Source: Nostoc sp. JL33 (GTDB lineage Bacteria > Cyanobacteriota > Cyanobacteriia > Cyanobacteriales > Nostocaceae). From it: a stretch of 64,000 nucleotides of DNA. The position numbers and the translations under genes were made by a program. Below are positions 1-64,000 of this stretch, one piece after another. Numbering within the stretch: the stretch's first letter is position 1; the number at the start of each line of letters is the position of its first letter. Where the stretch lies: positions 1 to 64,000 of the forward strand of contig NZ_JABXKP010000097.1 of the NCBI RefSeq assembly GCF_017114985.1, in the 5' to 3' direction. The notes beneath the pieces were generated by a model. The model saw only the letters and a list, made by a program, of their open reading frames with translations. It was not told the origin of the DNA and did not search any database.

Positions 1-836
1 TCGCTCTTGTTTGGCTTCTCTCTCAGGCACTTATTCAATATAACGAACCTATCTTCATGTGTCAACTATTTTTCCAAATATTTTTGAGAAGTTTGTCGAT
101 GCAGATGTAATCCTTAAATTGCAAGGGTTTTACTCTATTAAGTCTTTCTGGAAATTTCTGGATAAAATTCTGGTTGTAACCAGCTTTGGTGTTTTGTTAT
201 CCAGGCTGCTTTTAAACTCGCTGTTGCATGGCTGGCTACTTCCCATTAACTTCTTGACAACTATCACTTGGTGAGGCTCATGTTTTTAAAATGCCACGGT
301 CGTATTGAGCAAAACGGCAGTTATGGGAGTACCTGAGGGTATCGGTATCAGCACAAACTGAAGTTCAGCCAGAAGAAGATTACTCCTCTAGTTTGATTCC
401 AGGTGAAGCATCAGCTGATTTCATGGTGAAGCAGCATCAGCAAGAGCAGGTAAGGCTTTCGGGTCGTTTCCCGAATCATCATCTGCTTATATAGGATCAA
501 CAAAAACTCTTGAGCTTGTTCATGGAACATCTGCTGTACTTGATCGGATAAGTTCGTGTAGCGATCGCTCCTGAGGTATCATGTGGCGTTCGTAAAACAG
601 CAACCCTGTCGAATCACCCGCAATACAAGGCGTTTCTGCCCAGTAACTACCGAGAATGAAGAATTATGTTTACCTGTAGCGATCGCACAAGCTGAAGTTC
701 TACTGGCTCAACGTTGAGATGGGCGGCAATCAGTGCAAGGAGTTTTTGAAGATCCAGGGCTTGTGACGGCAAATCCATCTTCTGATTCATATCGTCTACC
801 ATCTCGTCATGCTAGCGTCAAACAAACAAAGAGAAT
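1..836. other. stretch without a convincing gene
   Basis: No reading frame here has a good start, a ribosome site and protein-like composition together. The only coding-looking piece is an open frame without a proper start at about 339-494 on the plus strand, reading SAQTEVQPEEDYSSSLIPGE and onward, which could be the tail of a decayed gene; I do not recognise it. HIP1-type gcgatcgc sites occur near 562 and 681. The last 60 bases should carry the promoter and 5' leader of the GDSL gene. Confidence 0.4.
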
Positions 837-1556
837 GTGATGACTCCGTTTCCACCTACGCGACGACGCTTTATTCAAGTAGTTGCAGGGGCAAGTGTCC
901 TGACTTTTTTGGGCTGTAATCGGCGGGAGCAAGCAATGGTGACGCTATATACTTTTGGCGACTCAATTTTAGATTGTGGACGATATAACGAGTTTGGCGT
1001 TCATCCAGGGCAACTCCTCGTCCAGAATGACGATCGCCTGTTTCCCGAATTTCAAGGTCAGGATCTCACTTCACATGGGCCTGCTCAACTGGAACATCGT
1101 GCGCGTGATGGTGCAACGGTTGATGGGTTGCCTTCTCAGGCTGATCGATTGCGGGTGGAAGGAAGGGCGATTGCACTAATCACTATTGGTGGTAATGATC
1201 TACTGCGGGGATTAATTCAAGATACTGGTGCAGGAATCGCAACGTTTGCCAATGCCCTCGATACATTTGTGCAGCAGTTGCCGATTCGTCCTATTCTGCT
1301 AGGTAATGTGTACGATCCTACCTTTGGAGATGATAGGCGCAACTTTGTAGGGGTTGAGTCGGCGATCGCCCGCAAGAACCTCCAGCGCATGAACACTGCA
1401 ATTCAAGAAATCGCCAATCGCTATGGGCAATTAGTTGATCTCCATGCCCATTTCCTAAAGGGCGATCTATCCTGGTTCACAGCCACTATCGAACCAAGCC
1501 TGCGGGGTGCGTCCCAAGTGCGGCGAGCTTTTCTCCCGTATGTTCTCGGTAAATAA
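837..1556 (+). CDS. SGNH/GDSL-family hydrolase, Tat-type lipoprotein
   Basis: Predicted exported SGNH-fold hydrolase of 239 aa, probably an esterase or lipase. The N-terminus has a twin-arginine-like stretch (RRRFIQ), a hydrophobic segment and a lipobox ending in Cys at about residue 27 (TFLGC), so it is likely exported and lipid-anchored. Block I is FGDSILD near residue 41, and block III is GGNDL near 118. The usual C-terminal DxxH block is replaced by a TIEPSLRGASQVRRAF segment without His in the expected place; a nearby DLHAH could substitute. Translation starts at GTG 837 or at the ATG immediately following; both give the same protein apart from one residue. It stands alone with non-coding DNA on both sides. 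Family assignment is firm; substrate unknown and activity open because of block V. Confidence 0.8.
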   Translation: MMTPFPPTRRRFIQVVAGASVLTFLGCNRREQAMVTLYTFGDSILDCGRYNEFGVHPGQLLVQNDDRLFPEFQGQDLTSHGPAQLEHRARDGATVDGLPSQADRLRVEGRAIALITIGGNDLLRGLIQDTGAGIATFANALDTFVQQLPIRPILLGNVYDPTFGDDRRNFVGVESAIARKNLQRMNTAIQEIANRYGQLVDLHAHFLKGDLSWFTATIEPSLRGASQVRRAFLPYVLGK

Positions 1557-2238
1557 AGATATTTTTTATTAGGTCGAGATTATATAGATGAGCGTTACCA
1601 ATCCTACCCTTAGATATAGATACAAAACGATCCTAATGGCAGACCAGCATCGCAAATTTAAATGCGATCGCATTCTACTACGGATTTGTAAAGTCAGCAG
1701 AAATCGATATACCGAGTTCCAGAAGTGTTCAACCTAGTCTGTAACAAAAATACCTCCTCCAAGTAGAGAAATTGTTCTAATACTTATCTTTAAAAATTAT
1801 TTACGCGCTCCTGGACGCTTATTCTATGATGCAGAAGTAGTCTCACAAGGGCTACTTTTTTTCTGCTCGTTTTAAGCTGTGGAATCGCAGGATATAACTT
1901 AGCTAGGGATGATAACTGTTGTTCTAGAACTTCTAGGATTAGTTTATCTTAATTGGCATTGCTGTAGGATAGTGCGTTGTTGCCCCATTTTTTGCACTAA
2001 TTCTGATGTGACTGGGACATTCTTAGTTAAATCCAAAGGACAGATAATATTTTCAAGTTGGGTTTTTCATACCCGTGCTGCTGAAATTGCGTCCCAACAA
2101 ACATTTAATTCGGCGGAACCATCTTGTCCTGCTTGTGAGATAATTCATTGTCAACAGCAGCATAGTTGCTAGATAATCATTTACATTACCATCGTGATCC
2201 ATTAATACTAGTTGTTTTTTCATAAAAGGAGAATTAAT
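1557..2238. other. 680-base intergenic region
   Basis: Separates the GDSL gene from the deaminase. Apart from a stem-loop near 1831-1866 I see no coding or RNA gene. Open frames on either strand here lack ribosome sites and have Cys/Phe-rich low-quality translations. Confidence 0.5.
1831..1866 (+). terminator. stem-loop with T run, possible terminator
   Basis: GCAGAAGTAG (1831-1840) faces CTAC and a run of seven T, then TTCTGC (1861-1866). The stem can close either as AGTAG/CTACT with a U-rich tail or as GCAGAA/TTCTGC. It lies 275 bases after the GDSL stop, so assignment to that gene is uncertain. Confidence 0.35.
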
Positions 2239-2670
2239 ATGGATGAGTTTATAGAAGCTGCAATTCAAGAAGCAAAACAAGGCAGACAAGAAGGTGGAAT
2301 TCCCATTGGTTCGGTTCTCGTCAAGGATGGCAAAATTCTTGGCAGAGGGCACAATAAACGTGTGCAAGATGGCGATCCTGTCACCCATGCCGAAATCGAT
2401 TGTCTCCGCAATGCTGGGAGAGTTGGCAACTACAGAGGTACAACACTCTATTCAACTTTGATGCCGTGTTATCTGTGCGCTGGGGCAGTGGTACAATTTG
2501 GCATTAAAAAAGTCATCGCTGGAGAATCCAAAACTTTTCCTGGTGCTAAAGAATTTATGGTATCTCACGGTGTGGAAGTAATTGATCTTAATCTTGACGA
2601 ATGCGAACAAATGATGAGTGAGTTTATTGAAACTAACCCGGAACTTTGGAATGAAGATATCGGTAATTAG
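2239..2670 (+). CDS. cytosine deaminase, yeast Fcy1-like
   Basis: Zinc-dependent deaminase of the CDA superfamily, 143 aa, predicted to convert cytosine to uracil in pyrimidine salvage. The zinc and proton-shuttle site is THAEIDC (His plus Glu, near residue 53) and the second zinc half-site is MPCYLC (near 78-83). From memory the C-terminus (FIET.PELWNEDIGN) and the HAEIDCLRNAGR stretch resemble fungal cytosine deaminase Fcy1 much more than tRNA adenosine deaminase TadA or guanine deaminase. The start at 2239 is chosen because AAAAGGAG sits 7 bases upstream; the frame is open further 5' but without a ribosome site. Adenine or guanine derivatives cannot be excluded as substrates. The gene is monocistronic. 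Confidence 0.8.
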   Translation: MDEFIEAAIQEAKQGRQEGGIPIGSVLVKDGKILGRGHNKRVQDGDPVTHAEIDCLRNAGRVGNYRGTTLYSTLMPCYLCAGAVVQFGIKKVIAGESKTFPGAKEFMVSHGVEVIDLNLDECEQMMSEFIETNPELWNEDIGN

Positions 2671-2998
2671 TTAGGAGTAGCGCTGTTAAGGTGACTTTTG
2701 CTCGCAGAATTATGGCAAGAGCGATCGCTATCTAAAAAGGAACTTAACAATTCACGCATTCACGCATTCATGCATTCTTGCATTAAAGACATTTTGCCTA
2801 CGGCACGCTATAGCCAACAGACTCTTATTTAAACTCCGACTCAAACTGAGACTACGTGTAATGGTTGGGGTCTTAAACCCTTTAATTTACTATAAAATAA
2901 CAGGATAAATCCTGGGTGCAATCCTTGAAGGATTTGTCGAACAAAGTCCAGTAAGCGTGATGGTACTGGGGCTGATCGAAAGAGGCTAATGATCATTC
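2671..2998. other. 328-base convergent intergenic gap
   Basis: Lies between convergent genes. It holds an 8-bp tandem repeat (2751-2782), one HIP1 site near 2722 and a small inverted repeat CAATCCTT/AAGGATTTG near 2920. No gene seen. Confidence 0.5.
2751..2782. repeat. 8-bp tandem repeat, four units
   Basis: Units TTCACGCA, TTCACGCA, TTCATGCA and TTCTTGCA follow one another without gaps. Short tandem repeats of this kind are common in Nostocales intergenic DNA. Confidence 0.8.
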
Positions 2999-4120
2999 CT
3001 AATCCAGCAAAAGTGTGCTGTTATTATCAATCAAGGTAAGAGCTTCACTAGTCGCCATGTCTGGCTTCGGCCGTGATGCAGCATAAGTCTGAATGTAACG
3101 CCGCACTTCTAGCGGAAAGTCGGGGTAATCTAACACTGCATCCCCATCGGCAATAGTTGCCCAAAAGTCTCGCAAACTAGGAGCTAATTCTTTTGCCTGT
3201 GATAATGGTAAGTTTAATGGAGAGTGAGTTAGTAGCTTGATTAAAAAGGGGAAAGAGCGATCGCCCATCCACTGCCGCGATGACTGTTGCAAGTCGGGGA
3301 ACTCAGGCACTGACTCTACGCGATGGGATAAAATTTGCAACGATTCTTTACCTTGTTTATCCCGATGAAACTCTAGCACCCGATAAGGGTGAGGATAACT
3401 AACTAAAGAGCCAGTGGTAATATCATATACTCCTTGGGAGTAAGCAACATCCTGAATGTGCAAATGCCCAGTAAACACTAGCTTGACTCCGTAGCGCCTG
3501 AGCAACTGCAAAAGTTCTGCTGAATTGGATAACATATAGCGATTTGCCAGTGGATGGCTCGATTGATTGGGCAAATGCTCCACCACATTATGATGCACCA
3601 TCACCAGAATTAATTCATCACCAGATGCCGCCAGCACCTCTTCTAACCACCGTAGCTGTTTGGTATCCAAACACCCCACCTGCTCACCTTGGTCATTAAA
3701 GAAGTTAGAATTCAGCCCAATCAGCTTAACTCCTGGCAATAACTGACGAATGTAGTAAATCTGCTGTGGATCGTCATAGCCACATTTCGTGTAATAGTAG
3801 GGAAAATCTGCAAAACCAATTGATTGCTGATCAGCCAACAGCACAGGAACGTCATGATTACCAGGAACAACATAGACAGGAAAAGGTAGCTGCGCTAAAC
3901 ATTGTTGCAACCAGGCGTGGTTTTCTGGTTCGCCGTGCTGAGTTAAATCTCCTGGTAACAACAAGAAATCTAAATCGAGTTGTGTTAAATGTTCTAGTAC
4001 ACTTTTAAACGCCGAGATGCTGACTTCCACCAGATGAAACCGACTGGGATGATCCCAGATTGTGTGGGGAAGTGCTAGGTGTAAGTCGCTAACTACCGCA
4101 AAGCGAAAATTGAGAGCCAT
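2999..4120 (-). CDS. calcineurin-like metallophosphoesterase
   Basis: Cytosolic two-metal phosphoesterase of 373 aa. All the family motifs are visible in order: SDLHLA near residue 11, GDLTQHGE near 58, GNHD near 87, VHHN near 175 and GHLH near 217. The first 250 residues form the catalytic domain, related to the CpdA/Icc (3',5'-cyclic nucleotide phosphodiesterase) type. The last ~110 residues are a C-terminal extension with no motif I recognise. Substrate is not deducible; cyclic nucleotides are one possibility. It is divergent from mtnP, with 254 bases between start codons for both promoters, and convergent with the deaminase gene. Confidence 0.85.
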   Translation of the reverse strand: MALNFRFAVVSDLHLALPHTIWDHPSRFHLVEVSISAFKSVLEHLTQLDLDFLLLPGDLTQHGEPENHAWLQQCLAQLPFPVYVVPGNHDVPVLLADQQSIGFADFPYYYTKCGYDDPQQIYYIRQLLPGVKLIGLNSNFFNDQGEQVGCLDTKQLRWLEEVLAASGDELILVMVHHNVVEHLPNQSSHPLANRYMLSNSAELLQLLRRYGVKLVFTGHLHIQDVAYSQGVYDITTGSLVSYPHPYRVLEFHRDKQGKESLQILSHRVESVPEFPDLQQSSRQWMGDRSFPFLIKLLTHSPLNLPLSQAKELAPSLRDFWATIADGDAVLDYPDFPLEVRRYIQTYAASRPKPDMATSEALTLIDNNSTLLLD

Positions 4121-4374
4121 TGATTTATGGAAATGTTAAAAGCAGGGTTAAAACAAGTCTTTTCCCAAAAGTATAACGCTTGCTTTGTTTCCCTGCGTAA
4201 GAGTGCGTTTACTTAACATTTATATACATTAAGCATTGATTAGACGCTATGGTGACAATTATTTATTGGGATTGTTAATTTTGAATTCGCAGCAAAGCGA
4301 CGTGACTGCCTTTTCTGCTACTCCCCTTTTCGATAAAATAACTTAGCAGATCAGCAAGGAACAGATTTAGAATC

Positions 4375-5247
4375 ATGGCTCAAGCTAGTATTGGGATTAT
4401 TGGTGGTAGCGGTCTGTATAAAATGGATGCGCTCAAAGATGTAGAAGAGGTGCGAGTCGAGACTCCTTTTGGTTCACCATCTGATGCTTTGATTCTGGGG
4501 ACTTTGGATGGTACACGGGTAGCTTTTTTGGCGCGTCATGGTCGCAATCACACGCTTTTACCTTCAGAGTTACCGTTTCGCGCTAATATCTATGCGATGA
4601 AACAATTAGGTGTGAAGTATTTAATCTCAGCTAGTGCTGTAGGTTCCTTGAAAGCAGAGGCGAAACCACTAGATATGGTGGTGCCAGATCAGTTTATTGA
4701 CAGAACGAAAAATCGAATTTCAACATTTTTTGGTGAGGGAATTGTCGCTCATATTGCCTTTGCTGATCCGATTTGTAAGAATTTGGCTGTTGTGTTGGCA
4801 GATGCGATCGCATCTCTCAATTTACCAGAAGTTACTCTCCATCGCGGCGGCACTTATGTGTGCATGGAAGGGCCGGCTTTTTCCACAAAAGCAGAATCAA
4901 ATCTTTACCGCAGTTGGGATGCAACAATCATTGGCATGACGAATTTACCAGAGGCGAAGTTGGCTAGGGAAGCGGAAATTGCCTATGCAACTTTAGCGCT
5001 GGTAACAGATTACGATTGTTGGCATCCAGATCATGACAGTGTGACAGTGGAATTAGTGATTAGCAATTTGCTGCGGAATGCTGTAAATGCTCAAAAGGTG
5101 ATTCAAGAAACTGTGCGGCGGTTGAGTGAAAATCCACCGCCGAGTGAGGCGCATTCGGCGTTGCAGTATGCAATTTTGACTCAGTTGGATAAAGCACCAG
5201 CAGCGACAAAAGAAAAGTTAGGGTTATTGTTGCACAAGTATTTGTAG
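4375..5247 (+). CDS. mtnP: S-methyl-5'-thioadenosine phosphorylase
   Basis: Phosphorolyses methylthioadenosine, the by-product of polyamine synthesis, to adenine and 5-methylthioribose-1-phosphate, the first step of methionine salvage. The 290 aa length and motifs fit MtnP: phosphate loop IGGSGLYKM near residue 9, [18 protein letters not shown] near 60, SASAVGSL near 90, the substrate segment [13 protein letters not shown] near 165 and [15 protein letters not shown] near 195. The MTA-type Ser/Thr and Asp substitutions separate it from purine nucleoside phosphorylase in the same superfamily. The start ATG 4375 follows AAGGA about 10 bases upstream. A strong hairpin 134 bases after the stop terminates it. 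Confidence 0.95.
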
Positions 5248-5264
5248 TATTGGTGATGAATGAG

Positions 5265-5291
5265 CGATGTCTACGACGGCTATGCCTACGC
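5265..5291. repeat. dispersed Nostoc repeat (CGATGTCTACGACGG type)
   Basis: Variant copy of the 28-bp element found exactly at 16705-16732 and, inverted, at 47572-47599 in this window. Here one base is missing and one is changed. It is followed by related GC-rich repeat sequence up to about 5340. Confidence 0.8.
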
Positions 5292-5380
5292 CTTCTCTAC
5301 TTTGGGGTGCGCCAACGGCTTCTCCAAAGGAGTACGCAATCACTAATCAGCACTACGTAAGTCTTGCCCACCTAAAACTA

Positions 5381-5410
5381 AAACAAAGCCTGCCTACGCA
5401 GGCTTTGTTT
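5381..5410. terminator. bidirectional intrinsic terminator
   Basis: AAACAAAGCCTGC (5381-5393) pairs perfectly with GCAGGCTTTGTTT (5398-5410) around a 4-base loop. A-rich and T-rich flanks on both sides suit termination of mtnP from the left and of the lipoprotein gene from the right. Confidence 0.85.
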
Positions 5411-5475
5411 AGGTAAACCCAGACTAAACGTCTGTGGGCGCTTTCATATTTTTGCAGGAGATTGAATAACTAATC

Positions 5476-6078
5476 TCAATCAACGTCTTTGACTGTCCTC
5501 TTGACTGCGTTGCCTGCATCCTCAGCTGTGCGCTGAACATTATTACCAGCATCCTCAGCCCCACGCTGAACATTTTTTGTCACATCTTCGGCAGCATTCT
5601 GGGTATTACCCTTAATATTTTCAATTCCACGCTGAGTTCCCTTAACAACACCTTTGCGAACTTCTTCAGCTGAACTGCCAATATCTTCACCCAGGTTCTT
5701 CACTCTTTCACCAAAGGGTGTGCCTTGTTTGTAATTTTGCCCATATTGGTCTGGGCTGTCAATTCCCTTCTGATCAATATTTTTTTCAGAATTTTTTGCC
5801 AGTGCATCAGCTTTGTCATTAGCTGCCTTTTCATCTAATCTCCCTCTAGGGTCTACATCGCTAAAGTTATTGATTCCACCAGCAGGAGAAGAGAGAGGAT
5901 AATCTTTTGTGGGATCATATCGTTTGGAATAAGGCGATTGCTCATCAAGCTGTGGTGGCTGCGTTGCTACTCCTGGATCACCACAAGCTTGTGTCAGAAA
6001 TAAGAATATTCCTGCAAAAAAAACAGTTAAAACTTTCAAGGGACGAATGCTTTTCAGCCAATTCATTGCTTTTTTCAT
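5476..6078 (-). CDS. lipoprotein with amphipathic LEA-like repeats
   Basis: Predicted secreted lipoprotein of 200 aa. The N-terminus is a positively charged signal segment (WLKSIRPLKVLTVFFAG) ending in a lipobox-like LTQAC at about residue 32. The mature part is hydrophilic, and its last ~75 residues are built from about 11-residue repeats of the type NVQRGAEDAGN, expected to form an amphipathic helix as in LEA or apolipoprotein-like proteins. It is a paralogue of the next gene, with the same signal architecture (LKKIRL..VLT.FFAG). I recall such pairs as a cyanobacterial family of unknown function (possibly DUF6658). A role in envelope or stress protection is only inference. The start has GGAGCAGAAGT just upstream. 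Confidence 0.7.
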   Translation of the reverse strand: MKKAMNWLKSIRPLKVLTVFFAGIFLFLTQACGDPGVATQPPQLDEQSPYSKRYDPTKDYPLSSPAGGINNFSDVDPRGRLDEKAANDKADALAKNSEKNIDQKGIDSPDQYGQNYKQGTPFGERVKNLGEDIGSSAEEVRKGVVKGTQRGIENIKGNTQNAAEDVTKNVQRGAEDAGNNVQRTAEDAGNAVKRTVKDVD

Positions 6079-6176
6079 ACTTCTGCTCCTTGCATTTTTG
6101 TGACTAAGTTAAACTTCAACCAAGATGGCATTTTGAATTAATTTTACATCCAAAGCATTGAGATAAAATAAGGGTT

Positions 6177-6743
6177 CTATCTGCCTACTGCTGGATTTTT
6201 TTGTAATTCCGGTCTAGCAGACGCTTCATCTGCCTTATCTTTCAAAAAGCCGGAAGCTTCTTCAACAGCACCTTTTACAGTGTCAAGCCGATCTTGAACT
6301 CGATCTCCTAGATTTGGTTCATTCTGAATCAAACCACCTGGTTCAGGTTGTTGGAAGTCCTTGTCTGTGATAATTGGCAGTTCTCCTTCTTTCTTGATTC
6401 GACCTGCTGGTGTCTCAGCACCAGGATAAAGTATCTCGGATTCTTTGCTTGTAGCAATCAACAATTGCGAACTTGGTTGTAAGCTAGCTTCGTCGCGTCC
6501 CTGATTGGCTTTTGGGTTTACTATTTTCGGATCGGTGGACATTCTGTAGTCGGTATACTTGTCTCCACCGTTCTTATAAGGATTGTTTGCTCCGCCAGCT
6601 TGTACAGCAGGATTTTGTGGATTTGCACCTTGAGCATTTGCCCCACTACAAGCAGTGCTAACTATCAACATTAGTCCAGCGAAAAAGATAGTTAATACCT
6701 GGCGCAATCTTATTTTTTTCAAGAATACTCTTACAGCGTTCAT
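6177..6743 (-). CDS. lipoprotein, paralogue of the downstream gene
   Basis: Predicted lipoprotein of 188 aa. The signal peptide FLKKIRLRQVLTIFFAG leads to a lipobox VSTAC with Cys near residue 33, very similar to the neighbouring lipoprotein. The mature protein starts with an Asn/Gly/Ala-rich linker and ends in a charged stretch (GDRVQDRLDTVKGAVEEA) with one amphipathic repeat instead of several. Order on the minus strand is this gene, a 98-base gap, then the repeat-rich paralogue, so they may be cotranscribed. AGGAGG lies 7-12 bases upstream of the ATG. Function unknown; conservation seems cyanobacterial. Confidence 0.7.
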   Translation of the reverse strand: MNAVRVFLKKIRLRQVLTIFFAGLMLIVSTACSGANAQGANPQNPAVQAGGANNPYKNGGDKYTDYRMSTDPKIVNPKANQGRDEASLQPSSQLLIATSKESEILYPGAETPAGRIKKEGELPIITDKDFQQPEPGGLIQNEPNLGDRVQDRLDTVKGAVEEASGFLKDKADEASARPELQKNPAVGR

Positions 6744-7085
6744 GTAATCCTCCTTACCAAAATATTAATAAGCAAATAGTTTGCTGATTCATTGGATTGG
6801 TCAGCAAGTGATTGTGCTTGTTTGCGTTGCCTAATCTTTGATAACCTCTATTAAGGATATGAATAATAAAATTAACTTTACCTCTAGCGCAGGCCACATT
6901 TTAATTAGGTTCGATAGAATATTTTTATCTAACTAGAGAGAGATATAAAATAAAATAATATACTTTCCGGTAAAAGAACTACATAGACCTGTTTAATACT
7001 TCAAAAGCTTTGGATAGGTGGCTGATGTAGTGTAATAGTTGAAGTATTCAGCCCTTGTTGCTCTCACCGTTAAATCACTAAATTT
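6744..7085. other. divergent promoter region, AT-rich
   Basis: 342 bases between divergently transcribed genes. The sequence is AT-rich, with no gene or notable repeat seen. Promoters for the lipoprotein pair (leftward) and the membrane protein (rightward) must lie here. Confidence 0.5.
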
Positions 7086-8006
7086 ATGAAGCAATTTTTA
7101 CGCTGGATAATTTTGGGGGGAACGCTGTTTTTTTTAGGAAAAGCTTTGAAGGATAATTGGATTGAGGTGACTGCTATCCGCATTGATGGGGTAGGATGGG
7201 CAATTATAGCGATCGCAACAGGCGTAACTTTACTGGCACATACTTGGGCAGGCTGGATCTGGACTTGGATTTTGCAAGAGTTAAATCAACCTGTATCATC
7301 TTCCCAGTTCATCCTAATTTACCTAAAAACGAACATTGCTAAGTATTTACCAGGTAACATCTGGCATCACTACGGACGAATTATCGCCGCAAAAAATGCC
7401 AATGTTTCTGCTGGTGCAGCTACCTTAAGCGTTTTACTGGAACCGCTACTCATGCTAGCGGCTGCTTTAATCATCATTGTCCTATGCAGTAGCCAATTTG
7501 CGGCAGCTAATACTAGCCTTGTTTTGCAAATACTACAATTGCTGAGTTTAGCTGTAGTTCTTTGTGCGATTCATCCCTGGTTTTTAAACCCAGTTATTCG
7601 CTTTTTGTACAGATTGAAAGCAAAAAAGTCTGGTACTAGCACTGAGTCAACTGTTCCCTTCAGTCTTAAAAGCTATCCCCTACGTCCTTTGTTAGGAGAA
7701 TTGGGCTTTATGGGACTACGCGCCACTGGGTTTATATTAACTATGTCCGCCGTGGGTTCGTTGAATGCGAATCAAATTCCTTTGTTGTTAGGGGCTTTTA
7801 GTTGCGCTTGGCTGTTAGGGTTTATCATTCCAGGTGCGCCTGGTGGGTTAGGTGTGTTTGAAGCGACTGCATATGAACTTTTACGACACCACTTTCCAGC
7901 TGCCCTAGTATTTAGTGCGATCGCTCTATATCGCCTTATTAGTATTCTAGCTGAAACTGCGGGTGCTGCTTTGGCTTGTTTAGATGAACGCCTTGCTAAA
8001 TCATGA
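7086..8006 (+). CDS. LPG-synthase-TM / UPF0104 family membrane protein
   Basis: Integral membrane protein of 306 aa with about eight hydrophobic helices. It matches the flippase-like membrane half of lysylphosphatidylglycerol synthase (UPF0104 family): the conserved NIAKYLPGNIWHHYGR stretch near residue 83 and IIPGAPGGLGVFEA near 250 are the family signatures. There is no C-terminal aminoacyl-transferase domain, so it is not a full MprF and more likely moves or modifies a lipid or glycolipid. Convergent with the next gene, 12 bases apart. No clear ribosome site precedes ATG 7086. Confidence 0.8.
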   Translation: MKQFLRWIILGGTLFFLGKALKDNWIEVTAIRIDGVGWAIIAIATGVTLLAHTWAGWIWTWILQELNQPVSSSQFILIYLKTNIAKYLPGNIWHHYGRIIAAKNANVSAGAATLSVLLEPLLMLAAALIIIVLCSSQFAAANTSLVLQILQLLSLAVVLCAIHPWFLNPVIRFLYRLKAKKSGTSTESTVPFSLKSYPLRPLLGELGFMGLRATGFILTMSAVGSLNANQIPLLLGAFSCAWLLGFIIPGAPGGLGVFEATAYELLRHHFPAALVFSAIALYRLISILAETAGAALACLDERLAKS

Positions 8007-8018
8007 ATCAGGCGACAC

Positions 8019-9338
8019 TCATTTTTGTCTATCTACCTTTATCTGTGAGAACACACGATAACCATCCAGATTTAATTGCGGATCACTGCTTGTATCTTCT
8101 TCCATCTTAATCAAGTTATATTCTACGTTTTCTGCGTAAATTGCAAACGTGATATTAAAAATCTCCATAAAATTGATTACCCATTTACACTCATCTTTAG
8201 GATATTTTTCATAATAACGAATCAGATGAGCAATCCTAATTTCTAAATGTCTACGAGAATTTCTACAAATCAAAATAGTCTTTAGCAGTATAATCACTAA
8301 TGTTAGAGAGTGACCTGGGGCAAGCAATAATATAAATAATGACGAAGGTTCTTTCCCATTTTCTGTTGTCAAACAATCAATCACTCGATTACAGGTTCTC
8401 AATAACAATTCTTTAGTGATAATTTCTTGACTATAATCTTTTTTCCATAAGGATAAATTCTCTGCAAACTGTCGCCGCCAAGTCTCGACTACTTTTTGAT
8501 TATCTACAGAAAAAAATAGATATTTTTCTATACTTATTTTAAATTCTTCAAGAGTTTGCTCTTGAGTTTGCTTGATAAATATATGGGCAATATTTTCATG
8601 GCTAAACACACCCTTCCTTAAAACAATTGATTTTATTAAATGCAGAGCATTATCTCCCAAAAGACTGGGATTTGTGTAGCGTGTTGTGCTTGACACGGCA
8701 GATTGAGAACGAGCAATATACATTGCCAATTCAAACTTAAATTTGTCTTTTATCTGTTTAGAAAGCTTTCTGGCAGCCTCTTGCTGCTCTCTGGGATTAT
8801 TCTCATTAATAGATTGATCAACTAATAAATAGGAACTGTAGCGATTAGCCCAATGACTTTTAGATAATTCCTCATGTTTCCCAGCAAATAATTTTAGTTC
8901 TTCGTAGTCTTTGCTGGTTATGAAATTTTCTAGCCAGCTTTTACAGATATTTATCGCTGGAAAATTATTGGTCTTTACTTTCATATTCTCATTAGCAAAT
9001 AAATTAACTAATTCTTGAATATATTTGTCTTTTCTGTTACTTGTCCAATTGTTAATTATTATGTAGCTACACCGTTTAAGTGTATTACAGAACTCCTGTT
9101 CCTGCTCATCTAAAAAAATGCTGTATATCCCAGGTATAGAAGGGTAGTACTGTGAATCAAGACCGTCTATAAATAAAGCTTTGAATTCCCGTAAAACATC
9201 ATCTGGCGGCAATTGTTTGACAATTTTCACGAAGAAGCTATAAACCTCTTCTTGTGCAATTTGCAAATTTGGCTGTCTAGATTTAGACGTAACAAAATGC
9301 GGATATTCCTGACTAATTAATAAACTATTAGCGGTCAT
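8019..9338 (-). CDS. conserved cyanobacterial protein of unknown function
   Basis: A 439-aa, mostly helical, soluble-looking protein that I cannot assign. It has no signal peptide; one moderately hydrophobic helix (SLFILLLAPGHSLTLVIILL) lies near residue 335. The middle part (SLLGDNALHLIKSIVLRKGVFSHENIAHIF) looks like a conserved core, and the N-terminal third is Glu/Lys-rich. Codon use resembles the neighbours, so it is probably resident rather than recently acquired. It is convergent with the UPF0104 gene, with a 333-base gap to the upstream tRNA. Confidence 0.65.
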   Translation of the reverse strand: MTANSLLISQEYPHFVTSKSRQPNLQIAQEEVYSFFVKIVKQLPPDDVLREFKALFIDGLDSQYYPSIPGIYSIFLDEQEQEFCNTLKRCSYIIINNWTSNRKDKYIQELVNLFANENMKVKTNNFPAINICKSWLENFITSKDYEELKLFAGKHEELSKSHWANRYSSYLLVDQSINENNPREQQEAARKLSKQIKDKFKFELAMYIARSQSAVSSTTRYTNPSLLGDNALHLIKSIVLRKGVFSHENIAHIFIKQTQEQTLEEFKISIEKYLFFSVDNQKVVETWRRQFAENLSLWKKDYSQEIITKELLLRTCNRVIDCLTTENGKEPSSLFILLLAPGHSLTLVIILLKTILICRNSRRHLEIRIAHLIRYYEKYPKDECKWVINFMEIFNITFAIYAENVEYNLIKMEEDTSSDPQLNLDGYRVFSQIKVDRQK

Positions 9339-9671
9339 TCCAGTTCTCAGGACAAAAAGGTTTCCTGTTCATATTATTACTAGCTTACCCTGAGTGAACA
9401 GTAGCATCAATCTATTATTCAGAGATTCAGTAATCTTTTTACACAAATTTGATAAACTCGGACTATAAATAAAGTATTAAACATAAATTGTTTAATACTT
9501 CATCAAATACTCCAGTAGAATTATCTACTTCTAAAAGACCATTTATAAAATTAATCATAAATAGTCTCTAAGTATCAGAGCCAGTAAACAACTGTATGGG
9601 CGAGTTGATCTACAATTAAATACAACTCGCCCATACTTGTATGGAAGCCTTTTGGCATTTTAAATTTTTAA
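9339..9671. other. intergenic gap with one hairpin
   Basis: AT-rich 333 bases between the 3' end of tRNA-Leu and the start of the minus-strand unknown gene. Apart from the hairpin at 9594-9636 I see no element. Confidence 0.5.
9594..9636 (-). terminator. hairpin after tRNA-Leu
   Basis: GTATGGGCGAGTTG (9594-9607) and CAACTCGCCCATAC (9623-9636) form a perfect 14-bp stem around a 15-base AT-rich loop. It sits 36 bases beyond the tRNA-Leu 3' end in the direction of transcription. There is no long T run, so a dispersed palindrome is an alternative. Confidence 0.5.
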
Positions 9672-10040
9672 TGGGGGTGGAGGGACTTGAACCCACACGA
9701 CCTTTTAGGGTCAACGGATTTTCATTTTCCCGCAGTTTTCACTGCTACCTGATGACTTTAGCAAGGTCAGGTTTTGAAAATTGGACTCTCCCTTTACCCT
9801 CGACTTAACGTTAGGGTAGCTCCCGTCGGGTCTCTGCACCTTCCCTCAATTTTGGATTTTAGATTTTGAATTTTTGATTAAACACTAATCACAAATCTAA
9901 AATTTTTGGGCTTGGCTCAGGATTGCCATGTCTGTCACCAGATTTAGGTTTCCCTGAGTTTGAGAGCTTCCACTTGAGGGATTTCTCCTCCAAGGCTCAA
10001 TTATTTAAGTCCGTAGCGTCTACCATTCCGCCACACCCCC
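9672..10040 (-). tRNA. trnL-UAA: tRNA-Leu(UAA), split by a group I intron
   Basis: The 5' exon (10007-10040) begins GGGGGTGTGGCGGAATGGTA and ends in the first anticodon base; the 3' exon (9672-9722) supplies the rest of the anticodon loop, a variable arm, the T arm (GGGTTCAAGTCCC) and the acceptor strand CACCCCC plus A. The acceptor stem pairs GGGGGTG with CACCCCC. Splicing gives the anticodon stem ACGGA/TCCGT around loop CTTAAAA. CCA is not encoded. The intron between the first and second anticodon bases is the ancient cyanobacterial/plastid group I intron. Confidence 0.95.
9723..10006 (-). ncRNA. group I intron of tRNA-Leu(UAA)
   Basis: A 284-base self-splicing intron type, starting AAATAATTGAGCC after an exon-terminal U and ending in G, as group I introns do. 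Conserved core pieces such as GGTAGAGTCCAATTTT-like segments (complement of 9770-9800) and the GACGGGAGCTACCC region are visible. The AT-rich part at 9846-9907 made of ATTTTGAAT/ATCTAAAAT-like units is the variable P6b-type loop with degenerate heptamers known from Nostoc. There is no open reading frame inside. Confidence 0.9.
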
Positions 10041-10374
10041 GTTATTTTGTGGAAGCAGTAAATACCCCCTTATCTATTCCACCATCAATTGTGTCTTTTG
10101 TCCAACTAGATTGAAAATATTTTTTCCAGAGTTGCGATTGGAAGTTTTCCTTGTTTGCTCGTAATCAATCTGGATGAGTTTTCTTTTCTTGTCTGACTAA
10201 AGCATTTGTTTTTTAGTGGGTTAACTATTATAGCATAATACTACCTTTTATCACTGAATCTGTACATAGACGAGAAATTCTAGTGCGGTTACGTTGAAAG
10301 CATTTATGACTATACTTCTCTGAGTCTGGCTCTTCAGCCTATGATGGAAAACAGATGCTTAAGACTTGAAAGTT
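10041..10374. other. divergent promoter region of tRNA-Leu and ndhL
   Basis: 334 AT-rich bases. No additional gene is apparent; the open frame running in from the tRNA is an artefact of the RNA gene. Promoters for trnL (leftward) and the ndhL operon (rightward) should lie here. Confidence 0.5.
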
Positions 10375-10587
10375 ATGATTGTCGCCCTGCTATATCTGAT
10401 TTTGGCTGGAGCTTACCTTTTGGTAATCCCGATTGCTGTTTTGCTGTACCTGAAGCAGCGTTGGTATGTAGCTACCTCGATTGAGCGTGTCTTTATGTAC
10501 TTTTTGGTGTTTTTCTTCTTTCCGGGTTTGTTGGTTCTATCGCCATTTGTAAATTTTCGACCTCAACGGCGACAAATTGAAGTTTAA
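10375..10587 (+). CDS. ndhL: NAD(P)H-quinone oxidoreductase subunit L
   Basis: Small membrane subunit (70 aa) of the photosynthetic NDH-1 complex in the thylakoid membrane, which drives cyclic electron flow and CO2 uptake. Two transmembrane helices are clear ([20 protein letters not shown] and [19 protein letters not shown]), separated by [13 protein letters not shown], the typical NdhL pattern. I chose ATG 10375 rather than the in-frame TTG 10366 because NdhL proteins begin directly before the first helix. It is followed after 24 bases by the DUF3007 gene and then trpA; this ndhL-DUF3007-trpA order is common in cyanobacteria and indicates one operon. Confidence 0.95.
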
Positions 10588-10611
10588 CGAGATTGGTAGG
10601 TCATAACTCTC

Positions 10612-10923
10612 ATGCGACGGATTGACGCTATTGGAATTGGCTTGGGTGTTTTTATTGCCGGCGGCTTGGCATATGTAGGATTGCAGCTAGTCGGTTTGGA
10701 TAATCAGCAAGCTGGTATATGGAGCCAAGTCTTACTAGTCAGTGGGTTAGTTGGCTGGTTAGCCACCTATTTTTTCCGTGCGGTGGGACAAAAAATGACC
10801 TACCACCAACAGCGGGAACAGTATGAGCAAGACTTTCTGCAAAAGCGGCTAGAAGAGCTTACTCCCGAAGAACTAGCACGAATTCAAGCCGAAATAGAAC
10901 AAGAAGAGCAATCTCAGGTGTAA
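10612..10923 (+). CDS. DUF3007 family membrane protein
   Basis: 103 aa with two transmembrane helices (AIGIGLGVFIAGGLAYVGLQ and IWSQVLLVSGLVGWLATYFF) followed by a charged coiled-coil tail rich in Glu and Gln (EELTPEELARIQAEIEQEEQ). The family is found in cyanobacteria and chloroplast-bearing organisms. Its place between ndhL and trpA suggests a thylakoid-related role, perhaps linked to NDH-1 or photosystem assembly; that is inference. It starts 24 bases after ndhL, consistent with cotranscription. Confidence 0.85.
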   Translation: MRRIDAIGIGLGVFIAGGLAYVGLQLVGLDNQQAGIWSQVLLVSGLVGWLATYFFRAVGQKMTYHQQREQYEQDFLQKRLEELTPEELARIQAEIEQEEQSQV

Positions 10924-10936
10924 AGTTATCATTGAT

Positions 10937-10998
10937 GAGTCAAGAGTCCAAAGTCTAGATTTTGACTCTTGACTCTTGACTCTTGACTCTTGATACTT
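10937..10998. repeat. heptamer tandem repeat with inverted partner before trpA
   Basis: Four perfect head-to-tail GACTCTT units (10964-10991) plus the variant GATACTT form a short tandem repeat. The 12-mer GAGTCAAGAGTC (10937-10948) is the exact inverse of GACTCTTGACTC inside the array, so transcript can fold into alternative hairpins 7 bases before the trpA start. Confidence 0.85.
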
Positions 10999-11004
10999 GA
11001 CTAA

Positions 11005-11832
11005 ATGACTGCGATTTCTGATTGCTTTGAAACTCTTGGGCGCAATCGTGAGTGCGCTCTGATTCCGTTTATCACTGCTGGCGATCCAGATTTAGAAACA
11101 ACAGCAAAAGCCTTGCAGATTCTAGATCGTAGTGGAGCCGACATAATTGAACTAGGTATACCCTACTCCGATCCTCTGGCGGATGGGCCAGTAATTCAAG
11201 CTGCTGCTACCCGCGCCCTGCAAAGGGGAACAAAATTAGAGCAGGTGCTAGAAATGCTGCAAGGGATTACTCCCAAATTGCGATCGCCGATTGTCCTGTT
11301 TACCTACTACAACCCAATTTTGCACCGGGGAATTGAAAAATTTCTCTCTTCAATTGCGGCTGCTGGGGTAGCGGGATTGGTAGTACCAGATTTGCCCTTG
11401 GAAGAAGCCGCAAGCTTGCTCCAACCAGCTAGTAAGATGGGAATTGATGTCATTTTGTTGGTAGCGCCCACCAGTTCTGCCCAACGGATAGAAGCGATCG
11501 CTCGCTCCTCCCAAGGATTTATTTATTTAGTCAGCGTCACAGGGGTTACAGGGATGCGATCGCAACTGGAAAACCGCGTGTCCGATTTACTCCAAGAAAT
11601 TCGTAGTGTTACTGATAAACCTATTGGTGTAGGGTTTGGGATCTCCGAAGCTGCACAAGCCCATCAGGTAAAGGAATGGGGCGCAGATGCCGTGATCGTG
11701 GGTAGCGCTTTTGTGAAAAAGTTAGCCCAAGGTACCCCAGAGCAGGGACTAAATGCGATCGGTGAATTTTGCCAAAGTCTCAAGGCAGCCATCAAGACCA
11801 GCAACACCAGCACAAATACTCCCCTTGATTAG
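11005..11832 (+). CDS. trpA: tryptophan synthase alpha subunit
   Basis: 275 aa. Cleaves indole-3-glycerol phosphate to indole and glyceraldehyde-3-phosphate; indole is channelled to the beta subunit. The catalytic Glu ([14 protein letters not shown], Glu49) and Asp60 are present, as are the phosphate-binding GFGIS (near 210) and [10 protein letters not shown] (near 230) loops. A 15-residue Ser/Thr/Asn-rich C-terminal tail follows the TIM barrel. It lies downstream of ndhL and DUF3007. The 81-base spacer is filled by the GACTCTT repeat, which leaves no obvious ribosome site; translation may depend on the repeat's structure. Confidence 0.97.
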
Positions 11833-12067
11833 ACGCAGAAAGTAGATTAAAAAGTATAACAGTGTAGTTTTTCTATCCTTGCTTGGTAGACAATTTGACC
11901 ATTATGGTCTTGAATATTAACATCAGATATGATCATGTAAAAAAACTAGCTGATACAGTCGCTTATAGTTTGAGTATTATGTGAAATCAAGTAGGCATAA
12001 TTTATGAGTGTGAGAGTGAGTCAGTCACAAATGATTATAGTTACGTCGCAATTGAGGAGCAAAGGCG

Positions 12068-12730
12068 ATGAGTGAGAGTATGGCATTTATCGGCGGGGTC
12101 GCCGTAGCTGGGCTGGCGGCTCTCGTATTGCTCAAAGGAACAAATACCCCCCTACAACCTAACTTTGCTATTGCTCCGCAAATGCCAGGGGCTGTAGTAG
12201 CGCCAGGAATGCAGCCACAAATGTATCCTTACGGGCCTTATGGGCAACCAATGTATCCCAGTCAGGTTCAGCCATCGACTGCTCCCAGTTCTGACCAGCG
12301 TCTAGAGATGGAGAAGTTGAACACGCAGATGCAGCTGGAGCGTTTAAAAAACGACAATGAACAGCTGAAGTTGCAAAATCAACAACTCCAAGGCCAAGTC
12401 CAAAATTTCAATACTCAGCAACAGTGGCAATTAGCCCAGCAGAATAACCAACCAAAAACAGCAGCACTCCAGCCGCAAAATTCTTGGTGGTCTTCACCCA
12501 TGCTTTGGGCTGTGGGAGGTGCAACTCTCACTATTGGTGGTGGTGTTGTCGTCGCTGGGGTATTGGCTTTATTTTCACCACGGCAGCGTCCAGCCCGTAC
12601 TGTACAAGTGATTCATCCCTACCAAGGAAATACGCCGCCTTTGGTTCCAGTCCGTCGTGCTGAGTTTCTGCCTGCTGCGCGGATGGAAGCAAGACGAGTT
12701 GAAGCCCCAGAATACGACGAAATGCACTAA
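12068..12730 (+). CDS. membrane protein with Pro/Tyr-rich and coiled-coil regions
   Basis: 220 aa of unknown function. An N-terminal hydrophobic helix (AFIGGVAVAGLAALVLL, residues 5-22) is followed by a Pro/Met/Tyr/Gln-rich stretch (PYGPYGQPMYPSQ), a coiled coil with regular Leu spacing (residues ~75-120, LERLKNDNEQLKLQNQQLQGQ), and a second Gly-rich transmembrane helix near 140-165. The C-terminus is basic and ends EAPEYDEMH. Two membrane helices with a long Gln-rich loop suggest a scaffolding or septum-type role, but this is speculation. GAGGAG lies 9-14 bases before ATG 12068. Codon use is like the neighbours. Confidence 0.7.
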   Translation: MSESMAFIGGVAVAGLAALVLLKGTNTPLQPNFAIAPQMPGAVVAPGMQPQMYPYGPYGQPMYPSQVQPSTAPSSDQRLEMEKLNTQMQLERLKNDNEQLKLQNQQLQGQVQNFNTQQQWQLAQQNNQPKTAALQPQNSWWSSPMLWAVGGATLTIGGGVVVAGVLALFSPRQRPARTVQVIHPYQGNTPPLVPVRRAEFLPAARMEARRVEAPEYDEMH

Positions 12731-12772
12731 TAGGGAAAATAAAACCATAGTTAACAATTCAAAATTAAATTT

Positions 12773-12875
12773 CGTTTCCAGGTTCTACCTGGAAATGAGA
12801 TTTATTTGCTGCTGCCGCGAATTCAGTAGGCTACGCCTCCTTGTAGCCATTCCTAGCCAGAAGCTAGGAACGAGG
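12773..12875. repeat. imperfect palindromic repeat element
   Basis: Begins CGTTTCCAGGTTCTACCTGG and ends AGCCAGAAGCTAGGAACGAG, each end being itself a small hairpin. Same overall design as the 115-bp element at 27316-27430 but diverged. Sits between convergent genes. Confidence 0.65.
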
Positions 12876-12891
12876 TAAATCAACCTTGATA

Positions 12892-14796
12892 TTACAAACC
12901 GCTTTTCGGAGTTTCTGTAGCATTAGGACTCTCTCTAGTGACAGGTTGCTTAGTATCGGGAAGTTTCTGTTGGGTATTTTTCTGATTACCTTGATTTTCT
13001 AGCTTAGTTAGTGCCTGTTTTGCCAGATTTTCGGCTGCTTGTTTAAATAATGGTTCGATTCTGTTTCGCCAATATTGAGTATTAGGCAACTTTTCTGGAT
13101 GGTTTTTATAATCTAAAACTTTATCCCATTTTCCATCTTCCAGGGCTTTGTTGATCTCATTAGATATCGCCTCCGCTTTCGCCCAATCTTGCTGCCACTG
13201 GGCAATTACTTTACCTGTCTGTTGGATACCAGAAGCAGCGTTTGCCGGAACCGATTTCAAAAGTGCGATCGCTCCAACTATATCTCCTGATTCATACTTC
13301 TGTCTTGCTTGTTCTATAATATTGGCATTGTGATCGCTAGGCTGCGATCGCACTAATTTCCCAGTATCGTCTGTTGACCCCTTCGGCTTTTCTAGTAATG
13401 GAGTTGCGATATTCCTAGTTTTCGGTTTTGGCTGGGGAATTGGTCGAGTCGCAATCAGGGTACTATCATCTACAATTTTAGTTGCAATGCCTTTTTCGCG
13501 CAGGCAAGAACCCCATTCTTGATTATTGGTTATCACATCCGAGGATGCCCAAGCCAAACGGCCAGATTTAAGTTTAACTTCTATCCAACCTCGTTTTGTC
13601 CGCTTGCCTGTTACCTCGAAATTGGTGTTATTAGTAACAGTTTGCAAAATATTATCAGAATTAATCGAACTAGGTTCAGAACGAATATTAGAATTTCCGA
13701 CGACAACAGCCGAGCATTTGTTTACTAAAGCGGTATCCTTACCTGTAAGATTAGCAGCTAAATTTTTTACATTTGGATATACATTTGCGACCAAGGCAGC
13801 CGCACCACCTGCCAATAATATGCCAATTAATATTGGCCATGGGTCGGATTTACTAGAGTCTTTAAGCGCAGGTTTCGCGGGGATAGGATTTGCTGGTGCA
13901 ACTGCAACCGTATACAGCCGAGATACTTGAGGCTGGGATTTGGCGGCTTCTTGAGGTGTGGAAAGTGCAGATAGAGGATTAATCGCGTCTTTACATGCTT
14001 GCAGTGCTTCCGTGGCGCTTTGGTAGCGGTCTTTGAAGTGATAATGTACCATCTTGGACAACACTGCCGCCAGTCTGTAGTTCACAGTTACTGAAGGCTG
14101 CCAAATGATTTCGCCCGTTTCCGGGTCTTCTTGCAATTCTGTTGGATGCAATCCTGTTAAGGCTTGAATGGCGATGATACCAAGGGAATAGATATCACTG
14201 TTGGGGCGGGGTTTACCTTGCCCTTGTTCTGTGGGCATATAGCCAGGAGTGCCAATAACTACTGTGGCGGAGGGTTGTCCGCCCACTGTTACCAGTTGTG
14301 TACGCAGTTGCTTTACTGCCCCAAAGTCCACTAAAACTAACTTATTATCTGAGGCGCGACGGATGATATTATCCGGTTTGATATCGCGGTGAATTACGCC
14401 TTGGCGATGGACAAATTCGAGAATTTCCAGAACTTCTTGCAATAGTTGAATTACTCGGCTTTCACTCCAGCGCTTACCAGGTATAAGTTCCTCAGCTAGG
14501 GTATGTCCTTCAATATATTCTTGTAGTAAATAAAATTCTTGGTTTTCGTCAAAGTACGCTAGCAGCCTGGGTATTTGGTCATGGTTGCCTAGTTTTTCTA
14601 AGGTTTCGGCTTCGCTCTTGAACAGGCGTTTAGCGGTATCAAAAACTCTGGGGTCAGTTCCGGGTTTCAGGTGCTTGACAACGCAGATGGGATTTCCTGG
14701 CCGCCTTGTATCTTGGGCAATGTAGGTTTGACCAAATCCTCCCATAGCGAGGACTCGAATTACCTGGTAACGATGGTCTAGTAGCTTGCCTATCAT
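12892..14796 (-). CDS. Ser/Thr protein kinase with membrane helix and SH3b domain
   Basis: 634-aa Hanks-type receptor-like kinase. Residues ~9-275 are the kinase: Gly loop AMGGFGQTY, Lys41 in VVKHLK, catalytic HRDIKPDN (136-143), DFG (157-159), activation segment IGTPGYMPTEQ. A single transmembrane helix lies near 325-345 (WPILIGILLAGGAAALVANV). An SH3b-like domain follows (CSAVVVGNSNIRSEPSS to LAWASSDVI), a common wall or ligand sensor fold, and the C-terminal ~150 residues are a helical ARQKYESGDIVGAIALLKS region resembling TPR-like repeats seen in cyanobacterial kinases. Signals from the periplasmic SH3b part are presumably relayed to the kinase. Monocistronic. Confidence 0.9.
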   Translation of the reverse strand: MIGKLLDHRYQVIRVLAMGGFGQTYIAQDTRRPGNPICVVKHLKPGTDPRVFDTAKRLFKSEAETLEKLGNHDQIPRLLAYFDENQEFYLLQEYIEGHTLAEELIPGKRWSESRVIQLLQEVLEILEFVHRQGVIHRDIKPDNIIRRASDNKLVLVDFGAVKQLRTQLVTVGGQPSATVVIGTPGYMPTEQGQGKPRPNSDIYSLGIIAIQALTGLHPTELQEDPETGEIIWQPSVTVNYRLAAVLSKMVHYHFKDRYQSATEALQACKDAINPLSALSTPQEAAKSQPQVSRLYTVAVAPANPIPAKPALKDSSKSDPWPILIGILLAGGAAALVANVYPNVKNLAANLTGKDTALVNKCSAVVVGNSNIRSEPSSINSDNILQTVTNNTNFEVTGKRTKRGWIEVKLKSGRLAWASSDVITNNQEWGSCLREKGIATKIVDDSTLIATRPIPQPKPKTRNIATPLLEKPKGSTDDTGKLVRSQPSDHNANIIEQARQKYESGDIVGAIALLKSVPANAASGIQQTGKVIAQWQQDWAKAEAISNEINKALEDGKWDKVLDYKNHPEKLPNTQYWRNRIEPLFKQAAENLAKQALTKLENQGNQKNTQQKLPDTKQPVTRESPNATETPKSGL

Positions 14797-14959
14797 ATTC
14801 CCTCCCCAGAGTTATTACCTAATTTTCCAGCTGGTAATAAATATCTCCAAATTTTCTTCAATGAAATCCGCTATCTTGAGAAAAGATTTAGATTAAAAAC
14901 GCAGCTTTTTAATAAACGCAGACTGTTTATTTTTCTTTTAGTGCCCCTGTTTACTACCA

Positions 14960-15448
14960 ATGCCACCTAAAATAACAAATCCAGTAGCATGGCAGCAGGC
15001 TGAAATCCTCATGCAACCTGCTTTCATTCGCGTTATCGACAATATCCGCAAGCTGCTTGATGAATCTTCCTGGACGGGAACTTACCACGATGTCCTGATT
15101 TGGCCGCCTAGCACCACTGATGAAATCAAAGCATTGGTGACTGAGTTGTTGCAAGGAATGGAAACTGCAACGCCCCAAGAAGCAGATGAAATCAGAGAGA
15201 CTCTGGCTCGTCTGCCGATGCCCCATCCAGGATATCACCTACGTTTGCAGCGTCAACAGCAACAAGCGAGTATCGATTTGTGGGAACTGTGTTACGAAGT
15301 GTGTTTTCTTGAATACACCCCAGAGAAGGAAGTTGCTGATATTGATACTAGTTTAATCGATGAACTCGGTGAAGTCGATTGGTTGCGTTTGGATGCTAAG
15401 TCCAAGGAGTTAGTTGAGGAGGCGTTTGCTAAATTGCCAGAGAGTTGA
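14960..15448 (+). CDS. conserved cyanobacterial protein of unknown function (full-length copy)
   Basis: 162 aa, acidic, soluble, with no membrane segment. N-terminal half reads IRKLLDESSWTGTYHDVLIWP; the C-terminal half has the conserved PMPHPGYHLRLQRQQQ and IDLWELCYEVCFLEY blocks and two close Cys residues (CYEVC). I do not recognise a function. A nearly identical 5'-truncated copy of its last ~95 codons lies 1.3 kb downstream. Divergent from the kinase, 163 bases apart. Confidence 0.7.
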   Translation: MPPKITNPVAWQQAEILMQPAFIRVIDNIRKLLDESSWTGTYHDVLIWPPSTTDEIKALVTELLQGMETATPQEADEIRETLARLPMPHPGYHLRLQRQQQQASIDLWELCYEVCFLEYTPEKEVADIDTSLIDELGEVDWLRLDAKSKELVEEAFAKLPES

Positions 15449-15674
15449 GAGAATTACCTGCGATCGCATCTGCTACTTTATTACAGGCGATCGCACTCTT
15501 AGAGGATGTTTGAAAAGTATTTGGCGAATAGAATTCGCTACTACACAAACGAACGCGAACAGCGTCTCGCAGAGAAGTCCACCTCCGTGGACTAAGAGAA
15601 AATCAATGGTTTTAACCCAGGATCGGTAGCTTTTGTCTGTATAGCCGCGACTTCCAGTCGCCCGGTGAGTAAAC
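15449..15674. other. repeat-rich spacer with IS-like end
   Basis: Holds two HIP1 sites, a GAGGATGTTTGAAAAG motif (near 15500) similar to the IS end at 60097, a GAACGCGAACAGCGTCTCGCAGAGAAG fragment shorter than a full repeat, and the repeat at 15577. No gene. Confidence 0.5.
15577..15663. repeat. dispersed GTCCACCTCCGTGGAC repeat, diverged copy
   Basis: Starts with the palindrome GTCCACCTCCGTGGAC, continues ctaagagaaaatcaa and ends TAGCCGCGACTTCCAGTCGCC. The same element occurs twice in tandem at 52708-52907; the middle of this copy is rearranged. Confidence 0.8.
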
Positions 15675-16016
15675 TTAAGAATACTGACCTGCTGTAATCA
15701 ACCTGTCCCGTTCTTCTAAGCGCTCTGATTGATTAAATTGGAGAATTGCAACAGTTACTCGCCCAACTGATGTCAATGGTGCAATTTCTGCTCGATTCAT
15801 CTGAAAGCGATCGCTCCATTTTTGAGTCCTTGGATTGAAAAAGGGTGTTAGTTTCCCTGTTTCAGGATGGATTGACCCCAAATCAGTACCTTTTGCACGA
15901 TTACAGTATGGGCAGGCGAGAGCTAGATTCTCTGCTTCAGTAGTGCCACGATGTTTTTCGGCAATAATATGTTCCATCTCAAAACTAAATAAGTAAGTCG
16001 GTGAGAATAAATCAAA
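15675..16016 (-). pseudogene. HNH endonuclease, 5'-truncated remnant
   Basis: The readable frame gives EHIIAEKHRGTTEAENLALA, then CPYCNRAKGTD and FFNPRTQKWSDRF, the core of a cyanobacterial HNH-family nuclease. The HNH His/Asn residues and the second CxxC are kept. The N-terminal ~60 residues with the first zinc Cys pair are missing: the frame upstream of Met (to 16016) still reads SPTYLFSFE and then hits a TAG. Most likely a non-functional leftover. Confidence 0.7.
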
Positions 16017-16053
16017 CTAGATTAAGTAATGTAAAAAATCTTGAGATTAGTTC

Positions 16054-16099
16054 GTAGTGAGGACTTTAGTCCTCAAATGATGGCTGAAGCCCTCACTAC
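16054..16099. repeat. palindromic repeat GTAGTGAGG...CCTCACTAC
   Basis: GTAGTGAGGACTTTAGTCCTC with the outer arms GTAGTGAGG (16054-16062) and CCTCACTAC (16091-16099) complementary. The inner GGACT/AGTCC makes a second stem. A dispersed palindrome type common in Nostoc. Confidence 0.7.
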
Positions 16100-16217
16100 A
16101 AACCTTGAATTATTCACACCGCTCTATTTAGTGCAGTACTCTGAGGAAATAAGCAGTACTCACACCTTTGGTTCGCTCGTTCAATTACGAGCTTCCGTAA
16201 CTGGGCTGATACATAAG

Positions 16218-16577
16218 TCATGGATTTTGGCGTAATTGCTCGAAGACATGAGCTTTTGCCATACGCACAAGATGTTCTATGGTCAGATAGCGTTCTAGTT
16301 CAGCTTCACCTTTCGCTGAAAGTGTTCCTGCTTTACTTTGTGCTAGTAAATCACTTACACGACTTTGGAATTCCGGTGAGGGTCGGATTGCCAGAATTTG
16401 TTCTGATGTAGGCTGACTAGCTAACAATCCAATAATCTCTTTCTCGTCGAGAAAATTGCCAGACTGTTTGCTCAATAACTCTTCGAGACCGCGTTCTACT
16501 ATCTCTTGTAAACGGTCTTGGAACGGCTGTAATTGCTGTCCTAGCTCCTCAGATACCTCAACAGTGATTTCCATCAT
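16218..16577 (-). CDS. small protein of unknown function, antitoxin-like
   Basis: 119 aa. Begins MMEITVEVSEELGQQLQPFQDRLQEIVERGLEELL, which resembles the short strand plus helices of prokaryotic antitoxin or CopG/MetJ-like N-termini, and ends with a charged helical part (GEAELERYLTIEHLVRMAKA). No toxin-like partner lies next to it. It may be an orphan antitoxin-like protein of a type common in Nostoc. Not assigned with certainty. Confidence 0.55.
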   Translation of the reverse strand: MMEITVEVSEELGQQLQPFQDRLQEIVERGLEELLSKQSGNFLDEKEIIGLLASQPTSEQILAIRPSPEFQSRVSDLLAQSKAGTLSAKGEAELERYLTIEHLVRMAKAHVFEQLRQNP

Positions 16578-16704
16578 CTAGCTCTGTTGTTTTTTAAATC
16601 AATCTATTAGCTATAAGTCTAGCTACAAATCAATCTATTAGTTTAATTTTATAAGTATCGTGTATAACTAGTTACTGTAAGCATATTTATTAGGTTACTA
16701 CGGG

Positions 16705-16732
16705 CGATGTCTACGACGGGCTACGCCTACGC
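16705..16732. repeat. 28-bp dispersed repeat
   Basis: CGATGTCTACGACGGGCTAC plus GCCTACGC. Identical, inverted, to the 28 bases at 47572-47599 inside the MFS gene. It lies exactly at the 5' truncation point of the duplicated gene fragment that follows. Confidence 0.9.
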
Positions 16733-16741
16733 ACTCTGAAC

Positions 16742-17041
16742 ATGCAAGCAATGGAAACTGCAACGCCCGAAGAAGCGGATGAAATCAGAGAGACTCTGGC
16801 TCGTCTGCCGATGCCCCATCCAGGATATCATCTACGTTTGCAGCGTCAACAGCAACAAGCGAGTATCGATTTGTGGGAACTGTGTTACGAAGTGTGTTTT
16901 CTTGAATACACCCCAGAGAAGGAAGTTGCTGATATTGATACTAGTTTAATCGATGAACTCGGTGAAGTCGATTGGCTGCGTTTGGATGCTAAAGCAAAGG
17001 AGTTAGTTGAGCAAGCTTTTGCTAAATTGCCAGAAGGGTAA
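16742..17041 (+). pseudogene. 5'-truncated duplicate of the 14960 gene
   Basis: 99 codons almost identical at DNA and protein level to the last ~95 codons of the gene at 14960-15448; the few changes include AKA for AKS and EQAFAKLPEG for EEAFAKLPES. The first 67 codons are gone and the copy begins just after a 28-bp dispersed repeat. An ATG at 16742 could allow expression of a short protein, but the ribosome site is lost. The low divergence points to a recent duplication. Confidence 0.75.
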
Positions 17042-17155
17042 CAAATAAAATGCCCTCAGAATAGAATTCTGGGGCTATACAAACGTAATCGTAATAAGGT
17101 AAGGCTAAGGCGAAGCTTTTTCAGCCTATCTGGGTTGGGGGAATGGTCTAATCGC

Positions 17156-19519
17156 TTATCTAATTCTTTGCGATGGCTTCCAACTATCCAAAGATCCTCG
17201 TATAGATGTTAATTCAAGCAGATATTTAGTCAGCTTGTCTTTGTGAATATTAAGAATTTCACGGATATGATCAGCCTCGGCTTCTTTGGTATTCCGTTCT
17301 TTCAGCAAGCTGTCAAAATCATCTTGAAACATTTTAATAAAGTCATTGATTTGCTGTTCTGCACTTCGAAAATCTTCCTCAATTTGTTTTTCAATGACTC
17401 GCTGTAAAAGCTTTTGGTTTTCTAACACCTGCTCATCTATCTTCTGCTTAATTTGTTTTGCTGTTTGGCGTAAGTCAATTTCGTAAAATTCATGCTTATC
17501 CTGGTATGAAACATCTACATAATAGGCTTTATTCGATTTACAACAACCACTGTCTTTTTTTGCTTCTTTTCGTGTGCGAGTAAACACCTCTTGCTGGTAT
17601 TGAATTTCTGCATCTATTCCTCGGAACTCAAAGCTAGGAAACTGAATATCATTTATATTTATATGAACGTTCAAAGATTGCCCAAGATATTGAGAAAGTT
17701 CATTTGATATCTGTTGAATATCTTCTTGTATTTTCTTAACTAAAGCTTCTCTTATTTTTGTCCCATCCCTAACTAGCTTATCTTGAGTGTCTAGCCACCA
17801 ACTTTGAATATGAGGAGCGCAAAAATCATTGATGGTACTGCCAATTTTCTGAGCTTCCGCTTTAGTTTTTGCTCTAATGATGTATGAGTCTGATATCTTC
17901 AACGAATTTTGATTCCCAGAATTAGAAATATTCAATGAGTCTGGAACAGATTGCTTCATACTGTCTAGCAAAGAGTTGCGTGTTTTGAGTGCTGTTTTAA
18001 GTCCTTTTCCTAAAACTTTGCCCACAAGAGGAATAAACTCTAGTACTGTTCCACCTATTTCTCCAGCAATAGCAAACCAGTCAACATCTTGATATACGCG
18101 ACTTTGTAAATTATCAGACTGTTTAATATTGTGTTCTGTGGATTTGCCTACCCTAGACTGAGCAATATGATCAATTTCATTTTGGATTTTATCTTTTGCT
18201 TCGTAAGCAAATATACTAACTCCTTGGATAAAACCCTTTACTAGTATTTCTTTTTGCTGTTCTACAGACTTTTTTACAGTTGCAACCTTAATTTTAGTAA
18301 ATTCAGAATGTCTCCGGTAATCCTCTACTTTTATTTTGAGGGATTCAATCGTTATATCCCAAGCACCAAACTGTGTATTCAAAGAATTTTCAATTGCCTT
18401 TGCTGCTTTATCAAGTTTTGCCAAAGCATCACTGAGAAGATTCCAACCAGCATTTTGAGTTATGGTTTCAATAACTATTTTTTGAATAGTAGGTAAGCCA
18501 CTATCCTCTAAAGCTTTTGGTGCAATTTCTGATGGCAACGGTATTACCTTTCTACCTTTAGCATCTCTTTCAGCATATTTTGCACTAAAAAAATCTTCAA
18601 AATCCTTTATCTGGCTATCTGTTGCTTTATCTTGTTGAATTAATTTCGCCAAAAGTCCTTGTCTAGAGCTTGCAGGATAGATAATTGGATTTGGAAAGCC
18701 AAAGGTAGTTAACTCTCGTTTCAAGTCCTCTATGACATCAGCAATTTCTCTATCTTTTTCTGTCTTCTGATCGACTTTGTTAAGGATGAAGTAAATCTTA
18801 CCTGTGTTCTCAGATAAAATTTCCTGACGATTTTCTCTAACATCCTTAAACAAATCTGAAATAGCATTATCTTTGTAGGAAGCGTAATTTAAAACAAATA
18901 AAATTGCATTGCATTCTCGCAGCGCTTTCAGTGTAGTTTCCTTTAGTTTTACATTGAAATTGGTAGACTCCCACTCATTCGGGCCAGGAGTGTCAACTAA
19001 AGTAAAACCAGCAAGGGAAGAGAGTCCGCTAATAGCTTCGATAGGATACTCGATCTCAAAGCGTATGGTATCGTCAGGATTATCTTTCTCCCGAATCTCA
19101 CGGGTACGCACTAGAAATTTCTCTTGAATTTCTCCAGCATCACCTTCAGCAAGAACAATAGGTCGTCTTTGTCCCTCTCGGTATTCTAAAAGTCTGGGGA
19201 TTTGCCCAGATGGAATATGTCGAACGTCTGTACGGCAAATTGTACATGCTGCTGTCTCACTTGCCAGAACATCAGCACCAATCACGGCATTTAAAAAGGT
19301 ACTCTTGCCAGCTTTCATCGCCGCGATAACAGCCACCTGATATTTATTCTCTTTCAATTCGTGTAGCGCTTTGTTGATATCATCTTCGACACTCTGCAAA
19401 CCTTTGGTATCGTCTCCTTCACTGAGGCGACTTTGGCGAATTTCCTGAAGATACTGTAAAAGACCTGTACCAGCGTTATAAATGCTGTCGTGCGCTCCTT
19501 GGAACTGTTCAGAGGACAT
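17156..19519 (-). CDS. dynamin-family GTPase, large
   Basis: 787-aa membrane-remodelling-type GTPase. G1 is AMKAGKSTF (residues 67-75), G2 Thr follows in ACTICRTD, G3 is DTPG (176-179) and G4 NKVD (247-250), all canonical except Ala in place of the first P-loop Gly. Long helical stalk segments surround a hydrophobic stretch near 495-520 (GEIGGTVLEFIPLVGKVLGK) that may insert in the membrane. A GCC pair (DSGCC) near residue 655 and a Glu/Lys-rich coiled C-terminus follow. It is separate from the BDLP operon at 25-29 kb and differs clearly from those proteins. Function may be membrane repair or stress protection; this is inference. Confidence 0.85.
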   Translation of the reverse strand: MSSEQFQGAHDSIYNAGTGLLQYLQEIRQSRLSEGDDTKGLQSVEDDINKALHELKENKYQVAVIAAMKAGKSTFLNAVIGADVLASETAACTICRTDVRHIPSGQIPRLLEYREGQRRPIVLAEGDAGEIQEKFLVRTREIREKDNPDDTIRFEIEYPIEAISGLSSLAGFTLVDTPGPNEWESTNFNVKLKETTLKALRECNAILFVLNYASYKDNAISDLFKDVRENRQEILSENTGKIYFILNKVDQKTEKDREIADVIEDLKRELTTFGFPNPIIYPASSRQGLLAKLIQQDKATDSQIKDFEDFFSAKYAERDAKGRKVIPLPSEIAPKALEDSGLPTIQKIVIETITQNAGWNLLSDALAKLDKAAKAIENSLNTQFGAWDITIESLKIKVEDYRRHSEFTKIKVATVKKSVEQQKEILVKGFIQGVSIFAYEAKDKIQNEIDHIAQSRVGKSTEHNIKQSDNLQSRVYQDVDWFAIAGEIGGTVLEFIPLVGKVLGKGLKTALKTRNSLLDSMKQSVPDSLNISNSGNQNSLKISDSYIIRAKTKAEAQKIGSTINDFCAPHIQSWWLDTQDKLVRDGTKIREALVKKIQEDIQQISNELSQYLGQSLNVHININDIQFPSFEFRGIDAEIQYQQEVFTRTRKEAKKDSGCCKSNKAYYVDVSYQDKHEFYEIDLRQTAKQIKQKIDEQVLENQKLLQRVIEKQIEEDFRSAEQQINDFIKMFQDDFDSLLKERNTKEAEADHIREILNIHKDKLTKYLLELTSIRGSLDSWKPSQRIR

Positions 19520-19737
19520 AATTAATTATGTGAGGGAAAGTTTAGCTAAAGCACGTACAGCTTAAATTACTAATGAAAATATTCGCCTCAGTAATTGCAC
19601 TGTCACACTCAAGGCGATCGCAAGTTGTTAACAAAATTGCGATGTTGGTAAAGGCAGCTTCCCCATTTATCTGCATATATAGAAAATGAAATAGGAAGCG
19701 TGCTAGTATCAGGCAAAACGGAGCCAGTAAAGGATAT

Positions 19738-19947
19738 ATGTCAGAAATAAACTTAGATGAAATTAAACTTAAAGAACTGTTGAAAACAGTAATTGTTGAG
19801 GTACTTCAAGAGCAGAAAGAAATACTTTATGATTTATTGGCAGAAATCATGGAAGATATAGCCTTAGAAAGGGCTATTAAAGAAGGTGAAAATACTGAAA
19901 CTGTCAGCCGCGAAGCTATTTTCAAAATTTTGGATAGTAAAGGATGA
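19738..19947 (+). CDS. antitoxin of RelE/ParE-type pair
   Basis: 69 aa, acidic and helical (LKELLKTVIVEVLQEQKEIL), without a recognisable DNA-binding fold beyond its short N-terminus. It is assigned as antitoxin because it overlaps the following toxin gene by four bases (ATGA) and has the size and charge expected. AAAGGA lies 5-10 bases before the ATG. It probably binds and blocks the toxin and autoregulates the operon, as known for this class. Confidence 0.8.
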   Translation: MSEINLDEIKLKELLKTVIVEVLQEQKEILYDLLAEIMEDIALERAIKEGENTETVSREAIFKILDSKG

Positions 19948-20210
19948 ATATAGAGTTCAGAAAAAGCTTTGAGAAAGATTTAAATAATATTCGGGACGAA
20001 GCCTTACTTAAAAAGATTAAGGCAGTTATTGAAGAAGTAGAAAACGCCGAAAATCTAGTAGATATAAATAATATTAAAAAACTCCAAGCAGATGGTAATT
20101 ATTATCGCATCAGAATTGGAGATTACAGAGTTGGAATTGCAGTATCAGAGAGTGTAGTAATTTTTGTGAGAGTATTACACAGGAAAGATGTTTACAGGTA
20201 CTTTCCCTAG
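19944..20210 (+). CDS. RelE/ParE-superfamily toxin
   Basis: 88 aa. The pattern FRKSFEKDLNNIRD, then IKKLQADGNYYRIRIGDYRVGI, then VLHRKDVYRYFP is the typical RelE/StbE fold: N-terminal helix, beta-strands with basic YRIR and DYRVG residues, C-terminal RKDVYR. RelE-type toxins cleave mRNA on the ribosome; ParE types target gyrase, and this sequence looks closer to RelE. Translationally coupled to the antitoxin by the ATGA overlap. Confidence 0.88.
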   Translation: MNIEFRKSFEKDLNNIRDEALLKKIKAVIEEVENAENLVDINNIKKLQADGNYYRIRIGDYRVGIAVSESVVIFVRVLHRKDVYRYFP

Positions 20211-20257
20211 TGGAAGCGATCGCTTTAAGCATAACCCCTCTCACCCCTACGCCGCCC

Positions 20258-20383
20258 TTACAAAACCTCAAACTCTTCTACAGTTATCCCAGCTTGTCGT
20301 AAAATACTGCCCAGCGTACCAATAGTAATTTCTCGATGACGAGGCGCGATCGCAGTACGGCTTCCTTCATCGGTAGATTGCAC
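20258..20383 (-). pseudogene. HicA/YcfA-type toxin, C-terminal remnant
   Basis: The minus strand reads TAIAPRHREITIGTLGSILR and then QAGITVEEFEVL followed by a stop, matching the C-terminal part of HicA-family mRNA interferases (PxHxE..IGTLxSILRQAGI). The first ~40 residues with the catalytic GSHH are absent: a TAA closes the frame 21 bases upstream. No HicB is next to it. Overlaps a HIP1 site. Confidence 0.7.
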
Positions 20384-20499
20384 TTTCTTTTGATTTGATT
20401 ATAGGCTACAAGAAAACCGGAGATACATTGAAGGCGCAAACGCTTATTTGTTAAGATTTCCAGTGCGACAACATTGAAACAGGGCAACTTCTCATCACC

Positions 20500-21495
20500 A
20501 TGCCAACATCTACACTTGACGATAAAGACGCAGCAGCTATCCAAGCCGCCAGAGTTGGGGTTGCAATATGCGATCGCACCGCCTGGGGACGCATCAAAGT
20601 AGCTGGCGACGATCGCCTCAATTTCTTACACAACCAAAGTACTAACAATTTCCAAATACTCAAGCCTGGACAAGGTTGTGATACAGTTTTCGTCACTTCC
20701 ACAGCCAGAACAATTGATTTAGCAACCGCCTACGTTAGAGAAGATGCAGTAATCCTGCTAGTTTCACCCAACCGCCGCCAATATCTCATGGAATGGCTGG
20801 ATAAATATATTTTCTATGCCGATAAGGTGGAATTATCTGATATTACCCAATACACCAACACCTTCAGCCTGATTGGCCCAGGAAGCGACGCTGTTTTAGA
20901 AAAATTGGGTATTGGCGAACTCATCGGACAACCTTACGGAAGTCACAAAGTATACACAATTGCTCCGGCTGAGGGAGTGCGGATTGCTGTGGGTAGTGGG
21001 TTAGCCGCTCCTGGATACACCTTAACTTTCCCTTATACTGACAAAGAAACGGTGTGGAATAAATTATTAGAAGCTGGGGCGATAGAGATGAGCGATCGCG
21101 CTTGGGATGCATTGCGAATCTTACAAGGCCGCCCTGCGCCAGATGCGGAACTCACAGATGATTACAATCCTCTGGAAGTTGGTTTGTGGCAAACAATTTC
21201 TTTTACTAAAGGTTGCTATATTGGGCAGGAAACTATTGCTCGGTTAAATACATACAAAGGTGTAAAACAACACCTTTTGGGTATTCGTCTCAGTGCCCCT
21301 GCGGAAATTGGAAGTGCGATCGCAGTTGGAGATGAAAAGGTCGGCAAACTTACCAGTTACACCCAAACCACTGATGGTTACTTTGGACTAGGTTACATTC
21401 GCACTAAAGCTGGTGGCGTGGGGTTGAAAGTCAAAGTGGGAGAAACTGAAGGTGAAGTCATAGAAATCCCGTTTGTTTCTCATGAGTACCCATAA
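20500..21495 (+). CDS. ygfZ: folate-binding YgfZ/GcvT-like protein
   Basis: 331-aa tetrahydrofolate-binding protein related to the T protein of glycine cleavage, involved in maintenance of certain iron-sulfur enzymes. The hallmark KGCYIGQE is present near residue 237, and the N-terminal folate-binding fold is seen in GDDRLNFLHNQSTNNF near 36. The C-terminal barrel (GKLTSYTQTTDGYFGLGYIR) is intact. The start follows a weak ribosome site. Ends 5 bases before the stop of a convergent gene, so transcripts will overlap. Confidence 0.9.
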   Translation: MPTSTLDDKDAAAIQAARVGVAICDRTAWGRIKVAGDDRLNFLHNQSTNNFQILKPGQGCDTVFVTSTARTIDLATAYVREDAVILLVSPNRRQYLMEWLDKYIFYADKVELSDITQYTNTFSLIGPGSDAVLEKLGIGELIGQPYGSHKVYTIAPAEGVRIAVGSGLAAPGYTLTFPYTDKETVWNKLLEAGAIEMSDRAWDALRILQGRPAPDAELTDDYNPLEVGLWQTISFTKGCYIGQETIARLNTYKGVKQHLLGIRLSAPAEIGSAIAVGDEKVGKLTSYTQTTDGYFGLGYIRTKAGGVGLKVKVGETEGEVIEIPFVSHEYP

Positions 21496-21500
21496 GTAAT

Positions 21501-22460
21501 TCAAGTTAAAACATCTTCTTTATTCCTAGCGCCGTAACAAAATTCATCTACCCAAGAAGCTATACTACGGGCATTTGTGGTTGGTAAATTTACTTTGATT
21601 TTAACATCTTCTGGTTGAATATTCGGTTGTTTGCCGTTGCTTTTAACCTCAGTAGGAATTGCTAGCGATGCTCCAGAAGGGAGCCGCCCAAGGGGCGATC
21701 GCACTGGTTTGCCATTACTGGAAATCTCAGTAGTAATTGCCAACGATGCGCCCACAGGGATTCGGCTAGATGGCGCGTTGCTTTTAACTTCGGTAGCTAA
21801 TGCCACAGATGCCATAGTTTTGGCTTTGCTGTTAACCTCACTGGTCATTGTCGCCGATCCTCCTGAAGGTAACTGACCAGAGTGCCAGCGTACTGGTTGA
21901 TATTCCCTTAGCAAACCGGAGGATGGCGTTTTTGCCGGAGTATCTGGAGCAATTTTAGTTGCATTTGCTACTACCAACTCAGGTTTGCGTGTGCGAACTA
22001 CCTCAGTTGTAGCTGTAATTGATGGCACAAGTTCATCGGCGCGTGACAAGTTAGAATCTAGAGTTTTGGCAAGAGAATGAAGCGCAATCTTGCTGGCAGT
22101 TACAGCCGATGACAGATGTTGATCCTCAGAATGCTTCTCATCTGGCGACTCGCTTTCAACTTGGTTTATAGCCATAGAATGCTCTGATTTTATTAAACAT
22201 AACTCTTGATCAGGATTGAAGTTAAGACCTAAAGCGGCGACTATTTTATCTGGATCGTTATTCAGATCCAGCATAAAAGTAAGTATTTCATCAAACTGGG
22301 GTTCTAGAACAGACAGTGTTGCCAAAATAAAACCGGACAAAGGACGGCGCAGGCCATCGTAAGTCCCCCAAATTCGGATTTTGACCAGCCAGGAAATATT
22401 TTGCTCGTAGTAACTCAGCCAGTTTTGTTTTAAGGATTGACGCAGCTGTTGGATATTCAT
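21501..22460 (-). CDS. DUF5331-like cyanobacterial protein
   Basis: 319 aa. The conserved N-terminal domain (residues 1-100: NIQQLRQSLKQNWLSYYEQN, DGLRRPLSGFILATLSVLEPQ, LDLNNDPDKIVAALGLNF) is typical of a cyanobacterial family I recall as DUF5331. The rest is low-complexity Ser/Ala/Thr with degenerate ~25-residue repeats (SNGKPVRSPLGRLPSGASLAI and shorter variants) ending in a conserved ASWVDEFCYG. The start at 22460 has TGAGG seven bases upstream; an upstream Met exists at 22496 but lacks one. Function unknown. Codirectional with the ferredoxin gene upstream (48-base gap). Confidence 0.7.
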   Translation of the reverse strand: MNIQQLRQSLKQNWLSYYEQNISWLVKIRIWGTYDGLRRPLSGFILATLSVLEPQFDEILTFMLDLNNDPDKIVAALGLNFNPDQELCLIKSEHSMAINQVESESPDEKHSEDQHLSSAVTASKIALHSLAKTLDSNLSRADELVPSITATTEVVRTRKPELVVANATKIAPDTPAKTPSSGLLREYQPVRWHSGQLPSGGSATMTSEVNSKAKTMASVALATEVKSNAPSSRIPVGASLAITTEISSNGKPVRSPLGRLPSGASLAIPTEVKSNGKQPNIQPEDVKIKVNLPTTNARSIASWVDEFCYGARNKEDVLT

Positions 22461-22508
22461 TGGATGCCTCACTTCAGTCAACAAGATTGCAGACATTGAT
22501 ATTGTTAA

Positions 22509-22847
22509 TTAGTTTGATTCCTGGGGATGAAACCGATAATAGAGCATCTGTTGGACTCTTTGGCCACCTAGCAAATGATTTTCTATCAGTAGAGATACTT
22601 CATTGGGTTGAACGCCACTATACCAGACTATATCTGGTAATACCAGCACCATCGGCCCATTGCCACATTGTCCCAAGCAGCTGCTAGCCGTTACCGTTAC
22701 ACCAGGGATTGGCAAAGCTGCAAAAGCTGCTAATACCTTGGCTGCACCTTGCTTTTTGCAAGTGCGATTTTGACAAACCCGCACACATTTAGGAGAAGAG
22801 GGTTGGTCTATTGTGGGGAAGTTTGATGGTTGAGTTATGTTTGACAT
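22509..22847 (-). CDS. thioredoxin-like [2Fe-2S] ferredoxin
   Basis: 112 aa. Cysteines in VCQNRTCKKQG (near 25-30) and SSCLGQCGNGP (near 57-61) match the four cluster ligands of thioredoxin-fold ferredoxins such as Aquifex Fd and the NuoE C-terminal domain. Predicted to carry one [2Fe-2S] cluster and act as a small electron carrier or sensor. Codirectional with cysteine synthase upstream (124-base gap) and the DUF5331-like gene downstream; a link to sulfur metabolism is possible. Confidence 0.85.
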   Translation of the reverse strand: MSNITQPSNFPTIDQPSSPKCVRVCQNRTCKKQGAAKVLAAFAALPIPGVTVTASSCLGQCGNGPMVLVLPDIVWYSGVQPNEVSLLIENHLLGGQRVQQMLYYRFHPQESN

Positions 22848-22971
22848 TTTTTAACGTAGACGTGGAGCGGCTTCCCGCAGGGTACCACAGAGGCACAGAG
22901 GAGAAGGAGATGGGAAGAGGGGGAGATGAGGGAGAATAAATAACTCATGCCCTATGCCCAATTCCTCATAA

Positions 22972-23946
22972 CTAATCTATTGAAAGTCCTTTTGAGGCTA
23001 GCCATTCAGGGTTGAATATCCGCGACTGATAGCGGGAACCACTATCACATAAGATGGTGACAATGGTATGTCCTGGCCCCAACTGCTTCGCTAGGGCAAC
23101 AGCTGCACCAACATTAATACCTGTTGAACCGCCCATTAACAGCCCATCTTTCCTTAGCAGTTGGTAAACTACCCGTAAAGCTTCTTCGTCATCTATTTGG
23201 ATGGCATCATCAGCAGGTGCGCCTTCCATATTGGCTGTGACACGACCGTTACCGATGCCTTCGGTGATGGAATTTCCTTCTGTATTGAGTTCGCCGGTTT
23301 TGACATAGCTATAAAGTGCGCTACCCAATGGGTCGGCAACAACGCATTTAATCGCCGGATTTTGTTCTTTCAAGTACAACGCCACACCAGCATAAGTACC
23401 ACCAGTACCAGTTGCAGTTGTCCATGCATCTATTTTACCATCTGTCTGCATCCAAATTTCTGGCCCTGTGGTTTCATAGTGGGCGCGGCGGTTGGCTAAG
23501 TTATCAAACTGATTCGCCCAAATAGCGTTTTCCAACTCAGCAGCGACTCTGCCAGATAGCTTGACGTAGTTGTTTGGGTCTTTGTAAGGTACAGCAGGGA
23601 CGGGACGAACTTCTGCGCCTAGTGCTGTCAGTGCGTCTATCTTTTCTTGTGACTGAGTATCGGGAATAATAATTAGGCATTTGTAGCCTTTGGCGTTGCA
23701 AATATGCGCCAGCCCAATGCCAGTATTACCAGCAGTTCCTTCTACAACTGTGCCGCCGGGTTTGAGTAGACCTTTCTCTTCTGCGTCTTGGATGATATAA
23801 AGTGCGGCGCGGTCTTTAACGGAACCGCCAGGATTGAGAAATTCTGCTTTAGCGAGGATTTCACATCCTGTTTCTTCACTAAAGCTGTTTAAGCGAATTA
23901 GGGGTGTGTTGCCAACAGCACCGACGAAGCCATTCTTAATATCCAT
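22972..23946 (-). CDS. cysK: cysteine synthase (O-acetylserine sulfhydrylase)
   Basis: 324-aa PLP enzyme that forms cysteine from O-acetylserine and sulfide. The PLP lysine is in GGSVKDRAA near residue 44, the Asn loop is GTAGNTGIGLA near 70, and the Gly-rich phosphate loop is TGTGGTYAG near 178. The Asn-loop reads EGTAGNTGIGLA rather than the EPTSGNTGIALA of enterobacterial CysK, so it belongs to a different subgroup with wide distribution in cyanobacteria and fungi. Other PLP beta-replacement activities such as cystathionine beta-synthase are less likely because there is no CBS domain. First gene of a minus-strand run of three. Confidence 0.9.
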   Translation of the reverse strand: MDIKNGFVGAVGNTPLIRLNSFSEETGCEILAKAEFLNPGGSVKDRAALYIIQDAEEKGLLKPGGTVVEGTAGNTGIGLAHICNAKGYKCLIIIPDTQSQEKIDALTALGAEVRPVPAVPYKDPNNYVKLSGRVAAELENAIWANQFDNLANRRAHYETTGPEIWMQTDGKIDAWTTATGTGGTYAGVALYLKEQNPAIKCVVADPLGSALYSYVKTGELNTEGNSITEGIGNGRVTANMEGAPADDAIQIDDEEALRVVYQLLRKDGLLMGGSTGINVGAAVALAKQLGPGHTIVTILCDSGSRYQSRIFNPEWLASKGLSID

Positions 23947-24040
23947 TTTGACTGTACCTGTGTGAGTATCTATAAAAATTTTGGCTTATAGCGGTGGCAT
24001 GATTTACATCTGATTTGCCTAAAATCCTACGATGCGTACA

Positions 24041-24625
24041 CTACCAAATTTTACTCATATTCAAAATAAACCCAGGTAATACCGATTCACCGCTAACAGT
24101 CGCGGGATTTTCCAGACATTCCTCTGGTACACCAGGACGATAAATATAGACTCGGCGATGCTTGCGGTCAATTAGCAAGCCTAGCTGTACTCCTGGCTCC
24201 CTCATATATTCTGCCATTTTCTCCTTCAAGGGTTGGAGGTTATCAGAAAGCGATCGCAGTTCAATTACAAAATCTGGACAGATGGGGGCAAATCTTTGCT
24301 GTTGTTCTGGGGAGAGAGCATTCCACCGTTCCAGTTTAATCCAGGAAGCATCAGGCGATCTATCTGCACCTGTTGATAGCTTAAATCCTGTGCTGGAGTC
24401 AAAACAAGTACCTGTCCCGTCTTTTCCTGCCCAAACATATAATTGACCAGCTAGGTTGAAGTTACGATTACCTGTCTCTGAACCAGTGGGCGGCATAATT
24501 GATATTTCTCCAAATTGATTCCGCTCAATGCGTAATTCACGATTAACCTGACAAAAATCAAAAAACTGCTCGTCTGTCATTTGCATTGAGGGAGGAATTT
24601 GCACAACTAAAGGGGATGAAAACAT
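24041..24625 (-). CDS. Uma2-family putative restriction-like nuclease
   Basis: 194-aa member of the Uma2/DUF820 family, PD-(D/E)XK-fold proteins greatly expanded in cyanobacteria, biochemical role unproven. Motifs: SPDASW near residue 98, the PDFVIELRS core (Asp/Glu) near 130, a Lys-containing helix (LQPLKEKMAEYM) and the final strand RRVYIYRP. The start at 24625 is supported by AGAGGAAA 6-13 bases upstream; the frame extends 22 codons further without a ribosome site. Isolated, divergent from the dynamin operon. Confidence 0.85.
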   Translation of the reverse strand: MFSSPLVVQIPPSMQMTDEQFFDFCQVNRELRIERNQFGEISIMPPTGSETGNRNFNLAGQLYVWAGKDGTGTCFDSSTGFKLSTGADRSPDASWIKLERWNALSPEQQQRFAPICPDFVIELRSLSDNLQPLKEKMAEYMREPGVQLGLLIDRKHRRVYIYRPGVPEECLENPATVSGESVLPGFILNMSKIW

Positions 24626-24796
24626 GATGATTTCCTCTAGGTTTTGCTGTCTACCCGACTGGCTTGTATTTCTTATTCTTACGCAAGTCATTCTTATGGT
24701 GAGAGCGCATTCCCCGATTCCGGTCTAATTCTGCAAACATTTTGGCAGGCGATGAAAATTAAAATAGTAATTTTACTGGTGTTAAAAAACGTAAGT

Positions 24797-24810
24797 GTAA
24801 GTTACTATAC
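24797..24810 (+). promoter_or_regulatory. NtcA-box-like palindrome upstream of dynamin operon
   Basis: GTAAGTTACTATAC fits the NtcA consensus GTA-N8-TAC exactly. It lies 63 bases before the first gene of the operon. I do not see a good -10 box at the usual ~22-base spacing, so this is tentative. Confidence 0.3.
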
Positions 24811-24872
24811 TGCATGAATGAGGACGAGTGAATGCTGACATCTTTTCATTGTCCTAAATGGGGTGAACACCG

Positions 24873-25199
24873 ATGACATCTGAAAGCAATCGCCAAAAAG
24901 AACTTGATCACCGAGAACGTGCATTACGAGAACGAGAAGTTGAATTGCGACTCCGGGAAATGGAAAGTAACATCCATGTTAACGATGGGGCTTTTCATGA
25001 AACTGTAAAGCATCAACCAGAAAATTCCCAAAAACCTTGGATGAACAAAGTGATTCTGGGTGGGAAGCTGTTTGTTCTTGGTGTGGGAGTGCTGGTTGCA
25101 GTAAAAATAGCCTCAGTGCTGGCTGGGTTTATTATTGTTGCTGCACTGGGGTGGATGTCTTACAAATTATTTTTGGAATCTAAAAAAACCAATCTTTAA
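24873..25199 (+). CDS. small coiled-coil membrane protein before BDLP
   Basis: 108 aa. The N-terminal half is a highly charged coiled coil with repeated Arg/Glu heptads (HRERALREREVELRLREMES); the C-terminal half is a pair of close hydrophobic helices (LFVLGVGVLVAVKIASVLAGFIIVAALGW). There is no enzymatic motif. It ends 16 bases before the BDLP start, so the two are very probably cotranscribed, and it may anchor or recruit the dynamin at the membrane; that is inference from context only. Confidence 0.75.
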   Translation: MTSESNRQKELDHRERALREREVELRLREMESNIHVNDGAFHETVKHQPENSQKPWMNKVILGGKLFVLGVGVLVAVKIASVLAGFIIVAALGWMSYKLFLESKKTNL

Positions 25200-25215
25200 T
25201 AAAGGTGTAACTATT

Positions 25216-27297
25216 ATGAGTGAGCAGGTAGTAGCTGATAAATTTATCCAAGATTTAGAGCGTGTTGCTCAAGTGCGATCGCAGATGTCTGTATGTTTGA
25301 GTAAACTTGCCCAAACAATTAATCAAGCTGAATTAGCTGGAGACTCTTCATCAGGAAAACTCAGTTTGGAGCGAGATATTCAAGATATTACAGTAGCTAG
25401 TAAAAACCTCCGCCAAGGTGTATTTCGCCTTTTGGTATTGGGCGATATGAAACGCGGTAAAAGTACGTTTCTCAACGCTTTAATTGGGGAAAACCTATTG
25501 CCGAGCGATGTTAACCCTTGTACCGCAGTGTTAACAGTTTTACGCTATGGGGCAGAAAAGAAAGTTACCATTCATTTTAATGATGGAAAAAGCCCACAGC
25601 AGCTAGATTTTCAGAACTTTAAATATAAATATACCATTGATCCGGCTGAAGCTAAAAAACTAGAGCAGGAGAAAAAACAAGCATTTCCCGATGTTGATTA
25701 TGCAGTAGTTGAGTATCCCTTAACGCTACTAGAAAAGGGAATTGAAATTGTCGATAGTCCAGGATTGAATGATACAGAAGCGCGAAACGAATTATCTTTG
25801 GGTTATGTAAATAACTGCCATGCAATTTTGTTTGTGATGAGAGCTTCTCAACCTTGTACCTTGGGTGAGCGCCGCTACCTAGAAAATTATATCAAAGGTC
25901 GAGGATTGACAGTTTTCTTCTTAGTTAATGCTTGGGATCAGGTGCGGGAATCATTGATTGATCCTGATGATGTAGAAGAATTACAAGCATCTGAGAATAG
26001 ATTGCGGCAAGTATTTAATGCGAATTTAGGAGAATATTGTACCGTAGAAGGTCAGAATATTTATGACGAACGAGTGTTTGAGCTTTCGTCAATTCAAGCA
26101 CTCCGACGACGGTTAAAAAATCCCCAAGCTGATTTAGAGGGGACTGGCTTTCCGAAGTTTATGGATTCGCTTAATACTTTTCTTACCAAAGAACGTGCGA
26201 TCGCAGAACTCCGTCAAGTCAGAACTTTAGCAAGACTTGCCTGCAATCATACCCGCGAAGCAGTCGCTAGACGCATACCATTACTTGACCAAGATGTAAA
26301 TGAATTAAAAAAACGAATTGATTCAGTGGAACCAGAGTTTAACAAACTCACAGGTATTCGAGATGAATTCCAAAAAGAAATTATCAATACCAGAGACACT
26401 CAAGCAAGAACGATTTCCGAATCTTTTCGTAGTTACGTTTTAAATTTAGGTAATACCTTTGAAAACGATTTCTTACGCTATCAGCCGGAATTAAATCTGT
26501 TTGATTTTCTCAGTAGTGGTAAACGAGAAGCATTTAACACCGCGCTGCAAAAAGCTTTTGAGCAATATATCACTGACAAATCTGCTGCTTGGACATTAAC
26601 TGCTGAAAAAGATATTAATGCAGCTTTTAGAGAACTTTCTCGCAGTGCTGCCCAATATGGCGCGTCTTACAGTCAAGTTACAGACCAAATTACAGAAAAG
26701 CTCACCGGACAAAACGTCAAAGTAAATACCACTACTACTGCTGAAGAAGAGAACTCTCCCGGATGGGCAAAATGGGCAATGGGATTGTTATCAATATCTA
26801 ACGGAAATCTTGCTGGTTTCGCACTAGCCGGCGCTGGATTTGATTGGAAAAATATCTTGTTAAACTACTTTACTGTAATTGGCATTGGCGGGATAATTAC
26901 GGCAGTGACAGGTATTCTTCTTGGCCCCATCGGGTTTGCGCTGCTAGGTTTGGGAGTAGGATTTTTGCAAGCAGATCAAGCACGTAAAGAGTTAGTTAAA
27001 ACTGCTAAAAAAGAGTTAGTTAAACATCTACCGCAAGTAGCACATGAGCAATCTCAGGTTGTATACAATGCGGTGAAAGAGTGTTTTGACTCTTATGAAA
27101 GAGAAGTGAGTAAGCGGATTAACGATGATATTGTATCTCGTAAATCTGAATTAGATAATCTGCTCAAGCAGAAAGAAACCCGCGAAATAAATCGTGAGAG
27201 TGAGTTCAAACGTTTAAAAACCTTACAGGAAGATGTAATAGCTCAGTTGCAAAAAATTGAGGCGGCGTATAGCAATTTATTAGCTTACTATAGCTAA
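25216..27297 (+). CDS. bacterial dynamin-like protein, BDLP1 ortholog
   Basis: 693-aa GTPase that self-assembles on and tubulates membranes. Length and motif positions match what I remember of Nostoc punctiforme BDLP, whose structures are known: P-loop GDMKRGKST at 76-84, G2 in NPCTAV, DSPG at 180-183, G4-like NAWD. The trunk is helical, and the paddle (AGFALAGAG and GIGGIITAVTGILLGPIGF, near 540-600) inserts in lipid. I chose ATG 25216 because it gives this length and follows AAAGGTG; the frame is open further upstream inside the previous gene. Second gene of a three-gene operon with the small membrane protein and the J-domain dynamin. Probable role in thylakoid or plasma-membrane remodelling. 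Confidence 0.95.
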   Translation: MSEQVVADKFIQDLERVAQVRSQMSVCLSKLAQTINQAELAGDSSSGKLSLERDIQDITVASKNLRQGVFRLLVLGDMKRGKSTFLNALIGENLLPSDVNPCTAVLTVLRYGAEKKVTIHFNDGKSPQQLDFQNFKYKYTIDPAEAKKLEQEKKQAFPDVDYAVVEYPLTLLEKGIEIVDSPGLNDTEARNELSLGYVNNCHAILFVMRASQPCTLGERRYLENYIKGRGLTVFFLVNAWDQVRESLIDPDDVEELQASENRLRQVFNANLGEYCTVEGQNIYDERVFELSSIQALRRRLKNPQADLEGTGFPKFMDSLNTFLTKERAIAELRQVRTLARLACNHTREAVARRIPLLDQDVNELKKRIDSVEPEFNKLTGIRDEFQKEIINTRDTQARTISESFRSYVLNLGNTFENDFLRYQPELNLFDFLSSGKREAFNTALQKAFEQYITDKSAAWTLTAEKDINAAFRELSRSAAQYGASYSQVTDQITEKLTGQNVKVNTTTTAEEENSPGWAKWAMGLLSISNGNLAGFALAGAGFDWKNILLNYFTVIGIGGIITAVTGILLGPIGFALLGLGVGFLQADQARKELVKTAKKELVKHLPQVAHEQSQVVYNAVKECFDSYEREVSKRINDDIVSRKSELDNLLKQKETREINRESEFKRLKTLQEDVIAQLQKIEAAYSNLLAYYS

Positions 27298-27315
27298 TAT
27301 ATCTCGTTACTCTCT

Positions 27316-27430
27316 CTCGTTCCCAGCTTCTAGCTGGGAATGCCTACTTGGAGGCTCCGCCTCCCATAACCATAAGAATATGAGGCGGAGCCTCAATGAA
27401 TTGCATTCCCAGCTTCTAGCTGGGAACGAG
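27316..27430. repeat. 115-bp palindromic repeat between two dynamin genes
   Basis: CTCGTTCCCAGCTTCTAGCT opens and the exact inverse ending GGGAACGAG closes the element; inside, GGAGGCTCCGCCTC faces GAGGCGGAGCCTC. Each arm is itself a hairpin (CCCAGCTTCTAGCTGGG). It belongs to a well-populated Nostoc palindrome family. Its terminal GAGG lies 5 bases from the ATG of the next gene and can serve as ribosome site. Confidence 0.9.
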
Positions 27431-27435
27431 GAATT

Positions 27436-29658
27436 ATGAAACAACAGTATGAAGTTTATAAGGATTTAGCAGATTCTCTCAAATCTGCATCTGCGTTACT
27501 GAATTTAGAAGGCAAATCGCAACTGCATCAAGATATAATTACCGTCTGCAATCATCTGGTTAATCCTAGCTTTCGGATTGCGGTATTTGGCCCGTTTAAT
27601 CATGGCAAATCTACCTTGCTAAATGCCATGTTGGGGAATCGTACCTTACCAATTGATTTAATTCCTACCACAGGCGCGGCGATTACTGTCAAGTATGGCT
27701 CTGATGTGCGAACTCGCATCATGTTGCGAGATGGTACAGAAATATCCCGCAATGGCACAGAAGCTTTACAGCAATTTGCAATTCTTGATGGCAATAGGCA
27801 GATGCGAAAAGACGTAGCATCTGTGGAAGTGTTTTGTCCGCATCCCTTTTTGGAAACAGGTGTAGAATTGCTCGATTTACCGGGAACAAATGATAGAGAT
27901 GAACAAGATAATTTAATCCAAGAACAACTATTAAGCGCAGATTTAGTCATCCAATTATTAGATGCACGTAAGTTAATGACTTTAGGTGAGCGGGAAAACT
28001 TACGAGATTGGTTATTAGATCGCGGTATTAAAACAGTTATATTTGTTGTCAATTTTCTTAACTTACTCGAACCCGACGAGCAAAAACAAGTTCAAAATCG
28101 CCTGGTGTTTGTTGCAGAAAGCTTTCGATCCGAATTGCCTCCAGGTTTTAGTAATTTATATCGCGTTGATGCTTTACCTGCTTTAAGAGCCAGATTAAAA
28201 GGCGATGTTGCTGCTGCCAATAGTAGCGGTTTAGCGGCTTTTGAAACAGCTTTACAAAATATTGTGGGAATTTTGCAACCAAATCGTAGTAGTGTGCGTT
28301 TGCCAAGAGTGCAAGCGATCGCTTATAAAATCCAACTCTCATTAAAAGCTAAAATTGACCCGATTGCTATTGAAATAAAATCCTTTGATGATAAAGAAAA
28401 TACTAAAAGTGAAATTAAACAAAAAGCAGCTAACTTAATTTATAAAGGTTTTGCTACTAGCGTCGGAGAGCTACGCGATTGGCTAGCATTACCCAAGCTA
28501 CTCACAAAATATCAAGCTGATGCAGCAGTTGCATTGGCAGAAAATAACTTCAAAGTTTGGCAAAAAAATACTCTTAAAAAAGACCTGACTCAGTTACAAT
28601 TTGCTGTGGTAAAATGGCTTTATCAAGCTTACGAGTTTTTCCAAGAAGAACGACCGCAAGATTTAATAATTCCCTTTCCTAGCGAACCAGAAGTAACATT
28701 ACCCTCAAAGCCAAGCAATACTGATGATTTGAGTGAACCTGGTTCTATCGCTGTTGGTGGTGGTATTGGTTGGTTGTTAGGCGGGCCAGTTGGTGCTGCT
28801 GTCGTCGCGAGTATTTCTTATTTGCTAAACAAGAATATCCAAAAACAAGACGATCAATTAGCAAAGGAATCTTATCATCACCAAGTTGCTAAACTTTGTA
28901 TAACTGCAATTGAAGATTCTTTATCTGGCTTCAGCAGTCAAGGGTTATCTATTTTGGCTGAATATGAACAGAAAGCCGAAAAAGTAATTTGTTTTGAACT
29001 TAGTCAAGAACCGCTAGAAATTACTAAAAAACGTGAAAGTTTGCAGCAGTTACAAAACGGTTTTAATCAGTTGCTGCAAGAGTTAGAAAAAGTTAAAATA
29101 CTTTCCAATTATCAACCTTATAAAGAAATACCCAAATATAGCAACACCAATAGAAAATATTCGCCACAGCCAGAGAGAGTTCAAACTTCCCCTAAAAAAG
29201 ATACTGGTGTTAAGCAACAACAGGAAAATACTGCTAAGGATACTGGGGTAAAGGTAGAATCTGTTTTTACACCGCCACAGGCAAAAGCTTCTCCCTCTCC
29301 ACGGAAAGAAGAGGTGGAGGCTAAATTTCGTGATTGGGAACTCAATGAGGAAATAGCGCGAATGAAAGCAGAGATGCAATCGCCTGGTTTTAAAACTGAC
29401 AAACAGCAAAATACAACTCAAACCAACGAAGCATCCAATCAACCAAAAACGCAGACGGAAAAAGATAAGATTACTCGCGCCTACAGCATTTTAGGATTGC
29501 AAGCAAATGCTTCTCAGGCTGAGGTAAAGCAGGCTTATCGAACTTTAGTAAAAAAATGGCATCCAGATTTGTTTGTTGGTAAGGCGCAACTACAAAAACA
29601 AGCTCAAGATAAAATGCACTTAGTTAATGAAGCTTACACGATTTTGAGTGAGAAATGA
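27436..29658 (+). CDS. dynamin-like GTPase fused to a C-terminal J domain
   Basis: 740 aa. Residues ~1-290 are a dynamin GTPase: P-loop GPFNHGKST (52-60), Thr-rich switch IPTTGAA, DLPG at 147-150. The G4 position reads VNFLN instead of NKxD, so base specificity may be relaxed. A helical trunk holds one Gly/Ala-rich hydrophobic paddle-like segment near 437-462 (GGGIGWLLGGPVGAAVVASI). After a Lys/Pro/Gln-rich linker (~560-670) the last ~65 residues form a complete J domain: YSILGLQANASQAEVKQAY, KKWHPDLF with the HPD motif, and LVNEAYTILSEK. J domains recruit Hsp70 (DnaK), so this protein should couple a membrane-remodelling GTPase to a chaperone. It starts 138 bases after BDLP1, the gap being a palindromic repeat. 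Probable BDLP2 partner. Confidence 0.92.
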   Translation: MKQQYEVYKDLADSLKSASALLNLEGKSQLHQDIITVCNHLVNPSFRIAVFGPFNHGKSTLLNAMLGNRTLPIDLIPTTGAAITVKYGSDVRTRIMLRDGTEISRNGTEALQQFAILDGNRQMRKDVASVEVFCPHPFLETGVELLDLPGTNDRDEQDNLIQEQLLSADLVIQLLDARKLMTLGERENLRDWLLDRGIKTVIFVVNFLNLLEPDEQKQVQNRLVFVAESFRSELPPGFSNLYRVDALPALRARLKGDVAAANSSGLAAFETALQNIVGILQPNRSSVRLPRVQAIAYKIQLSLKAKIDPIAIEIKSFDDKENTKSEIKQKAANLIYKGFATSVGELRDWLALPKLLTKYQADAAVALAENNFKVWQKNTLKKDLTQLQFAVVKWLYQAYEFFQEERPQDLIIPFPSEPEVTLPSKPSNTDDLSEPGSIAVGGGIGWLLGGPVGAAVVASISYLLNKNIQKQDDQLAKESYHHQVAKLCITAIEDSLSGFSSQGLSILAEYEQKAEKVICFELSQEPLEITKKRESLQQLQNGFNQLLQELEKVKILSNYQPYKEIPKYSNTNRKYSPQPERVQTSPKKDTGVKQQQENTAKDTGVKVESVFTPPQAKASPSPRKEEVEAKFRDWELNEEIARMKAEMQSPGFKTDKQQNTTQTNEASNQPKTQTEKDKITRAYSILGLQANASQAEVKQAYRTLVKKWHPDLFVGKAQLQKQAQDKMHLVNEAYTILSEK

Positions 29659-29745
29659 AATGACAAACAAGACCCCCAATTTCTTTAATAAGTCGGGCAT
29701 CTGTCACTAATTTGATTAGAATTAGGGAAGTCTTAGGTGAGATTT

Positions 29746-30420
29746 ATGCAATTGCTATCTTTGAGGAATGGCTTTTTGGCGTTAACCTTTACTGCGATCG
29801 CTTCAGTCGGTGGGTTAATCACAGGCTGTACCAATACTGCTTCCCAGAACCAAAGCCAAGCCCCAAACGCAATCGCTACCAATACTAGCGACAAGCAGAT
29901 GAATCACAGCATGGCAATGGATTTAGGCCCAGCCGATGCTAACTTGGATTTACGATTTATCGATGCTATGATACCGCACCATCAAGGGGCTGTGGAAATG
30001 GCTAAAGAAGCGCAGCAGAAATCAAAACGTCCTGAAATCAAAAAGCTAGCAGACAATATCATCAAATCGCAAAACCAAGAAATCACTCAGATGAAGCGGT
30101 GGCGGCAAGCTTGGTATCCCAAGGCGGGAGATAAACCAATGGCTTATGACAGTCAAATGGGGCACATGATGGAAATGTCATCTGACCAAATGAAAACTAT
30201 GATGATGAGTCAGGACTTAGGTGCAGCTGATGCTGAATTTGATCTGCGCTTTATCAATGCGATGATTCCTCACCACCAAGGGGCTGTAACAATGGCAAAA
30301 GATGCTTTGAGTAAGTCTAAGCGCCCTGAAATTAAGCAATTATCTCAAGAAATTATCAAGGCACAAAATATAGAGATTAAGCAAATGCAGCAGTGGCAAA
30401 AAACCTGGTATAACAAGTGA
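29746..30420 (+). CDS. double-DUF305 lipoprotein
   Basis: 224-aa exported protein. The signal peptide FLALTFTAIASVGGLITGC ends in a lipobox Cys near residue 28. Two tandem DUF305 (ferritin-like four-helix) domains follow: each has DLRFI(D/N)AMIPHHQGAV, SKRPEIK and EI.QM..W, at about residues 65-125 and 160-222. The paired His (MIPHHQ) and Met-rich linker (MGHMMEMSSDQMKTMMM) suggest copper or other metal binding in the periplasm, in line with what is suspected for DUF305 proteins. The ATG at 29746 is preferred over the GTG three codons upstream because AGGTGA precedes it. Confidence 0.85.
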   Translation: MQLLSLRNGFLALTFTAIASVGGLITGCTNTASQNQSQAPNAIATNTSDKQMNHSMAMDLGPADANLDLRFIDAMIPHHQGAVEMAKEAQQKSKRPEIKKLADNIIKSQNQEITQMKRWRQAWYPKAGDKPMAYDSQMGHMMEMSSDQMKTMMMSQDLGAADAEFDLRFINAMIPHHQGAVTMAKDALSKSKRPEIKQLSQEIIKAQNIEIKQMQQWQKTWYNK

Positions 30421-30601
30421 TACTAATTCGTAATTAGTAGTTTGGACAATCAAAGCAGGTCGTGTTTTGCGAGTAGTCAGGTTAAAATTTGGAAATGCAT
30501 TAGAACATCACCGAATTTTAGATTTTAAATTTTGGAAAATGGAATTGTTGGGCGTTGCCTAAGAAGAGAAGATTCTTGCGTTCCATTATTTAAAAAGTCC
30601 T

Positions 30602-30648
30602 GAACGCGAGAGCGTCTCTTTGGCGCAGCCTCTCGTAGAGAAGAGTTG
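30602..30648. repeat. GAACGCGAGAGCGTCTC dispersed repeat
   Basis: A 47-bp repeat also present, with few changes, at 42815-42862 and in part at 15550. Contains the inverted pair CTCTCGTAGAGAAGAG. Confidence 0.8.
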
Positions 30649-30786
30649 CCCCCGAATTTATTTGTGGAATAATTCTTTAATCCAAAATCTAAAATTAAAT
30701 GACTTGCCCCTGATACCATTTCTTTGTAAAGCTGCGCCAAACCCTTTTAACTTCTTTCTTCCTTTCTTTCTTCGCGTCCTTCGCGT

Positions 30787-30962
30787 CCTTCTCTACGAGA
30801 CGCTACGCGTAGCTTGTCCCAATACAGTTCAGTTAAGCATTTTTTCCTTCTCTCTGTGTTCTCTGCGCCTCTGTGGTTCGTTAAAAAAATTGATTTTCAG
30901 AAGGAGTTTTAGCCTTAACTGAACCGTATTGTAGCTTGTCCTCCGCAGGAGTACGCGGTTCG
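30787..30962. repeat. CTACGAGACGCTACGCGTAG repeat interrupted by a MITE
   Basis: The left part (30787-30819) and right part (30932-30962) together rebuild the uninterrupted repeat found at 51007-51060. The interruption is a small inverted-repeat element with a duplicated target. Confidence 0.9.
30820..30931. mobile_element. 112-bp MITE with 18-bp inverted ends and target duplication
   Basis: Ends CAATACAGTTCAGTTAAG (30820-30837) and CTTAACTGAACCGTATTG (30914-30931) are inverted repeats with one mismatch. TAGCTTGTCC is present on both sides (30810-30819 and 30932-30941), a 10-bp target duplication, while the uninterrupted copy at 51007-51060 has it once. The interior codes for nothing. It must have been moved by a transposase supplied elsewhere. 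Confidence 0.9.
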
Positions 30963-31119
30963 TTTTTCTTTCTTGTACTTAAATATGGTTTAGCGCATCT
31001 TCATACAGAATTGGTATGACTTGATTGCTGGGGTCAATCTAAAATCTAAAATCCAAAATCCTTGCATTGTCTGACCTTTATCGAATGCAAGCAAATTGTT
31101 AGATATGGATATACCTGTG

Positions 31120-31698
31120 CTATACAACCACCCCTGTATAAAATTGAATTATTTTTTTGGGAATATGTATTTTGCCCCAATAGTCATCAATAAACATTTT
31201 AAAATCTGTTATTGAAGTCCAATAAAAATCTCCGCCAATTTTTTCATCTGCATTAGCAGGATTGAAAATGACAGAATGAAGAATACCCCAAACTATGTTG
31301 CTGGAAATTAATAGTTTATCGCCATCATTTCCTAAAGTTACATGATTACTAAAGACCAGATTTGGATCAATTGAGTTGGCATGAACTAAATCACATCTTA
31401 GAACGTAATAAATCAGTTGTTCTACAGAAACAGTATCACCTGTAATGCCTGGAAGAAATAGCTTACCTCGTGGAACTTCTACATTTTGGCTCATCAGTCC
31501 AGGTAGTCCAGAATATGTGATCAGCCACATGAATTCCCTCAGAAAGCGTTGATACTCATTCCCTGAAGATTTGGTAAGTTTATAGTACTTGATAGAAGTT
31601 GCATCAACCGCAATACAAGCATCAGTCAAAGATAGCTCAATCTCACCTTTCGCCCAATGGTCAATAGCTGATTTTACTCTTTTACCAATAGTAATCAT
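31120..31698 (-). CDS. protein of unknown function
   Basis: 192 aa, soluble, no signal. It begins with a helical part (RVKSAIDHWAKGEIELSLTDACIAVDATSIKYY) and later has VLRCDLVHANSIDPNLVF, an arrangement (R...H in a helical bundle) seen in HEPN- or ApeA-like proteins, which include RNA-cleaving stress and defence factors. The similarity is weak and not a firm assignment. The gene is alone between a repeat-rich gap and a pseudogene, and is AT-rich, so it may be accessory. Confidence 0.6.
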   Translation of the reverse strand: MITIGKRVKSAIDHWAKGEIELSLTDACIAVDATSIKYYKLTKSSGNEYQRFLREFMWLITYSGLPGLMSQNVEVPRGKLFLPGITGDTVSVEQLIYYVLRCDLVHANSIDPNLVFSNHVTLGNDGDKLLISSNIVWGILHSVIFNPANADEKIGGDFYWTSITDFKMFIDDYWGKIHIPKKIIQFYTGVVV

Positions 31699-31887
31699 TT
31701 TTGCAGTTTGGCTGTGATAATTAGAAATTTAAAGAGTAACTAAAAATTTACATTTTTTGTCTAACTGGTTATTATACGGCAATTTGTATGTACTGTATCC
31801 GTATGCACTTTACAAGGGTAATAAGATATTCAGAGAATCCTACCTAACAGTTTTCTTCCACAGGCTCAAGCTGGATGGCTGCCAATT
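31699..31887. other. AT-rich spacer
   Basis: Upstream region of the minus-strand unknown gene at 31120-31698; no element seen before the kinase remnant begins. Confidence 0.4.
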
Positions 31888-32006
31888 ATGTTTGATAGCG
31901 ATCGCTCTCGTAAAATTGGTAATTCTGGATTAGGGTTAGCGATCGCTGAGGCAATTGTTTGAAGGTGCAAACTGAATTAGGGGAAGGTAGTACTTTTACC
32001 AACTGA
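31888..32006 (+). pseudogene. sensor histidine kinase remnant (ATPase G boxes)
   Basis: Reads MFDSDRSRKIGNSGLGLAIA, then EAIV and a stop. After a 2-base shift it continues KVQTELGEGSTFTN and ends at TGA. These are the G1/G2 boxes and final strand of a histidine kinase (DSDRSR, GxGLGLAI, GxGSTF). About ten residues are deleted at the break and all upstream domains are missing. A clear degraded fragment. Confidence 0.85.
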
Positions 32007-32086
32007 CTATATTCTCACGCAAAGAAACAAAGACGCCAAGATATAACTTTGCGCCTTTGCTTTTATATCCGAAATCATTTTCAGAT

Positions 32087-32725
32087 TTACTTGTTAGGCT
32101 GAGGAGTTAGCCGCAGATAGGGTTTGACTTCCTTATAACCTTTGGGGAATTTCTCTTTGAGTACTTCTGGATCTTTGAGTGAGGGGACAATTACAACATC
32201 CTCTCCATCTTTCCAGTCAGCTGGTGTCGCCACGCTGTAATTATCAGTCAATTGCAGAGAATCAATCACCCGCAAAAGTTCATCAAAGTTGCGTCCCGTG
32301 CTGGGAGGATAGGTGAAACTCAGGCGGAGTTTCTTATTGGGGTCGATCACGAAAACCGATCGCACTGTCACAGCCGCATTAGCATTGGGGTGGATCATGT
32401 CGTAAAGCTCAGAAACCTTGCGATCCGCATCCGCCAAAATAGGGTAGTTAAGGGTGGTGCTTTGAGTTTCTTCGATGTCTCCCACCCAGCCTTTGTGAGA
32501 TTCTACGTCATCAACGCTGAGTGCGATCGCTTTGACATTGCGCTTGTCAAATTCTGGTTTTAGCTTGGCAACTGTGCCGAGTTCTGTTGTGCAAACAGGT
32601 GTAAAATCAGCAGGGTGAGAAAACAGCACAACCCAGCTGTCACCTGCCCATTCGTAAAAATCGATGTCGCCGTGTGTTGAGGCTTGCGTAAAGTTGGGTA
32701 CTGTGTCACCTAGACGGAGAGCCAT
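32087..32725 (-). CDS. 1-Cys peroxiredoxin (Prx6 type)
   Basis: 212-aa peroxidase that reduces hydrogen peroxide and alkyl peroxides. The peroxidatic Cys45 is in PADFTPVCTTE. The long C-terminal domain (after residue 160: ADWKDGEDVVIVPSL, KGYKEVKPYLRLTPQP) is the Prx6 dimerisation domain, and no resolving Cys is evident. I chose ATG 32725, the usual MALRLGD start with AGGGA upstream; the frame extends 22 codons without support. Monocistronic, cytosolic. Confidence 0.95.
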   Translation of the reverse strand: MALRLGDTVPNFTQASTHGDIDFYEWAGDSWVVLFSHPADFTPVCTTELGTVAKLKPEFDKRNVKAIALSVDDVESHKGWVGDIEETQSTTLNYPILADADRKVSELYDMIHPNANAAVTVRSVFVIDPNKKLRLSFTYPPSTGRNFDELLRVIDSLQLTDNYSVATPADWKDGEDVVIVPSLKDPEVLKEKFPKGYKEVKPYLRLTPQPNK

Positions 32726-33207
32726 GAGAGATTCCCTGTAGTTACAAAGGCATATATATTCTAGTATGCCATCATGACATAAAACCCCCATTTCCCAATC
32801 GGGCTTTGGCGGTTTGAAACAAAATTTTAGGTTGTCACCACTCTCGCATAATGGATGCTACGGTGTACAAACAAGTCTAGAAACTCCACCTGGACTTGGT
32901 TTGGTTGCCCTAAGTATAGAAGACCACAAAAAGGGTATAGAATTTAATCATCCGTAGGTTGGGTAGAACGAAGTGAAACCCAACATCGAGTCTATTATTC
33001 AAATAAAAAATCTTGAATATTTCCAATTTGGTCGCCAGAATATTTGTCTTTGCCTATTTTAATAAAAATATCACCTGTTTCTGGCTCAACTGCTGGATTT
33101 TTATTTTTAGCATTAATGTTGATTGGGATTGGTTTTGTAATTGCGAATATCGTTGTCAAAGCAGTTCTAGCGCTTATTTGGCAAAAACTGCTATTGTCTG
33201 CGTTGGG
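32726..33207. other. 480-base gap upstream of peroxiredoxin
   Basis: Contains the peroxiredoxin promoter on the right side of its start, a palindrome at 32958-32984 and a small hydrophobic open frame at its far end. Otherwise nothing recognised. Confidence 0.4.
32958..32984. repeat. GTTGGGT/ACCCAAC hairpin repeat
   Basis: GTTGGGT (32958-32964) and ACCCAAC (32978-32984) around TAGAACGAAGTGAA. A dispersed palindrome that is extremely common in filamentous cyanobacteria. Confidence 0.8.
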
Positions 33208-33211
33208 TTAA
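33044..33211 (+). other. open frame for a small hydrophobic peptide
   Basis: From TTG 33044 the frame reads SLPILIKISPVSGSTAGFLF, LALMLIGIGFVIANIVVKAV and a short tail to TAA. It looks like one or two membrane helices. There is no good ribosome site, an in-frame stop lies 36 bases upstream, and it runs into the 3' end of the convergent glycosyltransferase. Could be a small membrane protein or a gene remnant; weak call. Confidence 0.25.
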
Positions 33212-34386
33212 AGTAATTTGTTCGTCAAAATTTCCTGGTAGGCTTGGATTGTTTGACGAGCGATCGCATCCCAGCTAAAATTTTCCAAGGCATATTTTTG
33301 GGCGTTTAATCCCCGTCGGTGGCGTTCTGCGGGATTTTGCAAAGCTTCTTGTAGTAACTCTACCAGTGCTTCGACATTTGTTGCGCCTACCCAACCCGAC
33401 TCACTATCACGTATCTGTTGACAAATATGCACTTGGTCAGAAATGACTACGGGTACACCTGCTACCATCGCTTCAGCGACAGCAATCCCAAAATTTTCGT
33501 AGTAGGAAGGCAAGACAAATAAATCAGCAGCTTGTAGTAAACTAACTTTGGATTCACCAGTGACAAAGCCAGTAATTGTAGTGTGCGATCGCAGTGGTGA
33601 ATTTTGAATTTGGGATATTATCTTTTGTTCATAATCTGGATCTTGGGGATTTGTTCCAGCTAAGACAAAATGAAACTTATAACCAACCGCTAATAGCTTT
33701 TCTAGCGCTGGAATCAACAAATTTAACCCTTTTTTTGGGTCAATTCGTGACATAAACAGCACCAACGGTACATCCTTTGGTATCCCTAACTGACTACATA
33801 CATTTGTAAGAGGCGATTGAGGGGGGATTACACCCAAGGGAATCACCAAATCTGGCGTAGATACTCCAAATCGTTCTGATATTTTAGCTTCTTGTTCGCT
33901 GGTAAAATGAATAGCTGCGGCACCAGCTAAATTTTGACGTTCTATAATTGCAACATAAAGCCGTTTTAATTGCTTTTTCTTGCGTAAATCAGCCGGATCG
34001 AGAGTACCTAAAGGACGGAAAATATAAGGTAGCTTTTGCTGACGACACACAATAGCAGCAGCACTAATTATTGGGGAGAATAGAGCATGAATATGTGCTA
34101 TGTCAAACTCGTGAGCATGACGTTTTAGCCAGTTTAATAAATCTAGAGAAAATTTGTAGCGACGAAACGGGGCGCAACGAAAATAAATTATTTCATAGCC
34201 ATCTTGTTTAATTGGGCAATTTAAAGGAACATCCAGAGGTGTTTGACCATTATCGCCATTACTATCAGTTGTGAGAATTGTAACTTCCACTCCCTCTTTT
34301 ACCAAAGCTGGAGCAAGCCCTAGTACCATTTGACTTGGTCCGCCGTAAATCAGAGAAATTGAGGGGACAATTTGTAATATTTTCAT
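33208..34386 (-). CDS. hpsP: glycosyltransferase, GT4 type, HpsP-like
   Basis: 392-aa GT-B-fold glycosyltransferase of family 4. The acceptor side opens with LIYGGPSQMVLGLAPAL; the donor-binding EX7E-type region is SYYENFGIAVAEAMVAGVPVV near residue 290. It is the last gene of a five-gene minus-strand set ordered as in the hormogonium polysaccharide locus hpsL-M-N-O-P of Nostoc punctiforme. The name is based on that order and protein types, recalled from memory. Start 34386 is 35 bases after hpsO. Likely adds one sugar to a motility-related exopolysaccharide. Confidence 0.75.
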   Translation of the reverse strand: MKILQIVPSISLIYGGPSQMVLGLAPALVKEGVEVTILTTDSNGDNGQTPLDVPLNCPIKQDGYEIIYFRCAPFRRYKFSLDLLNWLKRHAHEFDIAHIHALFSPIISAAAIVCRQQKLPYIFRPLGTLDPADLRKKKQLKRLYVAIIERQNLAGAAAIHFTSEQEAKISERFGVSTPDLVIPLGVIPPQSPLTNVCSQLGIPKDVPLVLFMSRIDPKKGLNLLIPALEKLLAVGYKFHFVLAGTNPQDPDYEQKIISQIQNSPLRSHTTITGFVTGESKVSLLQAADLFVLPSYYENFGIAVAEAMVAGVPVVISDQVHICQQIRDSESGWVGATNVEALVELLQEALQNPAERHRRGLNAQKYALENFSWDAIARQTIQAYQEILTNKLL

Positions 34387-34421
34387 TTTTTTGTCATTTT
34401 TGATTTGTTAATAACCAAGGA

Positions 34422-35597
34422 CTAATGACTATTAACCAAATCTTGATAAAACTCTAATTGCTGTTTAGCTAAAGCTTTATTTGTATATTTAATCATTGCT
34501 TTTTGATAACCATTTTCACCCAGAGTATGAGCAAATTGTGGTTTATCCATTAATTGAACTAGGCAATTAGCAAGGGCTTGAGCATCACCTTCAGGAAATA
34601 CTAAACCAGCATCGCCAATTACATAGGGAATTTCACCGGAATCAGAACCAATCACAGGAACTTGGCAAGCCATCGCCTCAATTAGCACATGGCCAAATTG
34701 TTCTTTCCAGCCAACAGAAGTTAAGGTTTTAAACTTGTAAGTTGTTTCTGAAGGCAGTACTAAAGTACTCATTAAATTGATATAGTTTGCAACCTCGTCA
34801 TGAGGGACACTTTCTATCAAAATTACTCGTTCTTTAATATTGTTTTCTGCCGCGATTTTGATTAATTCAGTTTGCAACTCTCCCCGTCCCAACAGCAATA
34901 ATTTCCAAGGTTTATTTTTCAATGTAATTAAGGCTTGCAAAAGCGTTAATAAACCCTTTTCTTGCACAAATCGCCCAACAAAACCTACCACAAAATCTTC
35001 TTTTTCAATACCCAACTTAGCTGCTAGTTCTGGTTGGGTTTTAGGAGTAAATAAACTTTCATCTACACCCAGTTGCGGCATAACTTTTATTGCCCCTTTA
35101 TATCCCCGTTGCCGCAAAACCTCTGCTCCATCCTGATTGCCAGAAATGATCCCGTGGCTATGGTTGAGGTTATATTCTTCTAACAAAGAAACTGGTAATT
35201 TCAGTTCATAGGGAAGATTCCACCAAGTAAAAAATACATTTTTTGCCTTGAGTCTTAATAGTTTATTTAAGGCAATCATCTGAGTATAAGCCAGCCCTCT
35301 AGATCCTTGTTCTACCTGGATGATTTGGGGACGAAATTGTTTTAACAAAGATATCAAACCAGCGCCAAAAGTAAGAAGTCCCTGATGATTTTGACTGAAA
35401 TTAGAAACTGGAACTATCCTAAATGTGCCTTCATCACGGTATTCAGTTTCAATAATTCTGTTTTGCACGCCACCTGGTTTCCAGCGCTTTGGGACTACAA
35501 CTGTCACTTCAACTCCCGGTTCTAGTTGAGATAAAGCGCGTAATTTTTCACAGTTGAGGTCTACGATATAAGTGTGACTAGCAACTAATATTTTCAT
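34422..35597 (-). CDS. hpsO: glycosyltransferase, GT4 type, HpsO-like
   Basis: 391 aa, GT-B fold. N-terminus MKILVASHTYIVDLNCEKL and the C-terminal nucleotide-sugar site EQFGHVLIEAMACQVPVIGS (residues ~300-320) are typical of GT4 retaining transferases. VGFVGRFVQEKGLLTLLQA near 207 is the interdomain motif. It lies between the GT2 gene (53-base gap) and the HpsP-like gene. Product is inferred to be a sugar transferred onto a hormogonium polysaccharide intermediate. Confidence 0.75.
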   Translation of the reverse strand: MKILVASHTYIVDLNCEKLRALSQLEPGVEVTVVVPKRWKPGGVQNRIIETEYRDEGTFRIVPVSNFSQNHQGLLTFGAGLISLLKQFRPQIIQVEQGSRGLAYTQMIALNKLLRLKAKNVFFTWWNLPYELKLPVSLLEEYNLNHSHGIISGNQDGAEVLRQRGYKGAIKVMPQLGVDESLFTPKTQPELAAKLGIEKEDFVVGFVGRFVQEKGLLTLLQALITLKNKPWKLLLLGRGELQTELIKIAAENNIKERVILIESVPHDEVANYINLMSTLVLPSETTYKFKTLTSVGWKEQFGHVLIEAMACQVPVIGSDSGEIPYVIGDAGLVFPEGDAQALANCLVQLMDKPQFAHTLGENGYQKAMIKYTNKALAKQQLEFYQDLVNSH

Positions 35598-35650
35598 TGT
35601 TATTTGTTATTTGTCATTTTTTTAAATAACTAATGCCCAATGCCCAATGA

Positions 35651-36634
35651 CTAAACTTGTTCATCCAACCGACTATAAATTTGACCATCGTTCCATATTG
35701 ATTGGATGACAGTACCCAAGGCTTTGAAAAAACCCAAAATATAGAAAATAGCGCGAGTGGCAATTTTGATCGGGGAACCGCTTTTATGGCAAGGTGGGCG
35801 TCCGAGAACGTGACAGTCAAATAAACGGGCGTATAGGCGTAAAGCTTGAGTAGGAGTGAGGTTTTTCAGCCCCAGTAAAAAATGGTTGTGGTAAAAGGTG
35901 AGTTGATATTTGAGCGATCGCATACTAATATCATGGCAACCCCCTGTTTCTTCGCCTAAATGCACCAAATGGGCTTCTGGGTCGTACCAAATCTTATACC
36001 CTGTCTGTCGCACCCGTAAACAAAAATCTGACTCTTCGCGCACTGCACTACCGCCAAACCTCTCATCAAACCTTAGTCCGTACTTAGTAAAAATTTCGCT
36101 GCGAAAAGACATATTACAACCCCTCGCTGTCAGTACTTGCTGGGGTTTGATGGTATGTACTAAATCAATATGATACCAAGCAATTCCAGGGTCCATAGCT
36201 TGGGGAGGCAGATATTCAATCTCTAAATCTCCTCCAGAATCACCCAATTTCATTCTGTCAAATACCCGTCCAGCCACAGCCCCCACCTCTGGGTTTTGCA
36301 AATAATTTTTCGCATGGGCTGCTAATAATCCAGGGGTTAACTGCACATCATCATCAATAAACAATATTATTTCACCAGATGACCGCCGGACAGCATAATT
36401 TCGCGCCCCTGGCAAACTTGCCCAATCTAAGCGCAACCATTTAATTTTACCTGCCTTTGCCATCTCTTCCAGGTAGGCTTGAATTTCTGGTTGGTGTTTT
36501 GCGGTTTGGTCTACAACTAAAACTTCAAAATTTGGATAGTCCTGTTTTAGGACATCGACAATGCTATCGCGTAGCGCTTCCTCTCGACCGTAAGTCGGGA
36601 TAACTACTGAAATTGAAAGGGAATTAGCCATCAT
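35651..36634 (-). CDS. hpsN: glycosyltransferase, GT2 type, HpsN-like
   Basis: 327-aa GT-A-fold inverting transferase. VVIPTYGREEALRDSI opens the nucleotide-binding half, LFIDDDVQLTPG near 97 holds the metal-binding DxD, and RFGGSAVREESDFCLRVR near 195 carries the E(D)xx catalytic base. No membrane helix except weak hydrophobic patches at the C-terminus. Its place in the set corresponds to HpsN. Cytosolic, polymer-building step. Confidence 0.75.
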   Translation of the reverse strand: MMANSLSISVVIPTYGREEALRDSIVDVLKQDYPNFEVLVVDQTAKHQPEIQAYLEEMAKAGKIKWLRLDWASLPGARNYAVRRSSGEIILFIDDDVQLTPGLLAAHAKNYLQNPEVGAVAGRVFDRMKLGDSGGDLEIEYLPPQAMDPGIAWYHIDLVHTIKPQQVLTARGCNMSFRSEIFTKYGLRFDERFGGSAVREESDFCLRVRQTGYKIWYDPEAHLVHLGEETGGCHDISMRSLKYQLTFYHNHFLLGLKNLTPTQALRLYARLFDCHVLGRPPCHKSGSPIKIATRAIFYILGFFKALGTVIQSIWNDGQIYSRLDEQV

Positions 36635-36689
36635 TTTTTATACTACTTTATCTAAAGGTAATTGGAATTTTCCTTAATCATCCGAAACA

Positions 36690-37808
36690 CTAATTTTGCT
36701 TATTCATGACTGTTCCAAACATTTTCATGACGAATCGCTCTATTTTAATAAATGAAAATACATAAATTGCCAGTAAAATACTCACTATCATTAAAGAAAC
36801 TCCTATCTTCAAATAGTTATTTATCTGAATTACATAATTTAATTTAGGTAATAAAACAAAATACAAAGGTTGATGAATTAGATAAATTTGATAAGAATAA
36901 ATCCCTAATATACTAAGAAAGCTTAGTATACCTCCAATTTTAGCTATTTTATCGAGACGTGATAATAATGCTTGAATAACCAAAAAAAATAAAGGAGTAA
37001 ACAGGATGTCTATACCTAGCATATATATATATTTTATTTTAAAAATAGTTAAGATAGCATAAATAAGAAATCCCACACTAAAAAGAATGCTTGCAACAAT
37101 AAAATCTATTTTTCTAAAAATTTGATGCTCGGCATAGATAAATCCCCAATAAAGTCCCAGAGCAAACTGAAATAAATAACTTCCTATAAAATTATTTTGT
37201 AAAAAAAATAAATAAGTATTCGTATCATTACGTATCAAAAAGTAAAAAGCTAATAACTTCGTTATTATTGCTCCTATAAGTCCTAAAATTAATATTTTAT
37301 TTGGCTTGCTTTTGCAAAATAAAAATATCAATGGTGTAAGTAAATAAGCCTCTAAAATTACTGTAAAAAACCAAAAGCCAGGGTTGATTGATTGGAATTT
37401 TATCCCAGCTATACCTATAAATGATAAGAAGAAATTTAAGTTTAAATTAATCTTAATATTTCCGAAAAAATAAAGTACGCAAGTTAATATAGCAGCTAGT
37501 ATATAAGCAGGATATATTCTATACAAGCGTTTAATTAGCCATGATTTCCAGTTAGTTTTAATCGGTAGCTGGTTTTTTTTAAACTTGGAGATTAGAGCAT
37601 AACTTGTATTGAAACCAGCCATTAAAAAGAATATGTCTACAGCAGCATATCCGAGCTTTGCTCCATTGCTATCTAAAGTTGAAATTAGTTGCGATCGCTC
37701 TGGATAATTTTGAAAAAAATGAAATATAACAATTGCTAAAATTGCTAATCCTTTTGTCTGATCAATCCAATTAAATCTAGTTTGACCTGTTTGACTGTGA
37801 GTATTCAT
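36690..37808 (-). CDS. acyltransferase-3 family membrane protein
   Basis: 372 aa with about ten transmembrane helices. It shows the family start NWIDQTKGLAILAIVIFHFF with the catalytic His, the DIFFLMAGF segment and the RLYRIYPAY arginine region. Such proteins O-acetylate extracellular polysaccharides. In gene order it takes the position of hpsM, but I am not sure that hpsM encodes this family. The DNA is visibly richer in A+T than the flanking hps genes, which may reflect later acquisition or just the Phe/Ile/Leu-rich protein. Confidence 0.85.
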   Translation of the reverse strand: MNTHSQTGQTRFNWIDQTKGLAILAIVIFHFFQNYPERSQLISTLDSNGAKLGYAAVDIFFLMAGFNTSYALISKFKKNQLPIKTNWKSWLIKRLYRIYPAYILAAILTCVLYFFGNIKINLNLNFFLSFIGIAGIKFQSINPGFWFFTVILEAYLLTPLIFLFCKSKPNKILILGLIGAIITKLLAFYFLIRNDTNTYLFFLQNNFIGSYLFQFALGLYWGFIYAEHQIFRKIDFIVASILFSVGFLIYAILTIFKIKYIYMLGIDILFTPLFFLVIQALLSRLDKIAKIGGILSFLSILGIYSYQIYLIHQPLYFVLLPKLNYVIQINNYLKIGVSLMIVSILLAIYVFSFIKIERFVMKMFGTVMNKQN

Positions 37809-38009
37809 ACATCTGATATCTCGGAGTTTATGCTAGTTTGATATCCAGCAATTCGACCTTTAGGGGCTAGTTATTAGCTAATACCTGCTGATAACTAGAA
37901 AGATACCAGACTTAGCCACTAGGAAGATTTAGCAACCCTTGGTTAAGCTTAATACACAAGCAAGCTTCTGTCCATCGATAGCGTACTGGAGTATTTTCAC
38001 TATCTCCCG

Positions 38010-39662
38010 TCAGTTTATTAGAGGTTTTTGTTTTCTTGCTTGCTTAGGATCTGCTTCTTCCTTCTCTTGTTTATCTAATATCGGCAATTTGAAAAGAACT
38101 CCTGCATAAAACCAGTAATAGACAGCAACTGGATCAACATCTAGAGGATAGTAATAGGTGTTGTAGCTAATAAACAATATAAACACCCACAAAGCTGCTG
38201 CGTAACTGCGGAAATTACGGTTCTTTATAGAGCGATAGGTTTTAAAGCCAATAATTGTTAAACTTGTTACCAAAGCCAGAAACGCTAGTACTCCAAAAAT
38301 TCCAACTTCATAAAGTACTTTGGGGTAGTAGGTTTCCACAAGCTTAGTTTTACCCATTACACGGGTAGAGTTAGTTGCTCGACCTAAGCCACTTCCCAGT
38401 GGCCCGTCTACGTTTTTCCAATTTTCTTCAAATTGCTGGACGATAAAATCTTGAGGTGGTGAAGCCTCCCAGCGACCGGTAAAACTCTCAGTTCTCTCTT
38501 GCACGACAACAGGGTTAGTCACGATCGCAATTCCCACAATCAAGGCAAGTCCCACGCCTATGGGGATAAATCGTTTCAGGTTGCCAATTTGTCCGGTGAG
38601 CAATAGCAAAATCCCGAAGCAGATTGGTACTAAAGCTAAGGCGATTCTCTGTCCAGAGATGACAGAATTGAGAAATACTGTCACTAAAGAACCTAAACCG
38701 AGCAGCCGCCATATTGGGGAGGGATCGGTGAAGCCGGTGGCAAAGGTAAAAAAGGTGCTAGAAATTAAGAACCATGCCCACTGCCAAGGAGCTACAAATG
38801 TCCCTGGTAGGCGAATAACCCCTTCATCGGGACTATATACTAGCGCTCCACCAAAATAACACCTGGCTTCGAGTGTTGCTCTAAATAAGGCATCTCCTTC
38901 AAGACCTCTAGTGCCTTGACATACACCAGTTAGTAGTAACAGGTATTGAATAAATCCCAGCACACAGCAAATCAGTATCAGACCAATCTGGAGGCGTGAT
39001 AAAAATAGAAAATCCCGCTTATCGCGAATTAAATAGTAAGCACAACCAATCAGGGGGACATAGCCTAAAAATACTTTCAGTCCCAGAATTCCCATACCTA
39101 ATGGTATTTCTGGGGGTGCTTTTTCTAATAGTCCCGAAATAGGCGGGTTAAACTGCTGTCCACCATTGACAAACAACAGCGTTAGCAGACTGCAACCCAA
39201 AACAATATAAAGTGGAATTTTAATGCCTTGGGGAATAATTAGGGGTACCCCCTGTTTCCGGCAAGTCTGCCAAAATCCAATTAGGGCTGGAACGTAAAAA
39301 GCATCTTTAGCTAATTGGAGTATGGGACTATTGCCCAAGTAGTAGGTGATAGTACCTCCAATAGGTACGTAAATGATGAAGGCATATAGCGCTTGACGCG
39401 GGTATTTGTAGGAAAAAGACATGATGAATATCCCCAAGACACCAGGAACTGCTGCTTTAATTCCAGCTACAAAAAAAAGCAGAATGCCAACAAAGACACT
39501 GCCAAAGGTGGCGGTAAACAGTAAGGTAGTGAATTCTTTACGTGCTTGGGCTGCTTTGCGCTTTTGGGCTGACTTTTCTTTAAGGCTAAGGGTAGAAGTT
39601 TCCTTTTTAGCCTGCTTTTTCGAGTTTTTAGATTGCTGAGATTTTGACTTGAATTTTGGCAT
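38010..39662 (-). CDS. hpsL: O-antigen-ligase-like membrane protein, HpsL-like
   Basis: 550 aa. A basic, Lys/Ser-rich cytoplasmic tail (PKFKSKSQQSKNSKKQAKKE) precedes about twelve membrane helices. A long periplasmic loop near residues 395-445 (ESFTGRWEASPPQDFIVQQF, LGSGLGRATN) is the ligase/polymerase-type (Wzy_C) region. It matches the protein named HpsL, required for polysaccharide secretion in hormogonia, as I recall. ATG 39662 (MPKFKSK) is preferred; a Met 16 codons upstream is possible. First gene of the locus. Confidence 0.75.
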   Translation of the reverse strand: MPKFKSKSQQSKNSKKQAKKETSTLSLKEKSAQKRKAAQARKEFTTLLFTATFGSVFVGILLFFVAGIKAAVPGVLGIFIMSFSYKYPRQALYAFIIYVPIGGTITYYLGNSPILQLAKDAFYVPALIGFWQTCRKQGVPLIIPQGIKIPLYIVLGCSLLTLLFVNGGQQFNPPISGLLEKAPPEIPLGMGILGLKVFLGYVPLIGCAYYLIRDKRDFLFLSRLQIGLILICCVLGFIQYLLLLTGVCQGTRGLEGDALFRATLEARCYFGGALVYSPDEGVIRLPGTFVAPWQWAWFLISSTFFTFATGFTDPSPIWRLLGLGSLVTVFLNSVISGQRIALALVPICFGILLLLTGQIGNLKRFIPIGVGLALIVGIAIVTNPVVVQERTESFTGRWEASPPQDFIVQQFEENWKNVDGPLGSGLGRATNSTRVMGKTKLVETYYPKVLYEVGIFGVLAFLALVTSLTIIGFKTYRSIKNRNFRSYAAALWVFILFISYNTYYYPLDVDPVAVYYWFYAGVLFKLPILDKQEKEEADPKQARKQKPLIN

Positions 39663-39881
39663 GGTGGTGCTGTCGTCTATCAGCCTCAGAGAATCTATTA
39701 TAATTGACAAATTTCTTTGGATTGCCGTAACTCGTACAATCGGAATTGATCTCTAACTGATTGATTTAATAATTTGCGATTAAAAATGCTAAATCTTAAT
39801 CTTTTGGAATTATCAAAAAGATTTTCTCCTGTTTCCAAAATATAAATTAGCTAGATATGCCCTAACAATGCAAATACAAAT

Positions 39882-39932
39882 GTCACAGCTTCTACAGATA
39901 ACCAAGGCTGGTTAATTTGTAGAAGCTGTGAC
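39882..39932. terminator. long nested hairpin after glmM
   Basis: GTCACAGCTTCTACA (39882-39896) is perfectly complementary to TGTAGAAGCTGTGAC (39918-39932), and AACCA/TGGTT pairs within the loop. It lies 40 bases beyond the glmM stop. No pronounced T run, so it may terminate weakly or be a repeat. Confidence 0.55.
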
Positions 39933-39972
39933 GAAAAATTGCCACTGGTTAAAAGCTGAGATAATAGCTAAT

Positions 39973-41445
39973 TTAGTCCATCAGATGTTGCTGGACTTGC
40001 GACACTAATTCATTTGTCCAGTGGTTGGTGAGTTCAGCATTGGCAGCTTCTACCATAACCCTGATTACTGGTTCTGTGCCAGAGGCGCGAACCAAAATTC
40101 TGCCGGAATCACCCATTGCAGCTTCAGCTAAAGCGATCGCTTGTTGCAGAGGTTGGCAATCTTGCCATCCCAAACGGCGATCGCGATCGATAACTCGCAC
40201 GTTTCGCAACAATTGCGGATAGGTCTGGAAACTTTGATCTACCAATTCTGCTAGGGAAATACCCGCCTCTTTCACCAAAGCTGCTATGTGTAATGCTGTT
40301 AACAAGCCATCTCCAGTAACAGCATAATGACGGCAAAGAATATGACCTGATTGTTCGCCGCCTAGCATTGCCCCAGTCCGCAACATTTCGGCTTGCACGT
40401 ATTGGTCACCGACTGCGGTGCGAATCAAGTTACCACCCTGTTGCTGCCAAGCTTTCTCAAAGCCTAAGTTGGCCATGACAGTAGATACAATCAGGTTGTC
40501 TGGCAGTTGTTGCTTTTGTTGTAACTGGCGTCCCCACAGATAGAGAATATAATCGCCGTTAACTTGCCTTCCTGTATTGTCTACTCCTAAGACGCGATCA
40601 GCATCGCCATCGAAGGCAAAGCCGATGTCGGCGTTGTGTTCTTGTACTGTTGCTGCAAGAATATCTAGGTGCGTGGAACCGCAGTTAACATTAATGCGAT
40701 CGCCATCTGCTTCGTTATGCAAGCAGATTACCTCTGCCCCCATTTGTGTAAATACTGATGGTGCTAACCCGACTGCTGCCCCCCACGCCAAGTCTAAAAC
40801 AATCTTCATTCCCTGAAGATTTAGGGCACTGTTCAAAGGTTTTTTCAACGCCTCGCTATAATGTCCGACTAACTCGAAACGTGAGTAATGCCGTCCGCAA
40901 TTACTGACTCTAGCGATCGGTGATATTTTACCACGCAGTCCGGCTTCTATTTCTGCCTGCAATATTTGCGGTAACTTCCCTCCATTGGCACTAAAAATTT
41001 TAATACCATTGTCTTCTGGGGGATTGTGGCTGGCAGAAATCATCACTCCGCCGATCGCATCACTGATGCTGGTGAGATAGGCAACGCCAGGAGTCGGACA
41101 TAATCCCAAATACCACACCTCTAATCCTGCTGCTGTTAACCCTGCACTCAAAGCCATTGCCAGCATATCGCTGGAGTTTCTAGAGTCCTGTCCGAGAATG
41201 ACTGGCCCTAGTTGAGTAGCATGGTTACGTAAAACAATCCCCGTCCAAAAACCAACTTGTAATGCTAGGGGCGCACTCAACAATTCTCCGACTCGTCCGC
41301 GAATCCCATCTGTACCAAATAAGGCATTTGCTGGTAGTGGGATTAAATTCAGCCCAAAACTACTCTCAATCCCTTTGCCCAATACATCACCTTCGGAGGC
41401 AGAACCCCCAGGAATGCCCGGTGTCCGAGTTCTAGATGAAACCAT
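39973..41445 (-). CDS. glmM: phosphoglucosamine mutase
   Basis: 490 aa. Converts glucosamine-6-phosphate to glucosamine-1-phosphate for UDP-GlcNAc synthesis, needed for peptidoglycan and envelope sugars. The active phosphoserine is in [13 protein letters not shown] near residue 125, the magnesium loop is [10 protein letters not shown] near 265, the sugar loop GEQSGH near 345 and the phosphate loop [14 protein letters not shown] near 455. A ~40-residue N-terminal extension ([18 protein letters not shown]) precedes [10 protein letters not shown] chose ATG 41445; another Met lies 7 codons upstream. It sits upstream of the hps genes but is separated by a hairpin and ~300 bases. Confidence 0.95.
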
Positions 41446-42004
41446 ATGTTTAAACACTCCACACAATCACACTGAAAAATAGCACTTAAGACTTTATTCA
41501 GCAATTTCGAGATGCTTTTTCTCTTGAGAAATTCTTTCTAGATCAGGCTACATTTACGTAATAGTACTTAAGTTTTGCCTCTTAGATTGTCAAATTTTCA
41601 TAAAGTCAATATTGGTTTTTACATTATCAGTAAAGTCTCCATATCTTAGCTAATTATTCCTTTTACGCCCTCAACTTTAATCTTGATTTTTATCCAGTTT
41701 GCAATGTTACTAGCAAAGAACAAACTGTAATAAATATTATCCTTATTTAATCACAAGTGTTTTTCACCAAAGCTGAGAATGAAAGCAAAATTCAGCTAAT
41801 AACAACAAAAAATCAAAATACTCAAATGTAAAGTTCTATTTTTTTAGCCTTGTTGGGGTGTAAAAAACTACAAAATCATTGCAGCTTAAAAAATTTTAAT
41901 ATAAATTCTCATCAAATAGTTTTAAGGTAACGTTTTAATGGCTTTTTTAGCCGTTAGTGAATCAAAACTTCGGCAGTTGAGTTTTTAAAGTTGAGAAATT
42001 TAGC
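41446..42004. other. AT-rich divergent promoter region
   Basis: About 560 bases between glmM and the heme oxygenase gene. Very AT-rich, no HIP1 site and no gene. A small hairpin TAATGGCT-TTTTT-AGCCGTTA at 41936-41956 lies in the likely 5' leader of the heme oxygenase transcript. Confidence 0.5.
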
Positions 42005-42721
42005 ATGAGCAGCAATTTAGCAGCCAAATTACGTGTAGGCACTAAAAAAGCCCACACAATGGCAGAAAATGTAGGTTTTGTCAAGTGCTTTTTAAGAGGA
42101 GTAGTCGAGAAAAACTCTTACCGCAAACTAGTTGCTAACTTCTACTTCGTCTACTCAGCGATGGAAGAGGAAATGGAAAAGCATCACCAGCACCCAATTC
42201 TTTCTAAAATTAACTTTCCCCAGCTAAACCGCAAGTATACCTTAGAGCAAGACCTGAGTTATTACTTTGGTGCTAACTGGAGAGAGCAAATCAAGTTATC
42301 TCCCGCAGGTGAAGCTTATGTACAGCGCATCCGAGAAATATCTGCCACAGAACCGGAACTGTTAATCGCTCATTCATATACTCGTTACTTGGGTGACTTA
42401 TCCGGGGGACAAATTCTCAAAAATATTGCTGTAACGGCGATGAATTTGTCTGATGGACAAGGAACAGCCTTTTATGAGTTTCCAGAGATTCCTGACGAGA
42501 AGGCATTCAAAGCCAAATATCGTCAAACTTTGGATGAATTACCCCTTGATGATGCTACAACCGATCGCATCGTTGATGAAGCTAACGCCGCCTTTGGCAC
42601 GAACATGAAGATGTTCCAAGAATTGGAAGGCAATTTAATCAAGGCGATCGGGGTAATGCTTTACAATAGCCTCACACGGCGACGGACACGCGGTAGTACT
42701 GAACTCGCCACTGCTGAGTAA
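42005..42721 (+). CDS. ho1: heme oxygenase
   Basis: 238 aa. Opens heme to biliverdin, CO and iron with ferredoxin as donor, the first step towards phycobilins for phycobilisomes and phytochromes. The proximal His is in KKAHTMAENVGF near residue 17, and the distal helix GDLSGGQIL near 130 is intact, as is YTRYLGDLSGG. Length equals cyanobacterial HO-1. A long AT-rich leader with a small hairpin precedes the ATG. Monocistronic, likely highly expressed. Confidence 0.95.
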   Translation: MSSNLAAKLRVGTKKAHTMAENVGFVKCFLRGVVEKNSYRKLVANFYFVYSAMEEEMEKHHQHPILSKINFPQLNRKYTLEQDLSYYFGANWREQIKLSPAGEAYVQRIREISATEPELLIAHSYTRYLGDLSGGQILKNIAVTAMNLSDGQGTAFYEFPEIPDEKAFKAKYRQTLDELPLDDATTDRIVDEANAAFGTNMKMFQELEGNLIKAIGVMLYNSLTRRRTRGSTELATAE

Positions 42722-42814
42722 CTGTGTTGAGATTGCGGAGTTTCGTGTGTGGAGTCATAAATCCAGACAGCTGGATGAAGGATAATTCATAGGTGTTTCT
42801 GGGGAAACGATGTC

Positions 42815-42862
42815 GAACGCGAACAGCGTCTCCTTGGCGCAGCCTCTCGTAGAGAAGAGTTG
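42815..42862. repeat. GAACGCGAACAGCGTCTC dispersed repeat
   Basis: Nearly identical to 30602-30648 (GAACGCGAGAGCG versus GAACGCGAACAGCG, same TTGGCGCAGCCTCTCGTAGA core). Confidence 0.85.
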
Positions 42863-42899
42863 GCGGGCTACGTCTACGTTAAAAACACTCAAAATATTT

Positions 42900-42960
42900 A
42901 GGGGCAATAGCCCTGTGACTGCTTTTGATTTGTGAAAGCAAGCATGGGGAGATTGCCCCT
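42900..42960. terminator. stem-loop AGGGGCAAT/ATTGCCCCT
   Basis: Outer arms AGGGGCAAT (42900-42908) and ATTGCCCCT (42952-42960) are perfect; inside, TGCTTT pairs with AAAGCA. Lies 180 bases after the heme oxygenase stop, followed by CAATTATT. Terminator or dispersed repeat. Confidence 0.5.
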
Positions 42961-43097
42961 CAATTATTGCTATATTTTCAGGCTTCCCCTAGACTTTCAG
43001 CTTAAAATAACTAAGTCAATCTTCAAACCAAGCTTAATCTCAGTATTTAAGTTTGTAACCCGTGAAACTTACCATACTGAGTAAATCAGGCAAAAAT

Positions 43098-44138
43098 ATG
43101 GCTACGAAAATTCCTGTCACAGTAATTACAGGCTTCTTAGGTAGTGGAAAAACCAGCCTAATTCGCCACCTGCTACAAAACAACCAAGGACGCCGCATTG
43201 CCGTTTTAGTCAACGAATTTGGCGAACTCGGTATTGATGGCGAATTGTTAAAATCCTGTCAAATTTGCCCGGAAGATGGTGAGGGCGACAGTAATATCTT
43301 TGAATTAACCAACGGCTGCTTATGCTGCACCGTGCAGGAAGAGTTTTACCCGATGATGCAAGAGTTAATCAAGCGGCGGGATAGCATCGACTGCATTTTG
43401 ATTGAAACCTCTGGTTTAGCTTTACCTAAACCACTGATTAAGGCTTTTCGCTGGCAGGAAATTCGCAACGCCGCCACTGTCGATGCTGTGATTACCGTGG
43501 TAGATTGTGCGGCGGTAGCGGCAGGGACATTTGCTAGCGATCCAGAGGCGATCGCAGCCCAGCGCCAAGCAGATGATAATCTAGAACACGAAACACCCTT
43601 GCAAGAACTGTTTGAAGACCAACTTGCTTGTGCAGACTTAGTAGTATTAAATAAAATTGACTTGGTAGATGCCGAGACAAAAGCCAGAGTTGAGGAATTG
43701 ATTAAGCAAGAATTGCCCAGAGTGGTGAAGATTGTCGAGAGCGATTGTTCTCAACTAGACGCATCTATATTATTAGGATTCCAAGCCGCAGTGGAAGACA
43801 ATTTAGATTCTCGTCCCAGTCATCACGATACCGAAGAAGACCACAATCACGACGAGGAAGTTACCTCAACTAATTTAATTTTGGATCGTACCTTTGACCC
43901 TGAAAAGTTGCAACAGCAATTGCAAACATTGGCACAACAACAAGAAATTTACCGAATTAAAGGCTTTGTCGCAGTGCCAAATAAATCTATGCGTTTAGTG
44001 ATGCAGGGCGTGGGAACCCGATTTGATAAATTTTACGATCGCCCCTGGAAACCAGAAGAGGCCAGGCAAACGCGCTTAGTTTTCATCGGTCGTGATTTGA
44101 ATTCCTCAGAAATCGAATCCCAACTTGTAGCTTTATAA
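43098..44138 (+). CDS. CobW/COG0523 metallochaperone GTPase
   Basis: 346-aa G3E-family GTPase that delivers metal to target enzymes. GFLGSGKTSL (residues 12-21) is the P-loop, GCLCCT (near 72) the metal-binding CxCC, IETSGLALP the switch region and NKIDLV (near 184) the base-specificity motif. A His/Asp-rich linker (HHDTEEDHNHDEE, near 245) is a typical metal-binding stretch, and the C-terminal CobW_C domain follows. ATG 43098 gives the common MATKIPVTV start; the GTG 12 codons upstream is weaker. Metal (Zn or Co) unknown; I found no convincing Zur box upstream. Confidence 0.9.
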   Translation: MATKIPVTVITGFLGSGKTSLIRHLLQNNQGRRIAVLVNEFGELGIDGELLKSCQICPEDGEGDSNIFELTNGCLCCTVQEEFYPMMQELIKRRDSIDCILIETSGLALPKPLIKAFRWQEIRNAATVDAVITVVDCAAVAAGTFASDPEAIAAQRQADDNLEHETPLQELFEDQLACADLVVLNKIDLVDAETKARVEELIKQELPRVVKIVESDCSQLDASILLGFQAAVEDNLDSRPSHHDTEEDHNHDEEVTSTNLILDRTFDPEKLQQQLQTLAQQQEIYRIKGFVAVPNKSMRLVMQGVGTRFDKFYDRPWKPEEARQTRLVFIGRDLNSSEIESQLVAL

Positions 44139-44154
44139 GTTGAGAGTTAGGAGA

Positions 44155-44201
44155 GACGCGATTAATCGCGTCTGTATAGGAGAGACGCGATTAATCGCGT
44201 C
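44155..44201. repeat. two copies of palindrome GACGCGATTAATCGCGTC
   Basis: Perfect 18-bp palindromes at 44155-44172 and 44184-44201, each in the context AGGAGA..TGTA, 29 bases apart. Placed right after the CobW gene stop. Confidence 0.95.
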
Positions 44202-44370
44202 TGTACAAGAGTTATTAATAACTACTTAATTGGAAAACTTAGAGACAATGCTAATAACTTAAAATTCTTAATTTATTACTCTTAATTTCTAACTTGTTTC
44301 TTTTAACTCATAATAACTCATAACTTATCACTTCTAACTGATAACTTTTCATTCTTCACTTGAGAAAATT

Positions 44371-44850
44371 ATGACGATATCCCAACTATTTAACGTTGCA
44401 AATCTTTTTGTATTGCCATTTTGGGCGTTGATGATTTTATTGCCAAACTGGAAAGTTACACGGCAGATAATGTCATCATATCTACCTTTTCTGCTGTTAG
44501 CTGGGGCATATTTGTATTTGTTTATCAACAGCATTACGCCAGAAAATGCCCAAGCTTTATCGAATCCCCAATTAGCTGATATTGCGCGGTTTTTTGCAGA
44601 TGAAACAGCTGCTGCAACAGGTTGGATTCATTTTTTAGTGATGGATTTATTCGTCGGTCGCTGGATTTATTGGGAAGGGCAAAAAACAGGTATTTGGACA
44701 ATTCACTCTCTGGCTTTATCTTTGTTCGCTGGGCCTTTAGGATTACTGTCTCACATCTTGACTGACTGGATTGCTAAGGCATTTTTCCCGAAGTTCCAGC
44801 AGAATCAAACGGCGACGGTAGCAGAACAAAAAGTATCACCTGGTACATAG
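44371..44850 (+). CDS. ABA4-like (DUF4281) membrane protein
   Basis: 159 aa with four membrane helices (LFVLPFWALMILLPNW, YLPFLLLAGAYLYLFI, GWIHFLVMDLFVGRWIYW, LALSLFAGPLGLLSHIL). Homologues include plant ABA4, required for neoxanthin formation in plastids; cyanobacteria do not make neoxanthin, so the function here is open, perhaps carotenoid related. WIHFLVMDLFVGRWIYWEG is the conserved core. It follows the CobW gene after 232 bases containing repeats; strong hairpin right after the stop. Confidence 0.85.
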   Translation: MTISQLFNVANLFVLPFWALMILLPNWKVTRQIMSSYLPFLLLAGAYLYLFINSITPENAQALSNPQLADIARFFADETAAATGWIHFLVMDLFVGRWIYWEGQKTGIWTIHSLALSLFAGPLGLLSHILTDWIAKAFFPKFQQNQTATVAEQKVSPGT

Positions 44851-44854
44851 TATT

Positions 44855-44878
44855 AGGGGCGCACATCTGTGCGCCCCT
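44855..44878. terminator. perfect hairpin after ABA4-like gene
   Basis: AGGGGCGCACA and TGTGCGCCCCT form an 11-bp perfect stem with a 2-base loop, beginning 4 bases after the stop. Same core as a common Nostoc repeat; probably works as terminator for both sides. Confidence 0.8.
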
Positions 44879-44948
44879 ACCTTATTAGATAAATTGATAA
44901 TGGATAATCAGTTTACTCACATTCCCAATTACCTGATTTGAAAATCAA

Positions 44949-45164
44949 TTAAGTGTTGTCGTGTCTATAGTTGGCATCTAACCAACAGCGTGGTAGAACT
45001 TCACCTGAAGGAAAAACGAGATTTTCTTTTTTAAAAGTCTCAGTTTGCTGTTCTTCTTGACCTTCTTGGTCTTTTGCGTGAACAACATCAGTATTCGGGT
45101 CAAGTAATTCCTGAATTTCAACAATTTCTATCAATTCGCCACTATCTTTGACTTGTAAAAGCAT
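44949..45164 (-). CDS. small conserved cyanobacterial protein
   Basis: 71 aa starting MLLQVKDSGELIEIVEIQEL. The C-terminus FPSGEVLPRCWLDANYRH is the conserved signature of this small family as I remember it, while the middle is acidic and variable. No membrane helix. ATG 45164 has GGAG 9 bases upstream; the frame continues 21 codons upstream without a site. Function unknown. Tail of a codirectional minus-strand group starting at moaC, though gaps are large. Confidence 0.7.
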   Translation of the reverse strand: MLLQVKDSGELIEIVEIQELLDPNTDVVHAKDQEGQEEQQTETFKKENLVFPSGEVLPRCWLDANYRHDNT

Positions 45165-45278
45165 GTAAATTGCTCCAAGAATGTTTGCATGAAAGCTGAA
45201 AGTAAGTTTCAAGATAAACTCACTCACATCTCAACCGATTCATCAGGCTGAGATTCCTTAATTCATAAAGGAATTTTT

Positions 45279-45330
45279 ACCACAGATGCACACATAAATT
45301 ACACGGGATTGATCTGTGTGTATCTGTGGT
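45279..45330. repeat. ACCACAGATGCACACA inverted repeat
   Basis: ACCACAGATGCACACA (45279-45294) faces TGTGTGTATCTGTGGT (45315-45330), 15 of 16 pairs plus one G-T. Dispersed Nostoc palindrome or terminator of the DUF3181 gene on the minus strand. Confidence 0.6.
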
Positions 45331-45451
45331 TTTCGTTTTTATAAAAATGACACAGGAAAGAAATCCTCAATTCAGCATCTCAAATCTAAAATTGAATCAG
45401 AAAATGCTGACTAAGAAAATTCTTTAATTCAAATAATCTTAGTTTTAGCGG

Positions 45452-45760
45452 TTAGATTTCGCGTTGATATTTTTCCAAAATATCTACTAAGTTTACCTGG
45501 CATTGTAGCGGTAGTAAATCGATTAAAGGAACTTCATGTTTACCGCCACCAATTTTCACTGGAATTGATCCCAAGACTTTTATAACTTGGTCTTCATTTA
45601 CAGCTTTGGAAGTAATTAAGGGATATAACTGTTCAGCAACAACGGTATGCAGTTTGGCATTAGATAAATAAAGATGCCATTTGGCAATGTCCATGTAGAC
45701 ACTTTCGCCAATTTCAGCTGCTAGGGCTTCCAGTAGTTCTGTGGTGTTAGTCTTAGCCAT
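45452..45760 (-). CDS. DUF3181 family protein
   Basis: 102 aa, small, soluble. Pattern MAKTNTTELLEALAAEIGE then VYMDIAKWHLYLSNAKLH and the conserved PLIDLLPLQCQVNLVDILE tail identifies the cyanobacterial/plastid DUF3181 family. Function unknown. Follows the 2TM gene after 119 bases on the same strand. Confidence 0.85.
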   Translation of the reverse strand: MAKTNTTELLEALAAEIGESVYMDIAKWHLYLSNAKLHTVVAEQLYPLITSKAVNEDQVIKVLGSIPVKIGGGKHEVPLIDLLPLQCQVNLVDILEKYQREI

Positions 45761-45879
45761 AAAAATAACCCTACATTAAGAAAGAGTGCGAAATCTCAAA
45801 CTTTTTTCGATTATCGCTCAATTAACAGGCTGATTCTACTACCACAGGTTACAATCGCCCCAGCACCAGTAATCCGTCT

Positions 45880-46137
45880 TCAGGTGGATTTTGGTGGAAT
45901 TTCGCTGTAGTTAGCGATCGCACTAATATAAATTAGATGCACCAACAATATTCCTGTCCAACTTAAAGTCACCAAAGGCAGCCACTCCCAGGTAGTGCCT
46001 TTTAAGTTGTGGAAAAACCACAACCCGGAATTAATACTAGCAGCGATCGCCACATGGATGGCAAAATTCATCCGGTCATCTATCTTGCGGTAATCAGGGT
46101 CTTTGCGATCGGGTTTGCGAGGCCAACGAGGAGGCAT
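45880..46137 (-). CDS. 2TM-domain membrane protein
   Basis: 85 aa. A basic N-terminus (PPRWPRKPDRKDPDYRKIDDR) is followed by two helices (MNFAIHVAIAASINSGLWFF and WLPLVTLSWTGILLVHLIYI) in the pattern of the 2TM domain (PF13239-like), often found alone or joined to histidine kinases. Here it stands alone. Function unknown. Confidence 0.75.
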   Translation of the reverse strand: MPPRWPRKPDRKDPDYRKIDDRMNFAIHVAIAASINSGLWFFHNLKGTTWEWLPLVTLSWTGILLVHLIYISAIANYSEIPPKST

Positions 46138-46270
46138 AAATATTTGTTACAGATTTAAATACACCCTATTCATTCTAAGGTTTTTGTGGCAGTGGTTGCT
46201 ATTAGACCCTGACAACCAGTCATAATCGAAATAATAACTAATGCCCAGCAAGGAGCTTAATTTTGAATTG

Positions 46271-46780
46271 TTATTGCTCTGGCGGTGAATAATCTCCTGA
46301 TTTACCGCCACTCTTACTAATTAAACGAATTGATTCAATTTGAATCGACTTTTCTAAGGCTTTTGCCATATCGTATAAAGTCAGGGCAGCCACAGAAACG
46401 GCAGTTAAGGCTTCCATCTCTACACCAGTTTCAGCTTTGGTTTTGACTGTGGCTTGAATTTGATAACCAGGTAGTTGGGGATCGGGTATAATTTCGACTG
46501 CGATTTTTTGCAAAGGCAACGGATGACACAGAGGAATTAAAGTAGCTGTTTGCTTGGCTGCCATAATTCCAGCCAATCTTGCAGTTGCCAACACATCCCC
46601 TTTTGGGACATTCCCGGCTTGAATGGCAGCAAAGGTAGCTGGCAGCATCCGCACATTGGCCGCGGCTACTGCTTGGCGGATGGTGGGTGCTTTATCAGAC
46701 ACATCTACCATCTGTGCCTGTCCTTGGCGATCTAGATGGGTTAAGTTGGCAAAATTAGATGGAAAATTATCTTGCGCCAT
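46271..46780 (-). CDS. moaC: cyclic pyranopterin monophosphate synthase accessory protein MoaC
   Basis: 169 aa. Acts after MoaA in molybdenum cofactor synthesis to form cyclic pyranopterin monophosphate. [12 protein letters not shown] near residue 78, [22 protein letters not shown] near 117 and [12 protein letters not shown] at the end are the family's active-site segments. Cofactor is needed for nitrate reductase among others. First gene of a codirectional minus run; starts 34 bases from tRNA-Arg. Confidence 0.95.
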
Positions 46781-46814
46781 TTGGTTAGAAGGTGTTAATA
46801 TAGATTGTCGGTGA

Positions 46815-46888
46815 GGGCGTGTAGCTCAGTGGACTAGAGCACGTGGCTACGGACCACGGTGTCGGGGGTTCGAATCCCTCCTCGCCCG
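46815..46888 (+). tRNA. trnR-ACG: tRNA-Arg(ACG)
   Basis: 74 bases: GGGCGTG acceptor strand, D arm AGCTCAGTGGACTAGAGC, anticodon stem CGTGG/CCACG around CTACGGA (anticodon ACG), T arm GGGGGTTCGAATCCCTC and CTCGCCC plus G discriminator. One T-T mismatch in the acceptor stem. CCA not encoded. T run follows directly. Confidence 0.97.
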
Positions 46889-46908
46889 TTTTTAAAAGTT
46901 AAGAGTTG

Positions 46909-46950
46909 AAAGTTAGGAGTGAGGAATTAAAGTTCCTCACTCCTAACTTT
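46909..46950. terminator. perfect 18-bp hairpin between tRNA-Arg and MFS gene
   Basis: AAAGTTAGGAGTGAGGAA (46909-46926) and TTCCTCACTCCTAACTTT (46933-46950) pair fully around TTAAAG. It can end transcription from both sides and includes the last seven codons of the MFS gene. Confidence 0.8.
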
Positions 46951-48201
46951 TAGATTGTTCAACGCATAGGCATCTGGAGCTAGACCTAGTGCAAAGCGCA
47001 GGGAGTTGGATAGGTTTTTGCTCGACTGGGTGAGGAAGATGACAAGTGCAACAGAAGTGATTACAGCACCGTAGCCAAACATATTGCGGTAGCCGACTTG
47101 TTCGGCGATGATACCCAGAATAGGAGCAGCGATCGCAATTCCCAGGTCAAGTCCAGCTATGCATATAGCAAAAATTTGCCCCCGTTCTTGCGGCAGTGAG
47201 CGGTCTGCCATCATTGTGATCATCATCGAGATGAGTGTACCACCACCAGCACCTTCAGCGATCGCAGCCAGTAAGAAAAACATCGCGCTGTGAGCCTGCC
47301 ACAGCAGTATTAACGCTAAAAGGTAGCAAAAAATACCAAAGGTAATAAACAAACCACGACCAAAGCGATCGCTTGCCTTCCCAGCAAACACCCTGATACT
47401 AAAACTAGAAATTGCCGAAGCTGTAAAAAACAGTCCGCCATTGAAGTCCACATCAGTGGATTTGAGGTATAACGACACAAAGGTATGTACAGCACCGAGG
47501 GATAAACCAACCAACAACATAACTATAGTTGGAACTTTTACCCGTGGACTGCCCAAAATTTGCCAAAAGTTGCGTAGGCGTAGCCCGTCGTAGACATCGT
47601 TTCCCTCTGTTTGCTGTTGTGCCTGCACTGGCGGATTAGTAACTTGTACAATCCCCAAAAGAGCGACAAAACCCAATTCAGCCGATAACAGAAATAATAT
47701 CCCGTAACCACTTGTAGCTTCTAAATACCCACCCAAGGCAGGGCCAATTGCTAAACCCAGAGGAGTTGCTAAGGTCATGTAACCAATGATTTCGCCACGA
47801 GTTTCGGCGGGAGCTAAATCTGCGATTAAGGCACTGTAGCCAGTGGCAAAAGCGGCAACACTAATGCCGTGAAAAATCCGCACCAGGATCAACAGCCCAA
47901 GAGATTGGGTTGCCAAGTAACCAAAGGGTGCGATCGCAGCTACTATCGTACCAATCAACAAAACAATTTTTCGACCACGTTCATCGGCTAACCGTCCCAG
48001 CATCGGGCGAGATAGCAATAACCCAATGGCGAAACTGCCCATCACAATCCCAATTTCTTGCTTGCTTGCGCCCACATCATCGATGTAAAGCGGTAGGGTT
48101 GGTAAGAGCGAAGCTATGCTCGACCAGAATAATAAACCTGCTGTAAATAAAACAAGCAGGCTGCGCCGCAGTTCGGCGTTAAAGGTATTAAATGCTTTCA
48201 A
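46927..48201 (-). CDS. MFS transporter, multidrug-efflux type
   Basis: 424 aa, twelve membrane helices. The signature GRLADERGRKIVLLIGT between helices 2 and 3 and SDRFGRG in the second half are the MFS A motifs. It resembles the drug/H+ antiporter group. The central loop (NDVYDGLRLRNF) is encoded by a dispersed 28-bp repeat, and the last residues KVRSEEL come from a palindromic repeat, so two pieces of mobile-type DNA have been incorporated in frame. Substrate unknown. Confidence 0.88.
   Translation of the reverse strand: MKAFNTFNAELRRSLLVLFTAGLLFWSSIASLLPTLPLYIDDVGASKQEIGIVMGSFAIGLLLSRPMLGRLADERGRKIVLLIGTIVAAIAPFGYLATQSLGLLILVRIFHGISVAAFATGYSALIADLAPAETRGEIIGYMTLATPLGLAIGPALGGYLEATSGYGILFLLSAELGFVALLGIVQVTNPPVQAQQQTEGNDVYDGLRLRNFWQILGSPRVKVPTIVMLLVGLSLGAVHTFVSLYLKSTDVDFNGGLFFTASAISSFSIRVFAGKASDRFGRGLFITFGIFCYLLALILLWQAHSAMFFLLAAIAEGAGGGTLISMMITMMADRSLPQERGQIFAICIAGLDLGIAIAAPILGIIAEQVGYRNMFGYGAVITSVALVIFLTQSSKNLSNSLRFALGLAPDAYALNNLKVRSEEL
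47572..47599. repeat. 28-bp dispersed repeat inside the MFS coding sequence
   Basis: Exact inverse of 16705-16732. Translated in the MFS frame it gives DVYDGLRLR in the cytoplasmic loop between the two six-helix halves. Confidence 0.95.
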
Positions 48202-48234
48202 GGTAGATGCAATTTAATGAGTTTTTATCAATAG

Positions 48235-48262
48235 TTGGGAGTTAGGAGTTGGGAGTTAGGAG
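48235..48262. repeat. heptamer tandem repeat TTGGGAG/TTAGGAG
   Basis: Four alternating 7-bp units in the spacer between the MFS and glycosyltransferase genes. Typical short tandem repeat of Nostocales. Confidence 0.9.
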
Positions 48263-48322
48263 TAAACCAATATTTACTCTTGACTTTTTACTTATGCCCA
48301 ATGCCCAATAACTATTGTTACG

Positions 48323-49336
48323 TTACTTAACATTTTTTGCTACCACCTCTCGCACGCGATAGATAGGCCGTCCTTGGGATTCATGGTATGTACGCATCAG
48401 CAATTCTGCCAGAAGACCGAAGCAAAACAACTGAACTCCAGTTACTAGTAGGAGAACTGCTAAAATCAGCAAAGGGCGATTGCCAATCATTTCACCGAAA
48501 GCTAATTTGACGAAAGTTAAGTAAATTCCGATCGCTGTCCCTGAAATCATTGAAATCAAGCCCAACAGCCCAAAAACGTGCATTGGGCGGGTGAGGAATT
48601 TTTTCATAAACAGAATCGTTAACAAATCCATCAACACCCGGAATGTCCGCCAAATCCCATATTTACTGCGACCAAAGCGACGGGCGTGATGACGCACGGG
48701 TACTTCAGTAATTCTAGCTCCTTCTATGTACGCCAAAGCAGGTAAAAATCGGTGTAGTTCCCCGTAGAGGTTCATATCTGCCAACAGTTCTGCACGATAG
48801 GCTTTCAGCGAACAACCATAGTCATGAATATTCACGCTAGTGGTATGGCGAATTAGCCAATTGGCAATTTTGGAAGGAAGTAACCGATTTACGGCACCGT
48901 CTTGGCGTTTTTGCCGCCAACCACTCACCAAATCGTAACCCTCGTCCAGCTTTGCTAATAACATGGGGATATCAGCTGGATCATTCTGGAGGTCAGCATC
49001 TAAAGTGACGATCGCTTTACCGGCTGCATAATAAAATCCAGCAGCCATAGCCGCAGTTTGTCCGTAGTTGCGACGCAAAATCACCGCCTTTAAATCAGTG
49101 CGGATTTGCGCTTCTTGCTTGAGAAAATCCCCGGAACCATCTGTAGAACCATCATCCACACAAATGATTTCATAATTTATCTGACTAGAGGATAAAGTAG
49201 AGGCGATCGCTTCTAATAAAAGCGGCAAACTTTCCACCTCGTTATGTATCGGCACCACCACCGAAACATCTGGGACAATTGCTGAAATCGCTCCATTTTC
49301 CTCAGTCAACCCTTCATAAACCAAGCCACTCCTCAT
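48323..49336 (-). CDS. GtrB/DPM1-like glycosyltransferase (GT2) with two membrane helices
   Basis: 337 aa. GT2 domain: VVVPIHNEVESLPLLLEAI at residue 25, VDDGSTDGSGDF near 60 and DADLQNDPADIPML near 110 (DxD). QXXRW-like RRFGRSKYGIWRTF is followed by two C-terminal helices (VFGLLGLISMISGTAIGIYL and LLILAVLLLVTGVQLFCFG). Such enzymes transfer a sugar from a nucleotide donor to undecaprenyl or dolichyl phosphate. Starts 14 bases after the C40 peptidase stop on the same strand, so probably in one transcript with it. Confidence 0.9.
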   Translation of the reverse strand: MRSGLVYEGLTEENGAISAIVPDVSVVVPIHNEVESLPLLLEAIASTLSSSQINYEIICVDDGSTDGSGDFLKQEAQIRTDLKAVILRRNYGQTAAMAAGFYYAAGKAIVTLDADLQNDPADIPMLLAKLDEGYDLVSGWRQKRQDGAVNRLLPSKIANWLIRHTTSVNIHDYGCSLKAYRAELLADMNLYGELHRFLPALAYIEGARITEVPVRHHARRFGRSKYGIWRTFRVLMDLLTILFMKKFLTRPMHVFGLLGLISMISGTAIGIYLTFVKLAFGEMIGNRPLLILAVLLLVTGVQLFCFGLLAELLMRTYHESQGRPIYRVREVVAKNVK

Positions 49337-49350
49337 ATTCCTCTGCGCCC

Positions 49351-50055
49351 TCAGCGTCTCTGTGGTTCGTAACTCTTAAAAACTCTACCCGCACCTCGCA
49401 GCTGCTGATAGTACGACTGACTAACCGCATCTCCCTGTTCCGAGAGAATATCAATCCCAATCCCATCGCGTCCCTGATCTTTCCCAGAACTATGGATGTA
49501 ATAACCATCCCCCAAATAAAGCCCGACATGGGTTGCTTTTTGGCTAGTTCCAAAAAATACCAGATCCCCGGCTGCTAATTCTGCAATAGTAATTGGTTGG
49601 GTGAATCCTTCCTGTTGATAGGCATCTCTAGGTAGCCAAATACCCACCGAAGCAAAGGCCGCCTGCATCAACCCAGAACAGTCGTAATTTGGCCCAACCG
49701 TACCACCCCAAAGGTAATAATTTGATTGTTGCATCGCTTTTTCGGTAAAGGCGATCACCTTTGTTAGGAGTTTTTTAATCTCAGATTCAGAAAATGTTGC
49801 AGCCTGATAAGGTACAGTAGCAGATTGTAATGAATCAAAATCGCAAACGGATAGCCATCCAGAATAGTCATCTTCACACAAATACACCTCAACCACTGAA
49901 TTTTGATGATTTGATGTTACCCACAAATATCGCCCAGATGCGGCTTGAGTTGCCAAGCGTGTACATTCAGGAGAATCATATAAGTTCAGGTCAGCTAGAC
50001 ACTGATACTCCCCTGATTTGGGGTTTGGGATTTGGGATTTTAGATTATAGGACAT
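49351..50055 (-). CDS. NlpC/P60 gamma-D-glutamyl-diamino-acid endopeptidase
   Basis: 234 aa; cuts D-Glu-diaminopimelate bonds of cell-wall peptides, as shown for the Nostoc/Anabaena proteins (NpPCP, AvPCP) I recall. Catalytic Cys126 is in YDCSGLMQ, His176 in THVGLYLG and His188 in YYIHSSG, the same numbers as in those structures. An SH3b domain precedes (LYDSPECTRLATQAASGRYLWV). No signal peptide, so a role in recycling cytosolic wall peptides is likely. The N-terminal KSQIPNPKSG is coded by an aatcccaaatccc heptamer repeat. Start codon only 10 bases from the divergent gene. Confidence 0.92.
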   Translation of the reverse strand: MSYNLKSQIPNPKSGEYQCLADLNLYDSPECTRLATQAASGRYLWVTSNHQNSVVEVYLCEDDYSGWLSVCDFDSLQSATVPYQAATFSESEIKKLLTKVIAFTEKAMQQSNYYLWGGTVGPNYDCSGLMQAAFASVGIWLPRDAYQQEGFTQPITIAELAAGDLVFFGTSQKATHVGLYLGDGYYIHSSGKDQGRDGIGIDILSEQGDAVSQSYYQQLRGAGRVFKSYEPQRR

Positions 50056-50065
50056 TATTTAGAGA

Positions 50066-51001
50066 ATGATTTTTTTTAATAAAGACGAGCAACTCGAAAA
50101 TCTTGGGTTAGGCATTTTAGATGCAACTTGGGCAGCATTTCCGACCTTAGCCCGTAATCAAATTGCCTTGACTTGGGTTGTTTACGATCCACCAGTGCTA
50201 GTAAATACTGGTGGTGCGCTGACTCCCAACGCTTTTTGGGATCATCCAGTTCGTGGTTTTACTTATCGTGGTGTTGAGCGGATTTATCCCGCCAGTGTAG
50301 TCAAGCTATTTTACCTGGTGGCGGTAAACGAATGGTTAGAAAAAGGCATGATCCAGGAGACTTCCAAAGAGTTGGAGCGAGCCTTGCGGGATATGATTGT
50401 AGATTCAAGTAATGATGCTACCAGCTTGGTTGTGGATATTCTCAGTGGTACCACCTCAGGGCCAGAATTAGCAACCGGCCCCTTTGAAACCTGGAAATAT
50501 CAGCGTAATATTGTTAACCGTTATTACCAATCTTTGCATTGGGAAGAAATGCAGACGATTAACGTCTGTCAAAAAACTTGGGGTGATGGGCCCTATGGAC
50601 GAGAACGCGCGTTTGTGGGAGAGTTGCTGGAAAATCGTAATATGGTGACAACCAATGCGATCGCCAAGTTACTGCATAGTATTGTCGGTGGGGTGGCGGT
50701 TTCAAGTGGGCGATCGCAAGCGATGATGGCTTTGCTCAAACGTAGTCTCAACGATTTGCCCACTGACACCGAGGAAGATCAGATTACAGGTTTCTTAGGT
50801 GGTGGACTGGCTGAAAATGCTCAAATTTGGTCAAAAGCTGGTTGGACAAGCCAAGTTCGCCATGATGCTGCGTATATTGAGTTACCAGATCAGCGCCCCT
50901 ATCTCTTAGTGGTATTTACTGAAGGCAAAGCGCAGGCTAAGAGTCGGGCTATTTTGCCCTTTGTTTCTCAGCTAGTTGCTTCGGCGATCGCTAGTCTATA
51001 A
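50066..51001 (+). CDS. serine hydrolase, class A beta-lactamase-like
   Basis: 311 aa, penicillin-binding/beta-lactamase fold. Ser-x-x-Lys is YPASVVKLF (near residue 75), SxN is SSNDATS (near 112), and the KTG position reads SKAGWT (near 267). No signal peptide, so a cytosolic enzyme, unlike secreted beta-lactamases. Divergent from the C40 peptidase with 10 bases between start codons; the promoters must therefore lie inside the neighbour's reading frame. Together they may process cell-wall peptides, an inference from neighbourhood. Confidence 0.85.
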   Translation: MIFFNKDEQLENLGLGILDATWAAFPTLARNQIALTWVVYDPPVLVNTGGALTPNAFWDHPVRGFTYRGVERIYPASVVKLFYLVAVNEWLEKGMIQETSKELERALRDMIVDSSNDATSLVVDILSGTTSGPELATGPFETWKYQRNIVNRYYQSLHWEEMQTINVCQKTWGDGPYGRERAFVGELLENRNMVTTNAIAKLLHSIVGGVAVSSGRSQAMMALLKRSLNDLPTDTEEDQITGFLGGGLAENAQIWSKAGWTSQVRHDAAYIELPDQRPYLLVVFTEGKAQAKSRAILPFVSQLVASAIASL

Positions 51002-51006
51002 TTCTT

Positions 51007-51060
51007 CCTTCTCTACGAGACGCTACGCGTAGCTTGTCCTCCGCAGGAGTACGCGGTTCG
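51007..51060. repeat. uninterrupted CTACGAGACGCTACGCGTAG repeat
   Basis: 54-bp copy of the element that carries a MITE at 30787-30962; serves as the empty-site reference for that insertion. Ends AGGAGTACGCGGTTCG. Confidence 0.9.
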
Positions 51061-51301
51061 TGAAACAAGTAACTTGTTTACACCCAAAATTGTCTTTGTA
51101 ACCCCGTAGCGCTTGTTATAGCTATGGGATTTTGCATTGGTGGCGAAGTGCGATCGCTATAAACAGATGACTTGTTGAAAACGCCTCAAGTCCTTTTGTA
51201 TTCTGGTTTAAGGTAAATGTCGTTAAAGTGTCATTTCCCGACATCCAGGTGAAGATAGCTATTAGTGAATGTTAAAATTTCACTTTAACGGAGATCAAAC
51301 C

Positions 51302-51520
51302 ATGTCCGGTAATCAACGCGAAAAATATAACGGCTTTGAAATTCAAATCGAACAAACCCCAGTAGACAAGTTATCAGGTGAAACTTATTGGAAATTTGAA
51401 GCATGGCAAATCGGAGACAAAACGACAAACTTCATATCAAATGGTAAACAGTATGGAGGATATGAAGTAGCTTTAAATGAAGCAAAAAAAGCTATTGATC
51501 AAATACTTTTTCTACGATAA
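51302..51520 (+). CDS. small protein of unknown function
   Basis: 72 aa (MSGNQREKYNGFEIQIEQTP). Strand-rich, charged, no membrane part; the pattern FEIQIEQTP...WKFEAWQIGD and EVALNEAKKAIDQ looks like a small alpha/beta domain. GGAG is 10 bases before ATG 51302; a Met 11 codons upstream has none. Overlaps by 22 bases, tail to tail, the minus-strand micro-gene. Cyanobacterial orphan as far as I can tell. Confidence 0.65.
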   Translation: MSGNQREKYNGFEIQIEQTPVDKLSGETYWKFEAWQIGDKTTNFISNGKQYGGYEVALNEAKKAIDQILFLR

Positions 51521-51627
51521 GAGCTAATGTAAGCCCCATCTTTTTTGCGATAACCTTGGATTCTTGTGCTTGGTTTCGGTGGCTTGGGTGGCTTGGGTGG
51601 CTTGGGTGGCTTCGGTGTTCCGGGCAT
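51499..51627 (-). CDS. 42-aa Pro/Lys repeat microprotein with GYRKKDGAYI motif
   Basis: Too short for normal ORF calling. Reads MPGTPKPPKPPKPPKPPKPS, then TRIQGYRKKDGAYISSYRRK and SI. The GYxxKDGxY(I/V) motif followed by basic residues recurs at the C-terminus of many small cyanobacterial proteins, so I regard it as real. The first part is a five-unit 9-bp repeat (PPK units). Basic, with no membrane helix. Converges with the 72-aa gene, overlapping 22 bases. Function unknown; nucleic-acid or wall binding conceivable. Confidence 0.6.
   Translation of the reverse strand: MPGTPKPPKPPKPPKPPKPSTRIQGYRKKDGAYISSYRRKSI
51572..51616. repeat. 9-bp tandem repeat, five units
   Basis: GGTTTCGGT, three GGCTTGGGT and GGCTTCGGT in direct succession, inside the 42-aa gene where each unit encodes Pro-Pro-Lys on the minus strand. 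Confidence 0.95.
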
Positions 51628-51874
51628 TTCTACTCTCCATACACTAGATATTCTTTCAGTTTTACACGCAGTATTTTATATAACAACGGTAATAACAACT
51701 ATCTACCTCACCTTCCTTATCTCTCAGTAATGCAAAATTTACGTAATAAAATACTTCACTATATGACACTAAAAGAGAGGTCTCGCATATTTTAATACAA
51801 CCTGTTCCGAAGCTGTGGCTACTGTGGCTGTATACGCTTGATAATGAAGGTAGGCGTTATCTTCACATAAGTTT

Positions 51875-52654
51875 ATGTTCTTAACTTGGTTAGACAGCAA
51901 TAGTTGGTTACTGGAAATCGGCGGGAAACGAATATTAATTGACCCTTGGCTAGTTGGTTCGTTAATTTTCAGCAACTTGGATTGGTTGTTTAAAGGTTCG
52001 CGATCGCAAAATCGCCCAATACCAGATAATGTTGATCTAATCCTGTTGTCTCAGGGTTTAGAAGACCATGCTCACCCAGCAACGCTCAAGCTGCTCGACC
52101 ACAGCATCAAAGTTGTAGCTTCTCCCAATGCAGCGAAGGTAGTACAGCAGTTAGGTTACACCCAGGTAAGAGTATTGGCTCATGGTGAAACTTTCACTTT
52201 AAATAATCAAGTAGAAATTAAAGCTTTTCCAGGCTCTCCAATTGGCCCTACTTTAGTGGAAAATAGTTATCTCCTGAAAGAATTGGAGAGTGGTTTAAGC
52301 GTATACTACGAGCCTCATGGGTATCATTCTCCACAACTTAAGCAAGCTGCACCAGTTGATGTGGTGATTACACCGTTTGTTGACTTAACGCTGCCTTTGC
52401 TTGGGCCTTTTATTAAAGGAGGAAATAGCGCTTTGGAAGTAGTAAGGTGGTTAAAACCTCAAGCAATACTACCTACAGCTGCTGGAGGAGATGTGCTGTT
52501 TGAAGGATTGATCACGAAACTCCTTCAGACTAAAGGAAATGCTCAAGAATTTCGTTCGTTAGTAGAGAAAAACAATCTTTCGACGCAGGTACTTGAGCCA
52601 AAACCAGGCGATCGCTTTGAATTACCATTAGAAAAACGAGCATTAGCAATCTAA
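51875..52654 (+). CDS. MBL-fold protein with altered metal site
   Basis: 259 aa, UlaG-like metallo-beta-lactamase fold. The strand WLDSNSWLLEIGGKRILIDPWL opens it. The metal motif reads LLSQGLEDHAHPAT, so the first two His of the usual HxHxDH are replaced while D-H-x-H remains. A later His is in EPHGYHSP. The same SQGLEDH form exists, as I recall, in cyanobacterial and plant chloroplast homologues, so it is a conserved subgroup rather than a broken gene. Substrate unknown. ATG 51875 has no clear ribosome site. Confidence 0.8.
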   Translation: MFLTWLDSNSWLLEIGGKRILIDPWLVGSLIFSNLDWLFKGSRSQNRPIPDNVDLILLSQGLEDHAHPATLKLLDHSIKVVASPNAAKVVQQLGYTQVRVLAHGETFTLNNQVEIKAFPGSPIGPTLVENSYLLKELESGLSVYYEPHGYHSPQLKQAAPVDVVITPFVDLTLPLLGPFIKGGNSALEVVRWLKPQAILPTAAGGDVLFEGLITKLLQTKGNAQEFRSLVEKNNLSTQVLEPKPGDRFELPLEKRALAI

Positions 52655-53363
52655 GTTAGCTCACATCTTGCACCAGGCGATTAGAAATTGCGGCTATACA
52701 AACTCTCGTCCACCTCCGTGGACTAAGAGAAAATCAAAGATTCTTAACCCACGCAGGTGGGTTTCGCCTGTGTAGCCGCGACTTCTAGTCGCCAGGGCTA
52801 ATTTCGTTCCATCAAAGTCCATCTCCGTGGACTAAGAGAAAATCATAGGTTTTTAACCCACGGAGGTGGGTTTCGCCTGTGTAGCCGCGACTTTTAGTCG
52901 CCAGGGCTTGCATATACACTTCTCTAATGTTCAAAATAATTTGAATTCCTGTTTGCTGATAGCATTTGTGTAATTTTTTGACAACAAATAGATGTTTACC
53001 AATATGCTGAGCAAAGTATTCGGTGACGCACATATAAAGCGTAAAATATATACTAAAATAATTAAAAGTATGAAATCTGATATATTATAGTTAACTTTCT
53101 TTGAATTCAGCGCAATCTCTTGCATGACTTCTTAGGCAACTTCTACAGTCACTTTTTAAACTTGTTCCAAATCGCTCTCATAACTGACACCAAGATTTAT
53201 TGTTAAAGGAATTTATTTTGCGGGTAAATCATAGTTTGTGAAAATTGCAGAAGACAATTTAGAATGAGGAAAAATGACTAGATTATTTTAAATTTATTTA
53301 TGCGATTATGGCTAAACTTTACCTTGTTAGTTGTCGGATTAGCTGCTTGAGATTTTCTGGATT
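52655..53363. other. 700-base gap with tandem 91-bp repeats
   Basis: The left 250 bases are repeats. On the right (52910-53360) the DNA is AT-rich; minus-strand frames such as EYFAQHIGKHLFVVKKLHKC near 52990 look faintly protein-like but lack starts and run into the repeats. I do not call a gene. Confidence 0.5.
52708..52907. repeat. two tandem copies of a 91-bp element
   Basis: Copies at 52708-52798 and 52817-52907, with almost identical sequence: palindrome GTCCACCTCCGTGGAC, ctaagagaaaatca, ACCCACGCAGGTGGGT, gtagccgcgacttctagtcgcc. Each unit folds into three hairpins. A third diverged copy is at 15577-15663. Confidence 0.92.
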
Positions 53364-54281
53364 ATGGACTTGCCAATTATTTACCACCCAGATTACATTG
53401 CTCCCCTACCTGAAGGGCATCGCTTCCCGATGTCTAAGTTCCGACAACTCTACGAATTGCTGTTAGCTGATGGTGTAGCTAATCAAGAACAATTTCACAC
53501 CCCGGAACGTCCACCGCCAGAATTGATAAAGTTAGTCCATACCCCAAACTATGTTCAAGCTTATTGCGAAGGAACCCTAGATGCCAAAGCACAGCGTCGC
53601 ATTGGTTTGCCTTGGAGTCCAGCATTAGCGAATCGTACTTGTGTAGCGGTAGGTGGTACGATACTCACTGCTAAACTGGCACTAAGTCAGGGTTTAGCTT
53701 GTAATACTGCTGGTGGAACTCATCATGCCTTTCCTAGTTATGGGTCTGGTTTTTGTATTTTCAACGATTTAGCGATCGCCTGTCGCGTTTTACAAAAACT
53801 TGGACTTGTCCAAAAAATCCTAATTGTGGATTTGGATGTTCATCAAGGAGACGGCACCGCTTTTATCTTCCAAGACGACGACAGTGTTTTTACTTTCTCC
53901 ATGCACTGCGAAGTGAATTTCCCCGGTACTAAACAAAACAGCGATTTGGATGTTGCTTTGCCAGTGGGAATGGAGGATGACGCTTATTTACAAACCTTAG
54001 CGAATTACTTAGCAGATTTATTAACTAAAGTCAAGCCAGATTTAGTATTTTATGATGCAGGTGTAGATCCTCATATAGGCGATCGCTTGGGCAAATTAGC
54101 CTTAACTGATGCTGGCATTTTTCGCCGGGAAATGCAGGTTTTAAGTACTTGTATGAGTAGCGGTTATCCCGTCGCCTGCGTCATTGGTGGCGGTTATACT
54201 GATGATATGAAATCCCTCGTTTGGCGGCATTCCCTATTGCATCGCGCCGCTAGTGAAGTTTATCAGCAGTACAAACTTTGA
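53364..54281 (+). CDS. histone-deacetylase-family protein
   Basis: 305 aa, zinc deacetylase of the arginase/HDAC fold, closest in appearance to HDAC11/class IV and bacterial acetoin-utilisation-like enzymes. Catalytic pieces: GGTHHAFPSYGSGFCIFND (His pair and the oxyanion region), DLDVHQGDGTA with the zinc Asp/His, YDAGVDPH with the second Asp and GGGYT at the end. Probably removes acetyl groups from polyamines, lysines or small molecules; bacterial relatives have mixed substrates. A cyanobacterial standard gene. Monocistronic, 119 bases before the helicase gene. Confidence 0.92.
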   Translation: MDLPIIYHPDYIAPLPEGHRFPMSKFRQLYELLLADGVANQEQFHTPERPPPELIKLVHTPNYVQAYCEGTLDAKAQRRIGLPWSPALANRTCVAVGGTILTAKLALSQGLACNTAGGTHHAFPSYGSGFCIFNDLAIACRVLQKLGLVQKILIVDLDVHQGDGTAFIFQDDDSVFTFSMHCEVNFPGTKQNSDLDVALPVGMEDDAYLQTLANYLADLLTKVKPDLVFYDAGVDPHIGDRLGKLALTDAGIFRREMQVLSTCMSSGYPVACVIGGGYTDDMKSLVWRHSLLHRAASEVYQQYKL

Positions 54282-54400
54282 TGCAACATGACTTATTGCA
54301 AAAATTTTGGTTTATTATCTGGAACCACAGATGAATTACCTGTTTCATCTGTGATTTGATTTTCCTAAATAGAAAACTTTGTCGGCAAAGGCAGTACTGG

Positions 54401-57400
54401 ATGAACAACGGCAAACTCAGAATCTACGAACTAGCTAAAGAATTGAATTTGGATAGCAAAAAGCTATTATTAATTTGCGAAAAGCTCAAAATTGCAGTCA
54501 AAAGCCATACCAGTACAATCTCCGAATCCGATGCAGAACGCATTCGTTTAGCGGTAAATAAACTAACAGCAAAGTCCTCGAAAATTAAAACAAACTCTGA
54601 AGATTGGGGCTATATGTTTATAGCTTCAGCAATTGATAGTTTTATCCGCCATCTTGAAGGTGAAACTGCCTTGAAATCATATCCTGAATTTAGGGAGCGG
54701 CGCGATCGCGCCAATGAGTTAATGTTGGAATGTGTCGGGAAAAAGCCTTCTCTATTTTATGTGCGTCGCAAGGGTGCAGCAAAAGAGCCTAGAGAAGAAA
54801 TTTGGGATTTGACAATCGCAACAGACAGCGATGATTTTCAGTTACCCGCAAGACTTGAGAAGCTCAAGAAAACATTAGGATTTAGAGCGGCTGTACAAAA
54901 AGATGGACGCGGCGGTTTAAAAATACTTTCGGCTCAGTTGTTACAACTCTCACGAGGACACGCCGATAGTTATGCTGTACCTTGTCGCTTACGTTTGCTG
55001 TCTAATCATCAGCATCATCTCGATATTCCGCCAAAGATATTGACACGCATCGCCGCCGCGCCAATCTGTGGCGATCATGTGCCTACAGAAGATCAGCTTA
55101 AAGCTTGGAAAGCCTTTTTGCAAATTGAAGAAAAAATTGCTAAAGCGCGTCAATTTTGCGTGCGTTACGTAAGTCATAACTATAACTTTAAAAGACGAAT
55201 CAGTTTTGAAATTGATGTAGCCTCAGCCACCCTTGACGGCTTTTATCAAAATTCTCTCGATGTAGAAAACTTTTGGGAACGAGCAAGACGCACAAAAAAC
55301 GAAGATTTGAAACTTTTTGAAACTGCTCCTATCGGCAAAAATTGGATTACCGGTCGTCAATTAGGGACTGTTGAAGAAGTTGATCCCAACCGTTGCATTA
55401 TCAGTCTCAGACTAGAGCGCGACTTAGCTGAATATATGGCAGCAGAGCGTTATAAGTTACCAGATATAGGATTTTTGTGTTTTGAGGCAGTTGGTGATAT
55501 TCAACAGATTCAGCGCAAGAAAAAAGCTTTGGATGATTTGAATAATGGTTACACTCAAAATCCATATTTAGGCAACTTTTTATTCGATGCTTCTCAGGCT
55601 AGACAAATCAAAACAACTATCGAACTTCAACCACAGAATTTATTATTATCTTCTGCTAACCCTGGTCAGAAAGCAGCAGTAGAAAAGGTACTTGCCGCCA
55701 AGGATCTTGTTCTCATCCAAGGGCCACCAGGTACTGGAAAAACTACCGTAATTGCTGAGATTTGCTATCAAATTGCCCTTCGCGGTGGACGCACTCTAAT
55801 TGCATCTCAAGCCAATTTAGCAGTAGATAATGCCCTAAGTCGATTAGTTCATAACCCAGTGATTCGGGCTGTACGCAAGGGGAGAGCCGAAAAAGTTGGG
55901 GAGGAAGGACAGCCATTTTTAGAAGACCAAGTGATTGGCAGATGGCTAGAAAATACAGCAAATGACTGCGAAAATAATCTTAATCAACGGCTCGAAAATA
56001 TCCAAATTTTTAGTCAATTAGTGGCATTATCACAAAGATTTACAGCCTACTTCCAAGCCGAGCAAGAATTCAATCAGCAACAAAATAAATTCCATAAAAA
56101 TAAAGTAAAACTAGAGGAAAACTTTAAAACTCAAGAAAAATCTTACAACGAAACCGTAGGAAAAAAGAACGAGGTTGAATCCTTACTTGCAGGTGTAGAA
56201 AACATCCTAAATACTGCACCAAATGTCAACTGGGAAGCTCCAGAAGTTACAGATTTTTTACCACTTCTTAAGCCCTATACAGAAGGCAACAGTTTAGTAG
56301 AAGAATTTTTAGCAAATGTTCGTAAAGCCATCAAATATACTGATGAACTTGGCTTAGTGATACCGAAAGTTGGTGCTTTTGGTTTAGCAGTTTGGTTACG
56401 TGAAATAGCAACAGAAATTTCTGAATTTAAAACCGCTTTTACTTATGCTCAAGATGCAACTGAAGCTATGTCAGAAGTTGCAGTGCGGGTACAGGTTGTA
56501 AAACAGAATTTTGCCTCGTTAAATCAGCTACAACCAGATTACCAGCAATATCTTGCCAAACTGCAAAATATCCAGCAAACAATCCAGATTTGGGAAAACC
56601 GCAAACGGGAAATAGATTATATTATCTCAGCAGTTAAAGAATGGAAATCTACAGCACCTTCTCATCTGTATCAAACTTTGAAAGATTGTCATCAATCAGG
56701 TTTACTACTAACAGAGAATTTGGTAGACTTACCACTAGGTTTATTGATGTTTGCTAACACATTAAAATTACCAATAGTACCAAAAAGTTACAATATTAAT
56801 CTACCAGACTGGGAGTTATTGGCAAAGGCGATCGCTTATGAGATAGACGGAGGTTTTACTGACAGGCGGGGTAAACAGCATAATTTTAGCTACTTTTTAC
56901 AGCAAAATTTTAGTCAGATTCCAATGGTGCTATCAAAGAGCGATACCTACGGTGGGCAAAGCCTACGCACCCAATGGCAAGAAACCTATCAACAGTTTAA
57001 CAATTATCAGCTACTCAACCCCAAACAGCGAAAATTACTAGTTGAGAATACCCAGGTTTTTTTAATTAGAATGCAACGAACTTATGGTGCATCATGGGAA
57101 TGGAATAACATTGATGCTACTCTCACCCGGCTTACACAAGAATTGCTAGATACTATCCTTATAAACGCGCGTGAATGCGTTTTAAAAGTAAAAACTGAAA
57201 CTGAACAACAGCTTCAGCATCTGCAACGACTATTAAATGATCTTCAGAAAAATGAAATCAGCCAACAGCAAATATCTATTACTCAAGCTGAGGTAGAAAA
57301 AGCACAACAAGACGCTAATTTGCAACTTGGACAAGTTATTAATATCTTACAAGAACTTAACCAACAGCCAAATATACCTGCTCAATTACGCATTATAAGT

Positions 57401-58900
57401 GAAAAATATCTCGCAACACAATCGAATATTTGGGAGCAGCCCCAAGAATTCTTAAAGCAAGTGAATCATTGCGAAACTTGCATCACTCAACTTGAAACCT
57501 TAATTTCGTCATTAGAACCTTTTGCTGTGTTGGGGATAATTAAAAATTCTCTAAATGAGCATTTATTAAAACTAAAACAAGAAAGTGAAATTTACTTACA
57601 GGAGCTTCATAAATTACAAAATAATCTCCGCGAGATAGAACAGAAATCACAACCACAGCCATCACAAAATTTAATATTAGAAAGAAGTTGGTGGTTGACA
57701 GAATGGCAAACAATACCGGATAATTTTAAACCAGAAAATTCCGATGCTGACTTATTTAATATAGAGTTATTGCGCGGTCTTCATATTCAGTTTGGATTTT
57801 GGCAAAAGCAACTCGAAAAAGAAGAAAATTATCTCAATAAATATCAGAATTTTGTTCAAGATTGGATAGGAAAATTAAGAAATCCAACTGAAGGCGATCG
57901 CGATGATTTAAGACGGATTTATTTAGATAATGCTAACGTCGTCGGTATCACCTGTGTTCAAGCTGCAAATAAAGGTTTTTCTGAAGAATTCAAATCCTTT
58001 GATGTCGTCATCATTGATGAAGTTAGTAAGTGTACTCCACCAGAGTTACTAATCCCAGCATTGAAAGGCAAAAAGTTAGTGATGGTAGGGGATCATCGAC
58101 AATTACCACCAATGCTTGATACTAGCACTTTAGAAGAAGTCGCTCAAACAATTGGCAACACACGAGATGAACTAAAATTTTTAGAAGAATCACTATTTAA
58201 AAGTCAGTTTGAGTCTGCTGATGAAAGCATCAAACAAATGCTAACTACACAATATCGAATGCATCCATTTATTATGGGAGCAATCAATCAGTTTTATGAT
58301 GGTAAACTAGAATCTGGTATTTTGGAGCCGGATACAAAACGCGCACATCATCTAGCAGGCGAAATCATCCAAGAATCTCAGCATCTTATTTGGGTAAAAA
58401 CGCCTATCGAGAATCAATTTTTAGAGCAAAGAAATGGAACTTCTTACTTTAATACTCCAGAAATTGATGCAATAGAACGTCTGTGTCAGCAGTTCGATAA
58501 TATTTGGGTTTCTAAAGTTGCTAATGGTGAACCAAAAAAAGAAATTGCCGTAATTACATTTTATGGCGCTCAATTAAGGAAAATTGATGAGCGCTTGCAA
58601 TCTGAACTCTTCCCTTCACTAGAAATTCGTACTGGTACAGTAGACCGATTTCAAGGTATGGAACGACCTGTTGTAATTGTTAGTATGGTTCGCAACAATA
58701 GTAAAGGGGATGTGGGTTTTGCGAAGAAACCAGAACGAGTTAACGTTGCATTTTCCCGCGCTCAAGAACTGCTGATAATTGTGGGTTGTCATAATTTATT
58801 TACCCATCAATCAGGTAAAGTCGGAAGTATGTATTCTGAAGTTTCAAATATTGTAAGTCTTCATGGAGGTTTCGTTGATGTTTCTCGCCTCTTCAGCTAA
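54401..58900 (+). CDS. giant SF1 helicase with IF2-N-like start and coiled-coil insert
   Basis: 1499 aa. Residues ~5-55 ([20 protein letters not shown] and following) match the small N-terminal domain of translation factor IF-2. A ~370-residue uncharacterised part follows, then a superfamily 1 helicase of the AAA_11/AAA_12 type: Walker [10 protein letters not shown] near 440, Walker B IIDEVSKC near 1205, motif [11 protein letters not shown] near 1230, motif [17 protein letters not shown] near 1415, motif [13 protein letters not shown] near 1446. Between motifs I and II lies ~700 residues of Gln/Glu/Lys-rich coiled coil. Start 54401 ([10 protein letters not shown]) precedes the IF2-N domain directly. 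Its 3' end overlaps the start of a PLD-type frame. Likely unwinds DNA or RNA; I suspect a defence or repair module with the PLD protein. Confidence 0.85.
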
Positions 58901-58979
58901 ACCTATTGATGACAATCTCAAGAATTATGTAACTGAAATCTTGCACCAGTTCCAACAACCGCCTCAGAATTCATTCTGA
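58878..58979 (+). pseudogene. N-terminal fragment of a PLD-like gene, copy 1
   Basis: ATG 58878 lies in the other frame inside the last codons of the helicase. It reads [20 protein letters not shown], then ILHQFQQPPQNSF and a stop. The first 20 residues match the intact PLD-like protein at 61272 (MFLASSPKPIDENLKKLVDE). GGAGG 9 bases upstream. The rest of the gene is missing. Confidence 0.85.
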
Positions 58980-59372
58980 AGCTAATAGCTAAAGTTTTCT
59001 AAAGAAGACTGAGGAGTGGAGTTGAGCTATCAGCCCAGGATGTTAAGAAATATATCATTAATTAGTATAGTTCTTTACTTAGACAACGATCAAGCTCTAT
59101 TCTTTTTAACTATCATTATCATACAATTTTTATACAATTTTTTGACAGCTTATAATATCAGCACCATACCAGAAAATGTTACTTATGTAACCCTAAATAC
59201 AGCATCATCTGGTATAGAAACTATGTAGACAATCGTGTAGAAACAAGGGTGAGCTATCAAACCCGAATGACCCCACGGCAGAAACAACGTATCGGGATAC
59301 TGACAATCCCGAACTTTCCTAGAATTATCTTTTGAGACTCAGCAATAGATGAATAGTAAATAAAAACATCCT
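58980..59372. other. 393-base AT-rich spacer
   Basis: No convincing gene; a 70-codon frame at 59016 is Ile/Leu-rich junk-like. GAGCTATCA occurs twice (near 59024 and 59251). Confidence 0.5.
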
Positions 59373-60089
59373 ATGTTAGAAAATAGAATCAATAGAAGAA
59401 CTATTCTTCACGGTGCTATCACCTTGACAGGAACATTGGCAGCTGTCCAACTTGCCTCCGCCAAGAAAGCACAGGCGCAGTCTACTTCATTAAGTCAACG
59501 TAAAGGGATTTTGTTAGCGGTAGATTTACAAAATCGCTTTTTGATCACACCTGAATGTGAAGCGGTTGTGTCAAAGGTAGTTAATAATGCTAGTAAGTTT
59601 CATCAGGTTTGGGCAACTCGCTTTTTTAACCGGAATCCTAACTTTTCACGTCAACTCAACTGGAACGAGATGGTGTCTGGACAGGAAACAGAGCTTTCTA
59701 AAACCTTAATTCCGGTTGTCAGCAAAACGTTTGATAAGCCTTCATATTCTCCAATTTCACCTACCTTGCTCCAAGTAAATATTATATCCCGGTTTCTTTT
59801 TTCTCATGCTCATGCTCCTACTTCTTTTGTGATGTCATCTACCCTGCTCCAAGCACTGCAAAATAATGCTATTACTACAGTCGCAGTGTGTGGAGTTGAT
59901 ACAGACGCTTGTGTGATGGCTACAGCTTTAGGACTCTTTGATGCTGGATTTGAGACGTTCGTAGTATCAGATGGCTGTGCTTCTAGTGGTGGGCAGGAAT
60001 ATCATGAAGCGGCGATTAAGATATTGAAACGCAATATTGGAGAGAAATATGTGATTTCTTTTAGCGAATTAGCTGCAATGTTGTCTTAG
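59373..60089 (+). CDS. isochorismatase-like cysteine hydrolase with Tat-type leader
   Basis: 238 aa. The N-terminus NRINRRTILHGAITLTGTL is a twin-arginine-type export signal. The catalytic triad is visible: Asp in AVDLQNRF near residue 50, Lys in KTFDKPSYSP near 118 and Cys in CGVDTDACVMATALGLFDAG near 180. Related enzymes hydrolyse amides or vinyl ethers. A 78-base in-frame insert (26 codons, between two CTACC(T/C)TGCTCCAAG copies at 59761 and 59839) separates Lys and Cys regions and is absent from what I expect of the family. Accessory gene lying inside the helicase/PLD junction. Confidence 0.8.
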   Translation: MLENRINRRTILHGAITLTGTLAAVQLASAKKAQAQSTSLSQRKGILLAVDLQNRFLITPECEAVVSKVVNNASKFHQVWATRFFNRNPNFSRQLNWNEMVSGQETELSKTLIPVVSKTFDKPSYSPISPTLLQVNIISRFLFSHAHAPTSFVMSSTLLQALQNNAITTVAVCGVDTDACVMATALGLFDAGFETFVVSDGCASSGGQEYHEAAIKILKRNIGEKYVISFSELAAMLS

Positions 60090-60096
60090 TGTATAA

Positions 60097-60200
60097 GAGG
60101 GTGTTTGAAAAGTTATGAGTGGTAAAAGTTTATGCTAAACGCTTCACCATGATGCAAATCATAGCAAGATAGATACTCGAATTATTTGAAAAGTGGTTTT
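60097..60200 (-). mobile_element. IS5-type insertion sequence, terminal remnant
   Basis: The minus strand reads NNSSIYLAMICIMVKRLA and a stop at 60130-60132, the usual end of IS5-family transposases (SxxIYLAMIxIMxxRLA). It is followed at its border by GAGGGTGTTTGAAAAG (60097-60112), which looks like the IS end; a similar GAGGATGTTTGAAAAG lies near 15500. The rest of the IS is gone. Confidence 0.6.
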
Positions 60201-60344
60201 GTTGTTAATTAAAGGCTTAGGTGAGAAACAGCAAATATCAAAGGTGAGAAAAAGTAATTTTTAAGCTCTTAGAAAGAAGTTACAATTAAGAAACTGCCCT
60301 CCAAAACTGATTATTTCTCATTTAGAAACAGACTGGAGACTTTT

Positions 60345-60968
60345 ATGACCCCAGCAGCGATGTCTGACGACAAGCCGCAAAGCGTCTACGCTACACCCAC
60401 AAAAGAATCACCCCTTTTGTTTGAAGGACTGACTTGGAGAGAATTCAAAGCAGTTGAGCAGTTATTAGACCGTCCAGGATATCGGCTGTCTTTCCTGGAT
60501 GGTGTTTTGGAGATCCGAAGAATGCCTGGAGAACCCCACGAAACTGTTAAGAAGAGAATTGCCGCATTGTTAGAATTTTACCTGCTCATAGCAGGGTTTG
60601 ACTTTACTCCAACTGGGTCAATGGCCTTAGAAAGTGAATCGGGTGCTGTCAAGCGAGAGGCAGATGAATCTTATAAACTTGCCCCTGGTCGAGTGCGTCC
60701 CGATTTGGCGATCGAGGTGGTGTTTACCAGTGGCGGTATCAACAAACTGGAGGCATACAAGCGGCTGTTGATTCCAGAAGTGTGGTTCTGGGAAGATGGA
60801 GTGTTAGAAGTTTATCACCTGCAAAAAGAAGGCAACGCACTTCACTATGAAAGGGTTTCTAGTAGTGAGGAGGTAAAAGGAATCGATCTGGATTTATTGT
60901 TGCGCTGCATTAATATGGTGAATCATGTTGATGCTATCAAGACTTTTCAGCAGGCGCTTCAGAAATAG
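60345..60968 (+). CDS. Uma2-family protein
   Basis: 207 aa, Uma2/DUF820 family with PD-(D/E)XK-like fold. RLSFLDGVLEIRRMPGEPHE near residue 48 and RVRPDLAIEVVFTSGGINKLEAY near 118 (PD...E.V...K) are the conserved core; VWFWEDGVLEVYHL is the last strand pair. GGAG lies 9 bases before ATG 60345; an alternative Met at codon 6 is possible. Members often swarm around mobile DNA in cyanobacteria. No relation to the helicase is implied. Its stop directly abuts PLD remnant copy 2. Confidence 0.85.
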   Translation: MTPAAMSDDKPQSVYATPTKESPLLFEGLTWREFKAVEQLLDRPGYRLSFLDGVLEIRRMPGEPHETVKKRIAALLEFYLLIAGFDFTPTGSMALESESGAVKREADESYKLAPGRVRPDLAIEVVFTSGGINKLEAYKRLLIPEVWFWEDGVLEVYHLQKEGNALHYERVSSSEEVKGIDLDLLLRCINMVNHVDAIKTFQQALQK

Positions 60969-61025
60969 CTGGCGATTTCTGCTAAACCTATTAATAATAA
61001 TCTCAAAAATTTGACTGGGTTATAG
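60969..61025 (+). pseudogene. N-terminal fragment of a PLD-like gene, copy 2
   Basis: Reads LAISAKPINNNLKNLTGL and a stop, matching residues 3-16 of the PLD-like proteins ([14 protein letters not shown]). Starts immediately after the Uma2 stop. Confidence 0.75.
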
Positions 61026-61030
61026 GAATA

Positions 61031-61135
61031 GCTTCAGGATACGATTTCTTCTTTCCGTGGTCAAATATTGAGGCTGCAACTATTGCAAATCCAGACCATG
61101 ACATAACAGAATTCGGAAGTCGTGCTGAAAAGTAG
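61031..61135 (+). pseudogene. unassigned coding-like remnant
   Basis: Open frame ASGYDFFFPWSNIEAATIAN then PDHDITEFGSRAEK and TAG. Balanced amino-acid use suggests the end of a former gene; I cannot name it. Confidence 0.35.
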
Positions 61136-61195
61136 CAAAACTTAATAATATCTCAAGAATAGCCCCATCAAAAGCCGCACTAACATAAACCTTAG

Positions 61196-61294
61196 AGGAA
61201 GTTTTTCAAGAGATTAACAGTACAAATACAGAACTACATTCAAATCGTGCGTCTACATGGAGGTTTCGTTGATGTTTCTCGCCTCTTCTCCTAA
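61196..61294 (+). pseudogene. 3' end of a second helicase gene
   Basis: The frame reads RKFFKRLTVQIQNYIQIVRL, then [12 protein letters not shown] and TAA. The last 15 residues equal those of the intact helicase ([17 protein letters not shown]). It overlaps the start of the intact PLD gene exactly as the intact helicase overlaps PLD fragment 1. Confidence 0.8.
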
Positions 61295-63104
61295 ACCAAT
61301 TGATGAAAATCTCAAAAAACTGGTAGACGAAATAGAAGCGCAAAGTCTTAGTTTATCAGTTTTAGCAGCGCGTCAATTTCGTTATAGTTTGCGTCAAACT
61401 CCTGTAGAAGTAAATATCAAGGAACCCCGTCAGTTTAACGTACTTGAAGAATTTATTATCCGCGCCGCTATTGAATTTGAACCTCCGCCAACAGAGGATG
61501 AATTAGCCTCTGTACTTGGGCTTGATTCTATATTTATTAAAACTACTACTGCAACTCTTCGGACATTACAAACTCTATCAGCAACATCGCCACTAACAGT
61601 TACTCCTGAAGGCCGCTCATTTTATGAAAAAGGGTCTGTACCACAGCCGCCATATCCTATACAAATTTATGCTATTACAGACCCTTTAAGCGACAATATA
61701 ACCTTTCAATCTGAATCCTTAAATGAGACAACGATAACCTTACCTGACTTGGCAGACTTTATCACTATTGATCATACAATTGCTGATATTGCTTCCTTAC
61801 CCCTTGAGGAAATCCAAAAAAGTATTCAAGCTTCAGGTTTAGCACTTCATGCCCCAGAAGATGGGAAAATCGTCACTTCCTATAGGGTACTAGCTTCGAC
61901 TAAAAAATTTTGGAGAAAGATATCGCTTTTCATTATCTTCGATGCACTTGAAGATAAGTTGAGCATCCAAATAAGAAATGGAAAGCAAATTTTAGAGTCA
62001 GCATCAAACTTGTTGGAAGTGCTACACGCTGAAGGTAAAATATCTTTGCAAGCATTATGTAAAGTGTCAACAGAAACTATCAATTTTGAACGTGAAGCCA
62101 TTCTCAAGCAAAAAAATACTGAAGTAGAAGCTAGACTCGAAAAAATTCGCCAAAAGGCGCTAGAAAATGCTACAAAAACCAGTCAAAAAGTAGATAATTC
62201 TACAGTATTAGGTGAAGCTGTACAGTTACGCGATGGGCAAATTAGCCTAGCTTTTTCAGAAGTTTTAAATTCGGCTAAAAGTCAGATTCTAATCTATTCT
62301 CCTTGGGTTAATCAGGCAGTTGTCAACGAAAAATTTCTAACTCTGTTACAGAAATTAGCTAATCGCAGAGTTTGGATTTTAATTGGACATGGAATTTCGC
62401 GGCGAGAAGAAGATGAAGATAAACCAATTCCACCAGAAGTACAGAAAAAACTTCGAGCGATAAAAACACCTGATGGTTTAGCATCTGTACAGGTTTTTTG
62501 GTTAGGAGATTCTCATGTTAAAGAAGTAATAGTTGATAAACAAATCCATCTTTGCGGATCTCATAACTGGTTATCCTATCGCGGCGATTACCTACCACGA
62601 GGTGAGTCAGTTTATAAAGTTACAATACCACATCAAGTCCAGGAAGCTTATCAATTTCTCGCTAATCGCTTCCAAAATCGCGCTGAAAAATTATGGAAAA
62701 ATTCTCTAGAAAACCGCAATTCTCAACTTGCTATAGAGTCTTTATGTGTGTGGGGTGCGCTAGGTATGGAAGATATTGCACTCAAAGAGATACAGAAAAA
62801 TAATTGGTTTGAACTTCTGCCTGTATGGTTGAATGTAGCACTACAGGGATTAAAATCGAAAAATTTATCAAGTGATTCAGAAAGTTTTAAAACTGCACTT
62901 TTTTTGCTGAGTCAAGTTTCTATTGAAGAAGCTTTTATTGAGCAATTGCAACAGGGATGGCGGAAAGTTATAGGCGCGATCGCTACTAATAATCCTAAAA
63001 CTGCTTTAAACTTACTCAGTGATGAAGTATGGGCGCAGTTTCTACGTCTCAATATTGCCCAAGAGAGTGATTCACCCAATGATTTTATTCTCTCCCGTGA
63101 TTAA
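61272..63104 (+). CDS. phospholipase-D-superfamily protein
   Basis: 610 aa. The first ~310 residues hold a winged-helix-like region (FIIRAAIEFEPPPTEDELAS) and a long charged helix. A PLD domain follows near 325-465, with one HxK-x4-D motif HVKEVIVD near 414 and GSHNWLSYRG near 427, and ILIYSPWVNQAV at its start. A helical C-terminal part of ~150 residues is unassigned. One HKD motif means dimerisation for activity. Starts at ATG 61272 with GGAGG upstream; the start lies in the remnant of a helicase gene, so an overlapping helicase-PLD operon is the ancestral form. PLD nucleases with helicases occur in DISARM-type and other defence loci; the equivalence is inference. Confidence 0.85.
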   Translation: MFLASSPKPIDENLKKLVDEIEAQSLSLSVLAARQFRYSLRQTPVEVNIKEPRQFNVLEEFIIRAAIEFEPPPTEDELASVLGLDSIFIKTTTATLRTLQTLSATSPLTVTPEGRSFYEKGSVPQPPYPIQIYAITDPLSDNITFQSESLNETTITLPDLADFITIDHTIADIASLPLEEIQKSIQASGLALHAPEDGKIVTSYRVLASTKKFWRKISLFIIFDALEDKLSIQIRNGKQILESASNLLEVLHAEGKISLQALCKVSTETINFEREAILKQKNTEVEARLEKIRQKALENATKTSQKVDNSTVLGEAVQLRDGQISLAFSEVLNSAKSQILIYSPWVNQAVVNEKFLTLLQKLANRRVWILIGHGISRREEDEDKPIPPEVQKKLRAIKTPDGLASVQVFWLGDSHVKEVIVDKQIHLCGSHNWLSYRGDYLPRGESVYKVTIPHQVQEAYQFLANRFQNRAEKLWKNSLENRNSQLAIESLCVWGALGMEDIALKEIQKNNWFELLPVWLNVALQGLKSKNLSSDSESFKTALFLLSQVSIEEAFIEQLQQGWRKVIGAIATNNPKTALNLLSDEVWAQFLRLNIAQESDSPNDFILSRD

Positions 63105-63292
63105 CACATATTAAAATATTTTTCATACTTCAATAGTAATGATTTTTCGGAAGACAGCCCAGAAATCTGTCGTCCTGATTTCGCGTGAGTTGGCAATTAA
63201 ATGATTCTTAAGCTTTGATTAACTTAAAGATAGATCCAGAAATTCGTCTTATTCGATACAATTTATAGGCAGAGAGAGCCGAGGAGAACAAG

Positions 63293-64000
63293 GTGGTTTT
63301 ATTAAAAGGCTTTGAGATAGAGATATACACTGGCACGCCTCAAGGTGAAATCGTCGGTCTCTCCGACAAAATTGTTGCAGATTTGGATGGATTTATGCGG
63401 GAGCCAGATAGCCGCAATGTCGAATACATAACCCAACCATCCCCTAATTACGATAATTTATTGTGTGCCTTGCTGCGTCCCCGGCGAGAGTTGCGAAACT
63501 ACCTCAATCACTTGGGCGATTACACCCTAATACCGGGGAGTACTTTATCTTTGGGTGGAGGCGATCGCTTTCTACGTTCCGATCCAGCAAACCCTTATCA
63601 TGACTACATTGAGAACACCTACGGGACGAAAGTAGTCACCGCCAGCGTACATATTAATGTCGGCATCAGCGACCCAGAAGTATTAATGCGGGCGTGTCGG
63701 GTAATCCGTATGGAAGCACCTCTATTTCTCGCCCTCAGCGCCTCATCTCCCTTCCTGGATGGCAAAGCTACTGGCTATCACTCCACGCGTTGGGGACTCT
63801 TTCCGCAAACGCCTAGCCATGTACCGTTATTTGCCAGCCACGCCGATCATATCCAGTGGGTGGAAGATCAACTCGCTGCTGGAACCATGCAAAATATACG
63901 ACATTTATGGGCATCAGTGCGACCAAATGGCGATCGCCGTCCCTATGACTTGAATCGCTTAGAATTGCGAATATGCGATTTAGTCACAGATCCCATTGCC
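63293..64000 (+). CDS. gshA: glutamate-cysteine ligase, cyanobacterial type (5' part)
   Basis: 236 codons before the window ends. Starts with GTG in GAGGAGAACAAGGTG. The sequence LLKGFEIEIYTGTPQGEIVG, VTASVHINVGISDPEVLMRA and RWGLFPQTPSHVPLF is the cyanobacterial GshA family, which ligates glutamate and cysteine as the first step of glutathione synthesis. No frame disruption seen. Truncated by the window edge only. Confidence 0.9.
   Translation, partial: MVLLKGFEIEIYTGTPQGEIVGLSDKIVADLDGFMREPDSRNVEYITQPSPNYDNLLCALLRPRRELRNYLNHLGDYTLIPGSTLSLGGGDRFLRSDPANPYHDYIENTYGTKVVTASVHINVGISDPEVLMRACRVIRMEAPLFLALSASSPFLDGKATGYHSTRWGLFPQTPSHVPLFASHADHIQWVEDQLAAGTMQNIRHLWASVRPNGDRRPYDLNRLELRICDLVTDPIA

What the first reader, a model, noticed from the sequence alone, without database searches (positions are those of the whole stretch)
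54401..63104. Overlapping helicase + PLD module, a candidate uncharacterised defence system
A 1499-aa SF1 helicase with an IF2-N-like domain and a 610-aa PLD-fold protein appear as former direct neighbours: a PLD start codon lies inside the last helicase codons, at two places in the locus. Translational coupling of a helicase with a PLD-type nuclease recalls defence islands (helicase plus PLD in DISARM), but I know no named system with this domain order. What is seen: domains, motifs, overlap. Inference: common function and defence.
Basis: partly seen in the sequence, partly recalled or inferred. Interest (0 to 1): 0.75.

Follow-up and report, generated by a model that had tools for sequence, protein, structure and literature searches.

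The report
Mokosh-like helicase with borrowed IF2 domain
This Nostoc locus carries a helicase and a nuclease-type partner related to the known anti-virus system Mokosh, but the helicase wears a copy of the tip of the cell's own translation factor IF2, and the pair is kept in nearly every Nostoc species examined, which hints at a built-in guard tied to protein synthesis.

Summary
In detail: a 1499-aa SF1 helicase (54401-58900), a 610/615-aa PLD protein (61257-63104), and the same helicase-end/PLD-start overlap at 58850 and 61244. The system is not unnamed: PADLOC's Mokosh type I models match both (MkoA 1.5e-114, MkoB 1.1e-28). Outside the genus 52 of 63 helicase/MkoB pairs overlap by 17-38 nt. 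The two junctions are left from two tandem modules: the window keeps helicase A and module B's MkoB, with relics of the other two genes. Unusual: (1) no kinase domain found; the first ~60 residues copy host IF2's N-terminus (DNA 81% over 149 nt), under purifying selection; (2) core-like in Nostoc: helicase full-length or contig-cut in 50 of 53 genomes, MkoB match in 53 of 53; (3) modular: in relatives MkoB's C-terminus is PLD, DarT (with an ADP-ribosylglycohydrolase; three loci inside BREX), unknown, or missing, and the helicase N-terminus varies. Best reading: a Mokosh-type surveillance helicase addressed to translation initiation that drives a PLD nuclease.

The parts
54401..58900 (+). MkoA-type SF1 (UPF1/IGHMBP2-like) helicase with host-IF2-derived N-terminus ('helicase A'), 1499 aa
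   Evidence: ORF; Pfam; PADLOC MkoA 1.5e-114; UPF1/SMUBP-2 chains in PDB; motifs
54401..54595 (+). IF2_N domain (residues 16-80 of the 1514-aa frame); DNA 81% identical over 149 nt to the genome's own infB 5' end
   Evidence: Pfam IF2_N 3.6e-11; own-genome hit to infB; DNA comparison; omega 0.24 in 49 genomes
58863..58979 (+). relic of an MkoB gene start (38 codons and stop, first 29 recognisable) overlapping the end of helicase A
   Evidence: such relics in 12 genus loci, the window included
59373..60089 (+). isochorismatase-family gene lying between the two modules; at this place also in L170 and L178 of the genus loci mapped
60345..60968 (+). Uma2-family gene lying between the modules; recurrent at this place in the genus; matches PADLOC candidate PDC-S17 1.1e-72
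60977..61011 (+). third partial copy of the MkoB start (no start codon)
61244..61294 (+). relic of the last 16 recognisable codons and stop of a second helicase ('helicase B') overlapping the MkoB start
   Evidence: helicase tails of 17 to about 600 codons at the same place in 22 other genus loci
61257..63104 (+). MkoB-type protein: conserved N-terminal part (about 1-285) plus single-HKD PLD domain, 615 aa (610 aa from ATG 61272)
   Evidence: PADLOC MkoB 1.1e-28; HxKx4D
53364..54281 (+). flanking histone-deacetylase-like gene, left border in the genus
63293..64000 (+). flanking glutamate-cysteine ligase family 2 gene (runs off the window), right border in many genus loci

Best explanation
The locus is a cyanobacterial branch of Mokosh type I: an MkoA-like UPF1-type helicase and an MkoB-like protein made of a conserved adaptor part and a PLD nuclease domain. 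It descends from two tandem helicase-MkoB modules; helicase A and the MkoB of module B survive and most likely work together in trans. No Mokosh kinase domain was found on the helicase; it carries a copy of the host IF2 N-terminus instead. I propose that this IF2N part addresses the helicase to the initiating ribosome or initiation-region mRNA; the helicase tracks RNA (or stalled nucleic acid) there, and on an abnormal substrate such as phage transcripts it passes a signal through the MkoB adaptor to the PLD, which cuts nucleic acid. Shown by sequence: domains, motifs, linkage, similarity of the IF2N copy to cyanobacterial IF2, purifying selection, effector exchange in relatives. Inferred: direction of the copy (IF2 to helicase), partnership in trans, ribosome targeting, RNA as substrate, nuclease activity, anti-phage role.
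For: Family: MkoA 1.5e-114, MkoB 1.1e-28. Coupling: 52 of 63 pairs overlap; 66 of 68 co-occurrence. Two-module history: G332 (L177) still has helicase A, helicase B, then MkoB overlapping B; helicase A (50 rows) and B (7 rows) are separate clades, support 99 each; in L181 helicase A itself overlaps the PLD gene. IF2N: of 31 positions conserved in 50 IF2s of the order, 26 keep the same consensus residue in the helicase copies, 21 of them at 90% or more; 120 of 120 genomes have an IF2_N match, so IF2 is the likely donor; omega 0.24 for IF2N, 0.12-0.18 helicase, 0.19 MkoB N-part, 0.26-0.29 PLD part. Effector logic: HxKx4D in 75 of 77 PLD segments; the same adaptor carries DarT followed by an ADP-ribosylglycohydrolase in 4 loci, 3 of them between pglX and pglZ of BREX.
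Against: No experiment. The PLD match is below Pfam's cut-off. Retention across the genus and fixed housekeeping-type flanks are unusual for defence genes. 39 of 114 MkoB N-parts have no PLD part behind them (two of these, L110 and L111, have another C-terminus), so the nuclease cannot be the whole function everywhere. 2 of 77 PLD segments lack HxKx4D, one of them in the genus (G301). IF2N was seen on helicases of only one family among the order genomes mapped. In the IF2N tree helicase B and G094 copies fall among the family's IF2s while helicase A copies form their own group, with few columns and weak support, so one capture is not shown. Joint loss of helicase A and breakage of MkoB in G168 and G293 may be one event, since they are sisters.
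Confidence: 0.5

Rival explanations
1. Domesticated housekeeping machine: in Nostoc the pair is no longer a phage defence but a core RNA-quality-control or DNA-repair/replication-restart device, with IF2N chosen because IF2 itself works at the ribosome and at stalled forks.
For: Helicase full-length in 48 of 53 genus genomes plus 2 cut at contig ends; MkoB match in 53 of 53; both genes kept even where they are far apart, e.g. 1.3 Mb in G240; constant flanks; purifying selection. E. coli IF2-1, the form with the N-terminal extension, is needed for a PriA-helicase-dependent restart pathway (PMC3334882, passages).
Against: Relatives lie in BREX and near restriction genes; 7 of 29 genomes of the family in the order search lack the helicase, and in two of them the HDAC-like and ligase genes are 495 nt (G077) and 1838 nt (G111) apart; effector swapping is defence-like.
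Confidence: 0.3
2. Integrated decoy: the IF2N copy is bait for phage proteins that seize or inactivate host IF2; binding to the bait switches on the helicase-PLD pair, as in plant NLRs with integrated decoys (plant case recalled; search listing only).
For: The copy begins at the IF2 start itself and keeps most of its conserved residues; the helicase N-terminus is an exchangeable slot (IF2N 54, another ~220-aa domain 23, neither 41, undetermined 4 of 122 rows).
Against: No IF2-targeting cyanophage protein is known to me (recalled); IF2N evolves under average constraint (omega 0.24), without the diversification an arms race would be expected to leave; a targeting function explains the same facts.
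Confidence: 0.12
3. Two unrelated survivors: after decay of the tandem modules the helicase and the PLD protein now work independently.
For: They come from different modules and lie far apart in at least 7 genus genomes with both genes intact or short.
Against: 50 of 53 genus genomes keep helicase A and 53 of 53 an MkoB match; overlapping pairs are the rule elsewhere; L181 has an overlapping helicase A-PLD pair.
Confidence: 0.08

Closest known systems
Mokosh type I (MkoA + MkoB)
   Same: Separate SF1 (COG1112/UPF1-like) helicase and PLD-protein genes; PADLOC profiles match both; adjacent and co-directional in relatives.
   Different: No serine-threonine kinase domain found on the window's helicase; IF2N at its N-terminus; core-like distribution in the genus; MkoB C-terminus exchanged for DarT, for an unknown domain, or absent in relatives.
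Mokosh type II (MkoC)
   Same: Helicase and PLD parts both resemble MkoC (2e-32 and 6.8e-12).
   Different: Two genes, not one fused protein.
DISARM (DrmC PLD protein plus helicase)
   Same: Helicase and PLD in one locus.
   Different: DrmC match far below its cut-off; none of 10 window neighbours scanned in PADLOC matched a DISARM protein.
UPF1 / IGHMBP2 (SMUBP-2) helicases
   Same: Helicase core aligns to solved SMUBP-2 and UPF1 chains (2.4e-36 and weaker).
   Different: Long central insert; TIGR00376 score 233 of 348.9 needed; no UPF1-specific domain among the 25 of 32 Pfam families shown.
DarTG toxin-antitoxin
   Same: In four relatives MkoB carries a DarT-type domain and is followed by an ADP-ribosylglycohydrolase.
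   Different: DarT is fused to the MkoB adaptor and sits behind the helicase; the window has PLD instead.

Membership tests
Mokosh type I | COG1112-type SF1 helicase gene (MkoA) | tested here: met
   PADLOC MkoA 382.5 bits, 1.5e-114; motifs intact
Mokosh type I | separate PLD-nuclease gene (MkoB) | tested here: met
   PADLOC MkoB 1.1e-28, residues 49-470 to model 16-444 of 610; HxKx4D; nuclease activity itself untested
Mokosh type I | serine-threonine kinase domain (as described in PMC11672841, passages) | tested here: not met
   No kinase among the Pfam families shown, the best 25 of 32, nor among all 13 PADLOC families listed; the MkoA model's kinase part (6-278, shown by the kinase gene in L057) is not among the parts seen aligned, 619-1082 of 1112
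Mokosh type I | NERD domain (listed for Mokosh type I in PMC10952713, passage) | tested here: not met
   not among the 25 of 32 Pfam families shown for the helicase nor those of the PLD protein
Mokosh type I | adjacent operon | tested here: inconclusive
   Met in relatives (52 of 63 overlap); in the window the two genes are 2.4 kb apart with relics between
Mokosh type I | anti-phage activity | not testable with these tools
   needs phage challenge
Mokosh type II | helicase and PLD in one polypeptide | tested here: not met
   two ORFs
DISARM | DrmC with DrmA/DrmB/methylase (set recalled) | tested here: not met
   DrmC 0.012, 15.1 of 133 bits; no DISARM hits in 10 neighbours
IF2 (infB) | GTPase and C-terminal domains (recalled) | tested here: not met
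   IF2_N is the only IF2 part among the Pfam families shown
IGHMBP2-family helicase TIGR00376 | score above curated cut-off | tested here: not met
   233 of 348.9 bits

The most novel reading that the evidence does not exclude
A genus-wide innate immune device in Nostoc watches translation initiation: a Mokosh-type helicase wearing the host's own IF2 tip, as ribosome address or as bait for phage proteins that hijack IF2, fires a PLD nuclease through a shared adaptor; the same adaptor chassis takes other sensors and other effectors (DarT with its antidote inside BREX), i.e. a plug-and-play immune receptor family.
Probability: 0.17. Interest if true: 0.87.

Novelty: new variant of a known kind. 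Interest (0 to 1): 0.62.

Why it matters
To my knowledge the trigger of Mokosh has not been worked out. A natural version in which the sensor end is a copy of a well-understood host protein tip, and in which the nuclease end can be exchanged for a DNA ADP-ribosylating toxin domain, suggests where sensing and killing sit in the complex and gives direct tests (delete IF2N, swap effectors). It would also be a case of a defence-type module turned into near-core equipment of a whole bacterial genus.

Tried and rejected
Rejected: DISARM membership; that the window's helicase and PLD gene were each other's direct partners; that the TTG at 54356 is the start (the IF2-like start MNNGK at 54401 fits better); that the losses in G168 and G293 count as two independent events (sisters); that different contigs prove separation of the two genes (in G300, G302, G308, G327 and G329 the helicase contig ends too close, so I do not count them; coordinates).

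Led nowhere or weak: the ~220-aa N-terminal domain of other relatives reads to me like a right-handed beta-helix, but Pfam gives nothing usable and PDB only E 0.15-0.16 to AlyGC and NosD (that both are beta-helix proteins is recalled). The IF2N tree (65 columns) does not settle one or several captures. The first labelling run of helicase N-termini failed: its labels all came out empty (probably a wrong program option); it was repeated, and only the tree is used. Phage records held no relative of the PLD protein at 1e-5. Papers: listings for Mokosh, cyanobacteria with Mokosh (2 papers, neither title about cyanobacterial Mokosh), IF2/infB, DarT with BREX and helicase (titles and abstract starts only), 'IF-2 N-terminal domain-containing protein' with helicase (none), integrated decoy with antiphage (4 plant papers), cyanobacteria/Nostoc/PADLOC (none). 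Of 4 papers I saw passages. The original Mokosh paper was not among the listings and is recalled only.
Full report
WHAT IS THERE. The helicase ORF ends at 58900 and, from ATG 54401, codes for 1499 aa; the PLD ORF is 61257-63104. Pfam finds IF2_N (3.6e-11) at the N-terminus and AAA_11/AAA_12 helicase domains; the PLD domain is found only below its cut-off, but one HxKx4D motif and the helicase motifs scanned for are intact. By sequence the helicase core is closest, among solved structures, to SMUBP-2 and UPF1 (2.4e-36 and weaker) and its N-terminus to IF2 (7e-7, residues 19-75); the PLD protein has no solved relative at E up to 1.

THE FAMILY. PADLOC gives MkoA 1.5e-114 and MkoB 1.1e-28, the two proteins of Mokosh type I; the other hits are weaker. 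One paper describes Mokosh as a COG1112 RNA helicase plus a PLD nuclease, in type I as separate genes with an added kinase domain (PMC11672841, passages); a table in another also lists a NERD domain for type I (PMC10952713, passage); a third states that Mokosh degrades viral transcripts and likens it to the piRNA pathway (PMC11291487, passages). The kinase part of one MkoA model lies at its positions 6-278, since a separate kinase-type gene next to the helicase in L057 matches there; the parts of the window's helicase seen aligned cover 619-1082 of that model, and neither kinase nor NERD is among the 25 of 32 Pfam families shown. So, as far as tested, the window is a kinase-less relative.

THE TWO JUNCTIONS EXPLAINED. 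The 90-nt repeat at 58850 and 61244 is the conserved end-of-helicase/start-of-MkoB overlap. In the same genus (by public names of near-identical proteins, Nostoc) the arrangement varies: HDAC-like gene, helicase A, in some an MkoB-start relic, sometimes Uma2 and rarely isochorismatase genes, then whole, partial or tail-only helicase B overlapping the MkoB/PLD gene, then in many the ligase gene. In G332 helicase B is an open 1530-aa frame. By script, 23 of 50 MkoB starts in these loci overlap a detectable helicase tail (one of them, L181, being helicase A itself), 27 do not at that threshold, and 12 loci show the short MkoB-start relic behind a helicase end (the window is in both of the last two counts, because its 16-codon tail is too short for the threshold). 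Helicase A (50 rows) and helicase B (7 rows) are separate clades with support 99 each. The window therefore keeps helicase A of one module and MkoB of the other. A tandem pair of modules between the same two flanking genes also exists in a different family (L051).

LINKAGE ELSEWHERE. Of 291 genomes of the order, 68 have the helicase (E up to 1e-50) and 82 an MkoB/PLD match (E up to 1e-10). Comparing the two lists by eye, 66 of the 68 have both; in the 2 exceptions (G175, G254) the contig ends before the helicase's C-terminus. Of the 16 genomes with an MkoB match but no helicase at that threshold, 14 match only around the PLD domain, one (G193) sits on a 4.3-kb contig and one (G244) matches residues 36-170 only. 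In 70 fetched non-genus loci there were 63 testable pairs: 52 overlap by 17-38 nt, 11 are 104-902 nt apart on the same strand; 9 loci had no testable pair.

GENUS-WIDE RETENTION. Sorting the tables by eye: helicase A is full-length in 48 of 53 genus genomes, cut by contig ends in 2 (G330, G333), broken in G293, absent but for a 160-residue tail next to MkoB in G168, and not found in G296, which is 72% complete. MkoB matches occur in 53 of 53: 42 near full length, 1 cut by a contig end, 8 short without PLD, 2 broken. The 2 broken ones, G168 and G293, are the same genomes that lost helicase A, but they are sisters in a tree of the PLD part, so this may be one event. Helicase A and MkoB lie on one contig but 80 kb to 2.9 Mb apart in G292, G335, G240, G338 and G312, and on different contigs far from their ends in G299 and G311; in all of these but G312 the MkoB gene still has the ligase gene beside it. 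In 7 of 29 genomes of the family the helicase was not found; in two of them, G077 and G111, the HDAC-like and ligase genes are 495 and 1838 nt apart, which looks like an empty site (the DNA between was not read). Of 18 non-genus family loci, 7 have both flanks, 2 only the ligase, 9 neither.

THE IF2 PIECE. A search of the window's own genome finds infB (65% identity, 1.1e-21) as the next match to the helicase after itself, by its N-terminus. At DNA level 149 nt starting 3 nt before the start codon are 81% identical to the genome's own infB; in G094 it is 157 nt at 80%. The copied stretch begins at the IF2 start itself (MNNGK). It occurs in 54 of 122 helicase rows: 49 of the 50 helicase A rows (the 50th is a contig-edge piece), 3 of 7 helicase B rows, G094 and G274; 23 rows have another ~220-aa domain, 41 neither, 4 undetermined. 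G035 shows what looks like an in-frame remnant (KISIYELS joined to SEDWG, my reading). Of 31 positions conserved in 50 IF2s of the order, 26 keep the same consensus residue in the helicases, 21 of them at 90% or more; the 5 others are mild changes. Pairwise dN/dS sums in the genus (41-50 genomes): IF2N 0.24, helicase parts 0.12-0.18, MkoB N-part 0.19, PLD parts 0.26-0.29, HDAC-like gene 0.06. So the copy is maintained, not decaying.

MODULARITY. Of 114 MkoB N-parts, 75 have the PLD part behind them and 39 do not; the tree needs 5 changes. HxKx4D is present in 75 of 77 PLD segments. In G008 (L111, one of the 39) the C-terminus is DarT (Pfam 2.1e-18) and the next gene an ADP-ribosylglycohydrolase (1.1e-45). 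A plasmid of Nostoc sp. C052 has helicase, MkoB-DarT and ADP-ribosylglycohydrolase between pglX and pglZ of a BREX locus; by similarity the same set in the same place is in Nostoc mirabile CHAB5784 and in the chromosome of Anabaenopsis elenkinii. A group of about 470-aa relatives (such as L110, also one of the 39) has a C-terminus without a usable Pfam match in the one scanned. Other relatives lie near restriction genes: an HsdR-type gene next to the L109 pair and an HsdM-type gene 2.9 kb from the L110 pair.

HOW IT MAY WORK. Borne out by sequence: family, motifs, linkage, likeness of the IF2 piece to host IF2, constraint, effector exchange. Inferred: MkoB's N-part is the adaptor that meets the helicase (it is the constant part across PLD, DarT and none); the variable helicase N-terminus is the addressing or sensing end; with IF2N the address is the initiating ribosome or its mRNA. 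E. coli work gives a second possible address, the stalled replication fork, because the IF2 form with its full N-terminus is needed for a PriA-helicase-dependent restart pathway (PMC3334882, passages). Short MkoB forms without PLD suggest that the helicase-adaptor core has a use of its own or recruits a separate effector.

NOVELTY. The family is known; the IF2N version, its near-core status in Nostoc and the DarT-for-PLD exchange did not show up in the listings searched, in a library that lacks most subscription journals. Many public copies are named 'translation initiation factor IF-2 N-terminal domain-containing protein', a label that hides what the protein is.

Noticed in passing
L277:5277-12025, L279, L280: Helicase, MkoB-DarT fusion and ADP-ribosylglycohydrolase sit as a unit between pglX and pglZ of BREX loci in three cyanobacteria.
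   Followed up: partly
L111:5900-12542: Helicase with MkoB-DarT and an ADP-ribosylglycohydrolase; no match to the C052 BREX proteins in the 14.7 kb held.
   Followed up: partly
L110:4968-6386 and proteins P0123-P0143: MkoB relatives of about 456-528 aa without precomputed Pfam domain; the C-terminal part of the one scanned (L110) matches no family at a usable score: a possible further effector.
   Followed up: no
L052, L093, L078, L109 and others (23 of 122 helicase rows): A ~220-aa N-terminal domain of unknown family on other helicases, perhaps beta-helix-like at its start.
   Followed up: partly
L103:11534-12133: A zinc-ribbon-like N-terminus on another helicase relative; Pfam only below cut-off.
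   Followed up: no
L057:13148-15256: A separate gene matching serine-threonine-kinase-type PADLOC models (PD-T4-6, kinase part of MkoA) directly upstream of the helicase.
   Followed up: no
L050:12939-13684: xisH and xisI homologues directly behind the short MkoB gene; ORFs of like size follow it in L049 and L075.
   Followed up: no
L051 and L093: Two tandem helicase-MkoB modules in each of two genomes of another family, in L051 between the same flanking genes as in Nostoc.
   Followed up: partly
L278:377-11881: On an Aulosira plasmid a helicase-MkoB pair lies beside an 876-aa MkoA-like helicase (4.8e-56) and a GajB-like helicase; the paired helicase is annotated as an IF-2 domain protein, yet its first 200 residues as translated do not begin like IF2.
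   Followed up: partly
window 60345-60968: Uma2-family gene, recurrent at this spot in the genus, matches PADLOC candidate PDC-S17 at 1.1e-72.
   Followed up: no
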